38,511 bases of DNA from NCBI GenBank assembly GCA_021781555.1, contig JAJXWQ010000034.1, positions 1 to 38,511 on the forward strand. The letters are read 5' to 3'. The stretch's first letter is position 1; each line of letters begins with the position of its first letter. This DNA is from a bacterium (GTDB lineage: Bacteria > Cyanobacteriota > Sericytochromatia > S15B-MN24 > VGJW01). This document shows positions 1 to 38,511 of the stretch, one piece after another. The notes under the pieces are model-generated. The model was not told where the DNA came from, did not search any database, and saw only the letters and a list, made by a program, of their open reading frames with translations. The position numbers and the translations under genes are program-made.

Positions 1-11
1 AAAAGGCCTAG
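1..11 (+). repeat. CTAG-bounded dispersed element, right end of a copy cut by the window edge
   Basis: The first 11 bases match the right terminus of the dispersed element (AAAAGGCCTAG). The terminal CTAG at 8-11 is also the first CTAG of the next full copy. Two copies therefore lie head-to-tail and share one CTAG. Confidence 0.7.
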
Positions 12-115
12 AGTGCTCCCGGTTTGAATGGATCGAGCCCGATGAGTCAAACGGGGCCCGGTTGCGCAGCGAAGCGACCGCGCAGAGGGACCCGTTCAAC
101 CTGCAAAAGGCCTAG
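8..115 (+). repeat. CTAG-bounded dispersed structured element, full copy 1 (forward)
   Basis: A 108-bp element with CTAG at 8-11 and again at 112-115. Its ends form a symmetric imperfect inverted repeat: CTAG, ten bases, then GTTTGAA at the left, and the mirror image at the right (here slightly mutated to GTTCAACC). The middle holds a long G+C stem (GGGGCCC pairing with GGGACCC in this copy) enclosing TGCGC/GCGCA. A further TCAAAC box in the left half can pair with the left GTTTGA. It lies downstream of the leftward aminotransferase gene, 55 bp from its stop codon. Near-identical copies occur at 4802, 23102 and 33016. Confidence 0.9.
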
Positions 116-152
116 CTGCCCCATCCGGGGCTCGGCTTCACCTCAACGATCC

Positions 153-166
153 CGGTCTTCGGACCG
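153..166 (-). terminator. Possible hairpin terminator of the aminotransferase operon
   Basis: CGGTC at 153-157 and GACCG at 162-166 form a perfect 5-bp stem with a 4-base loop (CGAA on the transcribed minus strand), starting 5 bases after the stop of the leftward gene. No T-run follows, so an intrinsic terminator is uncertain. Confidence 0.35.
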
Positions 167-170
167 AGAG

Positions 171-1343
171 TCACAGCTCGGCACGCAGCGCCGAAGCCAG
201 GCGCCGGTAGTCCTCGAGCGTGTTGTAGAGCTGTGCCGAGATGCGCAGCCACCGTCCACTTCGTCCCGGCACCCGGGCCACCGGGACCTCGATGCGGTGG
301 CGCTGGAACAAGATCTCGCGCAGGGGATCCTGGAAAGGACCGCCGCCATCCGGCGGGGTCCTTTCGCCTGGCAGGATCACGGTCGCCATGGACCCGATCA
401 TATCCTCGGGGGCCGGTAGCTCCAGATCCAGAACCTCGGCCAGGATTTGCCGTCCGGCGAGGGCCAGGGCTCGGTTGCGCTGACGCACGGCCGGCCATCC
501 CCCCGCAAGCAGGCTGCCGACATGGTCGATGGCAGCCGGCACGGCCAGATAAGGGGTCGGATCCGCCGTTCCCATCCACTCGAACTCGAGCTGGAAGGGC
601 GCCAGGTCCGTCCTGCGGGAATTGGCCCCGTGGCTCACGATCAAGGGGTGCAGGGGCTGTCGATCCGGCCGCACGTATAGAAATGCCGAGCCCTTGGGGG
701 CGCACAGCCACTTGTGGCAGTTGCCGGCGTAATAGGCGACCCCCAGGGCCTCCAGGTCCAGATCGAGCATTCCGGGAGCGTGCGCCCCGTCCACGAGCAC
801 GTCGACGCCCGGCAGGGCCCGGACCATGGCCTCGATCGGAACGATCGCCCCGGGAACGCTCGTGACGTGATCCACCAGCAAGAGCCGGCAGCGGGGAGAG
901 ACCGCGCTCACCACGGCCTCGACCCACTGGCTCGAACTCTCGACCGGAAAAGGCAGATCTACCGTGACGAGCCGAGCCCCGGCCTGCTGTGTCACGGCCA
1001 GCAGTGCGTTGCGGCAGGCGTTGTAGCCAAAGTTCGTCGCCACGATCTCGTCACCGGGCCCCAGGGCCAGGTTGCGCAGGACCGTGTTCACTGCCGCCGT
1101 GGTGCTCGGGAGGAACACCAGGTTCGCGGACGCGGCCCCCACGAAGGCAGCCAGGGCCGCCTTGGCCTGCTGCAGCCGCACGGAGTAGCTGCGATCCAGG
1201 AACGTGAGGGGCGAACGCTCCATCTCGAGCCGCAAGGCGTGCTGGGCCTCGAGAACGGCGGTCGGACACGCCCCGAAGGAGCCGTGGTTCAAGAAGAGCA
1301 GCTCCGGCTCGAGCGACCAGTAGCTGGCATAGGACTCGGACAT
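171..1343 (-). CDS. Class V PLP-dependent aminotransferase (isopenicillin-N-epimerase-like)
   Basis: A 390-residue fold-type I PLP enzyme of the class V aminotransferase/CefD-like group. The N-terminal FLNHGSFG motif is typical of the isopenicillin-N epimerase branch. Asp185 in VDGAHAPG should contact the pyridine nitrogen, and Lys211 in GNCHKWLCAPKG is the expected Schiff-base lysine. Length fits the family. I chose the ATG at 1343 because the family begins close to the FLNHGSFG motif; an in-frame GTG at 1373 would add ten residues but has no visible ribosome-binding site. It lies 37 bp downstream of, and co-directional with, rubrerythrin, so the two are probably co-transcribed. Known relatives include epimerases, cysteine desulfurases and C-S lyases, and the substrate cannot be told from sequence. 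A link to sulfur or oxidative-stress metabolism is only suggested by the neighbour. Confidence 0.88.
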   Translation of the reverse strand: MSESYASYWSLEPELLFLNHGSFGACPTAVLEAQHALRLEMERSPLTFLDRSYSVRLQQAKAALAAFVGAASANLVFLPSTTAAVNTVLRNLALGPGDEIVATNFGYNACRNALLAVTQQAGARLVTVDLPFPVESSSQWVEAVVSAVSPRCRLLLVDHVTSVPGAIVPIEAMVRALPGVDVLVDGAHAPGMLDLDLEALGVAYYAGNCHKWLCAPKGSAFLYVRPDRQPLHPLIVSHGANSRRTDLAPFQLEFEWMGTADPTPYLAVPAAIDHVGSLLAGGWPAVRQRNRALALAGRQILAEVLDLELPAPEDMIGSMATVILPGERTPPDGGGPFQDPLREILFQRHRIEVPVARVPGRSGRWLRISAQLYNTLEDYRRLASALRAEL

Positions 1344-1410
1344 ATCCCAGGCTAGCACCTGCCGTGATGCCACGGCTGCCGCAGCTCGAGCCGAAGCGAA
1401 AGGACGGAGC

Positions 1411-1989
1411 CTACCAGTTCTCCCCCAGCAGTTCGAAGTAGGCCTGCGGATGGAGGCAGGCCGGGCAGGTCTTGGGCGCCTCCGAACCCTCGTGCAGGTA
1501 GCCGCAGTTCAGGCAGCGCCAGGTCAGCCGCCCGTCACGACGGAACACCCGACCGGCCTCGAGGTTGCTCGCCAGTTCCTGGTAGCGCTTGCCGTGCTGC
1601 CTCTCTGCGACCGAGATGTTCGTGAAGGCGGCCGCCACCTCCGGGAAGCCCTCCTCATGAGCTACGCGCGCGAACTCGGGATACATGTCGCTGCATTCCG
1701 CGTGCTCTCCCGCAGCCGCTGCCTTCAGGTTGTCCAGCGTCGTGCCGATCGTGCCGGCGGGAAACTTCTCGCTCACCTCGACGTCGCCGCCCTCGAGGAA
1801 GCCGAAGAAGCGCTTTGCATGCTCTTTTTCCTGGTTGGCGGTCTCCTCGAAGATCAGCGCGATCTGGACGAGACCTTCCTTCCTGGCCGCTCCGGCGAAG
1901 AAGGTGTACCGGTTCCTGGCCTGGGACTCGCCGGCGAAGGCTTTCATGAGGTTTTGCTCGGTCCGCGTTCCTCGGATGCTGGTTGCCAT
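1411..1989 (-). CDS. rbr: Rubrerythrin
   Basis: A 192-residue non-haem diiron peroxidase that reduces hydrogen peroxide in the cytoplasm. The N-terminal ferritin-like four-helix domain carries Glu21 (AGESQARNRY), Glu48/Glu49, the EKEH motif ending at His57, Glu95 in GEHAE and a later ERQHG segment, all expected iron ligands. The C-terminal rubredoxin-like domain has Cys159-x2-Cys162 and Cys175-x2-Cys178 for the mononuclear iron centre. Length matches classical rubrerythrins, and both domains are intact. AGGGAG lies 7 bases before the ATG. It is first in a leftward pair with the aminotransferase. A perfect 8-bp inverted repeat 50 bp upstream (2039-2061) is a candidate operator. Confidence 0.97.
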   Translation of the reverse strand: MATSIRGTRTEQNLMKAFAGESQARNRYTFFAGAARKEGLVQIALIFEETANQEKEHAKRFFGFLEGGDVEVSEKFPAGTIGTTLDNLKAAAAGEHAECSDMYPEFARVAHEEGFPEVAAAFTNISVAERQHGKRYQELASNLEAGRVFRRDGRLTWRCLNCGYLHEGSEAPKTCPACLHPQAYFELLGENW

Positions 1990-2038
1990 ATCAATTCTCC
2001 CTGCGAAGTGAGTGCGGTCGCTTGCTCGATTTTACGAC

Positions 2039-2061
2039 GGTTCGAGCTGGATCCTCGAACC
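2039..2061. promoter_or_regulatory. Inverted repeat upstream of rubrerythrin, candidate operator
   Basis: GGTTCGAG (2039-2046) and CTCGAACC (2054-2061) are perfect inverted 8-mers with a 7-base spacer. They lie 50 bp upstream of the rubrerythrin start, in the divergent region shared with the phosphoesterase at 2180. The size and position suit a dimeric regulator site. It does not look like an AT-rich Fur/PerR box, so the regulator is unknown. A hairpin in an mRNA leader is the alternative. Confidence 0.4.
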
Positions 2062-2179
2062 CATCTGGAGAATGACTGCCTGCCGGGCCCGGCGTCTTGA
2101 ACCGTCTGGTACCCTGTTCTCGTGCCAGCCCTTGCAGTACAGGTGCTGCCGGGCAGGCCCTTGCACGAGGGAGCTCATC

Positions 2180-3049
2180 ATGCCAGGTCCCGTATTCTTT
2201 TCCTCGGTCGTCTGGATCGTCCTCGAGAATCGCGGCTTCGCCCAGGTCAAGGATCTTGCGAGCTCCCGGTTCCTCGAGCAGCACGGCGCCGTGCTCAACC
2301 AGTACTACGCGCTGACCCACCCTTCGGGCCCCAACTATCGGCTCATCGCTGGAGGGCGGAAGTTTTCGCCCTACGAGGTCTTCGTCCGTAAAGAGCCGAG
2401 CATCGCGAGCGAGTACGCCTCGCTCGAGTTACCCACCATCGATTGGTGGCCCGGCGGTTTGATGAAGGACTCGACCTACGACGGCGTCCCCGCCCTCAAG
2501 CACGATCCGTTCCCCGAACTCTATGGCATCGCGGATCCAGCTGCGGACGCCGGGCGCCAGACCGGAATCAAGCTCTTCTCGATCTGGAAGAAGCCCTTCG
2601 CACCGGATCTCTTGCCAGGGCACTGCCAGGTCTACCTGGGCTTTGACAACGACAACGAGGCCCACGACCCCTTCCCGGACGACTCTCAGGCCAAGGCCCT
2701 CCAGACGGCCGATCGCAACCTGATGAGCGTCCTGGCGACCCTCCGCCATTCCCGCTGGTTCAACACACCGGACCGGTACGGTCGCTTCCCGGTGTTCATC
2801 GAGACCTGGGACGAATCGTTCCTGGGCGATCAAAGGGTCTTCACGGCCTTCTATGGCCGTGGCGTCAAGGCGGGGTACGTCAGCCAGGTGCATTACGACC
2901 ACCTGTCGCTGAGCCGCACCCTCACCGACAACTGGCACCTTCCGCCGCTGGGCGGCGCCGAGCAGGCGCACGACATCGCCGACGTCTGGAAGCCCGCGAG
3001 TCCCTCGAAAAAACCCATCGACACCCGCCGCGGGCGTGACCAAAAATAA
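2180..3049 (+). CDS. Phosphoesterase-family hydrolase (acid phosphatase/phospholipase C-like)
   Basis: A 289-residue protein resembling the bacterial phosphoesterase family (phospholipase C/acid phosphatase group, alkaline-phosphatase-like fold). Visible hallmarks are the N-terminal strand VVWIVLENRGF, where the Glu-Asn pair is the usual metal-site start, followed by HPSGPNYRLIAGG at the nucleophile region. Near the C-terminus, YDHLSLSRTLTDNWHLPPLG matches the family pattern of His-plus-Ser/Leu-Arg-Thr. I chose the ATG at 2180 because GAGGGAG precedes it and the family begins near the ENR motif; the open frame extends further upstream without support. No clear signal peptide is visible with this start, which is unusual because many relatives are exported. 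Substrate unknown. It is divergent from rubrerythrin and followed by a lipoprotein gene. Confidence 0.78.
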   Translation: MPGPVFFSSVVWIVLENRGFAQVKDLASSRFLEQHGAVLNQYYALTHPSGPNYRLIAGGRKFSPYEVFVRKEPSIASEYASLELPTIDWWPGGLMKDSTYDGVPALKHDPFPELYGIADPAADAGRQTGIKLFSIWKKPFAPDLLPGHCQVYLGFDNDNEAHDPFPDDSQAKALQTADRNLMSVLATLRHSRWFNTPDRYGRFPVFIETWDESFLGDQRVFTAFYGRGVKAGYVSQVHYDHLSLSRTLTDNWHLPPLGGAEQAHDIADVWKPASPSKKPIDTRRGRDQK

Positions 3050-3122
3050 CTTGATTTGATCCGGCGCAAGCTTCGCCGTACGGTCATTCTCGCACGCCGT
3101 CCTTCGGCACGAGGAGATCGAG

Positions 3123-3707
3123 ATGAGACAGAAGCTTGCACCGCCGGCCTTGGCCATGGGGCTCCTGCAGCTGGTCCTGGCCGCCTGCGCGGACCAGACG
3201 CCCTGGCTCCAGCCGATCGCAGCGCGCAAGTTTCCTCGCGCCGGTGCGATCGGCGTGCTCGTCGCGTTCGGGCGGCAAGCGCAGGCGACGATCGCGCAGG
3301 TGAGCCAGCTTTCCATTACGCTTTCGGAGCAGGGCACCAGCCCCCAGACCCAGATCCTCGCGAGCGGGGATTTCAGCGCCCACCCCGGAGTCACGTTCGG
3401 GGGCCTGCCGGCAGGGACAGCTACCGTGGCCCTGACGGCCACCGACGTCAACGGCACCCATCTTGGTTCGGCATCCGAGAGCGTTCCGGTCATCCTCGGG
3501 CAGACTTCCTGGCTCAGCATGAGCCTCTATCTGAACCCCACCTACATCATGGCGTCGCCGGCGCCCGCGCCGACGCCCGCGACCGCGCTCACGATCTATG
3601 CGACCATCTGGGACGGGCCGACGATCGTCGTGACGCCGACTCCAACCAGCTACCCGACTCCTGTCCTCGGCGCCACGCCGCTCCCCTCGCCCACAGCCAC
3701 GATCTAG
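3123..3707 (+). CDS. Predicted lipoprotein with beta-rich domain and Pro/Thr-rich tail
   Basis: A 194-residue protein with a lipoprotein signal: a positively charged start, a hydrophobic stretch and LVLAAC, making Cys22 the likely lipidated residue. Residues about 50-140 alternate short beta-like strands (FGGLPAGTATVALTATD resembles Ig-like or carboxypeptidase-regulatory-like folds). The tail from about 140 is rich in Pro, Thr and Ala (SPAPAPTPAT, TPTPTSYPTP), like an extracellular spacer. AGGAGA lies a few bases before the ATG. The stop TAG is part of the CTAG that begins a repeat copy, so the gene ends exactly at the element. Function unknown. Confidence 0.8.
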   Translation: MRQKLAPPALAMGLLQLVLAACADQTPWLQPIAARKFPRAGAIGVLVAFGRQAQATIAQVSQLSITLSEQGTSPQTQILASGDFSAHPGVTFGGLPAGTATVALTATDVNGTHLGSASESVPVILGQTSWLSMSLYLNPTYIMASPAPAPTPATALTIYATIWDGPTIVVTPTPTSYPTPVLGATPLPSPTATI

Positions 3708-3776
3708 GCCTTTTGCAGTTTGAACGGCGCCCGGTTGCCCGGCGCAGCGACCGCGCCGAGGACCCGTTCGCACTAC
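3704..3776 (-). repeat. CTAG-bounded element, shortened chimeric copy 2
   Basis: It starts with CTAG at 3704-3707 (TAG is the upstream gene's stop) and the reverse-orientation end GCCTTTTGCAGTTTGAACGG. It then switches to the forward-orientation core (GCCCGGTTGC, GCAGCGACCGCGC, GACCCGTTC) and ends near CTAC at 3773-3776. The core is inverted relative to the left end, as if the palindromic middle had flipped. It sits between two convergent genes. Confidence 0.7.
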
Positions 3777-3783
3777 ACGGGGG

Positions 3784-4662
3784 TCATTCGCCTGCCGCCC
3801 GCCGGCGACGCCGTTCCATGAGTACGAAACGGTAGGACTCCCGGAACTGCTCTGGATCCTCGGTACCGTAGAAAGCCTGCCATTCGCCGGCCAGCTCGCG
3901 CTCCGACTTCTTCAGCAACAGCGCCGCCTCCGCCGACGCCAGTCGCTCCTCGCGTGGACTCCAGCCGTAGTCGGCAAAGAAGGTCGAGCCCGCGTCGGGC
4001 GCGAAGCGCAGCTTGGCGCGCACGGGCCCGAAGTTGGAACGGAAGTCCTGTCGCAGGTGCGCCAGAGCGAAGGCCGAAACAAGGTCCAGCAACCAGCCGA
4101 CGTATGCGGGCCGGCTGGCCAGATCCGTGGCCAGCTCCGCGACGGTCCTGGGATCCCAGTACATCAGCAGGCCTTCGGAAACCACGAGGATGCGCTTGCC
4201 CACCGACGCCACCTCATCGAGCAGCGCAGCTCGCTGCCGTGCGTCTTCGAGATCCAGGGCCCGGCGCTCGAGCAGGCACGTCGATCGTTCGCCGGCCAGG
4301 ACCGCCTCCTTGTGCTCGATCAGCCCCGGAAAGTCGGCCTCGAACCAGCGCAGGGCCCGAGGCAGCGGCATGCGGTAGGGACGAGTATCGAGGCCGGCGG
4401 CGAGGTTCAGGACCGCGTCGCAGCGCAGCTCCCGGAGCGCTCGCGAAAGCATGTCGTCGAGCACGGCGGTACGCACCCCCATCCACCGCTCCATGGGCTC
4501 GGCGAGATCGGCCATCTGCTCGGCAATCTCGCCTCCCCGCTCACCCACGAGGGAAGCGGCGAGAGGATCCGAGATCAGGGCATCCGGTCGGGCGGTTTCC
4601 TTGGCCCGACAAAAGGCCACCCAGATGGCCGTGTCCGAAACGTGTTGAATGGTCGCCCTCAC
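3784..4662 (-). CDS. SAM-dependent methyltransferase, LCM/TIGR00027-like family
   Basis: A 292-residue class I methyltransferase of the leucine-carboxyl-methyltransferase (PPM1/LCMT)-like superfamily, whose bacterial members include polyketide O-methyltransferases and many uncharacterised proteins. Visible motifs, in order: SDTAIWVAFCRAKETARPDA at the start, NLAAGLDTRPYR (SAM-binding glycine-rich loop), EADFPGLIEHK (acidic residue that binds the SAM ribose, then family-specific), and VSEGLLMYW. Length fits. The start is GTG at 4662 with GGGAGG five bases upstream. It is convergent with the lipoprotein gene, with a repeat copy between their 3' ends. The acceptor substrate cannot be inferred, and no biosynthetic cluster surrounds it. 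Confidence 0.88.
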   Translation of the reverse strand: MRATIQHVSDTAIWVAFCRAKETARPDALISDPLAASLVGERGGEIAEQMADLAEPMERWMGVRTAVLDDMLSRALRELRCDAVLNLAAGLDTRPYRMPLPRALRWFEADFPGLIEHKEAVLAGERSTCLLERRALDLEDARQRAALLDEVASVGKRILVVSEGLLMYWDPRTVAELATDLASRPAYVGWLLDLVSAFALAHLRQDFRSNFGPVRAKLRFAPDAGSTFFADYGWSPREERLASAEAALLLKKSERELAGEWQAFYGTEDPEQFRESYRFVLMERRRRRAAGE

Positions 4663-4801
4663 GCTTGCCTCCCGGGGCCCTACCTGAGCCGCGTAGGGAG
4701 TCTAGCCTCGCTCATCGCCTCGGCCAAGGTGCGATCAGGCCAATTCGATGCTCCCCCTTGAGCCCCTGCCAGCGAACTTTTCCCGGCCCCTGGCCGCAGC
4801 C
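4663..4801. other. Non-coding gap upstream of the methyltransferase
   Basis: 139 bp between the methyltransferase start and the repeat at 4802. It must hold the methyltransferase promoter. I see no clear -35/-10 pair and no conserved open frame. Confidence 0.4.
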
Positions 4802-4909
4802 CTAGAGTGCTCCCGGTTTGAATGGATCGGGCCCGATGAGTCAAACGGGGCCCGGTTGCGCAGCGAAGCGACCGCGCAGAGGGCCCCGTTCAAACTGCAA
4901 AAGGTCTAG
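4802..4909 (+). repeat. CTAG-bounded element, full copy 3 (forward)
   Basis: A 108-bp near-consensus copy with CTAG at 4802-4805 and 4906-4909. The right CTAG, read on the minus strand, is the C-TAG stop codon of the 4906-6102 gene. The element therefore begins at the last codon of that gene and runs into its 3' flank. Confidence 0.93.
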
Positions 4910-6102
4910 CCGCCGAGGAAGTTGGCAACCGTGTCGTGGATCGGCCCCCAGAAGGTCGCCTTGAACATCGTGTCGAAGAGGGCGTAGAAGCCGACCGAAG
5001 CGGCCAGTCCGATCAGGAAGAACGGCAGACCGGCAGTGATGCCGAACAAGCCCCCGACCAGCGCAAGCACGCCGCCGCTGGCCACGGCAGTCAGGCCTCC
5101 CGACACGAATCCGTCGGCCGAGTCTGCCAGCACCGAACCCATGGCCTCGGGCATGCCCTCCTGGCCGGTCAGGACCTGGTAGCCGTTCGAGACGATCGAG
5201 ATGGCCGCCGAGACCAGCCCGGAAATCTTGGCCGCCTTCATGAACCCGCTGAAGAGTTCGCGGACGCCCTGCTTGAACGCCGCCATCCCCACGGGAGGCT
5301 TCACGTCCTTGGCGAGGGTCTTGCCTGCGACCTCGATCTCGCCCGAAGCACCGTTGGCCGGGCCAGCGACCGCATTGCCGGCTCCCCCGGCTGCATTGGC
5401 TCCGCCACTGGCATCCTTGGCCAGGCTGCCGGCGCCGTCAGCGGCCGAGCCAGCATCACCGCCGAGTCCGCCGGCTGAATCGGCGCCGCCGGTCAGACCG
5501 CCGGCGGCTCCCGAGCCGCCCCCTGCGATGCGACCGGCTGCTCGGCCGAGTCCCCCGTGGTCCTCGAGGTCCGCAATGAACTGACGGTCGGTGATGTCGA
5601 CGTTCGTCGTCTCGCGAAATCCGTCGGGCAATGCCACCGTGCTCGCACTCAAATCGATGCTCTGGCCGTCCTCGAGCACGAGGCCAGCATCCTGGCCAGC
5701 GTTACTCGCGACGTCCCTGGCGACGGCGCCCGTGGCGGCGGCGGTGCCAGACGCCGCGCCGGCCGACGAAGCCATGCTGCTCGCATCCCGGCTGACGGCT
5801 CCCGCCGCTTGACCGGCGTCCCCCGCGATCGCCTTGCCAGCTGCGGCCGCCGCTCCGGTGGCCGGGCCCGCGGATGCCGCGAACTTCACGGACTTTATGA
5901 CCGCCTCGGGATCCCGGGTCGTCCAGCCCTTGTAGATGTCCTGCCACCCGTGGATCGCGTCCTCGGAGGTGACCACGTCCTGGACCTTGCCCGAGGCCCA
6001 CTTGAACGCAGGAACCTGCTCGAGCTTGCTGTAGGCGCCCGACAGGGCCCCTCCGATCCGGGAGAAGACCCCGGCGGCAGGAACTGGAACTGAGGTAGCC
6101 AT
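4906..6102 (-). CDS. Ala/Gly-rich protein with C-terminal membrane helices, unknown function
   Basis: A 398-residue protein I do not recognise. Residues 1-70 look folded (VFSRIGGALSGAYSKLEQVP, a WQDIYKGWTTRDPEAVIKSV segment). Residues 75-130 are an Ala-rich stretch with repeated Asp/Arg pairs (GAVSRDA, GAVARDV). A short ordered segment follows (VLEDGQSIDLS, DGFRETTNVDITDRQF), then a Gly/Ala-rich linker to about 260. The C-terminal 120 residues contain strong hydrophobic segments (LVSAAISIVS; ASGGVLALVGGLFGITAGLP; FFLIGLAASVGFYALF), suggesting membrane insertion or pore-like behaviour. There is no signal peptide. The Ala-rich VARD-type leader recalls the starts of the C11 peptidase (11384) and PHP protein (30913). 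Its TAG stop lies in the repeat terminus. The ATG at 6102 has no obvious ribosome-binding site. Confidence 0.75.
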   Translation of the reverse strand: MATSVPVPAAGVFSRIGGALSGAYSKLEQVPAFKWASGKVQDVVTSEDAIHGWQDIYKGWTTRDPEAVIKSVKFAASAGPATGAAAAAGKAIAGDAGQAAGAVSRDASSMASSAGAASGTAAATGAVARDVASNAGQDAGLVLEDGQSIDLSASTVALPDGFRETTNVDITDRQFIADLEDHGGLGRAAGRIAGGGSGAAGGLTGGADSAGGLGGDAGSAADGAGSLAKDASGGANAAGGAGNAVAGPANGASGEIEVAGKTLAKDVKPPVGMAAFKQGVRELFSGFMKAAKISGLVSAAISIVSNGYQVLTGQEGMPEAMGSVLADSADGFVSGGLTAVASGGVLALVGGLFGITAGLPFFLIGLAASVGFYALFDTMFKATFWGPIHDTVANFLGG

Positions 6103-6333
6103 CGCAGCTATCTATCGCGTTCATGGGCCGTTAAGTCGGTTATCCCTGGAGTAAATTTGGCCTAAGCTTGGCCGCCTGGCCGGTCGCCCCCCGCTCGTTC
6201 GCATGCGCGGGGCGCTCTCCTCCAATGGCCGAGCCCAGCGCCGGGAATTGTTAAGGAATTGCTTATGTGCGTTGAAGCTGTTAGCATGGCCTGGATTCCT
6301 GCATGCGAGCCAGAGACGACGGAGGTTTGGGTG
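6103..6333. promoter_or_regulatory. Divergent intergenic region
   Basis: 231 bp separating the leftward Ala-rich gene from the rightward ATP-grasp operon. The part nearest the operon (about 6246-6290) is clearly more AT-rich than the surroundings (TTGTTAAGGAATTGCTTATG) and carries a candidate promoter. No convincing open frame lies within it. Confidence 0.5.
6259..6287 (+). promoter_or_regulatory. Candidate sigma-70-like promoter of the ATP-grasp/GCS2 operon
   Basis: TTGCTT (6259-6264) and TAGCAT (6282-6287) are separated by 17 bases inside the AT-rich island. The boxes match the consensus only partly (3/6 and 4/6). Transcription would start near 6294, about 40 bases before the first gene. 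Confidence 0.35.
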
Positions 6334-7713
6334 ATGGTCCCGGAAGTCCAGCGGTACCACTCTCTGGTCGACGAGGCCAACATGTCGGAGTCGTTCTTCG
6401 ACGACTTCATGGGCCGGATGCGGGGCGCCGGGATCACCTTCGGCGATCGGGTGAGCTGCCATTACCTCCGTCCCCAGATGGTGTCGACGGAGCAGTACGA
6501 GCGGATCAAGGCGGTCGTGCGCACGCTCTGCACGGCGCTAGACAAGCTTGGCGACGAGATGCTCCGCGTCCCGGCGTTGCTGGATCGTGTGGGCCTCACG
6601 GCCATCGAGAAGCACCTTGCCGCCATCGCTCCGGGCTACCGGCGGATCAGCCCCCTCGCACGCTTCGACAGCTTCCTGTCGGCGGACGCGCTCTCGTTCG
6701 TGGAGCTCAATGCCGAGAGCCCGGCGGGTTCGGTGTACACCGAGATCCTGTCCGACCTCTTCCTGGACCTGCCCGTCATGCGTAGCTTCCAGGATGCCTA
6801 CCAGATCCACCGCTTCCGGACCCGCGAGCGTCTCGTCGAGACCCTGCTCGGCACCTACCGCGAATGGCTCGGCAACGTTCCGGCCGAGCGGCGGGCTCGC
6901 ATCGAAGCCTCGGGCCGCAAGTTGCCCAACGTTGCCATCGTGGACTGGCTGGACGTCCCGACCTATTCCGAGTTCGAGCTCAGCAAGGAACTCTTCGAGC
7001 GGCATGGCATGGCGACGGCGATCGCCGACCCCCGCTCCCTTACCTACGACGGCGATCGCCTGCGCACGCAGGACGGCTTCGAGATCGACCTGCTGTACAA
7101 GCGCGTGCTCACCAACGAGTTCATCCGCGAGATCGATCGCTGCCAGCCCATGCTCGCGGCGTATCGTGACGGGGCCATGTGCATGGTCAACTCCTTCCGG
7201 AGCAAGCTGCTGCACAAGAAGATGATCTTCGGCCTGCTCACGGCCGAGGATCTCCAGCACCTCTTCACCCCTGCAGAGCAGGAGACGATCCGGCGGCACA
7301 TCCCCTGGACCCGCCGCCTGGAGGCGACGCACACGGTCTTCGAGGGCCAGAACATCGACCTGGTTCCGTGGACCAAGACCAACCGCGAAACCCTCGTGCT
7401 CAAGCCCAACGACGAGTACGGCGGCAAGGGGATCCATGTCGGCTGGACGCTGACCGACGACCAGTGGGCCCGGGCGGTCGACGAATCCCTGGGCGAGGAC
7501 TACCTCGTGCAGCGCAAGGTCGAGCTCTCGTACATGGACTTCCCCACGTTCCGGGACGGCCAGCTCCGGTTCGAGCGCCAGCTGGTCGACCTCGACCCCT
7601 ACGTGTTCGACGGCGAGGTCGAGGGCATCCTCACGCGTCTGTCGAGCACCGCCCTGGCCAACGTCACGGCGGGCGCCGGCATCGTCCCCACCTTCGTCAT
7701 CTCGGCGCGCTAG
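6334..7713 (+). CDS. Circularly permuted ATP-grasp ligase, glutathionylspermidine-synthase-like
   Basis: A 459-residue protein resembling the circularly permuted type 2 ATP-grasp family, which ligates a carboxylate to an amine or thiol through an acyl-phosphate. Visible features: RFDSFLSADALSFVELNAES followed by PAG (family signature), NSFRSKLLHKKMIFGLL and HIPWTRRLE in the central region, and LVLKPNDEYGGKGIHVGW, the nucleotide-binding lysine/glycine loop, near residue 355. Start: GGAGG precedes in-frame GTG (6331) and ATG (6334) by 5 and 8 bases, and I take the ATG; the open frame extends upstream but lacks such a signal. It is first of four co-directional genes with a YbdK-type ligase, an M29-like peptidase and a second ATP-grasp enzyme. 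The product is probably a peptide, amide or modified-protein adduct; substrate unknown. Confidence 0.85.
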   Translation: MVPEVQRYHSLVDEANMSESFFDDFMGRMRGAGITFGDRVSCHYLRPQMVSTEQYERIKAVVRTLCTALDKLGDEMLRVPALLDRVGLTAIEKHLAAIAPGYRRISPLARFDSFLSADALSFVELNAESPAGSVYTEILSDLFLDLPVMRSFQDAYQIHRFRTRERLVETLLGTYREWLGNVPAERRARIEASGRKLPNVAIVDWLDVPTYSEFELSKELFERHGMATAIADPRSLTYDGDRLRTQDGFEIDLLYKRVLTNEFIREIDRCQPMLAAYRDGAMCMVNSFRSKLLHKKMIFGLLTAEDLQHLFTPAEQETIRRHIPWTRRLEATHTVFEGQNIDLVPWTKTNRETLVLKPNDEYGGKGIHVGWTLTDDQWARAVDESLGEDYLVQRKVELSYMDFPTFRDGQLRFERQLVDLDPYVFDGEVEGILTRLSSTALANVTAGAGIVPTFVISAR

Positions 7714-7775
7714 GCAGGGCCAGTCGCGTTGCTGACCCGTCTGGAACGCCCCCCCTACTGCCCAGGAGGACGTTA

Positions 7776-8957
7776 GTGTTCGAGCAATTCACCATCGGGG
7801 TCGAGGAAGAGTACCAGATCGTCGATCCCAACACCCGCGAGCTCAAGAGCCACATTTCGGTGATGCTCGACGAGGGTCGCGTGGTCCTGGGCGAGCGCGT
7901 CAAGCCCGAGATGCACCAGTCGGTCGTCGAGGTCGGCACGGGCATCTGCAAGAACACCACCGAGGCCCGTCGCGACGTCATCGGCCTGCGCAAGACCGTC
8001 AGCCACCTTGCCCGCAAGAACGGCCTTCGCATCGCGGCCGGTGGCACGCACCCCTTCTCCGACTGGCGCCGCCAGGACATCACGCAGCACGATCGCTACT
8101 ACCAGATCGTCGAGGATCTGCAGGACGTCGCCCGTGGCAACCTGATCTTCGGCATGCACGTCCACGTCGGCGTCGAGGATCACCAGCTGGCGATCGAGCT
8201 CTTCAACCAGGCCCGCTACTTTCTCCCGCACATCCTCGCCCTGTCCTGCAGCTCGCCGTTCTGGCTCGGGCGCAAGAGCGGGCTCAAATCCACGCGTGCC
8301 TCGATCTTCCGGCAATTTCCGCGCACGGGCATCCCGGATCACTTTGACTCCTGGGCTCACTTCGAGAATTACATCGACACCCTCATCAAAACCGGCTGTA
8401 TCGACAACGGGAAGAAGGTCTGGTGGGATCTCCGGCCGCATTCCTTCTACAACACGATCGAGTTCCGGATCTGCGACCTCCCCACCTCCGTCGACACCAC
8501 GGTCGCCTTGACCGCCCTCATCCAGGCGATGGTCGCCAAGCTTTTCACGCTGCGCATCCAGAACCTCGAGTTTCGCGAGTACCCGCGCGCCCTCATCGAG
8601 GAGAACAAGTGGCGGGCCATGCGCTACGGCCTCGATGGCAAGCTGATCGACTTCGGCAAGCAGGAGGAAGTCCCGACCCGCGAGCTGGTGCTCGAGCTCC
8701 TGGAGTTCGTGGACGACGTCGTCGACGCTCTCGGATCCCGCAAGGATCTCGAGCATATCTACAAGATCCTTGAGCGCGGCACCGACGCCGACCGCCAGCT
8801 CGAGGTCTTCAAGGAGTCGGGCAACAACATGCAGGCGGTGGTCGATGACATGATCGTCCGCACCATGCAGGGGGTCGAGGGGAATACCTCGCTCCTTCCC
8901 GATCCCGCTACGATCGGCGCTCGCCCCGATGCCCCATCGGAGCCCACCAGACCGTGA
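7776..8957 (+). CDS. Carboxylate-amine ligase of the YbdK/GCS2 family
   Basis: A 393-residue ATP-dependent ligase of the glutamate-cysteine ligase type 2 family. E. coli YbdK has weak gamma-glutamylcysteine synthetase activity, and related enzymes make other gamma-glutamyl or amide bonds. Visible motifs: GVEEEYQIVD at the N-terminus (metal-binding glutamates), HQSVVEVGTGIC, GMHVHVGV (HxH), and RPHSFYNTIEFRICDLPTSV, the family's Arg-Pro/Thr-Ile-Glu-Phe-Arg signature. Start: GTG at 7776 with AGGAGG exactly six bases upstream, overruling the much longer open frame that begins upstream. It is 62 bp after the permuted ATP-grasp gene, and its stop overlaps the next start by four bases (GTGA). The substrate is not deducible: the neighbours argue for a dedicated pathway rather than plain glutathione synthesis. 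Confidence 0.93.
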   Translation: MFEQFTIGVEEEYQIVDPNTRELKSHISVMLDEGRVVLGERVKPEMHQSVVEVGTGICKNTTEARRDVIGLRKTVSHLARKNGLRIAAGGTHPFSDWRRQDITQHDRYYQIVEDLQDVARGNLIFGMHVHVGVEDHQLAIELFNQARYFLPHILALSCSSPFWLGRKSGLKSTRASIFRQFPRTGIPDHFDSWAHFENYIDTLIKTGCIDNGKKVWWDLRPHSFYNTIEFRICDLPTSVDTTVALTALIQAMVAKLFTLRIQNLEFREYPRALIEENKWRAMRYGLDGKLIDFGKQEEVPTRELVLELLEFVDDVVDALGSRKDLEHIYKILERGTDADRQLEVFKESGNNMQAVVDDMIVRTMQGVEGNTSLLPDPATIGARPDAPSEPTRP

Positions 8958-9982
8958 ATAGCCTCACGAGGCTCGATCAAGTTCCGTACGACCCCGACCT
9001 GGTCGAGGGAGCGCGCAATGCCGTTCGTGTCTGCTTGAACGTCAAGCCCGGTGAGAAGGTCACGCTCATCACCGACCGGAGCACCCTCGAGGTGGGCGCG
9101 AGCTTGTTCGACGAGCTCAAGAACGTCGGGGCCGTGGTCCAGGAGTTCGTGCTCGAGGACTACTCGGAACGCCCCCTCAAGAATACGCCCGCCCGCGTGC
9201 TGGATAGCGTCGGTCGCAGCGCGGCCACGCTGTATGCGGTCAACCCGCAGCCTGGCGAGGTCGTCACCCGGGCCCAGGTGATCAACCTTGCCACGCGCCG
9301 CAAGGTGCGTTACGGGCACATGGTCGGCATCACCAAGCGCATCATGACAGAGGGCATGCGCGCCGACTTCCACAAGATCAACCGCCTGTCGCTCCGCCTG
9401 CGCGGGATGCTCAACGAATCCCGGGTCATCCGGGTCACCAGCCCGGCCGGGACCGACCTCGAGGTCGAGCATGACCCGCTCAAGTACCGGTGGATCAAGA
9501 CCAGTGGCCTCATCAGCCGCGACGCCTGGGGCAATCTCCCGGGTGGCGAGATATTCACCCATCCTGCGCTCGTCCGCGGCGTCTGGGTCTGCGATGGACC
9601 GGCGGGCGATTACTTCAGCCAGAAGTATGGCGATCTGAAGGAGACCCCGCTCAAGGTCGAGATCTCTAATTCCCGCATCAAGAAGGCTTCCTGCGATCGC
9701 ACCGAGGTCGCGCGAGAGTTCTGGGACTACGTCCAGGAGGCCAACAACGCCAACCGCGTGGGCGAGGTCGCGGTAGGCACCAATCTCAACGTCAAGGAAT
9801 TCACGGGCAACTTGCTGCAAGACGAAAAGATCCCCGGCTTCCACATCGCCTTCGGCGAACCGTGCGGAGTCCTGACGGGGGCCGACTGGACCAGTCCCAC
9901 CCACATCGATCTCCTGGCCCGTAACTGCAACATCTGGCTGGACGGACGGCAAATCATGGCCGACGGTCAGTTCGTGATGTAA
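8954..9982 (+). CDS. Aminopeptidase of the M29 (AmpS/PepS-like) family
   Basis: A 342-residue protein resembling the M29 aminopeptidase family (two-metal enzymes). Visible family elements: LPGGEIFTHPA with the metal-binding Glu and His; the C-terminal GFHIAFGEPCGVLTGADWTS and THIDLL stretch with further metal or catalytic positions; and the N-terminal alpha/beta half (LVEGARNAVRVCLNVKPGEK). It is shorter than typical M29 enzymes (about 400 residues). It starts at GTG 8954, overlapping the ligase stop by four bases, so translation is probably coupled. In the cluster it could trim, recycle or proofread the peptide made by the ligases. That role is inference; a non-peptidase hydrolase role is possible because some family members are uncharacterised. 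Confidence 0.82.
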   Translation: MNSLTRLDQVPYDPDLVEGARNAVRVCLNVKPGEKVTLITDRSTLEVGASLFDELKNVGAVVQEFVLEDYSERPLKNTPARVLDSVGRSAATLYAVNPQPGEVVTRAQVINLATRRKVRYGHMVGITKRIMTEGMRADFHKINRLSLRLRGMLNESRVIRVTSPAGTDLEVEHDPLKYRWIKTSGLISRDAWGNLPGGEIFTHPALVRGVWVCDGPAGDYFSQKYGDLKETPLKVEISNSRIKKASCDRTEVAREFWDYVQEANNANRVGEVAVGTNLNVKEFTGNLLQDEKIPGFHIAFGEPCGVLTGADWTSPTHIDLLARNCNIWLDGRQIMADGQFVM

Positions 9983-10141
9983 GGATGAGAATACTCTGGC
10001 GCCAATGGTTCAACCGGTCGCGCCAGGGCCGCACTAGCCGGAGCTAGCCCCCCCCGTAGCCACTGCCCGAGCGCGGGAAGTATCGCGAGAGAGGTCCGGG
10101 CCCCTTCAAGAGGCCCGTTTCATACCGGAGGTTGCAACACA
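9983..10141. other. 159-bp leader between peptidase and second ATP-grasp gene
   Basis: Non-coding by inspection. It contains a short imperfect hairpin near its 3' end (GGGCCCCTTCAAGAGGCCC, then GTTT) and GGAGG ten bases before the next ATG. It could hold a weak terminator or attenuator, or a second promoter, making the fourth gene partly independent. Confidence 0.35.
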
Positions 10142-11158
10142 ATGTCGAAAGGAACGCCCCGCAAGGTCGGCATCCTGGTGGGCTTCGAGAATACCTTCCC
10201 GCAGGCCTTCATCGATGCCGTCAACAAGATGGGCAACGGAGAGGTCGTGGCCGAGTTCGCCTCGGTCGGCGTCACCAAGGACAACGACGGCAAGCGCTAT
10301 GACGTCCTGGTCGACCGGATCAGCCACGAGATCGAGATGTACAAGCCCTGGCTCAAGCAGGAGGCCCTGAACGGCGCCTACGTGATCAACGATCCCTTCT
10401 GGTGGAACGCCGACGACAAGTACTTCGACAACGCCCTGGTGGCCAAGCTGGGCGTGGCCGTGCCTCGCACCGTGGTCCTGCCGTCCCAGACCCCGCATCC
10501 CCGGACCACGTCCAAGAGCTACCGCAACATGGCGCTGATGGACTGGGACGAGATCTTCGACTACCTCAAGTTCCCTCTCTTCATGAAGCCCTATGATGGC
10601 GGCGGCTGGCGCAACGTGTACAAGTGCCGCACGCCGGAGGAAGTCTTCGAGAACTACCACCAGACCGGTCAGCTGGTGATGGTCCTCCAGGAGGCCATCG
10701 AGTTCGATTCCTACTGCCGGTGCCTTTGCGTCGGCAAGGACCGCATCATCCCCATCAAGTACGATCCCAAGGCCAAGGAGACCACCGGGTTCGGCGCTTA
10801 TCTCGATTCCGACGAGTTCGAGCCCGGCAAGAGCGCCCTGGCCGATCGCATTCACCGCGATGCCCGCGTGATCAACCACGCGCTCAACTACGACATGAAC
10901 TCGGTGGAGTTCGCCGTCCGCGACGGCGTTCCCTATGCGATCGACTTCATGAACCCCGCCCCCGACATGGACTACTACTCGATCACGCCCAAGTACTTCG
11001 ACCGGGTCGTCGAGGCGATGAGCAGCTTCGCGGTCGAGATCGCCAAGATCGGCAAGCCGCTCAACACGGAGCACTATCCCTGGCGCACGCTCCTCGAGAC
11101 CGGCGGTGAACTGCCGCAGCGGATCCCGATCGTCAAGGAGCCGGTCACGGCCAAGTAG
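10142..11158 (+). CDS. ATP-grasp ligase, RimK-like
   Basis: A 338-residue ATP-grasp enzyme. An N-terminal pre-ATP-grasp alpha/beta domain (VGILVGFENTFPQAFIDAVN) is followed by the ATP-binding core: PLFMKPYDGGGWRNVYKC holds the phosphate-binding lysine and glycine loop, and VLQEAIEFDSYCRCLCVG is the adenine-contacting/hinge region. DMNSVEFAVRDGVPYAIDFM then NPAPD gives the Glu/Asn magnesium ligands. It belongs broadly with the RimK/glutathione-synthetase-like ligases, which add amino acids or peptides to a carboxylate. It is fourth in the run with the permuted ATP-grasp ligase, YbdK-type ligase and M29 peptidase. Two different ATP-grasp enzymes plus a GCS2 ligase suggest stepwise formation of a short peptide or amide. 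The TAG stop is 12 bp from a decayed repeat copy. Confidence 0.88.
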   Translation: MSKGTPRKVGILVGFENTFPQAFIDAVNKMGNGEVVAEFASVGVTKDNDGKRYDVLVDRISHEIEMYKPWLKQEALNGAYVINDPFWWNADDKYFDNALVAKLGVAVPRTVVLPSQTPHPRTTSKSYRNMALMDWDEIFDYLKFPLFMKPYDGGGWRNVYKCRTPEEVFENYHQTGQLVMVLQEAIEFDSYCRCLCVGKDRIIPIKYDPKAKETTGFGAYLDSDEFEPGKSALADRIHRDARVINHALNYDMNSVEFAVRDGVPYAIDFMNPAPDMDYYSITPKYFDRVVEAMSSFAVEIAKIGKPLNTEHYPWRTLLETGGELPQRIPIVKEPVTAK

Positions 11159-11170
11159 GCCACAGGAAAG

Positions 11171-11271
11171 CTACCGCGTGCTCAGGGTTTGATCGGATCG
11201 AGCCCGAGGTTTCAAAGAGGGTCCGGTTGCGCAGCGTCGCGACCGGGCCCTCTGCAAGCTGCAGAAGCTAC
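11171..11271 (+). repeat. CTAG-bounded element, decayed copy 4 (forward) flanked by AAGCTAC
   Basis: Clear but diverged homology to the element (GGGTTTGATCGGATCGAGCC, then GGTCCGGTTGCGCAGCG). The terminal CTAG has become CTAC on both sides. The seven bases AAGCTAC occur at 11168-11174 and 11265-11271, resembling a target-site duplication. It lies between the second ATP-grasp gene and the C11 peptidase gene. Confidence 0.75.
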
Positions 11272-11383
11272 AGCCTGGCCTGGACGAACCCATTTTTTAA
11301 CGCCACCTTAAGTAAGATCCTGAAAAACGGCCAGATAACCTCCCTGGACGGGCGCGGTGCGCCCCTGGAGGAGGAGTAGAGGA

Positions 11384-13261
11384 ATGGCTTTGCCTGTCGA
11401 CGGCCTGGTGCGCGATGGCCTGAAGTTCGTGAGTTCCGCGCTGCGGCAGGATCTGACCCGAAACACCGCTCCCGTCGCCAGGGATGCCGCCGACGCGGTC
11501 GAACGCGATGCCGCAGACGCTTTGGGCCACGCCGCAGTGCCGGATGCCAGCGCCAAGGCCGGCTCTCTGGGCCGGGACGTGTTCAAGAGCTCGGATTATC
11601 CGTTCGTCAATCCGCACTCGAAGTCCGCCTGGGCGCATGTTCACGCCGTGGGTGGGACGCAACAGGTCGCCGCCCTTCCGGCGGTGTCAAACAAGGCTAC
11701 CAAGCTCGGCGTCTACGGTGTCTTCGACAACAACCTCTCGCAGGGCGGGAAGGTGATCGCCCAGCGCTTCGCCAAGCTCGGCAAGCTGGCCCATGCCGGC
11801 CTGGTCTACCAGTCGACCGATCCGGTCGACCACATGACGATCCGAGAACTCGACGACGCGGGCAAGCTGCCTTACCTGAAGCTCGGAAACCAATCGGGAT
11901 CTGACCCCGCGCAGCTCGAGAACTTCGTGCGCCAGAACCTCTTCGGCTCGAGCGGCGGAGCGGCCAGCGGCGCCAAGGACCTGGTGCTCGCCGATCACGG
12001 CGGGGCCATCTTCGGCTGGGGGCAGACCAAGCAGGGCGCGATCATGGGTTGGCCCGACGCCATGCAGGCGATCCGCAACGGCATGCCCGCCGACCAGAAG
12101 CTGCGGGCCCTGGTGCTCGACATGTGCATGACGGGCGGCTCTGCCGAGGCTGCCGTCGAGGCCTCTGCCAAGAACGTCGCCGACGTGATGGTAGGCTCGG
12201 AGGACGAGTCGATCTCGGAGGGCTTCCACGAGGACAAGCTCCTGGCCGCGCTCAACGCCAATCCGAACCTGGACGGCAAGGCCATCTCGAAGGAAATCAT
12301 GGCGGCGAGCAAGCCGCACAGCATCGACACCCGGGATTACCAGGTCGTGGCGACCTCGCTCGATCCCAAGAAGGTCTCCGCCTTCACGTCGGCTTTCAAG
12401 AACCTCGCCGATCTCTTGAAGAGCAAGGGCGAGGGCGATCAGGGCATGCGCCAGAGCATCCGGCAGGCCTTCGCCGCCACGCGGGCTCCCTACGTGGAGA
12501 CCGGGCCCGAGGCCTATCCCAACCGCGACGTCAAGCTCCTGATGCAGAATCTCCGCGCCCACGTCAAGGACCCCCAGATCGTTGCCGCCACTCGTGCCGT
12601 GGACCAGGCGCACGACGGCATGGTGATCGCCCACCAGGAGAATCAGGTGGAGCGCGGGGCCACCCGCGGGATGTCCGTCAGCTTGACGCCCCAGTACTGG
12701 AACGATGCCCCGCTCGGCCTGTACGGCAAGACGACGACGTACGGCGAGTACTACAAGCAGACGGCCTTCGACCAGGCTACCGGCTGGTCGGGAGTGCTCG
12801 ACCTGGCCAACCGCGACGATGCCCTGCTCGCCCAAGGCGTCAAGGTGTCGCAGGGGGGAGACAAGGCCGGGGCGATCGGCCTCCTGCGCCAGGCCGTGGC
12901 CGAGAACCCCACCAACCTGACCGCACAGGCATGGCTGGGATCGCTGCTGGCCCAGGACGCCAAGACGGCCCCCGAGGCCCAGAATATTCTGCGTGGCGTC
13001 GCTCGCCATCAAGCCTTCGGCTCGCTGAGCCTGGCGACCACCAAGCGGGACCTGGGCACGGCACTGGCCAACAGTGGCGATCCAACCCGGGCGGCGATCG
13101 AGCTGGGTAAGATGAAGGACAACCTGGACGCCTACCTGGCCGCCGGCCAGAGCAGCCTCTCCTACAGCGACTACCTGAACACGCAGCAACAGATCCAGGC
13201 TCGCTTCGGCGGCGCGCTCGCTCTCCTCGGCAAGCTCAAGCAGCCCGCGGCCAAGCCATAA
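11384..13261 (+). CDS. Clostripain-family (C11) cysteine peptidase with C-terminal TPR-like helices
   Basis: A 625-residue protein. Residues 1-65 are an Ala/Asp-rich helical leader (TAPVARDAADAVERDAADA) with no signal peptide. Residues about 105-400 resemble C11 peptidases (caspase-like clan CD): the strand LGVYGVFDNNL matches the family start, His205 in VLADHGG is the expected catalytic histidine, and Cys248 in LVLDMCMTGGSAEAAVE the nucleophile. C-terminal residues about 455-625 contain helix pairs like tetratricopeptide repeats (GDKAGAIGLLRQAVAENPTN then LTAQAWLGSLLA), probably for partner binding. The ATG at 11384 follows GAGGAGGAGTAGAGGA. C11 enzymes usually cut after basic residues and may self-activate; specificity here is unknown. 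The missing Sec signal is unusual for this normally secreted family. Confidence 0.85.
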   Translation: MALPVDGLVRDGLKFVSSALRQDLTRNTAPVARDAADAVERDAADALGHAAVPDASAKAGSLGRDVFKSSDYPFVNPHSKSAWAHVHAVGGTQQVAALPAVSNKATKLGVYGVFDNNLSQGGKVIAQRFAKLGKLAHAGLVYQSTDPVDHMTIRELDDAGKLPYLKLGNQSGSDPAQLENFVRQNLFGSSGGAASGAKDLVLADHGGAIFGWGQTKQGAIMGWPDAMQAIRNGMPADQKLRALVLDMCMTGGSAEAAVEASAKNVADVMVGSEDESISEGFHEDKLLAALNANPNLDGKAISKEIMAASKPHSIDTRDYQVVATSLDPKKVSAFTSAFKNLADLLKSKGEGDQGMRQSIRQAFAATRAPYVETGPEAYPNRDVKLLMQNLRAHVKDPQIVAATRAVDQAHDGMVIAHQENQVERGATRGMSVSLTPQYWNDAPLGLYGKTTTYGEYYKQTAFDQATGWSGVLDLANRDDALLAQGVKVSQGGDKAGAIGLLRQAVAENPTNLTAQAWLGSLLAQDAKTAPEAQNILRGVARHQAFGSLSLATTKRDLGTALANSGDPTRAAIELGKMKDNLDAYLAAGQSSLSYSDYLNTQQQIQARFGGALALLGKLKQPAAKP

Positions 13262-13266
13262 CCAGA

Positions 13267-13287
13267 CCGATCGATCGCCTTGATCGG
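13267..13287 (+). terminator. Weak hairpin after the C11 peptidase gene
   Basis: CCGATC (13267-13272) and GATCGG (13282-13287) form a perfect 6-bp stem with a 9-base loop, followed by CTTCT. It is located just after the stop codon. There is no strong T-run, so terminator function is tentative. Confidence 0.3.
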
Positions 13288-13325
13288 CTTCTGCGACTGG
13301 GGTATCCTCATTTCTTGAAACAGGA

Positions 13326-13871
13326 ATGGAAAAGAGTCGAGGATCCCTGCTCCGCCACCTCGTACCGGACGAGACCGTGCGGCGGGTCGAAGATCTCGAT
13401 CCCGAGCGCCTGGCTGCCGAAGGCATCGCCGGCTTGATCCTCGACCTCGACGACACCTTGGTCTGTGCTGCCGACCCGCTGGCGACGGACGGGGTTTGCG
13501 AGTGGATCGAGAGCACCCGGGCGCACCTCAAGGTCGTGATCTTGAGCAACAACCACCGCCGCCACAGGGTGGCGCCGGTCGCACGGCAGCTGTCGCTCCC
13601 CTTCATCCTGCGCGCCTTCAAGCCGTTGCGCTCCGGGTTCCGGCGTGCGCTCGAGCTCCTCGAGCTCCCGGCCGAGCAGGTCGCGGTCGTGGGCGACCAG
13701 GTCTTCACCGACGTTCTGGGCGGGCGACGGCTGGGAGCGCGGACGATCCTGGTGACCCCCCTGTCGGCCCACGAGCGCCGGTGGGCTCGCCGCCTGATGC
13801 GCCGGCTCGAGCGAACGGTACTCTCTGGTGTGCAGCGGACTCGCGCCGGGGGCGTGGGTCCGCTACGATGA
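13326..13871 (+). CDS. YqeG-family HAD phosphatase
   Basis: A 181-residue HAD-superfamily IIIA phosphatase of the YqeG type. Visible motifs: Asp40-Leu-Asp42-Asp-Thr (DLDDTL, nucleophile and acid/base), Ser74 in ILSNN, Lys99 in AFKP and GDQVFTDVLGGRRLG (Asp124, Asp129). Length agrees with the family. Relatives in yeast and plants dephosphorylate phosphatidylglycerol-phosphate. In bacteria the role is less certain, and phospholipid synthesis is plausible. Start: ATG 13326. It is followed after 24 bp by purine nucleoside phosphorylase and then PBP1A, so the three may form one transcription unit. Confidence 0.9.
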   Translation: MEKSRGSLLRHLVPDETVRRVEDLDPERLAAEGIAGLILDLDDTLVCAADPLATDGVCEWIESTRAHLKVVILSNNHRRHRVAPVARQLSLPFILRAFKPLRSGFRRALELLELPAEQVAVVGDQVFTDVLGGRRLGARTILVTPLSAHERRWARRLMRRLERTVLSGVQRTRAGGVGPLR

Positions 13872-13895
13872 CAAGACTATCGTGAAAGGTCAGTC

Positions 13896-14699
13896 ATGCC
13901 GGCTTCGATGACGCAGCCCGATTTCGAGCAAGCGGCCGCACTCTGCCGCGGTGATGCCGAGCCCGTGGAGTACGGGATCATCCTGGGTAGCGGCCTGTCC
14001 ATCCTGGACGAGCTCGAGGATCGCCGCGACACATCGTACCGCGACATTCCTGGGTTTCCACCTTCCACGGTCGAGGGCCACAAGGGTCTGCTGTCGATCG
14101 GACGCATCCCGGGCGGATCCCGGGTGGCGATCGCTCGCGGGCGTTTTCACCTCTACGAGGGCCTCCCCGCGGCGTCGGCACGTTACCTCGTGAGCTTGTT
14201 CGCCGCACTCGGCTCGCACTCGGTCATCCTGTCCAATGCGGCGGGCGGGCTGCGGGCCGACTTCACGCCCGGCGACCTCATGCTCCTTTCCGACCAGCTG
14301 AACTTGACCTTCCGATCGAGCGCCGAGGCCGGAGCGGTCAAGTTCGGCCAGGCGCTCTACGATCCGTCCTGGCAGGCACAGGCACTGGCGATCGCCGGAG
14401 CCCAGGGCCTGCCGGTGAGCCAGGGGGTCTACGTCGGCTTGCTCGGTCCGAGCTACGAGACGGCTGGCGAGATCGCCTTCCTGTCGCGTTTCGCGGACGC
14501 CGTCGGGATGTCGACGGTCCTCGAGGCGCAGGCCGCCGCGAGCCTCGGCCTGCGGGCCCTGGGGGTCTCGTGCATCACCAATGTGGCCATCACGACGGTC
14601 GGCCTGGCTCAGACCAGCCACGCCGAGGTCATGGACGTGGCCCAGCGCGCCTCTGGCCACCTCGAGCGCCTTCTGGTAGCCCTTTGCAAGGCCTCCTGA
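13896..14699 (+). CDS. punA: Purine nucleoside phosphorylase
   Basis: A 267-residue trimeric-type purine nucleoside phosphorylase (PNP/MTAP family), which cleaves purine nucleosides with phosphate to base plus ribose-1-phosphate. Visible motifs: ILGSGLSILDE (phosphate-binding serine), VEGHKGLLSIGRI, GRFHLYEG (His contacting phosphate), SNAAGGLRADFTPGDLML, GLLGPSYETAGEIAFLSRFA and VGMSTVLEA (purine site; family members usually have Pro before the Glu, here Leu). SCITNVA carries the purine-binding Asn and SHAEVM the His-containing helix. Length is normal. AAAGG lies six bases before the ATG; a second in-frame ATG four codons on is possible. Confidence 0.94.
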   Translation: MPASMTQPDFEQAAALCRGDAEPVEYGIILGSGLSILDELEDRRDTSYRDIPGFPPSTVEGHKGLLSIGRIPGGSRVAIARGRFHLYEGLPAASARYLVSLFAALGSHSVILSNAAGGLRADFTPGDLMLLSDQLNLTFRSSAEAGAVKFGQALYDPSWQAQALAIAGAQGLPVSQGVYVGLLGPSYETAGEIAFLSRFADAVGMSTVLEAQAAASLGLRALGVSCITNVAITTVGLAQTSHAEVMDVAQRASGHLERLLVALCKAS

Positions 14700-14769
14700 T
14701 GGCCCTGCGGCGCCGCCGCTGCCCCCGCTCCAGATCGGGCCAGCGGGGCACGTAGACGAGACCGTTCCC

Positions 14770-16878
14770 GTGCCCAAAGACGTAGACCCGGGGCGGCCTC
14801 AGGCCGCCGATTCCGGCGTGGCGCGGCGCGGACGCGGCAAGCGCAAGCGCCGCCGGCCACCAGCCCCCAAGCCCTGGAGCCTTCCGGTGGCCGTGGGTGT
14901 CCTGGCCACGGGCAGCGGCCTTTTCCTGTTCGCCGGGGCGGCCGTCGGCCTCAGCCTCGCCTTCCAGAAGCTGCCCGATGTGGGCCTCTTGCAGGGCTAC
15001 GTGCCGTACGAGACCACGATGATCTACGACGACAAGGATCGGCTGCTCGCGGCGGTGCACGGCCAGCAGAACCGAGTCGTGGTGCCACTGGGAGAGATTC
15101 CCCGGGAGGTTCGCAACGCCGTGATCGCTGCCGAGGACGTGCGGTTCTTCTACCACCGCGGCATCGATCCCCGGGGCATCGTGCGGGCCTTCCTGGTTGA
15201 CCTCGCCGGCGGCCGGGCCGAGCAGGGAGCCAGCACCCTGACGCAGCAGCTGGCCAAGAACCTCTTTCTGACGGATTCCAAGACCATTCGCCGCAAGCTT
15301 GCCGACGCCTGGCTGGCGATCCAGATCGAACGGCGGTACAGCAAGGATCAGATCCTCGAGCTGTACCTCAACCAGGTTTACTGGGGCCACAATGCCTATG
15401 GCATCGAAGCCGCCTCTGAGACCTATTTCAACAAGGGCGTACGCAAGCTCAACCTGCCCGAAGCCGCGCTCCTGGCAGGACTCCTGGGCGGTCCCGAGCG
15501 CTTCAACCCCTACCGCGACGCCAAGCTCGCCAAGCTGCACCAGGTCCACGTCCTGCGCAACATGTACCAGGCTGGTTTCATCACGAAAGGCCAGCTCCAG
15601 GCAGCGTTGACCTATCCGCTGCACTATCCCAAGGAGCCGCCTCTCGTGCGGGAGAGCTACCGGGCCCCGTATTTCACCAACTACCTGCTGGAGCACCTGG
15701 TCAACCGCTTCGGCAAGGATATGGTCTACCGGGGCGGCCTCCGGGTCCACACCACGCTCGACCTGCAGCTCCAGGATTACGCCCAGGCGCTCCTGCGCAA
15801 GGCGATCGCCAGGTCGGGCAAGGCTCACCACTTCTCTCAGGGTGCCATCGTGGCCATCGATCCCCACACCGGGGCGATCCGCGTGATGGTCGGTGGCAGG
15901 GACTGGAACCAGAGCAAGTTCAACCGCGTGGTGCAGGCCCTGCGCCAGCCGGGGAGCTCGTTCAAACCCTTCCTCTACCTGACCGCCTTCGCCGAGGGTG
16001 TCACGCCGGCGATGCGCCTGGACGACACCCCGGCCAGTTACGTCGCCGGCAATGGCAAGCTGTGGACGCCCGAGAATTACGACCACGAGCACTATGGCGA
16101 CATCCCCCTCCGGCGCGCCCTCGAGGTCTCGGACAACGTCATCGCGGTGAAGCTGATGGACCGGGTGGGGGTGGACCACGTGATCGAGACGGCTCACCAG
16201 CTGGGGATCTCGAGCCCGCTGAGCCCCGACATGTCCCTGGCGCTGGGCACATCGGCCGTCACACCGCTCGACATGTGCTCGGCCTACGGGGTATTCGCCA
16301 CCTATGGTTTGCGCACGGAGCCCATCGCCTACACCACGATCGCCGACCGCTCGGGCGCGATCATCGCACGCCAGGTACCCCACCTGCGCCAGGTCTTTCC
16401 GGCCGACCCGGTGAAGGTCCTCGACGACGTGCTCCAGGGCGTAATTCTTCGCGGTACGGGTTATGCGGCGAGCATCGTGGGCCGGCCCGCGGCCGGCAAG
16501 ACCGGCACGACGTCGGACTTCCGGGACGCCTGGTTCATAGGGTTCACGCCCGATCTCGTGACGGCGGTCTGGGTGGGGAACGACAACGACACCCCCATGA
16601 CCAGCGGGTCTGCCGGCGGCGACATCTGCGCCCCGTTGTGGGGCAAGTTCATGCTCTTGGCGGACCGAGCGTTCCCGGTGACGCCTTTCGCGAAGCCGCC
16701 AGCTCGTCTCCTCGGTCCCCCGCCGGCAACCCCGCGCCCCAAGGCCGCGACTGCGAGCGCCAGTCCGAAGATACCGGCCCCCCGCCGGCCCTCGAAGGTG
16801 CTGCCGACGCCGGCCGAGACGGGGGCCGGCAAGCCGCCGCGCCGCCCGGCGCTCCGGGCGGCCCCATTTTCACCTTGA
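14770..16878 (+). CDS. Class A penicillin-binding protein (PBP1A-like)
   Basis: A 702-residue bifunctional peptidoglycan synthase. A basic cytoplasmic tail (RRGRGKRKRRRP) precedes one membrane helix (about 37-64). The GT51 transglycosylase domain has catalytic Glu122 in AAEDVRFFYHRGID and GASTLTQQLAKN at 153-164. The transpeptidase domain has Ser396-x-x-Lys399 (SSFK, acylated serine), Ser454-Asp-Asn456 and Lys577-Thr-Gly. The C-terminal 60 residues are a Pro/Ala-rich disordered tail. All catalytic motifs are intact. The GTG start at 14770 has only a weak ribosome-binding site. It follows punA by 70 bp. A short GC hairpin (16884-16896) lies just after the stop. Confidence 0.96.
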   Translation: MPKDVDPGRPQAADSGVARRGRGKRKRRRPPAPKPWSLPVAVGVLATGSGLFLFAGAAVGLSLAFQKLPDVGLLQGYVPYETTMIYDDKDRLLAAVHGQQNRVVVPLGEIPREVRNAVIAAEDVRFFYHRGIDPRGIVRAFLVDLAGGRAEQGASTLTQQLAKNLFLTDSKTIRRKLADAWLAIQIERRYSKDQILELYLNQVYWGHNAYGIEAASETYFNKGVRKLNLPEAALLAGLLGGPERFNPYRDAKLAKLHQVHVLRNMYQAGFITKGQLQAALTYPLHYPKEPPLVRESYRAPYFTNYLLEHLVNRFGKDMVYRGGLRVHTTLDLQLQDYAQALLRKAIARSGKAHHFSQGAIVAIDPHTGAIRVMVGGRDWNQSKFNRVVQALRQPGSSFKPFLYLTAFAEGVTPAMRLDDTPASYVAGNGKLWTPENYDHEHYGDIPLRRALEVSDNVIAVKLMDRVGVDHVIETAHQLGISSPLSPDMSLALGTSAVTPLDMCSAYGVFATYGLRTEPIAYTTIADRSGAIIARQVPHLRQVFPADPVKVLDDVLQGVILRGTGYAASIVGRPAAGKTGTTSDFRDAWFIGFTPDLVTAVWVGNDNDTPMTSGSAGGDICAPLWGKFMLLADRAFPVTPFAKPPARLLGPPPATPRPKAATASASPKIPAPRRPSKVLPTPAETGAGKPPRRPALRAAPFSP

Positions 16879-16882
16879 AGGA

Positions 16883-16897
16883 TCCCCGCCGCGGGGA
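16883..16897 (+). terminator. GC hairpin after the PBP1A gene
   Basis: TCCCCG and CGGGGA form a perfect 6-bp stem with a CCG loop five bases beyond the stop codon. No T-run follows. A modest terminator or mRNA 3'-end stabiliser. Confidence 0.35.
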
Positions 16898-17005
16898 GAA
16901 AGGCGGCACCGGGCCTGCTGCGGGCATCCTCCCGCGCTGAGCTCAAGCGAAGCGCAGGTTGGAGCGAGCGAGGTTTCAGGGTATGCTCGCAAACAGGAGG
17001 CAAGG

Positions 17006-17233
17006 ATGCTTTCTGGAGTTTCGTTCCGCAATGCGATGGCAGATCTCGGAAGATTCATCGCCAACGCGCAGGCGGTGCCGCTCGAGATGCGGCGCGCCGA
17101 CGAAAACATGCGTGCCGAAGAAGACCAGGCCAACGCCCAGATCGAGGCCTTCCTCACGAAAAACAAGGAGATCTACGCCAGCGACGTGGCCGTGGATCCC
17201 CGAACCCAGCAGATGATCTCGTTCCTGATGTGA
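17006..17233 (+). CDS. Small unknown protein (75 aa)
   Basis: A 75-residue acidic, helix-prone protein with no recognisable domain, signal peptide or membrane segment (MLSGVSFRNAMADLGRFIAN at the start, then an Ala/Glu/Gln-rich amphipathic stretch ending VDPRTQQMISFLM). Support for coding: AGGAGG lies five bases upstream of the ATG, composition is protein-like, and no better overlapping frame exists. It stands alone between PBP1A and a convergent coiled-coil gene. Function unknown. Confidence 0.7.
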   Translation: MLSGVSFRNAMADLGRFIANAQAVPLEMRRADENMRAEEDQANAQIEAFLTKNKEIYASDVAVDPRTQQMISFLM

Positions 17234-17256
17234 GAGGACCGGGGACGCCGTTCAAA

Positions 17257-17292
17257 AGTCCGGGCTCGACCGCAGCCGGGCCCGACGGGACT
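17257..17292. terminator. Bidirectional stem between convergent genes, possibly a decayed repeat copy
   Basis: AGTCCGGGC (17257-17265) can pair with GCCCG (17280-17284) and GGACT (17288-17292), a G+C-rich stem exactly between two convergent stop codons. GCAGCCGGGCCCGACGGGA then CTCA resembles the reverse-orientation element (GCAACCGGGCCCCGTTTGA then CTCA), and GCCGTTCAAAAG just upstream also recalls it. It may be a relic copy now acting as a shared terminator; this is inference. Confidence 0.4.
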
Positions 17293-17690
17293 CAGGACGC
17301 CCGGCTACCGAGGGATCGCCGCAAGGCCTCGAGCTCTTCGGCCTGCTGACGCGAGATCTCCTGGAGCTGGGTGAACTTTACCAGGAGATCGCGAAAGCGC
17401 CGCTCGACGTCTTCCTTCGCCCGCTTGACCTGGAGGAACCGATCCAGCAGCTGGTCGAGCTCCTCTTCCGGTGACGGCATGCCCTCGTCGTCGGCTTCGG
17501 CCACGTCGAGCACCGGCATGTTGTCGAGCGTCAATGACCGCCGCAAGGAACGGATGCTTCGCTCGCCTTCCCGGAGATTCCGGATCTGCTGGAAGATTGC
17601 GATGATATCGGGATTACCCTCGGTGAGCAGTCCCTTCTCCCGGACCGCGCCGAGGTTCTCCCAGGTCGGTTTCTCGTGATGAAGGTCCAT
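17292..17690 (-). CDS. Coiled-coil protein of unknown function (132 aa)
   Basis: A 132-residue acidic protein. Residues 1-60 contain WENLGAVREKGLLTEGNPDI and a basic RSLRRSL segment. Residues about 70-128 are strongly heptad-like (EELDQLLDRFLQVKRAKEDV; LQEISRQQAEELEALRRSL), predicting a coiled coil. No membrane or signal segment. AAGGAGG lies five bases before the ATG, a strong ribosome-binding site. It is convergent with the 75-aa gene and downstream of the leftward coaD run. I do not recognise the family. Confidence 0.8.
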   Translation of the reverse strand: MDLHHEKPTWENLGAVREKGLLTEGNPDIIAIFQQIRNLREGERSIRSLRRSLTLDNMPVLDVAEADDEGMPSPEEELDQLLDRFLQVKRAKEDVERRFRDLLVKFTQLQEISRQQAEELEALRRSLGSRAS

Positions 17691-17877
17691 TCCGCCCTCC
17701 TTCGGACCGCTTGCGACACAGGGCAGCCACTGCCCATCGAGGTCGCGGGCTTACCTTAGCTGCCCGGACGGACGCAGGGCGGTGCCACACGTCACAAAAC
17801 CGAGCGTTTGGCAAGACCCGAAACCCGCTGGCGTGCGGAGTTCAGGGGGGCCAAGCGGCCGGAGGCAGGGCCGGTGG
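17691..17877. other. 187-bp non-coding gap
   Basis: The gap lies between the coiled-coil gene start and the stop of the FlgT_C-like gene, both leftward. It has short GC inverted repeats but no clear promoter boxes. I see no gene in it. Confidence 0.4.
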
Positions 17878-18717
17878 CTAGTCCTGGGGCTGGAGAAACG
17901 AGGCAGTATCCTCGATGGCGATATCGCCGGCCTGGGGATTGCGGCCATGCACCTGGTCTTCGACCTCACACTGCGAGAACCAGTCCCCCGCACTGGTGAC
18001 CTGGACCGTCCCGATGGCCTGCGCATAAGGGCCAGGGTGCCGCTCGATCGAGAAGGTCTCGCCCTGGGTGACGCCGTCCTGCGTACCCACGTCGAGGTAG
18101 ACGACGTCGTCCTCGTAGCCCGTGACGGTCGCGTGCAGGGGGTACTGCGACCGCAGGAAGCGTACCGCCTGCTGCGCGAGAACCCCGGGATCCGGATCGG
18201 ACGCCGTGAACAGCGGACCCGCATCGCCGAGGGCCAGGTCAAAGACCCGCAGCGCCACATCGTAGGACCTGGAGGCGATCGGGTCACCGCCGTTGGGATC
18301 GTCCACCATGATCGAGTGCTGGCCGATGGTGCCAAAGATGAGCCAGTGGGCTTGGGTCATGAACAGCCAGCGGTTGCGCTCGGCAAGGGTGACGGGAGGA
18401 ACCGGTTCGAGCAGGGGCAAGCTGGCCCGGATCGAGATGCCCCTGGCCGGCACCAGGTGAAAACGGCCCGAGTTCCCGATGGCGCCCTCGAGCCTGGCGG
18501 CCACCCCGGACGGATCCTTGGGCAGCAAGACGGCGATGCCGCTCGGGTCACGCTCCGGGGCCGCGCCCTGTAAGCACCACAAGGCGAGACAGCACAACCC
18601 GGCGAGCGCCGCGTTCCTGCCGGATCGCCACGGCTGGCCAGCGCGCGGGAACTCCTGCCCGCCGGACGCGACCCTGGCGGAACCGGGCCGGAAGACCGAG
18701 CGCCTGCCGCCGGCCAT
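17878..18717 (-). CDS. Exported protein with FlgT_C-like domain
   Basis: A 279-residue protein. A basic N-terminus and hydrophobic stretch (AALAGLCCLALWCLQGAA, about 35-52) suggest an uncleaved anchor or signal peptide. The middle part resembles an outer-surface assembly-factor domain (RWLFMTQAHWLIFGTIGQHS). The C-terminal 70 residues (VTGYEDDVVYLDVGTQDGVT then QGETFSIE; IGTVQVTSAGDWFSQCEV; GDIAIED) follow the pattern of FlgT C-terminal or similar small SH3-like beta domains: a fixed Gly-Val-x-x-Gly turn and a final GD. No flagellar genes are nearby, so a flagellar role is not supported. It starts 3 bp after the nitrilase stop, so the two are co-transcribed. Its own stop is C-TAG with no repeat attached. 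Confidence 0.7.
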   Translation of the reverse strand: MAGGRRSVFRPGSARVASGGQEFPRAGQPWRSGRNAALAGLCCLALWCLQGAAPERDPSGIAVLLPKDPSGVAARLEGAIGNSGRFHLVPARGISIRASLPLLEPVPPVTLAERNRWLFMTQAHWLIFGTIGQHSIMVDDPNGGDPIASRSYDVALRVFDLALGDAGPLFTASDPDPGVLAQQAVRFLRSQYPLHATVTGYEDDVVYLDVGTQDGVTQGETFSIERHPGPYAQAIGTVQVTSAGDWFSQCEVEDQVHGRNPQAGDIAIEDTASFLQPQD

Positions 18718-18720
18718 CGG

Positions 18721-19578
18721 CTAGCGCCCCGCCTCGCGCCGCTCCCCGATGATGCGGGAGAGCTCGGTATGGGTGAGATCCAGCCGCTCGTCTCGCCACA
18801 ACGGCGTGACCAGTCTGGCGCGGCGCTGGGCGGCCGGATCGATCGAAACCGTGACCAACGCGGTCTCGAAGTAGGGTGCCTTGGCCAGGCGCACGCCAAA
18901 CGGGTCGATGGCCTCGGACCCCCCCCAGAAGCCGATTCCATCCTCGAAGCCCACGCGGTTGCAAAACACGACGTGGATTCCGAAGAGTTCGGCATAGAGA
19001 CGATTCATGTCCTCGTACACCCGGGCCGAAGCCGGCCGGTCGGAGTCGAATCCGCGTGCCGGCGAGGCCGCAACGACCAGCAGCACATCGGCCCCGTCCG
19101 CACAGACGACGCCCACCGAACTCGGATGCCAGACATCCTCGCAGATGAGGATTGCCATGCGTCCAAGGCGCGTGTCGAAGGCCCTGAGCGCGTTGCCCGG
19201 CGCCAGGAAACGCGCCTCCTCGAACATGCCATAGGTCGGCAGGTAGGCCTTGCGGTGAACGTGGACGACCTCGCCCCGGGAAAAGTACACCGACGCCACG
19301 TGCAGCAACTGGCCCCGATCCGCCAAAATCAGGCCGATCACGATGTCGATCCGGGAGCTCGCCTGGCGGAAGGCCTCGAGCCGCGGATCGTCGAGCCCGA
19401 GGGCGATCTCGTCGACCAGGTCCTTGGCGAAGTAGCCGGTCAAGCTGAGCTCGGGGAACACCACGAGATCGGATCCCGCGGCGATCGCCTCATCCAGGAC
19501 GGCTCGATGCAAGTCAGCATTGCGGTCGAGATCGCCGAGCGTGGGGCTGATCTGCGCGAGTGTGATCTGGTACGACAC
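18721..19578 (-). CDS. Carbon-nitrogen hydrolase (nitrilase superfamily amidase)
   Basis: A 285-residue nitrilase-superfamily amidase. The catalytic triad is visible: Glu43 (VVFPELSLTGY), Lys110 (HRKAYLPTYGMF) and Cys146 (LICEDVWHPS). The KAYLPTYGMFEE stretch and ICEDVWHP are most like the glutaminase domain of NAD synthetases and related stand-alone amidases. No NAD-synthetase domain is fused, so it is probably a stand-alone amidase or a detached glutaminase subunit. GTG start at 19578. It sits between a coiled-coil gene and the FlgT_C-like gene in the leftward coaD run. Substrate unknown. Confidence 0.88.
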   Translation of the reverse strand: MSYQITLAQISPTLGDLDRNADLHRAVLDEAIAAGSDLVVFPELSLTGYFAKDLVDEIALGLDDPRLEAFRQASSRIDIVIGLILADRGQLLHVASVYFSRGEVVHVHRKAYLPTYGMFEEARFLAPGNALRAFDTRLGRMAILICEDVWHPSSVGVVCADGADVLLVVAASPARGFDSDRPASARVYEDMNRLYAELFGIHVVFCNRVGFEDGIGFWGGSEAIDPFGVRLAKAPYFETALVTVSIDPAAQRRARLVTPLWRDERLDLTHTELSRIIGERREAGR

Positions 19579-19648
19579 GAGAATGCTATCGGAAGAAACC
19601 GGCCCCGATCAAAGGGCCAACGCCGACAGCCGCTGGGTCAAAGTGCCG

Positions 19649-20101
19649 TCAGTTGACATTGAGGGACTGGCGGCCGTTCTGGACCGTCGCCATGGCGCGA
19701 GAGAGCTTGGATTCCAGCTCGGCCAGCACCTCGTCGGCATACCGCTCGGCCCCGGCTTGCTGGCGCTGCTGCTCGATCTCGAAATCCTGGCGGACGCGCT
19801 CGGCCTCGCCCACCGCCGCCTTGGTGATTTCCTCCTGGCTGATCATGGCCTGGGCCTGCACCCGTGCCTGCGCCAGGATGTCGTCTGCCTTCTGCCGGGC
19901 CTCCGCGAGGATCTGGTCGCGCTGGCCGACGAGGGCCTCGGCGCGCTCGAGTTCCTCGGGAAGCGACGCCTCAAGTTCCTCGATGAGGTCCAGGATGCGA
20001 TCCTCGTTGATCACGGTGTAGTGGGAGAACGGGATCTTGATCGCGTTGATGATCGCTTCGCCCATAGAGTGGATGAGATTCTGCGCCTTCATGAGCTCCA
20101 T
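19649..20101 (-). CDS. Coiled-coil protein linked to coaD
   Basis: A 150-residue protein that is mostly one long helix. A short N-terminal part (IKIPFSHYTVINEDRILDLI then EELEASLPEEL) is followed by a continuous Ala/Glu/Gln-rich coiled coil to the end (ILAEARQKADDILAQARVQA; YADEVLAELESKLSRAMATV). The pattern, a proline-containing segment, an INEDR-like box, LPEEL, then a coiled coil resembling ATP synthase subunit b, matches conserved proteins I associate with coaD in Firmicutes and Cyanobacteria. No membrane anchor. It starts 93 bp after coaD on the same strand. The molecular role is not established to my knowledge. Confidence 0.85.
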   Translation of the reverse strand: MELMKAQNLIHSMGEAIINAIKIPFSHYTVINEDRILDLIEELEASLPEELERAEALVGQRDQILAEARQKADDILAQARVQAQAMISQEEITKAAVGEAERVRQDFEIEQQRQQAGAERYADEVLAELESKLSRAMATVQNGRQSLNVN

Positions 20102-20194
20102 GTCCTGAGTCTGCTTGAAAGGCCCGTCAGGGCCGCTCCCTTGCTTGGGTATCCGTGAGGCTGCTGCGCCGATCCTGCCCGGTAGCTGCCGCCA

Positions 20195-20710
20195 TCATGC
20201 CTCGGAATTGACGGCAATCGGCTCGGACCGTTCGACGTGGCCGAACTTCCGGCGGAGCCGCTCGCCCACCACGGGCGGGACCATACCGGTCAGGTCGCCT
20301 CCCATAGAGGCGACCTCCCGTACCGTCGAAGAAGACAGGAAGAGGTTCTCGGCACTCGTCATCAAAAAAACGGTGTCAAGATCCGGATTGAGCTTGCGAT
20401 TGGTGAGGGCGATCCGGAGCTCGGCCTCGAAGTCCGAGACCGCCCGCAGGCCCCGGATGAGGATCCGCGCTCCGCGCATGCGAGCGAAATCGGCCGTCAG
20501 GCCCGAGAAACTCTCCACGGATACGCGATCGCTGGCCACCACCGCGTGGATCATCTCGACGCGTTCGGCGTGGGTGAACAGGCCCGCCTTCCGCGTGTTG
20601 GACAGGACCACGACGATGACCCGGTCGAACACGCCGACGGCGCGGGCCAGGATATCGAGATGGCCGTTGGTGATCGGGTCGAAACTGCCCGGATAGATGG
20701 CGATCGCCAT
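20195..20710 (-). CDS. coaD: Phosphopantetheine adenylyltransferase
   Basis: A 171-residue nucleotidyltransferase that joins ATP and 4'-phosphopantetheine to dephospho-CoA, the penultimate CoA step. Visible motifs: YPGSFDPITNGHLDI (the TxGH-type nucleotide site), the Lys in NTRKAGLF, RGLRAVSDFEAELRIA, and SSSTVREVASMGGDLTGMVP near the C-terminus. Length is typical. Its ATG at 20710 begins the leftward run coaD, coiled-coil gene, nitrilase, FlgT_C-like gene. It is divergent from the lipoprotein gene at 20961. Confidence 0.97.
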   Translation of the reverse strand: MAIAIYPGSFDPITNGHLDILARAVGVFDRVIVVVLSNTRKAGLFTHAERVEMIHAVVASDRVSVESFSGLTADFARMRGARILIRGLRAVSDFEAELRIALTNRKLNPDLDTVFLMTSAENLFLSSSTVREVASMGGDLTGMVPPVVGERLRRKFGHVERSEPIAVNSEA

Positions 20711-20882
20711 ACATCCATCTTACCAGGTGACGGGGATCACGGGCAGGCGAGCGCCTGCGCGGGCAGGCGCGCGATGCTTTCTCCCCCCGGCCCGAGATCT
20801 CGATGCTCAGGACGTCGCGCCGAGGATCCGCCAGGGGAGCGGCCGTCGCCGATCCGGGTGCGGGACCCTACACTCGAAGGCC

Positions 20883-20940
20883 GACAGCGAGCCCTCGTGC
20901 GGGGGGGCCAGGGCTCGCTGTCCCCACGGGACGTGTGGGG
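20883..20940 (+). promoter_or_regulatory. Two adjacent stem-loops in the leader of the two-repeat lipoprotein gene
   Basis: GACAGCGAGCCCT (20883-20895) pairs perfectly with AGGGCTCGCTGTC (20910-20922), 13 bp with a 14-base loop. Directly after it CCCCAC (20922-20927) pairs with GTGGGG (20935-20940). The ribosome-binding site GGAGG (20951) lies ten bases further on. This may be a structured 5' leader controlling expression or a coaD-side terminator; no T-run is present in either direction. Confidence 0.5.
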
Positions 20941-20960
20941 GATCGCGAAGGGAGGAAACC

Positions 20961-21863
20961 GTGCCGAGATGGGATCGCGCTTTTCTGCTTGCCGTGGCGG
21001 CAGCGAGCCTCGGATGCGGCCAGACGCCAGCTGGGACCGTCGGACCGGAGCGCGCGGCGTCCGCCGTCGCCCGGACCGGTCCTCCAGCACGTCAGGCTCT
21101 CCTGCAGCCAGGAGCCTGGATCAAGGTCACCCGAATCGCCGCGACCCTGCCAGCCGGCCTCGGGCCTCGATCCAGCAGCCCCGAAAGCTCTGCCGGCGTG
21201 GGATCGGCCGATCGCTGGGTCCTCGAGGCCGGCAGCCCTCCGACGATCTCTCGGCAGTACCAGCAGCTAGCTGACGAGGTCAAGAAGTTCGACTCCCAGC
21301 ACCAGGAGGCCATGTCGGCCCTCATCTGGCAGGACATCAAGGACAAGACCCAGCAGAGTCTCTTGCGGCAGGCCAGCCAGTGGAAGCAGCATCCAGATCT
21401 CGCCCTGGACTACCTCACCAAGATCGTAGGCCAGGTCCTGGCCATGTCCGACCGAGAGGCTAGCCAGGTCGGCGCAGCGCTCCCGCCGGGCGCGCTGCAA
21501 TCGGCCACTGCCGGAACGTCCACGACCCAGCCCGCCGCCATCCCGGCGGCGCTCAAATCTCCCTACGATGCCCTGGACAAGCGTATATCCGCGTTGACGC
21601 CAGAGCAGGCCAAGGCGCTGGTCGCCACGCTATGGCAGGGGGTCGCGGACCTGACGACCCAGCAGGTCTATGCCGAGCAACAAGACTGGAACGCTCACCC
21701 TGAAAAGCAACTGGCGTTCCTCCAGCAGGCCGTGGACCGCGTCGAGAAGGCCAGCGCTCAGGCGCTCGAGGCGCTGATCTCCCGGACCCCCGACGAGATC
21801 TTTACGGCCGCCCGGCAAGCCGCCCGCATGGCAGATCAGCAGCAACATCACACCTCCTCGTGA
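20961..21863 (+). CDS. Predicted lipoprotein with two tandem ~55-residue repeats
   Basis: A 300-residue protein with a lipoprotein-like signal (AFLLAVAAASLGC, Cys about residue 19; the lipobox is slightly atypical). After a disordered Ala/Pro/Ser linker come two homologous helical units: ALIWQDIKDKTQQSLLRQAS followed by QWKQHPDLALDYLTKIVGQV, and LVATLWQGVADLTTQQVYAE followed by QQDWNAHPEKQLAFLQQAVD. Shared positions are the W-Q, D-x-T-x-Q, W-x-x-HP and L-x-x-L. The start is GTG 20961 because GGAGG is five bases upstream; the longer upstream frame has non-protein-like composition and overlaps the stem-loops. Unknown function; the repeats suggest a periplasmic or surface helical scaffold. Confidence 0.82.
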   Translation: MPRWDRAFLLAVAAASLGCGQTPAGTVGPERAASAVARTGPPARQALLQPGAWIKVTRIAATLPAGLGPRSSSPESSAGVGSADRWVLEAGSPPTISRQYQQLADEVKKFDSQHQEAMSALIWQDIKDKTQQSLLRQASQWKQHPDLALDYLTKIVGQVLAMSDREASQVGAALPPGALQSATAGTSTTQPAAIPAALKSPYDALDKRISALTPEQAKALVATLWQGVADLTTQQVYAEQQDWNAHPEKQLAFLQQAVDRVEKASAQALEALISRTPDEIFTAARQAARMADQQQHHTSS

Positions 21864-21980
21864 CCCGCCGATCGCCGCGAAGGCCGCCCGAGATCCGAGG
21901 CAAAGGCCGGTTCGGGCAGGATTCCGTGCTAGACTGGGACTCCGTTTGTTCCTGACGACCACGAGACTACGCTCCGCACG

Positions 21981-23105
21981 ATGTCAAAACGCAACAACGA
22001 CAACAACGCCCCGTCCTCGGCCAGCAACCCAGAGCCGGCCCGGCGGGCAGCGCGATCGGCGCGCCTCGCCGTGGTCGGCCTGGTTTCCGCACTGGCGGTC
22101 GCAGGCGCAGCAGGCGCCACCGTCTACTCGGTGACCCGCGCAAATGCCTATATCGGCACGGTCGATGGCCACCGCCTCGACAAGGCCGATTATGATTTCC
22201 AGATGGCAGCGCGGCGTCACCAGATCCAGAGCCAGCTCGGGGTCGACCTCGCCGGGCCGCAGGGCCAGGAAATGTTGGCAAGAGCCCGGCGGCAGGCGGT
22301 CGCCTCCCTGATCGACCGGCAGATCTTCCTCGACGAGGCAGCGTCCCGAGGCATCACGGTGAGCGACGCCGAGGTGCAGGCGCAGCTCGGCGCCATTCGG
22401 TCGCAGTTCCCCGATGAGCAGAGTTTCCATGCGGCCCTCGACAAGGCCGGTATCAGCGAGGATGCCCTGCGCAAGCAGGTTCGGGACGGGGTCATGGTCC
22501 GCAAGCTTCGCGACGTCCTCACCAAGGATGCCACGGTCAGCGAGGCTGCGGCTCGCTCCTTCTACAAGGCTCACCAGGATCAGTTCACCCGGCCCGAGGA
22601 GGTCGAGGCCTCACACATTCTCGTCAAGACCCCCGCGGAGGCTGCCAAGATCGAGGCCAAGCTCAAGAAGGGGGCGAGTTTTGCCGCCCTTGCCAGGAAG
22701 TACTCGCTCGATGCCGGCTCCAAGGACAAAGGCGGGGACCTCGGCTTCTTCCCGCGGGGACGCATGGTTCCGGCCTTCGACAAGGCCGCCTTCGCTCTCG
22801 CGCCGGGCGAGATCTCGAGCCCGGTCCACACGCAGTTCGGCTATCACATCATCAAGGGGGGGCCGCATCGGCCCGCCCGGACCGAGCCCTTCGCCAAGGT
22901 CCGCGCACAGGTGATCCAGCAGCTCCTGCAGCAACAGCAGGATGTCGAGTTCCAGGCCTGGGAAGCCAAGGCCCGCCAGCAGGCCCACGTCTACATCCGG
23001 CCGCAGTTCGAACCGCTGGCCCCGGCAACCGGTGCCGAAGCGGCGTTGGGCCCCGGCGCTGCCGGGTCGGCCGTTCCTCCCACGACCGCCGGAGCTACCC
23101 ACTAG
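21981..23105 (+). CDS. PrsA/SurA-like parvulin peptidyl-prolyl isomerase
   Basis: A 374-residue membrane-anchored foldase. A basic N-terminus and one hydrophobic helix (LAVVGLVSALAVAGAAGATV, about 30-49) give an inside-out anchor. A SurA_N-like helical chaperone region follows (about 60-200; VDGHRLDKADYDFQ, LIDRQIFLDEAASRGITVSD). The parvulin domain (about 210-310) shows EVEASHILVKTPAEA, FAALARKYSLD, KGGDLGFFPRGRMVPAFDKA, AFALAPGEISSPVHTQFGYH and IIK, all expected PPIase elements. The tail is Ala/Pro-rich. It assists folding of exported proteins. The stop TAG coincides with the CTAG of a repeat copy. Confidence 0.93.
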   Translation: MSKRNNDNNAPSSASNPEPARRAARSARLAVVGLVSALAVAGAAGATVYSVTRANAYIGTVDGHRLDKADYDFQMAARRHQIQSQLGVDLAGPQGQEMLARARRQAVASLIDRQIFLDEAASRGITVSDAEVQAQLGAIRSQFPDEQSFHAALDKAGISEDALRKQVRDGVMVRKLRDVLTKDATVSEAAARSFYKAHQDQFTRPEEVEASHILVKTPAEAAKIEAKLKKGASFAALARKYSLDAGSKDKGGDLGFFPRGRMVPAFDKAAFALAPGEISSPVHTQFGYHIIKGGPHRPARTEPFAKVRAQVIQQLLQQQQDVEFQAWEAKARQQAHVYIRPQFEPLAPATGAEAALGPGAAGSAVPPTTAGATH

Positions 23106-23210
23106 GCCTTTTGCAGTTTGAACGGGGCCCTCTGCGCGGTCGCTTCGCTGCGCAACCGGGCCCCGTTTGACTCCTTCGGGCTCGATCCATTCAAACCGGG
23201 AGCACTCTAG
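23102..23210 (-). repeat. CTAG-bounded element, full copy 5 (reverse)
   Basis: A 109-bp copy almost identical to the one at 33016. Left CTAG 23102-23105 provides the TAG stop of the foldase gene. Right CTAG 23207-23210 ends four bases before the MazG ATG. The element therefore fills the whole intergenic space, and its right end (GGGAG 12 bases before the ATG) is the only ribosome-binding-like sequence available to MazG. Confidence 0.95.
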
Positions 23211-23214
23211 AACC

Positions 23215-24771
23215 ATGATCACGGTGGTTGGCCTCGGACCGGGCGACCCAGAGGATCTCACCAGCAGGGCCAGCGCCATCCTCAAGGCTGCCGGCAGCCC
23301 GGGGGTGCCTGGGGGCCAGCCCACCTCGCCCGAAGCAGCGGCCACTCGGGCAGCGGATGCGGTTTCCGGCGGTGGAATCCGGCTGTTCCTGCGTACCGAC
23401 ATCCATCCGACGGTCGCCACCCTGCGCGAGTGGGGGCTCCGCTTCGAGAGCTTCGATCGCCTCTACCAGGACGGAAGCACCTTCGAAGAGGTGTACCGGG
23501 GCATCGTCCGGCGCTTGCTTGCCGAGGGCGCCGGCGCGGACATCGTCTACGCAGTCCCGGGCCATCCGCTGGTCGGGGAGCATACGGTGGCCTTGCTCCT
23601 CGACCAAGGCGAAGTGCCCGTGGAGGTGGTCGCCGGCATCTCGGCGCTGGACGCGATCTTTGCGCGACTTGGCCTCGACCCCGCTGCGGGCCTGCAGGTG
23701 CTGGATGCACTGACCTTCGGTACAAGCCAGGGTCACGACCGTCCGCCCGACCTGCTGCCCGATCGCCCCGCCCTGATCTTGCAGGTCTTCTCACCGCAGC
23801 GAGCCTCGGAGGCCAAGATCGCCCTCATGGCGCACTACGCCGACGACCACCCGGCGACCGTGCTCCGTGCCGCTGGCGTGCCCGGCCAGGAGCGCATCGA
23901 GACCGTACCCCTCTTCCAGATCGATCGCCTGCCCTGGGTGGATCACCTGACGAGCCTCTACCTGCCGCCCGGCCCCGTCCGAGGTGTCCGGCGACTCGAG
24001 GCGCTGATGCGCCGCCTGCGCTCGCCGGGCGGATGCCCGTGGGATCGCGAGCAAACGCACGCGAGTCTGCGCCGCTACTGCATCGAAGAGGCCTACGAGG
24101 TCGTCGAGGCGATCGACACGCACGACGACGATGCGCTCGAGGAAGAGCTCGGCGACCTGCTCTTGCAGGTCGTGTTCCACGCGGAGCTCGGGACGGAGGA
24201 CGGCCGCTTCACGCTCACCGAGATCGCCGATCGCATCTGTGACAAGCTCGTGGCCCGCCACCCGCAGATCTTCGGCGACGAACCGCAGGCACAGACGGCT
24301 TCCGAGCACCTGGCCCGGTGGGAGGAGCTCAAGGCCCGGGAAAAGCCCCAGGGCACCAGCGCCATTGCCGGCGTCCCCCTGGCGCTACCGGCCCTGACCG
24401 CCTCCGAGAAGCTCCAGTCCCGGGCCGCCCGGGTAGGGTTCGAGTGGGGGACCTGGCTCGGGGCGGTGAGCAAGCTTCACGAGGAGGTCGCCGAGCTCCA
24501 GGACGAGTTCGACGCAGCCAGCGGCGCCGAGCCCTGGCAGGACGAGCATCGCCAGGCCGCCGTCAACCACGAGATCGGCGATGTCCTCACGGCAGCGGTC
24601 AACCTGGCGAGGTTCTGGAAGCTCGATCCGGAGCAGGCCCTGCGCGATGCCAATGTCCGGTTCAAGCGCCGCTTCGAGGCGGTCGAAAGGCTTGCGGGCG
24701 GATCGATCGAGGGACGCAGCCTCGACGAGCTGCTGTCGCTGTGGGCCAGGGCCAAGACCGAGGTCGGCTAG
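23215..24771 (+). CDS. mazG: YabN-type fusion: tetrapyrrole-methylase-like domain + MazG nucleotide pyrophosphohydrolase
   Basis: A 518-residue fusion. The N-terminal half resembles the tetrapyrrole (corrin/porphyrin) methylase fold: MITVVGLGPGDPEDLT, RLFLRTDIHPTVATL, VYAVPGHPLVGEHTVALLL. The C-terminal half has two MazG modules: RSPGGCPWDREQTHASLRRY with EEAYEVVEAI and EEELGDLLLQVVFHAEL (metal-binding ExxE, ExxD), then a second with LHEEVAELQDEF and HEIGDVLTAAVNLARFWKLD. MazG hydrolyses NTPs to NMP plus PPi and cleans the nucleotide pool. Start: ATG 23215, giving the canonical N-terminus; the longer frame would start inside the repeat. Between ILKAAG and IRLFLRT lies an extra Gly/Pro/Ala segment of about 27 residues I do not expect in this family. 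The stop TAG is part of another repeat's CTAG. Confidence 0.94.
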   Translation: MITVVGLGPGDPEDLTSRASAILKAAGSPGVPGGQPTSPEAAATRAADAVSGGGIRLFLRTDIHPTVATLREWGLRFESFDRLYQDGSTFEEVYRGIVRRLLAEGAGADIVYAVPGHPLVGEHTVALLLDQGEVPVEVVAGISALDAIFARLGLDPAAGLQVLDALTFGTSQGHDRPPDLLPDRPALILQVFSPQRASEAKIALMAHYADDHPATVLRAAGVPGQERIETVPLFQIDRLPWVDHLTSLYLPPGPVRGVRRLEALMRRLRSPGGCPWDREQTHASLRRYCIEEAYEVVEAIDTHDDDALEEELGDLLLQVVFHAELGTEDGRFTLTEIADRICDKLVARHPQIFGDEPQAQTASEHLARWEELKAREKPQGTSAIAGVPLALPALTASEKLQSRAARVGFEWGTWLGAVSKLHEEVAELQDEFDAASGAEPWQDEHRQAAVNHEIGDVLTAAVNLARFWKLDPEQALRDANVRFKRRFEAVERLAGGSIEGRSLDELLSLWARAKTEVG

Positions 24772-24867
24772 AGCCCTTGGCCCGGACGGGATCGGGCCGC
24801 AGGAGTCAAACGGGGCCCGGTTGCGCAGCGCAGCGACCGCGCAGAGGGACCCGTTGAGCTGAGAAGA
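24768..24867 (+). repeat. CTAG-bounded element, decayed copy 6 (forward)
   Basis: CTAG at 24768-24771 supplies the MazG stop codon. The core (GGAGTCAAACGGGGCCCGG, then TTGCGCAGCGCAGCGACCGCG) is well kept; the left arm and the right end (GTTGAGCTGAGAAG) are diverged and no terminal CTAG remains on the right. Confidence 0.8.
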
Positions 24868-24870
24868 TTT

Positions 24871-24898
24871 CCGGGGAGTCAAACGGGGCCCGGTTGCG
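24871..24898 (+). repeat. Internal fragment of the CTAG-bounded element fused to the 3' end of a gene
   Basis: GGGGAGTCAAACGGGGCCC followed by GGTTGCG matches the middle of the element but lacks both ends. Read on the minus strand it encodes the last residues (TQPGPV) and the TGA stop (24879-24881) of the BaiN-like gene. Confidence 0.75.
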
Positions 24899-26207
24899 TC
24901 GCCGCAGCGCGTCCGGCGACCCAGCCGGTCGACCAGGCGGCCTGCAGGTTGTAGCCGCCGACGTATCCATCCACGTCGATGACCTCTCCGGCGAAGTAAA
25001 GCCCGTCGACTTTTCGCGACGCGAAGGTTCGCGGGTCGATCTCGGCTACGGCGACGCCACCAGCGGTGACCTCTGCGCCGTCAAAGGAGTGCCATCCCTC
25101 GATCGCGAATGACCAGCTCTTGAGTGCGCGTGCGAGCGCCGTGCGCTCCTGGCGCGTCACATCCGCACAGCGCCGCTCGGGGGAAAGACCAGCTGACTGC
25201 AGGAAGACCTCGGCGGCCGATCGTGGCAAGAAATCGGCCAGGATCTTGCTGACCAGGGAGCGACTCGCCGCGCCGCAGCGATCCTGGATCAGCCGGTCGA
25301 CGGCTTCGGCCGGAACGAGTGGCAGCAGATCGAAGCGAAGCTCGACCGGCAGCCCGCGGTGCAGACCGCTGGCCGCCGCCCGGCTGAGCTGGAGTACAAG
25401 CGGCCCCGAAAGCCCGAAGTGCGTGAACAGCGCGTCGCCCTCGAAACGCGGGCCAGCAAGCTTCCCCCCGACGATCGCCGTTCCCGCGATCCCTCGCAAG
25501 GCGACACCCGACAGGGCGCGGGTTCCAGCGACCCGCAGGGGGACCAGCGATGGCCACACCGGTTCGACGCGATGGCCGACCTCGGCTGCCATGGCGTAGC
25601 CGTCGCCCGTCGAGCCGGAGCGCGGACAGGATCGACCGCCGGTGGCCACGACGACGGCGGCGGCGCCGACGACCTCGCGGCCCTCGAGCTCCACCCCGAT
25701 CACCCGGCTCCGTAAAGCCATCGCTCCTCCCGGCGATCCGCCCGGGGTGCCCGCATTCACGCGGATCCGGCAGACGGGCGCGTGGCACCGGACCTCGACG
25801 CCGCGGTCTCGCAGCTCGGCTTCGAGAGCCGCGACCACGTCACTGGCTCGATCACTCGTCGGAAAGACCTTGCCATACGGCGCCTCGACCTTGGTCTGGA
25901 TTCCGCGGCCAGCAAGAAGTTCGAGCAGATCGTCCTTGGTGAAGGCGCGCAGGGCACCTTGCAAGAACCTCCCGTTGCCGCCGTACATCGAGACCAGAGC
26001 GCGCACGTCCGACTCGGCGTTCGTGAGGTTGCAACGCCCGCCCCCCGAGATCGCGATCTTGAATCCGAGCTGCGCGGTCTTCTCCAGCAGCAAGACGCTG
26101 GCGCCTTCGCCCGCCGCCGCGATGGCCGCCATCATCCCGGCGGCGCCCCCCCCCACGACGACGACGCGGGCTCTAGCGCCGCGCAAGCGCTTCCTCGAGC
26201 AGCGCAT
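24879..26207 (-). CDS. HI0933/BaiN-family FAD-dependent oxidoreductase
   Basis: A 442-residue flavoprotein of the HI0933/YhiN/BaiN group. Visible: the FAD-binding beta-alpha-beta motif VVVVGGGAAGMMAAIAAAGE (Gly19-Gly24 region), LLLEKTAQLGFKIAISGGGR then CNLTN, the family signature, and the C-terminal ATAGGVAVAEIDPRTFASRK-like segment (here with VTAGG) with LYFAGEVIDVDGYVGGYNLQ and AAWSTG. Function is poorly defined: BaiN takes part in bile-acid dehydroxylation in one clostridium, but most members are uncharacterised. The start overlaps gatB by 35 bp (ATG 26207); a later TTG at about 26186 would reduce the overlap. The last six residues and stop come from a repeat fragment, so the native C-terminus seems replaced. 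Confidence 0.92.
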   Translation of the reverse strand: MRCSRKRLRGARARVVVVGGGAAGMMAAIAAAGEGASVLLLEKTAQLGFKIAISGGGRCNLTNAESDVRALVSMYGGNGRFLQGALRAFTKDDLLELLAGRGIQTKVEAPYGKVFPTSDRASDVVAALEAELRDRGVEVRCHAPVCRIRVNAGTPGGSPGGAMALRSRVIGVELEGREVVGAAAVVVATGGRSCPRSGSTGDGYAMAAEVGHRVEPVWPSLVPLRVAGTRALSGVALRGIAGTAIVGGKLAGPRFEGDALFTHFGLSGPLVLQLSRAAASGLHRGLPVELRFDLLPLVPAEAVDRLIQDRCGAASRSLVSKILADFLPRSAAEVFLQSAGLSPERRCADVTRQERTALARALKSWSFAIEGWHSFDGAEVTAGGVAVAEIDPRTFASRKVDGLYFAGEVIDVDGYVGGYNLQAAWSTGWVAGRAAATQPGPV

Positions 26208-27630
26208 TCACCTGCTGCGGCTGGGCGCGGCCCTGAGTCTGCCGCATGACCTGCCCGGTCAAGAATCCCACGACCTTGGTCTTGCCGGCCTTGAACTCCG
26301 CCACCTGTGCCTGGTGGGCGTCCAGGATCCGCTCGATGATCTCCCGCAAGGCAGCGTCGTCGGCCATGGCCGCCAGACCCATCTCGGCAACCAGCGCGGC
26401 CGGATCCTTGCCCTCGGTCACCAGAGCCGCAAGCACCTGTCGCGCCGCGGCGACGGTGATGGCCCGCGTCTCGACCAGGTCGACCAGGCGAGCGAGGTGC
26501 TCGGGCTGGAACGGAAGCTCCGCCAGGCGGAGCTTGCCTTCGTTGAGCAGGCGCGTGACGTCCTTGATGAGCCAGGTGGCAATGGCCCGGGGGTATGCCG
26601 ACGCCTTCGCGGCCGCATCGAAGGCCGCCGCGAGTTCCCCCTGATCGACCAGGACGCCGGCCTCGTAGGACGAGAGGCCAAGGTCGACCAGACGCGTACG
26701 ACGAGCCGCCGGGAGTTCGGGCATCCTGGCCCGGATGTCGGCAATCCAGCCGGAATCGATGACCAGCGGGGACAGGTCCGGCTCGGGAAAGTAGCGATAG
26801 TCGCTGGCTTCCTCCTTGCTCCGCATGGCGTAGGTGACCTGGCGCTCCTCGCTCCAGAGCCGGGTCTCTTGAAGCACGGCGCCCCCCTCGGAGAGGACCC
26901 GGATCTGGCGTTCGATCTCGAAATCGATCGCCTTCTGCAGGAACCGCAGGGAGTTGAGGTTCTTGACTTCGGTGCGGGTACCGAGTTCGGCCCTGCCCGC
27001 GGGCCGCACCGACACGTTGGCATCGCAGCGCAGGGATCCCTCCTCCATCCGTCCGTCATTGACCCCCAGCGTAAGCAGCAGGAGGCGGAGTTCGGCCATG
27101 TAGGCGCGGGCCTCCTCGCTCGAGCGGATGTCGGGCTCCGAGACGATCTCGAGCAGCGGCACACCGGCCCGGTTCAGGTCCACGAGGCTGTATTCGGCTC
27201 CAGCCAGGCCCGCGGCACCCACATGAACGAGCTTGCCGGCGTCTTCCTCCATGTGGACGCGGTGGACACCGACGCGAGTCGTCGCGTCTGCCACCCGAAC
27301 CTCGAGAAAGCCCTTCGTGGCGATGGGCTGGTCGTACTGCGAGATCTGGTAGCCCTTGGGGAGATCTGGATAGAAGTAGTTCTTGCGATCGAACTTGCAC
27401 CGCGGCGCGATGTCGCAATGCAGCGCCAGGCCGGTCATGATGGCGAACTCGACGACCTTGCCGTTGAGCACCGGCAGCGTGCCAGGGAAGCCCGCACAGA
27501 CCGGGCAGACGTCGGTGTTGGGCTCGGAACCGAACCTTGCGGCGCACCCGCAGAAGATCTTCGTCGCCGTGAGGAGCTCGGCGTGGACCTCGAGCCCGAT
27601 GACGGCTTCGTACGTGGGCGTGGTGGACAT
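26173..27630 (-). CDS. gatB: Aspartyl/glutamyl-tRNA amidotransferase subunit B
   Basis: A 485-residue GatB: kinase-like subunit of the GatCAB complex, which converts Glu-tRNA(Gln) or Asp-tRNA(Asn) to the amide form. Visible: YEAVIGLEVHAELLTATKIF, the zinc-type cysteines in FCGC and DVCPVCAGFPGTLPVLN, CKFDRKNYFYPDLPKGYQIS, YSLVDLNRAGVPLLEIVSEP and RCDANVSVRP. The C-terminal YqeY-like tail (LAALVTEGKDPAALVAEMGL; VGFLTGQVMRQTQGRAQPQQ) binds tRNA. Length normal. It follows gatA by 41 bp on the same strand and overlaps the BaiN-like gene. Confidence 0.98.
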   Translation of the reverse strand: MSTTPTYEAVIGLEVHAELLTATKIFCGCAARFGSEPNTDVCPVCAGFPGTLPVLNGKVVEFAIMTGLALHCDIAPRCKFDRKNYFYPDLPKGYQISQYDQPIATKGFLEVRVADATTRVGVHRVHMEEDAGKLVHVGAAGLAGAEYSLVDLNRAGVPLLEIVSEPDIRSSEEARAYMAELRLLLLTLGVNDGRMEEGSLRCDANVSVRPAGRAELGTRTEVKNLNSLRFLQKAIDFEIERQIRVLSEGGAVLQETRLWSEERQVTYAMRSKEEASDYRYFPEPDLSPLVIDSGWIADIRARMPELPAARRTRLVDLGLSSYEAGVLVDQGELAAAFDAAAKASAYPRAIATWLIKDVTRLLNEGKLRLAELPFQPEHLARLVDLVETRAITVAAARQVLAALVTEGKDPAALVAEMGLAAMADDAALREIIERILDAHQAQVAEFKAGKTKVVGFLTGQVMRQTQGRAQPQQVNALLEEALARR

Positions 27631-27671
27631 CGTTTACCGGCTTCTTCCCGTCCTGTTTCCGGGTTCGATTC

Positions 27672-29141
27672 TCATGGCTGCACCGGACCGGCGATCGCCG
27701 CCGGAAGCCGGCCGGCGTAATCGTGGGCGTGCTCGAACGCCAGGGCGGCTCCGAGCAGGCGTGCCTCCGACAGTGCCGGGCCCATGAGCTGCAGGCCGAT
27801 CGGCAACCCTCGCGAATCGAATCCGCACGGGAGCGACAGCGCCGGGATCCCGGCGAGATTGGCGCCCACCGTGGCGACATCGGCGAGGTACATCGCGAGC
27901 GGATCGTCCACCTTCTCGCCAAGGGCGAACGCGGTCTGGGGGCTGGTAGGTGACAAGAGCAGGTCGAAGCGCTCGAAGCCCGCCTCGAAATCCTGGCGCA
28001 GCCGGCTCCGTACGAGCTGCCCCTGCTGGTAGCAGGCTTCGTAGTAACCAGCCGAAAGTGCATAGGTGCCGAGCATGATGCGCCGCTTGACCTCGGGGCC
28101 AAAGCCCTGGTCGCGAGTCTGGCGGTACATGCCGAGCAGGTCCGAGCGATCGGCGCGCCAGCCGTAGCGAACTCCATCGTAGCGGGCCAGGTTGGCCGAG
28201 GCCTCCGCGGTGGCGATGAGATAGTAGACCGCGATGCCGTGATCGATCGCGGGAAGCGACACGCGCTCCACGCTGGCACCGCTGCGGGCGAACCAATCCG
28301 CCGCCCGCTGGACGGCCGCCCGCGTCTCGGGGTCGACGCCATCCGTATCGAGCTCGGCGATGAGGCCGACGCGGAGCGACCGGAGCGAGCCCTCGAGCCG
28401 CTCGGGGAGGGCAAGCGCCTGCGGCAAGCTGGTCGAATCCCGGGGATCGGGTCCCGAGATCACCCGCAGGACCCGGGCGGCATCCTCGACCGAGCCGGTC
28501 AGGGGCCCGACCTGATCGAGGGAACTGGCAAAGGCGATCAGGCCGTAGCGCGATACCGCTCCGTACGTGGGCTTGAGGCCCACCACGCCGCAGAGCGCGG
28601 CGGGCTGCCGGATCGAGCCGCCGGTGTCGCTGCCAAGGGCGATCGGGACCATCCCGGCCGCCACCGCCGCGGCCGACCCGCCCGAGGACCCGCCCGGCAC
28701 GCGCCCGAGATCCCAGGGGTTGCGCGTGCGCCCCAGCGCGCTGTTCTCGGTCGAGGATCCCATCGCGAACTCGTCGAGGTTGGTCTTTCCGACGATGACG
28801 GCGCCCGCAGCCTCGAGCCGGCCGACGACCGTCGCATCGTAGGGGGGGATGAAGTCGGCCAGCATGCGGCTGGCGCAGGTGGTCCGGGCCCCGCGCGTGC
28901 AGAGGTTGTCCTTGATCGCGACCGGCACGCCGGCCAGCACCCCGCAGTCCTCTCCCGACGCCCGGCGGCGATCGAGATCCCTGGCCCGGGTCATCGCACG
29001 ATCGCGCATGAGGGTCAGAAAAGCACCGACGCGGTCGTCCATGGCATCGATGCGCGCGAAGGACGCCTCGAGGATCTCCTGGGCCGAGACCTCGCCGCAC
29101 GCGAAGCGGGCCTGGATCTGCCGCGCACTGTCAAGAGACAT
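27672..29141 (-). CDS. gatA: Aspartyl/glutamyl-tRNA amidotransferase subunit A
   Basis: A 489-residue amidase-signature protein, the glutaminase subunit of GatCAB. Visible: AIKDNLCTRGARTTCASRML (catalytic Lys), GKTNLDEFAMGSSTENS, GGSSGGSAAAVAAGMVPIAL and GSDTGGSIRQPAA (cis-Ser and nucleophile Ser), VVGLKPTYGAVSRYGLIAFA and SSLDQVGP, and YYLIATAEASANLARYDGVR then YG. All active-site residues are present. It is upstream of gatB. No gatC candidate lies upstream (the 133 bp to the KGG gene are empty) or elsewhere in the window, so gatC must be encoded elsewhere. Confidence 0.98.
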   Translation of the reverse strand: MSLDSARQIQARFACGEVSAQEILEASFARIDAMDDRVGAFLTLMRDRAMTRARDLDRRRASGEDCGVLAGVPVAIKDNLCTRGARTTCASRMLADFIPPYDATVVGRLEAAGAVIVGKTNLDEFAMGSSTENSALGRTRNPWDLGRVPGGSSGGSAAAVAAGMVPIALGSDTGGSIRQPAALCGVVGLKPTYGAVSRYGLIAFASSLDQVGPLTGSVEDAARVLRVISGPDPRDSTSLPQALALPERLEGSLRSLRVGLIAELDTDGVDPETRAAVQRAADWFARSGASVERVSLPAIDHGIAVYYLIATAEASANLARYDGVRYGWRADRSDLLGMYRQTRDQGFGPEVKRRIMLGTYALSAGYYEACYQQGQLVRSRLRQDFEAGFERFDLLLSPTSPQTAFALGEKVDDPLAMYLADVATVGANLAGIPALSLPCGFDSRGLPIGLQLMGPALSEARLLGAALAFEHAHDYAGRLPAAIAGPVQP

Positions 29142-29274
29142 CCCTGAATGTTACCGCACGGCCCGCCCCGATCGCACGAGCAGGGCTCCGGTGCTGCCGG
29201 AGCCCCGCTCGAATCGATCCCGGACCCCGACGACCACGGGTTGCTCGCCCTGGCGCGTCCGGGCCGGTGGCCCG

Positions 29275-29571
29275 CTACTTTGCCGGACCGATCTTCTTGG
29301 TGCGGCCGGCCCTGGAGGTCGAGCCGCCCTTGCGCCCGATGGAGCTGTAGAACTCCACCCCGCGCTCCTTCTTCACCGCCTCGCCGCCCTTGCGGCCGAT
29401 GCTGGAGAAGAACTCCGGGCCGTACTTGGCCTTGGTGGCCTGACCGCCCTTCTGACCGATCTGCTGGAAGAATTCGCGTCCGCGCTCTTCCTTTACAGTC
29501 TGACCTCCCCGCCTTCCGGCTTCTACCATCCGCGGGTCGCCCTTGGCAGGACCCGGCTTGTTGCCGACCAT
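29275..29571 (-). CDS. KGG-repeat stress protein (GsiB-like)
   Basis: A 98-residue, very basic, Gly-rich hydrophilic protein with four R/K-GG units exactly 20 residues apart (21-23, 41-43, 61-63, 81-83), separated by helix-like segments (REFFQQIGQ, PEFFSSIGR, VEFYSSIGR). This is the KGG (con-10/GsiB) stress-protein pattern; relatives are general-stress or desiccation-linked, and the molecular role is unclear. Start: ATG 29571 (MVGNKPGPAK) with GAGGAGTAGGAAG just upstream; the longer frame adds an unsupported tail. The unusually AT-rich upstream region (29640-29800) probably holds a regulated promoter. It stands alone between gatA and DUF47. Confidence 0.88.
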   Translation of the reverse strand: MVGNKPGPAKGDPRMVEAGRRGGQTVKEERGREFFQQIGQKGGQATKAKYGPEFFSSIGRKGGEAVKKERGVEFYSSIGRKGGSTSRAGRTKKIGPAK

Positions 29572-29820
29572 ACGCTTCCTACTCCTCTCGAACACGAAAG
29601 GTCGGTGGTGGCCAGAGGCACCCATTTCGAGCAAGTTTCACCGGAAGGTCCGGCGGTGTGTCGTAAATCTTTACAGAAAAGGCGGCCAGAGCACGCAACC
29701 ATTTATAGATTTGTGACGCTAGGCTACCATACACCGGACTAACAGTCCACAACCTACGCCAACTCTGTGAAGATTTCAGGCGAACTTCTTCGGATCTGAC
29801 AGGCTCCGTAGTCCGTTCAG
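29572..29820 (-). promoter_or_regulatory. AT-richer non-coding region upstream of the KGG gene
   Basis: A stretch of the 29.6-29.8 kb gap is clearly AT-richer than its surroundings (CATTTATAGATTTGTGACG on the plus strand) and includes a small palindrome GGACT-AAC-AGTCC (29736-29748). Read leftward it offers TATAAA-like -10 sequence (TCTATAAATGG) but no convincing -35 box. It probably contains the promoter of the KGG stress gene, perhaps for an alternative sigma factor. Confidence 0.45.
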
Positions 29821-29856
29821 TCCCCCGGAAACCCGCCAGTCCCCCGGCCGCCCGCC
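29819..29856. repeat. Tandem 19-bp direct repeat
   Basis: AGTCCCCCGGAAACCCGCC (29819-29837) is followed directly by AGTCCCCCGGCCGCCCGCC (29838-29856); the units differ at three central bases. The second unit overlaps the left arm of the strong hairpin at 29843-29885. Confidence 0.65.
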
Positions 29857-29885
29857 GATCCCCCTGGCTCCGCCGGGCGGCCGGG
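29843..29885 (-). terminator. Strong 12-bp GC hairpin downstream of the DUF47 gene
   Basis: CCCGGCCGCCCG (29843-29854) and CGGGCGGCCGGG (29874-29885) are perfect inverted repeats with a 19-base loop, starting about 54 bases after the DUF47 stop. No T-run follows; it is either a Rho-assisted terminator or an mRNA 3'-end stabiliser. Confidence 0.45.
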
Positions 29886-29938
29886 CGCACGGCAACCAGG
29901 CCGAGGCGCACGGCGGGGGCGCGTCCTCCCCAGCCGCC

Positions 29939-30562
29939 TCAGATGGCCTTGATCGCGATCCCGCGCAGGCAGTCGGCGACGTTCTCGGTGTGGTCGATGG
30001 CGTCCTCGAGGACCTGGTAGAACTCCTTCCACTTCAGGACCTCGCGGGGATCCGTGGGATGGGCGAAGAGTTCCATCAGCGCCTCGCGCACGACCGAATC
30101 GGCGAGATTCTCGAGCCGGTTGATCTCGATGCAATAGCCGTCGATCTCCCTCAAGAGGCGGCGTTGGCGCAAGAGGGGGATGGCCTGATCGATGGCCTCG
30201 CAGCCCCTGACGAGCAACCGCACCTGGCTGATGCCATGCGAGCTGGGGCGGGGCATCTGGTACAGCACGACCTGGCCGGCGACCGCGTCGATCGTGTCCA
30301 CGACGTCGTCGAGCGCCCGGATCAGACCGTAGAGATCCTCACGCTCGAGGGGCACGACGAAGGTGCGATCGAGGAGATCGAGGAACTCGTGGGTGATGCG
30401 ATCGCCCTCGCGCTCACGCTGCCGGATGCCGAGGAATCGCGTCTCGGTATCCCGGTAGTCTTCGAGCAGGTCCCGGAGTTCGCGCGCCGCGACCAGGGCG
30501 TTGCGTGCGGCCTGGTCCAGCAGCTCGAAGAATGCGATCTCCCGGGGGATCAAGCTGAACAT
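29939..30562 (-). CDS. DUF47 (PhoU-like) phosphate-transport accessory protein
   Basis: A 207-residue all-helical protein of the DUF47/PhoU-like family. The N-terminus FSLIPREIAFFELLDQAARN, the acidic pattern EREGDRITHEFLDLL and LDDVVDTIDAVAG, and the later EDAIDHTENVADCLRGIAIK near the C-terminus form the paired E/D-x-x-D metal-binding helices of the family. Members are usually encoded beside a Pit low-affinity phosphate transporter and regulate it; no pit gene is adjacent here, which is unusual. Start: ATG 30562, which gives the standard N-terminus; GAGGAG is 14 bases upstream, rather far. The longer open frame upstream reads poorly. Confidence 0.9.
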   Translation of the reverse strand: MFSLIPREIAFFELLDQAARNALVAARELRDLLEDYRDTETRFLGIRQREREGDRITHEFLDLLDRTFVVPLEREDLYGLIRALDDVVDTIDAVAGQVVLYQMPRPSSHGISQVRLLVRGCEAIDQAIPLLRQRRLLREIDGYCIEINRLENLADSVVREALMELFAHPTDPREVLKWKEFYQVLEDAIDHTENVADCLRGIAIKAI

Positions 30563-30912
30563 GGTAGTTATCGTCGCTCCTCGTTCGGCCCCCGGCCACC
30601 GGGTGCCCGCACGGTCTTCACCCGCGGCGGGGCGTTGGCGCGAGCCGGGCGGCCAGCAGCAGCGCGTGGGCCTGGTCGAGACACTCCTGGTACTCGGAAC
30701 GGGCGCTGGACGCCATGATAGCAGTGCCTGCCCGTGCCAGCATCCAAGTCTTCGCACGGTGCTTCTCCCGCCGCCGTTTGACCGCCCGAACGGTCCTGGT
30801 GCGATGCGAACCGCGGCCCCCGCCGGCCTTATCAAAAGCTTAAGGTCGGCTGAAAGCTGCATGGGCCATCACTGGGTGGAGCCGGATGCGGCACGTGGAG
30901 AGGAGTAGGATC
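30563..30912. other. 350-bp divergent gap between DUF47 and PHP genes
   Basis: Mostly GC-rich non-coding sequence. It holds a possible 32-codon leftward open frame (30618-30716, see separate entry), a small AT-richer patch near 30828-30860 (CTTATCAAAAGCTTAAGGTC) likely containing the PHP-gene promoter, and the AGGAG site of the PHP gene. Confidence 0.4.
30618..30716 (-). CDS. Possible small ORF upstream of DUF47 (32 aa)
   Basis: ATG at 30716 to TGA at 30618, encoding an amphipathic helix (EYQECLDQAHALLLAARLAP) with a basic end. GCAGG is ten bases upstream. It is co-directional with the DUF47 gene, 55 bp before it. It could be a small protein, a leader peptide, or chance; no homology is recognised. 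Confidence 0.25.
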   Translation of the reverse strand: MASSARSEYQECLDQAHALLLAARLAPTPRRG

Positions 30913-32217
30913 GTGGGTCTGAGTGCGGTAGCCGATCGCCTCTTGAAGGGCGTCGCAAAGAAAGCGACGTCAGCCGTCGCCGCAGACAGCAAGCAGGTGG
31001 TCCAAGCGGCCGACAAAGCCGCAGAGGGCCTGGCAGCGAGCGGCCGGGCCGCCGGCGGGAAGCTTGCCGGCGATAGCCTCGAGCTATCCTCGAAAGCCGT
31101 CGCCACTCTCGCGGGAGCTGCCCGGGCGCTTCCCGACCCGCCGGCCGGGGCAGCGCTGGATGCCGCGACCGCGGCTGCGGCAGGCCGCATGCCGGCCCCG
31201 GCCACGCGGACCGGCGAATGGCTCACCGTCGCAAATCATCTGCACACCACCCCGTATTCGCCGGATGCCAACGAGCCCGAGGCCGATCTGATCCAGCGCC
31301 TCGAGAAAGCCGGTGTCGACGGCATGATCCTCACCGACCACAACTCGATGGGCGGGACCTTGACCCCGGAATGGCAGGCCGCCGAGTCGAAGCTGATCAT
31401 GACCCCGGGCATGGAATGGGGCGCCCTCCGGGAGACGGGCATGACCGTGCAGGGGCACGCCGGGCTCATCGGCCTGACCGGAACGACGAACATTCCGACC
31501 AACGCCACCATCGACGAGATGATCCCGTTCGCCAAGGCACGCAATGCCTTCATCGTGGCGAACCACCCCTACCTCGACGGCAACGCCTGGGCCACCCGGC
31601 CGGTCCTCCAGCCGGAGGTCGGCGGGGTCGAGGTCTGGAACGGACAGTGGGCCCTGAGCGATCCGATCTCACACAACGCGCAGGCGCTCAGCTGGTGGGA
31701 TTCCATGCTCAAGCAGGGTCGGCACCTCACCGCCGTCGGGGGGTCGGACTTCCACGGCGATTGGTGGACCAAGTTCCCGCGCCTACCGGGGAGCTCGCCG
31801 GTGAAGCCCGTCGACCTCCTGTTCGCCTCGGAGCACTCGCCCGAGGGGGTCAAGCAGGCGATCGCCGACGGCCATGTCTCGGTGGAGTCGAGCGACACCG
31901 CCGCCAAGATCGTTCTCGAGGCAGACCCCAAGCATGACGGCTCCTGGAGTGCGATCCAGGGGGACGATATCAACGTCGCTCAGGACGGCACGATTCCGAT
32001 GCGCGCCCACGTCCTCGGCGGCAAGGGATTGACGGTCGAATTCTACGGCAAGGCCGGGCAGGTCGGCTCGTACCCCGTGATGACGGACGACGCCTACGTG
32101 CCGTACTCGGCGGTCGGAGTCCCCAACGTCAAGGACTACGTCCGGGCGGAGCTCAAGCAACATCCCGGGCAATGGTGGTCGATGACCGCCCTGACCAATC
32201 CCATCTACGTGAACTGA
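30913..32217 (+). CDS. PHP-domain metallohydrolase with Ala-rich leader (CehA/McbA-like)
   Basis: A 434-residue protein. Residues 1-100 form an Ala/Lys/Ser-rich amphipathic leader (GVAKKATSAVAADSKQVVQA) without a signal peptide. Residues 105-330 are a PHP phosphoesterase-type domain: NHLHT (His109, His111), TDHNS (Asp142, His143), GMEW (Glu168), GHAG (His182), VANHPY (His218) and VGGSDFHG (Asp279, His281) provide the expected metal ligands. A C-terminal beta-rich domain of about 90 residues follows (GLTVEFYGKAGQVGSYPV). Start: GTG 30913 with AGGAG seven bases upstream in a GAGGAGTAGGA context like that of the C11 peptidase and KGG genes. Relatives hydrolyse carbamates or phosphoesters; substrate unknown. 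It is followed by a lipase lipoprotein after 27 bp, probably one operon. Confidence 0.87.
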   Translation: MGLSAVADRLLKGVAKKATSAVAADSKQVVQAADKAAEGLAASGRAAGGKLAGDSLELSSKAVATLAGAARALPDPPAGAALDAATAAAAGRMPAPATRTGEWLTVANHLHTTPYSPDANEPEADLIQRLEKAGVDGMILTDHNSMGGTLTPEWQAAESKLIMTPGMEWGALRETGMTVQGHAGLIGLTGTTNIPTNATIDEMIPFAKARNAFIVANHPYLDGNAWATRPVLQPEVGGVEVWNGQWALSDPISHNAQALSWWDSMLKQGRHLTAVGGSDFHGDWWTKFPRLPGSSPVKPVDLLFASEHSPEGVKQAIADGHVSVESSDTAAKIVLEADPKHDGSWSAIQGDDINVAQDGTIPMRAHVLGGKGLTVEFYGKAGQVGSYPVMTDDAYVPYSAVGVPNVKDYVRAELKQHPGQWWSMTALTNPIYVN

Positions 32218-32244
32218 TCTCCATCGCGAGCGCGAGAGGTTACG

Positions 32245-32991
32245 ATGAAGATTCGCTTTCTCGGTCTGGCGGCCCTGGCCGCGGCGTTGACCGGTTGCGG
32301 CCAGGTCAAGCCCCCGGCCGCTGCGCCGGCAGCTTCGCTCCTGACGCCGCTCGACGCCCTGGATGCCACTGGCCCGGCCATGAGCCACACCTTGTACGAC
32401 ATCCATGGCTCGGGTCCCCCCGTGCTGCTGATCCACGGCTACATGGGGACCCACGCGGACGAGACCTACCTGGCGTCGATGCTGGCCAGCCTCGGCTTTG
32501 CAACGTATACGGTGGACATCCAACCGGCGGATGCCGCCGTCGCCGACAACGCCCAGCAGGTCGCCCGGTGCGTCGACGAGATCCTCGCCGAACAGCACGC
32601 CGCCAAGATCTTCCTCATCGGCCACAGCATGGGGGGGCTCGATGCCCGCTATTACGACGATTTCCTCGGGGGCGCGAGCAAGGTCAAGGCCCTGGTGACA
32701 CTGGCGACGCCCAACCATGGCACCCTGTCCTCGGTCTTCGCCGAGGGGGGGGCCAAGGCCGATCTGGCGCTCAACTCGCCGCTGGTGACGAAGCTCGACG
32801 CCGTCCACGAAACGGTACCCACGCTCTCCCTCTACTCCTACACCGACAACATCGTGATCCCCTACACGAGCGCCCATCTGGACGGCGCCACGAACGTCGC
32901 GCTGTGTTGTTACAGCCACACGGGGATGCGCGAGACTCCCAAGGTCATTCCGTACATCCAGGAATTCCTTGCCAGCTTCGCCGAGGACTGA
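32245..32991 (+). CDS. Lipase-like alpha/beta hydrolase lipoprotein
   Basis: A 248-residue alpha/beta-hydrolase with a lipoprotein signal (FLGLAALAAALTGC, lipid Cys18). LLIHGYMGTH is the oxyanion-loop strand, LIGHSMGGLDARYY carries the nucleophile Ser128 (GHSMG), and TLATPNHGTLSS is typical of triacylglycerol lipases and lipase-like acylhydrolases. Asp and His of the triad probably lie in YSYTDNIVIPY and YSHTGM near the C-terminus. GAGAGG precedes the ATG. It should act on lipids or esters at the cell envelope. It is 27 bp downstream of the PHP gene. Repeat copies begin 25 bp after its stop. Confidence 0.9.
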   Translation: MKIRFLGLAALAAALTGCGQVKPPAAAPAASLLTPLDALDATGPAMSHTLYDIHGSGPPVLLIHGYMGTHADETYLASMLASLGFATYTVDIQPADAAVADNAQQVARCVDEILAEQHAAKIFLIGHSMGGLDARYYDDFLGGASKVKALVTLATPNHGTLSSVFAEGGAKADLALNSPLVTKLDAVHETVPTLSLYSYTDNIVIPYTSAHLDGATNVALCCYSHTGMRETPKVIPYIQEFLASFAED

Positions 32992-33015
32992 ACGCTCCGG
33001 GTAGAGCTTTTGCAG

Positions 33016-33123
33016 CTAGGCCTTTTGCAGTTTGAACGGGGCCCTCTGCGCGGTCGCTTCGCTGCGCAACCGGGCCCCGTTTGACTCATCGGGCTCGATC
33101 CATTCAAACCGGGAGCACTCTAG
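33016..33123 (-). repeat. CTAG-bounded element, full copy 7 (reverse)
   Basis: A 108-bp near-consensus copy, CTAG at 33016-33019 and 33120-33123. Immediately before it (33002-33015) TAGAGCTTTTGCAG looks like the broken end of another copy. Almost identical to the copy at 23102, so spread must be fairly recent. Confidence 0.95.
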
Positions 33124-33223
33124 AACGGCTCCCTCGCCGCGTTTGCGTGCGTCCGGCACCGCCTTGCAAGCGGGCCCCGTTCGACTCCCCGGACCCGATC
33201 CACGCAAACCGGGAGCACTCCAG
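33120..33223 (-). repeat. CTAG-bounded element, decayed copy 8 (reverse), tandem with copy 7
   Basis: It shares the CTAG at 33120-33123 with the previous copy, keeps GCGGGCCCCGTTCGACTCC and CGCAAACCGGGAGCACTC, and ends in CCAG instead of CTAG at 33220-33223. Its middle is strongly diverged. It precedes the lipid kinase gene by 37 bp. Confidence 0.82.
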
Positions 33224-33260
33224 CCCGTCAGGGGCCCTGCAGGTGATACGATCGGGACCC

Positions 33261-34208
33261 ATGCTCGCATCACCGCACGTTTACTGGGGCCGAGCCTTGC
33301 CGGGGCCGGGCCCCAAGGCGTGCCTCATCGTCAACCCAGCTGCCGGCACCGTCCGTGCCCAGCTTGACTGGGGCATCGTCAGCGGGCGCCTGCGGGAAGC
33401 TGGCTGGTGGGTGGCCCAGCAAGGCACGACCGGCCCGGGGAGCGCCGGCAGCATCGCCGCGAGAGCCGTCCAGGACGGCTGCAAGCTCCTGGTCGTGGCA
33501 GGCGGAGACGGAACGATCAACGAGGTCATCCAGCCCCTGATCGGCACGGATGTCGCCCTGGGGTTGATCCCCGTGGGCACGGCGAACATCCTGGCCCGCG
33601 AACTGGGGATCCCGCTGGATCCGAAAGAGGCCGCCGAGGTCCTCGTCACGGGTCATTCGCGGCATATAGACGTCGGGAAGGCCAGCTGGCCGGGGAAGCC
33701 GGACCGCTACTTCTGCGAGATGGTCGGCATCGGATTCGATGCCGCCACGGTCCACGGGATACTCCCCGAGATGAAGCTCGCGCTGGGCAAGGGTGCCTAC
33801 GTCGTCTCTGCCGTGACGACGTCGTTCACCCACCGGCCGAGCCGGATGCGCCTGCTGATCGACGGCCGGCGGTGCCGGCGTCTGTCTTTCATGCTGGCGA
33901 TCAGCAACACCGGACTCTTCGGGGCCGATTTCCTCAAGATCACCCCGGAGGCGACGGTCGACGACGGCCTGTTCAACGCGGCGCTCTTCCGCGGGCAGTC
34001 GTTCCTGTCAGCCTGGTGGGAGTTCGTGGCGATCGCAGCGCGCCACCTCAAGGAGTGGACGGACGTCGAGTTCTTGACCTTCCGCCAGATCGAGGTCCGC
34101 ACCGCGCGTCCGGTGCCGGTCCAGATCGACGGCGACCCCTTCGGGACGACCCCACTGGTCGTCGACATGGTGCCCAAGGCGCTCAAGGTGATGGCGCCCG
34201 CCAGCTAG
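33261..34208 (+). CDS. Diacylglycerol/lipid kinase family protein (DgkB/YegS-like)
   Basis: A 315-residue kinase of the diacylglycerol-kinase catalytic family. Visible: ACLIVNPAAGT (phosphate-binding strand and turn), LLVVAGGDGTINEVIQPLIG with GGDGT at 81-85, GLIPVGTANILARELGIP, and the C-terminal domain LAISNTGLFGADFLKITPEA and VDDGLFNAALF, all family elements, ending with VQIDGDPFGTTPL. It phosphorylates a lipid such as diacylglycerol or a related alcohol; the exact substrate is not visible. Start: ATG 33261 rather than the long frame that would begin in the repeat. The stop TAG is in the CTAG of the next repeat copy. Confidence 0.92.
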   Translation: MLASPHVYWGRALPGPGPKACLIVNPAAGTVRAQLDWGIVSGRLREAGWWVAQQGTTGPGSAGSIAARAVQDGCKLLVVAGGDGTINEVIQPLIGTDVALGLIPVGTANILARELGIPLDPKEAAEVLVTGHSRHIDVGKASWPGKPDRYFCEMVGIGFDAATVHGILPEMKLALGKGAYVVSAVTTSFTHRPSRMRLLIDGRRCRRLSFMLAISNTGLFGADFLKITPEATVDDGLFNAALFRGQSFLSAWWEFVAIAARHLKEWTDVEFLTFRQIEVRTARPVPVQIDGDPFGTTPLVVDMVPKALKVMAPAS

Positions 34209-34313
34209 GCCTTTTGCAGTTTGAACGGGGCCCTCTGCGCGGTCGCTTCGCTGCGCAATCTGGGCGCGCTTGACTCCTTCGGGCCCGCTCCCTTCCAGCC
34301 GAGACCCGGCTAG
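34205..34313 (-). repeat. CTAG-bounded element, copy 9, supplying both flanking stop codons
   Basis: A 109-bp copy between convergent genes. CTAG 34205-34208 holds the TAG stop of the lipid kinase; CTAG 34310-34313, read on the minus strand, holds the TAG stop of carbamate kinase. The left half is consensus, the right half (GGGCGCGCTTGACTCC; CCCGCTCCCTTCCAG) is diverged. The two genes meet the element at both ends with no spare base. Confidence 0.93.
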
Positions 34314-35263
34314 ACCAGGGCGGCCTCGGGGACGAACTGGGTGCCCGCCTTTCCATCGGCAGCCTCGGCGAGATCGTCGAGGTGACAGATGGCTGCAGCC
34401 AACCCGCCTGACGCCACGAATTCAGCGCAGGCGCGGACCTTGGGCCCCATGCTGCCGGCCGGGAACTGCCCCTCGGCCAGGTAGCGCAAGCCCTGCTCGG
34501 AGGTGAGGCGGTCGATGTCGCGCTGCTCCGGGCGCCCGCGATCGAGCTGGACGCGCCGGACATCGGTCGCCACGATCAGGCGATCGGCGCCGAGGCTCTT
34601 GGCCAGCAAGCCAGACGCCAGATCCTTGTCGATGACCGCAGCGGCTCCGACGAGGTCGCCGTCCTTGCGGACGACCGGAATGCCCCCGCCGCCGCAGGCC
34701 ACGACCAGCGCACCGGAGTCCACCAGCGCACGGATGGCGTCGAGTTCGGCGATCTCGAAGGGCTGCGGAGATGCCACGACGCGCCTCCAGCCACGACCGG
34801 CGTCCTCGATGACCGTCCACCCCTGGGTCTTGGCCATCTGGGCGGCCGTGTCGGCATCGTAGAAGGGGCCCACCGGCTTGGTCGGCTTGGCGAAGGCGGG
34901 ATCGGCTGCGTCGACGACCATGTGGGTGACGACACTCACGATGGGGATCGAAAGCCCGGCCGCAGCCGCAGCATGCCGGAGCCCGCGCACCAGCATGGTG
35001 CCGATCAGGCCCTGGGTCGCGGCCCCGCAAGCATCCATCGGGAGCGGAGGCGTGCGACCCGCGGCGGCGGCCGAACGGATGAGCTCGAATCCGACCTGCG
35101 GGCCATTCCCGTGGGTCAGCGCGACCTTCCAGCCTTGCTTGACCATGCCGATGATCCGCTCGGCGGTCCGCCGGGCCACGGCCTCCTGGTCCTCGAAGGA
35201 AATATGGTCGGGGTCCGAGATCAGTGCATTGCCGCCCACTGCGCATACGATCAACCGATTCAT
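34310..35263 (-). CDS. arcC: Carbamate kinase
   Basis: A 317-residue amino-acid-kinase-fold enzyme that transfers phosphate between carbamoyl phosphate and ADP, normally making ATP in the last step of arginine or agmatine catabolism. Visible: IVCAVGGNALI, LTHGNGPQVGFELIRSAAAA, PIVSVVTHMVVDA, the basic segment RGWRRVVASPQP, VVACGGGGIPVVRKDG and AVIDKDLASGLLAKSLGADR, then FPAGSMGPKVRAC. Length is normal. Start: ATG 35263; the frame extends upstream to 35290 but the family starts at NRLIVCAVGGNA. No arcA/arcB or ygeW-type neighbours are present. Divergent from the deoxynucleoside kinase; convergent with the lipid kinase, with which it shares a repeat at the stop codons. Confidence 0.95.
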   Translation of the reverse strand: MNRLIVCAVGGNALISDPDHISFEDQEAVARRTAERIIGMVKQGWKVALTHGNGPQVGFELIRSAAAAGRTPPLPMDACGAATQGLIGTMLVRGLRHAAAAAGLSIPIVSVVTHMVVDAADPAFAKPTKPVGPFYDADTAAQMAKTQGWTVIEDAGRGWRRVVASPQPFEIAELDAIRALVDSGALVVACGGGGIPVVRKDGDLVGAAAVIDKDLASGLLAKSLGADRLIVATDVRRVQLDRGRPEQRDIDRLTSEQGLRYLAEGQFPAGSMGPKVRACAEFVASGGLAAAICHLDDLAEAADGKAGTQFVPEAALV

Positions 35264-35298
35264 GGCCTGGAGTCTAACACGTGCTACCATCTTCGGCC

Positions 35299-35964
35299 AT
35301 GGGCACCGACAACGGCCGCACGGACAAGACCTTCATCGCCATCGCCGGCAACATCGGATCCGGCAAATCCAGCCTCACCACGTGGCTGGCCGAGCGCCTC
35401 GGCTACGAGGCGTGCTTCGAGGTGGTCGACGACAACCCCTATCTCGACGACTTCTACCGTGACATGAAGGCCTGGAGTTTCCACACTCAGGTCTACTTCC
35501 TCTCCCGCCGCTTCGAGAATCACCGTCGCATCACGTCGGGGATCCGATCGGTAGTGCAGGATCGCAGCATCTACGAAGACTGCGCGATCTTCGCCCGCAA
35601 TCTGCACGACCAGGGGATGATGACGGATCGGGACTTCTCCAACTACCAGGATCTCTACGGCGTGATGGCGCGCTTCTTCGAGCCACCGGACCTCCTGGTC
35701 TACCTCAAGTGCTCGGTCCCCACGCTGATGCGGCGGATCCGCAAGCGGGGCCGTGACTGCGAGCGCGAGATTCCCCGCGAGTATATCGAGCAGCTCAACG
35801 GGCTCTACGACACTTTCGTCGAGGAATTCGACGACGCCCCCAAGCTGGTGCTCCCGGGCGACGACCTTGACTTCGTGGGCTCCTATCACGATTTCAGCTT
35901 CATCCTGGACATGGTCGACGCCATGCGGGTCGATCCGATGCGGCTGCAGGCCTCGCTCTTCTGA
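35299..35964 (+). CDS. Deoxynucleoside kinase (dGK/dCK family)
   Basis: A 221-residue deoxyribonucleoside kinase that phosphorylates a deoxynucleoside for salvage. The P-loop AGNIGSGKSS is at 16-25; VVDDNPYLDDFY has the base/acid region; FLSRRFENHRRI and QDRSIYEDCAIFARNLHDQG (the DRS and ED elements that fix the substrate) follow; the LID arginines are in RRIRKRGRDCEREIP. DFVGSYHDFSFILDMVDAMR is the C-terminal helix. Start: ATG 35299; a GTG at 35281 would add six residues. The base preferred (A, G, C or T) is not deducible. Upstream overlap region with divergent arcC is only 35 bp. Confidence 0.93.
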   Translation: MGTDNGRTDKTFIAIAGNIGSGKSSLTTWLAERLGYEACFEVVDDNPYLDDFYRDMKAWSFHTQVYFLSRRFENHRRITSGIRSVVQDRSIYEDCAIFARNLHDQGMMTDRDFSNYQDLYGVMARFFEPPDLLVYLKCSVPTLMRRIRKRGRDCEREIPREYIEQLNGLYDTFVEEFDDAPKLVLPGDDLDFVGSYHDFSFILDMVDAMRVDPMRLQASLF

Positions 35965-36015
35965 TCGGCGGCGCTGCGGAATCATGGCGCCGTCCGGAGG
36001 CCCCGAAGACGCCGG

Positions 36016-36064
36016 AAGGAGAACGGTGGCGGTCGCCACCGCCACCGCGAGGAACCCACGATGA
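36016..36064 (+). promoter_or_regulatory. Possible leader peptide and small hairpin upstream of cobQ
   Basis: AAGGAG is four bases before a GTG at 36026 that opens a 12-codon frame (VAVATATARNPR) ending in TGA at 36062-36064, overlapping the cobQ ATG as ATGA. Within it GGTGGCG (36025-36031) and CGCCACC (36034-36040) are inverted. It could couple translation to cobQ; chance cannot be excluded. Confidence 0.3.
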
Positions 36065-37533
36065 CCGCGCGCACGCTGATGATCCAGGGCACCGCCTCTT
36101 CGGTGGGCAAGAGCCTGCTGGTGACAGCCCTGTGCCGGATCTTCAAGGAGGACGGGCTGAAGGTCGCCCCCTTCAAGTCGCAGAACATGGCGCTCAACTC
36201 CGCCGTCACGGTCGACGGCAAGGAAATCGGCAGGGCCCAGGCCGCCCAGGCCATGGCGGCAGGGCTCTTGCCCGAGGTTGCCATGAACCCCATCTTGCTC
36301 AAGCCCGAGGCCGATCGCCGCAGCCAGGTCGTGGTCCTGGGGCGTCCCTGGGGAGCCCTGGACGCCGATGCATACCACGAGCGCAAGGAGGAGCTGCTGG
36401 GGATCGTGCGCGAGTCGCTGGACTCGCTCCGGGAACGCTTCGACCTGATCGTGATCGAAGGGGCTGGCAACCCCGCCGAGGTCAACCTCATGGACCGGGA
36501 CCTGGCCAACATGCGGGTGGCGGAGCTGGCCGACGCGCCGGTGCTCCTGGCCGGTGATATCGACCGCGGCGGCGTATTCGCCGCGCTCATCGGAACCCTC
36601 GAGCTGCTCGGGCCGCATCGCGACCGCGTGGCCGGGTTCGTCATCAACAAGTTCCGCGGCAGCCGGGAACTGCTCGAGCCAGGCCTGGACTTCCTGCGGG
36701 AGCGGACGGGTCGGTCGGTGTTCGGGGTCGTCCCCTATCTGGCCGATCTGCGCCTCGAGGCCGAGGATTCGCTGGACGTGCCGGCGGCCGCGGGCAGCGG
36801 GCCGGTGGTGGCGATCGTGCGCTTTCCTTTCATCAGCAACTTCGACGAGTTCCGGTACCTGCCTGCAGCCGGCCTGGCCGTACGGTACGTCGAGCGGGCC
36901 TCCGAGCTGGCGGCGGCCCGGCTGATCATCCTGCCCGGCAGCAAGGCGGTTCGCCACGACCTCGCCTGGATGCGCTCCTGCGGTATCGACCGGGAGATCC
37001 TCCGCCTGGCGGCCTCGGGAGTGCCCGTGCTCGGCATCTGCGGAGGCTACGAGATGCTGGGCGAGCAGATCTTGGATCCGATGGGCCACGAGGGGGAGCC
37101 GGGCTCGGTGCGCGGCCTCGGGTTGCTGCAACTCGAGACGAGCTTCGCCGCCGACAAGACCACCCGCCAGGTCGTCGCGGAGTGCGGGGCCTGGCTCCCC
37201 GAACTCGCCGGGCGCCAGCTGGCGGCCTACGAGATTCACATGGGGCAGGCCGCGGCGACGGGCGAGGCTGCCTTCGCGGTTCGCGACCGCGCGGGCGGTT
37301 CGCCCCGAAGCGACGGCCTGGCCAGCGCCGGCGTCGTCGGCACCTTCCTGCACGGTCTGTTCGAGAATCCCGAGTTCTGCCGGGCGATCGCCCGGCGGCT
37401 CGGTGCCACCAGCCGGGATTCCCTGGAGCCCTCGTACGACCGACTGGCCCGCCACGTCCGCGCCCACCTCGACATCCGGGCCCTCTACGAGCTGGCGGGC
37501 CTGCCGGCCAGACCTGCCTTGCCTGTGGAGTAG
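36061..37533 (+). CDS. cobQ: Cobyric acid synthase
   Basis: A 490-residue CobQ/CbiP, which amidates four side chains of adenosylcobyrinic a,c-diamide in cobalamin synthesis, using glutamine and ATP. N-terminal P-loop-like MIQGTASSVGKSLLVTALCR, then FKSQNMALNSAVTVDGKEIG, LIVIEGAGNPAEVNLMDRDL and ANM, VLLAGDIDRGGVFAALIGTL. The C-terminal glutamine amidotransferase domain has Cys327 in VLGICGGYEML, EIHMGQ and VGTFLHGLFENPEF with the catalytic His. All hallmarks are intact, and length is normal. No other cobalamin gene and no recognisable B12 riboswitch adjoin it in this window. Confidence 0.98.
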   Translation: MTARTLMIQGTASSVGKSLLVTALCRIFKEDGLKVAPFKSQNMALNSAVTVDGKEIGRAQAAQAMAAGLLPEVAMNPILLKPEADRRSQVVVLGRPWGALDADAYHERKEELLGIVRESLDSLRERFDLIVIEGAGNPAEVNLMDRDLANMRVAELADAPVLLAGDIDRGGVFAALIGTLELLGPHRDRVAGFVINKFRGSRELLEPGLDFLRERTGRSVFGVVPYLADLRLEAEDSLDVPAAAGSGPVVAIVRFPFISNFDEFRYLPAAGLAVRYVERASELAAARLIILPGSKAVRHDLAWMRSCGIDREILRLAASGVPVLGICGGYEMLGEQILDPMGHEGEPGSVRGLGLLQLETSFAADKTTRQVVAECGAWLPELAGRQLAAYEIHMGQAAATGEAAFAVRDRAGGSPRSDGLASAGVVGTFLHGLFENPEFCRAIARRLGATSRDSLEPSYDRLARHVRAHLDIRALYELAGLPARPALPVE

Positions 37534-37578
37534 CCAGTTTCACCGGCCTTGCGGCCAACCATGGTAGCATGAAGAAGC

Positions 37579-38388
37579 ATGCGTATTTTGGTCTCTAATG
37601 ACGATGGCATCCACGCCCCAGGCATCCAGATCCTGGCCACGGCCCTGGCCACAGAGCACGAGGTCCACGTCGTCGCTCCGGATCGAGAGCGTAGCGCCAC
37701 GGGGCATGCACTGACCCTGCACAAGCCTTTGCGCGTCGAGGAGATCCAGGACGAGCGCCTTGAGGGCGTCGCCCAGGCCCTGGCGGTCAACGGCACGCCG
37801 TCGGATTGCGTCAAGCTGGCCCTTGGCGCCCTCATGCGCGATGCCCGGCCGGACATCGTGATCAGCGGCGTCAACCGCGGGCCCAATCTCGGGGTGGATG
37901 TGATCTACTCGGGCACGGTCTCGGCGGCCCTCGAGGGCACCATCCTGCTCGATCGCCCGTGCATCGCCCTGTCCCTGGCTTCCTTCGCGGACGTCGGCTA
38001 CGAGAAGGCCGCGGCCTTCGCGCTCGCGCTGGTCCGCATGGTCGGCCAGCACCCGCTGGCCCGGCGGGTCCTGCTCAACGTCAACGTGCCTGCGGTCGAG
38101 CCCGAGGAGATCGTCGGCGTCCGGGTCACGCGCCTGGGCGAGCGGCGTTACCGGGACGTCTTCGAGCGCCGCGTCGATCCGCGTGGCAAGGTCTATTACT
38201 GGCTCGCCGGCGAAGCCGAGGAGCTCGAGGACGGTCACGATACGGATGTCACCGCCATCCGGGACAACTGCATCTCGGTCACCCCGATCCACTACGATCT
38301 GACCCACTACCCTAGCCTGGAAGACTTGCACCAATGGACCTTCGAACCGACGAGCGACCTCCTGCGCAGGATTCCGACGGACGCCTGA
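37579..38388 (+). CDS. surE: 5'/3'-nucleotidase SurE
   Basis: A 269-residue SurE phosphatase that removes phosphate from nucleoside monophosphates (and some polyphosphate). N-terminal MRILVSNDDGIHAPGIQILA holds the metal-binding Asp8-Asp9. AVNGTPSDCVKLAL and IVISGVNRGPNLGVDVIYSG then TVSAALEG provide further ligands. YEKAAAFALALVRM and LNVNVPAVEP are standard. Length typical. It begins 45 bp after cobQ and its 3' end overlaps the next start by 55 bp. Confidence 0.97.
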   Translation: MRILVSNDDGIHAPGIQILATALATEHEVHVVAPDRERSATGHALTLHKPLRVEEIQDERLEGVAQALAVNGTPSDCVKLALGALMRDARPDIVISGVNRGPNLGVDVIYSGTVSAALEGTILLDRPCIALSLASFADVGYEKAAAFALALVRMVGQHPLARRVLLNVNVPAVEPEEIVGVRVTRLGERRYRDVFERRVDPRGKVYYWLAGEAEELEDGHDTDVTAIRDNCISVTPIHYDLTHYPSLEDLHQWTFEPTSDLLRRIPTDA

Positions 38389-38511
38389 AGCCGTACATCG
38401 GGATCACCTGGGGCAACAGGGTCAATGGGGCCCCCATCGAGAAGCTGGCCATGTACCTCGATGCGCTGGCCCCGACCGGAGCCACGCCCGTGGCGCTCAT
38501 CCCCACGGAGC
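38334..38511 (+). CDS. Gamma-glutamyl hydrolase/PuuD-like amidotransferase, N-terminal part (cut by window end)
   Basis: The 59 codons visible begin MDLRTDERPPAQDSDGRLKP, then YIGITWGNRVNGAPIEKLAM and YLDALAPTGATPVALIPTE. KPYIGITWG followed by a Tyr/Ala helix and a Pro-x-x-Ile-Pro strand is the start of class I glutamine amidotransferase-like C26 hydrolases (gamma-glutamyl-GABA hydrolase PuuD and relatives). The catalytic Cys lies beyond the window. It overlaps surE by 55 bp with ATG 38334, or may start later. It could hydrolyse gamma-glutamyl amides; a link to the ATP-grasp/GCS2 operon far upstream is speculation. Confidence 0.72.
   Translation, partial: MDLRTDERPPAQDSDGRLKPYIGITWGNRVNGAPIEKLAMYLDALAPTGATPVALIPTE

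What the first reader, a model, noticed from the sequence alone, without database searches (positions are those of the whole stretch)
11384..13261. Clostripain-family peptidase with TPR-like tail and intact catalytic pair in a cytoplasmic-looking context
Seen: His205 and Cys248 in the expected motifs, and a helical-repeat tail. Known: C11 enzymes are usually secreted or surface-exposed; caspase-like peptidases with repeat domains are common in bacterial regulated-death and defence modules. Inference: a protease activated through its TPR tail, possibly linked to the adjacent Ala-rich and PHP proteins or to the ligase operon directly upstream.
Basis: partly seen in the sequence, partly recalled or inferred. 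Interest (0 to 1): 0.55.

Follow-up and report, generated by a model that had tools for sequence, protein, structure and literature searches.

The report
Clostripain-type protease lacking export signal
This is an intact clostripain-type protein-cutting enzyme from an uncultured relative of cyanobacteria; its relatives are carried to the cell surface, but this one has exchanged its export signal for a different front end and gained a helical tail, which suggests that it has been re-routed in the cell.

Summary
ATG 11384 opens a 625-aa coding sequence with a peptidase C11 (clostripain) domain: Pfam just above its cut-off, predicted fold like clostripain (Z 31.4), His205/Cys248 and S1-pocket Asp246 in place. 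It has no Sec signal and a TPR-like tail (about residues 472-546; fold suggestive, sequence below threshold). The regulated-death/defence reading is not supported: no PADLOC hit, housekeeping neighbours, and the class's other C11 enzymes are exported, mostly lipoproteins. The genome belongs to the Sericytochromatia (by kinship of matching named contigs). Of 64 C11 proteins from the class's 18 held genomes, 50 show a lipobox by pattern and 6 more a Sec signal by eye; 4 are clearly signal-less, this one included, and it is by far the most divergent. A second gene in the window, a PHP-domain protein (30886-32217), shows the same change: its four nearest orthologues are lipoproteins, while it carries an Ala-rich helical N-terminus. 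Several peptidoglycan-binding proteins of this genome also lack Sec signals. I read it as a former surface C11 protease that was re-targeted, either by a non-Sec route or to the cytoplasm; which of the two is not resolved. New variant of a known kind.

The parts
11384..13261 (+). C11 (clostripain-family) cysteine peptidase, 625 aa, no Sec signal
11384..11665 (+). N-terminal extension, residues 1-94: amphipathic helix (about 6-23), then Ala/Asp-rich helix (31-46) and low-confidence linker; stands where relatives have a lipoprotein signal
   Evidence: model pLDDT under 50 over 1-91; relatives' signals
11690..12793 (+). C11 peptidase domain, residues 103-470
   Evidence: fold match to 9cip_B 103-486, 6n9j_A 103-470; profile alignment
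11996..11998 (+). catalytic His205 codon (HG doublet)
   Evidence: invariant column
12119..12127 (+). Asp246-Met247-Cys248: S1-pocket Asp and catalytic Cys
   Evidence: Cys invariant, Asp nearly invariant; role of the Asp from PMC4850288 passages
12797..13021 (+). TPR-like helical pairs, residues about 472-546
   Evidence: suggestive
13022..13258 (+). further C-terminal helices, residues 547-625, low confidence
11216..11253 (+). 16-bp perfect hairpin between the ATP-grasp gene and the C11 gene (possible terminator or regulatory element; no U-tract)
   Evidence: z -2.94; not listed as a terminator
30886..32217 (+). PHP-domain protein with the same kind of N-terminal swap (companion evidence)

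Best explanation
An active-looking C11 cysteine peptidase, expected to cut after Arg or Lys, that descends from the exported, mostly lipoprotein C11 enzymes of the Sericytochromatia. It lost the lipoprotein signal and gained a ~94-residue Ala-rich helical N-terminal extension and a C-terminal TPR-like tail. Shown here: domain, predicted fold, catalytic residues, absence of a Sec signal, lipoprotein relatives, and the same swap in a second gene of the window. Inferred: the N-terminal extension sets a new location, most likely outside the cytoplasm by a non-Sec route like the signal-less peptidoglycan-binding proteins of the same genome; the TPR-like tail docks a partner or substrate; and the enzyme may mature by self-cleavage in the loop after His205, as studied C11 enzymes do.
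For: Domain and residues. Fold: (clostripain Z 31.4, B. thetaiotaomicron C11 30.4, iotapain 29.7, zymogen 28.5). Descent: profile comparison to nine core relatives, of which eight are lipoproteins and L019 is signal-less, gives 99.7% probability, E 3e-27, against 39% for the other signal-less pair. Relatives exported. Companion swap in the PHP protein: four nearest orthologues, 39-51% identical in the alignment, are lipoproteins. Signal-less peptidoglycan-binding proteins in 1.2 Mb of this genome: 8 of 11 complete ones found by the segment search. Another signal-less C11 (L019, G008) lies 193 bp from a divergent signal-less PG-binding protein.
Against: No export machine has been tied to these proteins. 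The N-terminal extensions of the C11 and PHP proteins are not detectably homologous (shuffle fraction 0.087), nor found elsewhere in the genome at a convincing E-value. The survey also shows lipoproteins retained as usual: of 11 credible pairs with a lipoprotein relative, 6 keep the lipobox. The gene has no close relative, so purifying selection cannot be measured, and a single draft genome supports it. Plain cytoplasmic residence explains the missing signal equally well.
Confidence: 0.45

Rival explanations
1. A cytoplasmic housekeeping or regulatory C11 protease: the signal was lost, the enzyme now works inside, and the TPR-like tail selects substrates or partners.
For: No Sec signal and no upstream room for one; TPR-like tail; an intracellular C11, PNT1 in trypanosome kinetoplasts, is known (PMC4850289 abstract and passages).
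Against: Relatives are exported; the companion PHP protein and signal-less PG-binding proteins suggest a wider non-Sec set.
Confidence: 0.35
2. A caspase-like effector of a death or anti-phage module, switched on through its tail.
For: Clan CD protease with a repeat tail; arrangement recalls TPR-CHAT (seen in a search listing only).
Against: No PADLOC model hit; neighbours are housekeeping blocks conserved without it in relatives; C11 rather than CHAT or caspase family.
Confidence: 0.05
3. A decaying paralogue: the long branch (2.96 changes per column) reflects relaxed selection on a gene that lost its signal by chance.
For: Longest branch of 64; no orthologue found by protein search in the four genomes of the same genus or family.
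Against: 625 open codons with strong codon usage, ribosome site, all catalytic and most invariant positions kept, extra structured tail.
Confidence: 0.1
4. A protease working with the upstream CP-ATP-grasp/GCS2/M29/ATP-grasp ligase operon, for instance trimming a peptide product.
For: Same strand, directly downstream; in G008 another signal-less C11 and in G006 a signal-less CHAP+glucosaminidase protein lie 3' of the same gene.
Against: 225-bp gap with a strong hairpin; absent at this place in G002, G004, G007, G009; G008's C11 belongs to a different subfamily by similarity.
Confidence: 0.05

Closest known systems
Clostripain and other studied C11 peptidases (9cip, 6n9j, 6nag, 3uws PmC11)
   Same: Fold, His/Cys dyad, Asp two residues before the Cys
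   Different: Titles of 6n9j and 6nag call them secreted; this one has no Sec signal, has a DMC rather than DAC triplet, an N-terminal Ala-rich extension and a TPR-like tail
Sericytochromatia C11 lipoproteins (L017, L018, L020, L023, L025, L024, L026)
   Same: 21-27% identity; invariant catalytic positions
   Different: They have lipoprotein signals and end at the C11 domain
Signal-less C11 proteins L019, L117, L121 of G008 and G009
   Same: No Sec signal; N-terminal extensions; L117 and L121 also have C-terminal extensions
   Different: L019 lacks a tail; L117/L121 tails show no similarity to this one (shuffle fractions 0.19 and 0.48)
TPR-CHAT (Craspase protease)
   Same: Caspase-like fold plus TPRs (search listing only)
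   Different: Different peptidase family and much larger TPR part (recalled); works with a CRISPR effector, for which I saw no sign here

Membership tests
Peptidase family C11 (PF03415) | Profile score above the curated cut-off | tested here: met
   26.8 vs 25.8 bits, a narrow pass; the genome-wide first look with the same family missed it
Peptidase family C11 (PF03415) | Clostripain-type fold | tested here: met
   Z 31.4 / 352 residues / rmsd 3.5 to 9cip; seven C11 entries lead the list
Peptidase family C11 (PF03415) | Catalytic His-Gly and Cys, Asp two before the Cys | tested here: met
   His205-Gly206, Asp246, Cys248 (roles from PMC4850288)
Peptidase family C11 (PF03415) | Peptidase activity with basic P1 | not testable with these tools
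   inferred from Asp246
Clan CD motif in its literal form D(A/S)C | Ala or Ser between Asp and Cys (as worded in PMC4850289) | tested here: not met
   DMC here; other C11 of the class with high PF03415 scores also depart (L027 = G010:C173, DMC, 174 bits; L094/L095 DTC, L107 DCC), so I do not treat the middle residue as defining
TPR repeat | Pfam TPR score above cut-off | tested here: not met
   TPR_19 17.1 vs 25; TPR_14 16.2 vs 23.5: I call it TPR-like, not a TPR protein
TPR repeat | TPR helix-pair fold | tested here: inconclusive
   Z 12-13 over about 70 residues; within the range the tool warns of for helical repeats
Anti-phage defence effector | Match to a known defence model | tested here: not met
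   0 PADLOC hits for C11, ATP-grasp, M29, GCS2; housekeeping neighbours
Sec-exported lipoprotein C11 | N-terminal signal with lipobox | tested here: not met
   none in frame back to the stop at 11336

The most novel reading that the evidence does not exclude
In this lineage former Sec lipoproteins (the C11 protease and the PHP enzyme of this window) have had their signals replaced by Ala-rich helical N-terminal extensions that act as a new targeting signal, feeding a non-Sec export route (or an internal compartment) shared with a set of signal-less peptidoglycan-binding proteins; I found no description of such a route in this class (searches, listings only).
Probability: 0.22. Interest if true: 0.65.

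Novelty: new variant of a known kind. Interest (0 to 1): 0.4.

Why it matters
The studied bacterial C11 proteases are secreted or surface enzymes. A signal-less member with a docking-type tail, beside lipoprotein relatives, gives a clean pair for asking how such a protease is tamed or re-routed. If the N-terminal swap is a targeting signal, it would point to an unrecognised export route in the non-photosynthetic sister lineage of cyanobacteria.

Tried and rejected
Defence/death module: no PADLOC hit. Horizontal spread: no match in plasmids or by pattern in viral contigs.

Shared N-terminal motif: L117 and L161 share 'L.DVVA.AK'; in the loci then held the only other match was in a window frame that I do not call a gene; I treat it as chance. 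N-terminal extensions were compared with shuffles: C11-PHP 0.087, C11-L019 0.074, PHP-L019 0.064, and C11 and PHP each against the Ala-rich 4906-6102 protein 0.015; five tests on low-complexity sequence, so no claim.

One origin of the signal-less C11s: window+L117+L121 as a clade is not rejected (p-AU 0.207), though similarity puts the window with the core relatives; the tests of window+L019 and of all four did not finish. The fewest changes of signal on the quick tree are 3 (58 of 64 rows labelled). The window's branch is so long that its place is unsure.

Machine: FHIPEP (export gate of flagella and type III systems) is in 17 of 18 genomes, two in G000; I first suspected a second type III system, but both lie among flagellar genes (gene names read by eye), so only a flagellar export apparatus is shown. 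Contractile sheath: over the cut-off in 4 of 18 genomes, not in G000, whose 25-bit hit lies among prophage-like genes.

A Lys (216) lies in the loop after His205, where PmC11 cleaves itself at Lys147, but basic residues occur there in some relatives too: no inference. The survey listed 13 own genes whose best relative fits a lipobox pattern, 4 of them with a lipobox too. I dropped two response regulators as false lipobox matches, and moved L201 and L190 to 'kept', because they have a lipobox when the start is read further up or the n-region is long; that gives 6 kept of 11. Papers: none found on C11 with TPR or on secretion in Sericytochromatia (searches; listings only). PMC4850288 and PMC4850289 were read by passages.

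Full report
What is there. It carries a peptidase C11 domain, narrowly over the Pfam cut-off (26.8 vs 25.8 bits). His205 and Cys248 are invariant among ten aligned sequences, along with 21 other columns, and Asp246 sits two before the Cys, where PmC11 has the S1-pocket Asp177. AlphaFold2 on a ten-row alignment gave pTM 0.66 with the first 91 residues under pLDDT 50. VIA-align puts seven C11 structures first (Z 31.4 to 16.7), above the TPR rows at about 12. So the enzyme is a C11 peptidase by score, predicted fold and residues; activity is not tested.

The tail. Residues about 472-546 look like two TPR-type helix pairs: TPR_19 17.1 bits (cut-off 25), TPR structures at Z 12-13 for the whole model and for the tail alone. 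The tool warns that helical repeats can reach 13 by arrangement alone, so I say TPR-like. None of the nine relatives in A1 has this tail, and a search of 18 class genomes with it found only one weak hit outside the window (E 0.006).

Whose genome. G000 is a 3.8-Mb genome in 181 contigs. The scan of named contigs with A1 returned contigs with the same lengths as contigs that hold relatives in the window's order and class (12263, 6578, 119434, 248325, 8702 and 6269 bases), titled Cyanobacteria bacterium or Candidatus Sericytochromatia bacterium (compare).

Relatives are exported. A1 finds C11 proteins in 16 of 18 class genomes. I collected 64 distinct rows, leaving out two fragments of one interrupted gene and one duplicate. 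A lipobox pattern fits 50 of 64; of the 14 others, by eye 3 are lipoproteins, 3 have ordinary Sec signals (one cut by a contig edge), 3 are truncated at a contig edge, one (L078) is unclear, and 4 are signal-less: the window's, L019, L117 and L121. The window row has the longest branch of all (2.96 against a median of 0.48). By profile it is nearest to the core set of nine relatives (E 3e-27), eight of them lipoproteins and one the signal-less L019, not to L117/L121, though a clade with the latter is not rejected (p-AU 0.207).

A second gene shows the same change. The PHP-domain protein at 30886-32217 has no Sec signal and an Ala-rich helical N-terminus of about 80 residues. Its four nearest orthologues, in G002, G004, G003 and G008 (39-51% identical in A3), have lipoprotein signals. 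The two N-termini are alike in character but not demonstrably homologous. Of the 11 credible own genes whose best relative in my small sample is a lipoprotein, 6 keep the lipobox, so the swap is not general.

Other signal-less envelope-type proteins. In 1,197,435 bases of G000 (1,035 called genes), four query segments carrying LysM, glucosaminidase or PG-binding domains found 13 proteins; two are cut at an edge, and of the other 11, 8 show no Sec-type N-terminus (L189, L215, three of L200, two of L245, L235), while L209, L254 and L190 have a hydrophobic N-terminal stretch. Starts of L215 and L235 are uncertain. Pfam confirms peptidoglycan-type domains for all eight. In relatives, L019 (G008), a signal-less C11, lies 193 bp from a divergent signal-less PG-binding protein, and L161 of G006 holds a signal-less CHAP+glucosaminidase protein. 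Enzymes of this kind act outside the cytoplasm (general knowledge), which suggests some non-Sec route; the only candidate machine I could show is the flagellar export apparatus, and nothing ties the proteins to it.

Neighbourhood. The gene stands between two blocks: a ligase operon (6334-11158) and YqeG-PNP-PBP1a (13326-16878). Both blocks recur in relatives without a C11 between or inside them. Eight genomes including G000 have a close ATP-grasp orthologue; in seven its 3' flank can be read, and a signal-less hydrolase follows in three: the window, G008 (C11, convergent) and G006 (CHAP+glucosaminidase, convergent); not in G002, G004, G007 or G009. This was noticed after the fact and is only a lead. 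A 16-bp hairpin in the 225-bp gap argues for a separate transcript.

How it probably works. Shown: an intact C11 fold (predicted) and dyad, no Sec signal, new N- and C-terminal parts, exported relatives. Inferred: Arg/Lys specificity from Asp246; the tail docks a partner or substrate; the N-terminal part gives a new address. I give the non-Sec reading 0.45, cytoplasmic residence 0.35, decay 0.10. The death-module reading has nothing specific for it.

Novelty. A clostripain-family member with an unusual architecture and, probably, location: a new variant of a known kind. The broader idea, re-routing of former lipoproteins by a swapped N-terminus, is the bolder reading and stays open.

Noticed in passing
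window 30886-32217 (+): PHP-domain protein without Sec signal and with an Ala-rich helical N-terminus, whose four nearest orthologues are lipoproteins.
   Followed up: yes
window 4906-6102 (-): Gly/Ala-rich protein with a hydrophobic C-terminal part; relatives stand divergent to the same ligase operon in G002 (L157:4700-6148) and G003 (L158:4994-6208), and a likely paralogue lies on G000:C1 (L186:4558-5652). No Pfam hit.
   Followed up: partly
window 6334-11158 (+): Conserved operon of a CP-ATP-grasp protein, a YbdK-type GCS2 ligase, an M29-like protein and an ATP-grasp protein across the order; product unknown.
   Followed up: partly
window 11216-11253: Perfect 16-bp GC-rich hairpin (z -2.94) between the ATP-grasp and C11 genes, without a T-run.
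   Followed up: partly
G000:C16:32727-34721 and G000:C134:39449-41398; G007 and G008: Two FlhA-type export gates per genome in most of the class, both among flagellar genes in G000; G007 and G008 also hold many matches to the FlhA cytosolic part alone.
   Followed up: partly
L200:186-7760 (G000:C15): Three neighbouring signal-less PG-binding proteins share an N-terminal stretch (DVF[VI]GG...MV.G...HP) that no Pfam hit covers.
   Followed up: partly
L163:10136-11995 (G009:C43): A signal-less C11 with a C-terminal extension lies beside genes that read by eye as type IV pilus/pseudopilin genes.
   Followed up: no
L265 (G000:C84): Genes that read by eye as a prophage tail cluster, with a sheath-like protein below the Pfam cut-off.
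   Followed up: no

What the first reader, a model, noticed from the sequence alone, without database searches (positions are those of the whole stretch)
34205..34313. One copy gives stop codons to two convergent genes at once
Seen: the CTAG at each end is the stop codon of the lipid kinase and of carbamate kinase respectively. CTAG is its own reverse complement, so two convergent genes can share one CTAG as both stops. Inference: the ancestral genes overlapped by four bases at a shared CTAG, and insertion with duplication separated them. This is close to a footprint of the proposed insertion mechanism.
Basis: partly seen in the sequence, partly recalled or inferred. Interest (0 to 1): 0.7.

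Follow-up and report, generated by a model that had tools for sequence, protein, structure and literature searches.

The report
Mobile repeat in a shared stop
A short mobile DNA repeat, present a couple of hundred times in this bacterial genome, landed in the four letters (CTAG) where two genes facing each other most likely both ended, and because the repeat starts with G on either strand it left both genes with a working stop signal.

Summary
CTAG at 34205-34208 holds the TAG stop of a YegS/DAGK lipid kinase; CTAG at 34310-34313 holds the TAG stop of carbamate kinase (arcC) on the other strand. Between them lies one copy of a dispersed element of about 102 bp, with 223 left ends in the genome against 0 for a reversed-pattern control.

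The insertion reading is supported. A related element at another locus has a clean empty site in the same-genus relative: one CTAG, 102 bp fewer. Five of five orthologous genes there have TAG at the same codon, so stops precede the elements.

One correction: only TA is duplicated, not CTAG. All 18 copies with a different outer base keep the inner G and C, which therefore belong to the element. The target is YTAR, the set of tetramers in which two convergent genes can share a stop. Stop use is general: 53 of 54 coding frames reaching an element end stop there.

The four-base ancestral overlap is inferred, not shown. The only relative keeping this junction (same family) has no element, and its genes overlap by 14 bp with TGA stops.

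This is a new MITE-like family with an IS630-type target; its transposase is unproven.

The parts
33261..34208 (+). YegS/DAGK-type lipid kinase gene; ends AGC TAG at the element's left end
   Evidence: Pfam PF00781 and PF19279; TIGR00147 above cut-off; coding score in frame to the TAG
34206..34207 (.). TA, left copy of the inferred target duplication
   Evidence: TA kept at both ends while the outer bases vary
34208..34310 (+). element body, 103 bp here (consensus 102); its first base G completes the kinase TAG, its last base C completes the arcC TAG on the other strand
   Evidence: consensus from 98 near-full copies; inner G and C constant
34205..34258 (+). left half of the copy, 54 of 54 bases identical to the young consensus
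34258..34313 (+). right half of the copy, diverged (about 60% ungapped identity): the copy is a mosaic and has lost the core hairpin
34311..34312 (.). TA, right copy of the inferred target duplication; outer base G at 34313
34310..35263 (-). carbamate kinase gene (arcC); ends GTC TAG at the element's right end
   Evidence: PF00696; PRK12352 above cut-off; coding score
33016..33123 (+). consensus-identical copy of the same element, CTAG to CTAG
23102..23210 (+). another copy; its left TAG is the stop of the ORF 21981-23105
4802..4909 (-). another copy; its left-end TAG is the stop of the minus-strand ORF 4906-6102
8..115 (-). another copy, followed at the contig edge by the start of a further tandem copy

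Best explanation
This is one copy of a short, non-coding, MITE-like mobile element that inserts at the TA of YTAR, mostly CTAG, and duplicates the TA, most likely by a DDE transposase of the IS630/Tc1-mariner type. At this locus it landed in a CTAG that served as TAG stop on both strands for the convergent kinase and arcC genes. The element's first base is G on either strand, so TA + G re-forms a TAG on each side. Neither protein was changed, and the two genes were pushed about 105 bp apart. Shown: the element, its boundaries, the TA/YTAR rule, empty sites elsewhere, and the stops on both sides. Inferred: the transposase type, and that both genes already ended at the CTAG when insertion happened.
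For: The genome holds 223 left ends against 0 in the control; 98 near-full copies share boundaries. Of 87 copies with both ends scored, 18 have outer bases other than C..G, and all 18 keep the inner G and C, so a 4-bp duplication is excluded. The outer bases are Y on the left and R on the right in nearly all copies, a two-sided palindromic target. Clean empty site: G001 GAATTCGCTAGCGTGGCGAC (20 bp) against 122 bp in G000 with a diverged member inside, a difference of exactly 102 bp. At L196/L261 G001 has no element and the same TAG; five of five orthologous genes have TAG at the same codon. A second double-stop copy exists at L217 (DUF5723 and Omp85-like genes), whose reconstructed empty site is CTAA. 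An element-free convergent pair sharing one CTAG exists in the same genome at L183:712-715. A full IS630-family transposase gene (NF033545, E 2.6e-72) sits between CTAG sites in G000 and G001, and in G001 it occupies the same CTAG that carries this element in G000. IS630-family elements are known to duplicate TA (PMC2170065).
Against: No empty CTAG was found at this junction: G001 lacks both genes and G002 overlaps by 14 bp with TGA stops. ArcC here runs five residues (EAALV) past the point where several homologues end, so its stop may have moved. The element's ends do not match the ends of the one IS630 found beyond shuffled expectation, and its own inverted repeat is short (GTTTGAAYGG, 9 of 10, 11 bases in). 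TA is invariant, so a TA duplication and an element that carries one TA itself cannot be told apart from sequence alone.
Confidence: 0.75

Rival explanations
1. The element landed in a CTAG that was the stop of the kinase only. ArcC ended a few codons earlier, later lost its own stop, and was extended to the element's TAG. In this case the element really supplied the second stop and there was no shared CTAG stop.
For: ArcC homologues often end just after the GT(R/T)IVP motif, while this one has EAALV after FVP; G002 ends QVKAP.
Against: The arcC-side sequence up to the CTAG is outside the element, so with the element removed the frame still ends at the same CTAG. In five of five other loci the stop precedes the element. 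G002 shows the two genes already overlapping. Native and second double-stop cases exist.
Confidence: 0.2
2. The element is a REP-type repeat moved by a RAYT (Y1 tyrosine transposase), which acts on single-stranded DNA next to a tetranucleotide and makes no duplication.
For: G000 has one Y1_Tnp gene with a degenerate element core upstream of it. GTAG REPs are reported to give TAG stops to flanking ORFs (PMC3733652). The consensus core folds into a hairpin (z -2.8).
Against: The target is constrained on both sides (Y left, R right), which fits a double-strand DDE enzyme rather than a one-sided ssDNA target. The unit is 102 bp, not 20-40 bp. No intact element flanks the Y1_Tnp gene, and the core fragment is absent beside the G001 orthologue.
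Confidence: 0.12
3. The element is kept between convergent genes because it acts as a two-way transcription terminator or RNA-processing site, and stop-codon placement reflects selection for that job.
For: Many copies sit directly at 3' gene ends (53 ends); the consensus has a stable hairpin.
Against: No terminator-like site is found here, and this copy has lost the hairpin (z -0.3). About 30% (26 of 88) of element-free CTAGs outside called genes are already gene stops, so target preference plus avoidance of coding sequence explains most of the placement.
Confidence: 0.08

Closest known systems
RUP, repeat unit of pneumococcus (PMC2229807, PMC3049150)
   Same: About 107 bp, about 110 copies, TA target, thought to be moved in trans by an IS630 element
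   Different: RUP ends resemble those of IS630-Spn1; here the ends do not match the one IS630 found. The present family is GC-rich, prefers CTAG, and often sits exactly on TAG stops.
IS630 / ISY100 insertion sequences (PMC2170065; Tenzen and Ohtsubo 1991 cited there for CTAG preference)
   Same: Insertion at TA, often in CTAG, with TA duplicated
   Different: The element carries no gene and has only a short sub-terminal inverted repeat
GTAG-tagged REPs and RAYTs (PMC3733652)
   Same: High copy number, hairpin core, and ends that supply TAG stops to neighbouring genes
   Different: 102-bp unit, two-sided YTAR target, no GTAG tag, not flanking the Y1_Tnp gene
Convergent 4-bp gene overlaps at CTAA, TTAA, CTAG or TTAG (PMC2174442)
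   Same: The inferred pre-insertion state, and the same four tetramers as the element's YTAR target
   Different: Here the overlap is inferred and has been split by an insertion

Membership tests
IS630-type MITE | short (<200 bp), non-coding, many near-identical dispersed copies | tested here: met
   102 bp; 223 left ends; median 98% identity to consensus
IS630-type MITE | TA target duplication | tested here: met
   TA at both ends, outer bases vary, inner fixed; empty site with one CTAG. A TA carried by the element itself cannot be formally excluded.
IS630-type MITE | CTAG target preference as reported for IS630 | tested here: met
   69 of 87 copies C..G, the rest almost all YTAR
IS630-type MITE | terminal inverted repeats | tested here: inconclusive
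   GTTTGAACGG/GTTTGAATGG, 11 bases in from each end; outer 10 bases not inverted
IS630-type MITE | ends similar to those of an autonomous IS630 in the genome | tested here: not met
   alignment scores no better than shuffles for the single IS630 found; other IS630 copies may be missing from the draft assembly
IS630-type MITE | IS630 transposase present in the genome | tested here: met
   392-aa ORF, NF033545 E 2.6e-72, PF13358
GTAG REP / RAYT | 20-40 bp palindrome tagged with GTAG | tested here: not met
   102-bp unit; outer base C in 98 of 106 left ends, G in 2
GTAG REP / RAYT | transposase gene flanked by the repeats | tested here: not met
   only a degenerate core upstream in G000, none in G001
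Rfam RNA family | match above gathering score | tested here: not met
   no match in the window

The most novel reading that the evidence does not exclude
The family is adapted to use stop codons as safe landing sites: its YTAR target equals the set of tetramers in which convergent genes share stops, and G at both termini guarantees that any TAA or TAG hit becomes TAG on both sides, so insertion there never changes a protein. The G termini would then be a selected trait rather than a by-product of IS630 chemistry.
Probability: 0.25. Interest if true: 0.55.

Novelty: new member of a known kind. Interest (0 to 1): 0.4.

Why it matters
It shows concretely how a high-copy element can spread in a compact genome without damaging proteins. 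A TA target inside CTAG plus a terminal G regenerates TAG stops, even for two genes at once. It also gives a readable footprint (one shared stop, then two separated stops) for the splitting of overlapping convergent genes. The rule can be tested in other IS630-type families by asking how often their outermost base is G and how often they sit on stops.

Tried and rejected
A 4-bp CTAG duplication was rejected because the inner bases stay G and C when the outer bases change. A RAYT/REP origin was disfavoured by the two-sided target and the lack of flanking repeats. A terminator role at this copy has no support. A direct empty site at this junction was sought in 58 relatives: the same-genus genome lacks both genes, G003 has the kinase followed by the nucleoside kinase gene with no arcC between, G004 has the kinase followed by a SurE-like gene, and only G002 keeps the pair. 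Linking the element to the found IS630 by end similarity failed. A genome-contig search for arcC gave only distant homologues. At L262 and at the G001 sites L260 and L267 another repeat lies beside the same stop; it does not share the CTAG end, so it was not counted as evidence for the same mechanism.

Full report
What is there. The window is contig C35 of a 3.8-Mb draft genome. At 33261-34208 (+) lies a YegS/DAGK-type lipid kinase gene, and at 34310-35263 (-) a carbamate kinase gene. The kinase ends AGC TAG, with CTAG at 34205-34208. ArcC ends GTC TAG on the other strand, with CTAG at 34310-34313. The stated coordinates are exact.

The interval is a copy of a dispersed element. A 24-base left-end pattern with up to 3 mismatches occurs 223 times in the genome, against 0 for the same pattern read backwards. 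I read 80 genome stretches plus the window and collected 151 matches, 98 of them near full length. The consensus runs CTAG to CTAG over 108 bp, most copies have that length, and the median identity to the consensus is 98%. In the same-genus genome G001 the family is present mostly as diverged copies, in one other genome of the family only core fragments match, and none of the other 56 relatives searched has a match.

What is duplicated. In 87 copies with both ends scored, the base just inside the left TA is G and the base just inside the right TA is C almost always, while the bases just outside vary: 69 are C..G, 9 C..A, 5 T..G, with few others. All 18 copies with departing outer bases keep the inner G and C. 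So G and C belong to the element, only TA is duplicated, and the target is YTAR. Tandem copies repeat at 104 bp, which is 102 plus one TA.

Empty sites. In G001, the site of a diverged member in L203 reads GAATTCGCTAGCGTGGCGAC, with one CTAG; G000 has 122 bp between the same flanks, 102 more, and the insert matches the element profile (E 4.7e-18). At L196/L261 G001 has the gene ending ACC TAG with no element. In five of five orthologous genes tested, G001 has TAG at the same codon. At those loci the stops were there first and the element came to them.

Stop codons in the stretches read. Of coding frames that run into an element end, 53 stop exactly at that end's TAG and 1 does not (p = 1.9e-24 against one third). 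Much of this follows from the target: 26 of 88 element-free CTAGs outside called genes are gene stops. Since the element starts with G on both strands, insertion into the TA of TAG or TAA always leaves TAG. The four tetramers that allow convergent genes to overlap by four bases are CTAA, TTAA, CTAG and TTAG (PMC2174442), which is YTAR itself. A second double-stop copy is at L217, where the reconstructed empty site is CTAA. One element-free convergent pair in the fetched sequence shares a CTAG (L183:712-715). So the double-stop arrangement is an expected, uncommon outcome of the rule.

This junction in relatives. The pair is convergent and element-free in G002 of the same family, where the genes overlap by 14 bp and both stop with TGA. 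G001 lacks both genes; in G003 and G004 the kinase is followed by other genes. Overlap of the ancestral genes is thus supported at family level, but the four-base CTAG state is inferred from the rule, not observed. ArcC carries five residues past its usual end, so a later stop loss cannot be excluded.

This copy. Its left 54 bases are identical to the young consensus while its right half is about 60% identical (Fisher p about 1e-8). A likely history (inference) is an old insertion, a second young insertion at the old copy's left CTAG, and collapse of the tandem pair into one mosaic. The core hairpin is lost here and no terminator-like site is seen.

Mechanism. Insertion at TA with CTAG preference is the signature of IS630/Tc1-mariner transposases (PMC2170065 and the 1991 study it cites). 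A complete IS630-family transposase gene lies between CTAG sites in G000 and in G001, and in G001 it occupies the very CTAG that carries this element in G000. Its ends do not resemble the element's ends, so that it moves the element is a proposal. A RAYT origin is less likely because the target is constrained on both sides. That repeat termini can supply TAG stops is already on record for GTAG REPs (PMC3733652), so the stop-codon role is not new in kind.

Limits. The genome is a draft of 181 contigs and repeats may be collapsed. Gene frames were scored with a simple codon model trained on eleven window genes. The 324 kb examined were chosen around elements, so background rates are approximate.

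Noticed in passing
L201:1781-1888 and L256:1790-3330: The CTAG carrying this element in G000 carries an IS630-family insertion sequence in G001; the far flanks differ, so G001 is also rearranged there.
   Followed up: partly
L206 near 2400, L210 near 2680: Two element copies have the IS630 end (TAGTACCTCTGCACAG) directly at their right CTAG, near contig edges; IS630 and element insertions seem to use each other's CTAG ends.
   Followed up: no
L260:1-58, L267:1-57: In G001 two of the same stop codons are followed at once by a different repeat (AGTTGCCCACCGTCTGCGCCGACA...), 26 matches in G001 and 1 in G000.
   Followed up: partly
G001, many contigs: A palindromic repeat (GAGGGAACC...GGTTCCCTC) with dozens of places in G001, also seen in G000 flanks such as L171 and L185.
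   Followed up: no
window 33009-33019: GAGCTTTTGCAG just upstream of the copy at 33016 looks like a leftover left end of an earlier copy.
   Followed up: no
L251:1257-1297: A degenerate element core lies upstream of the single Y1_Tnp (RAYT-like) gene in G000 and is missing beside its G001 orthologue.
   Followed up: partly
fetched G000 stretches: Genes not at elements use TAG in 54 of 149 cases and TAA in 14, high TAG use relative to TAA.
   Followed up: no
G003 and G004 kinase loci (L159, L157): ArcC is missing between the kinase and the nucleoside kinase or SurE-like gene, so arcC was gained or lost here within the family.
   Followed up: no
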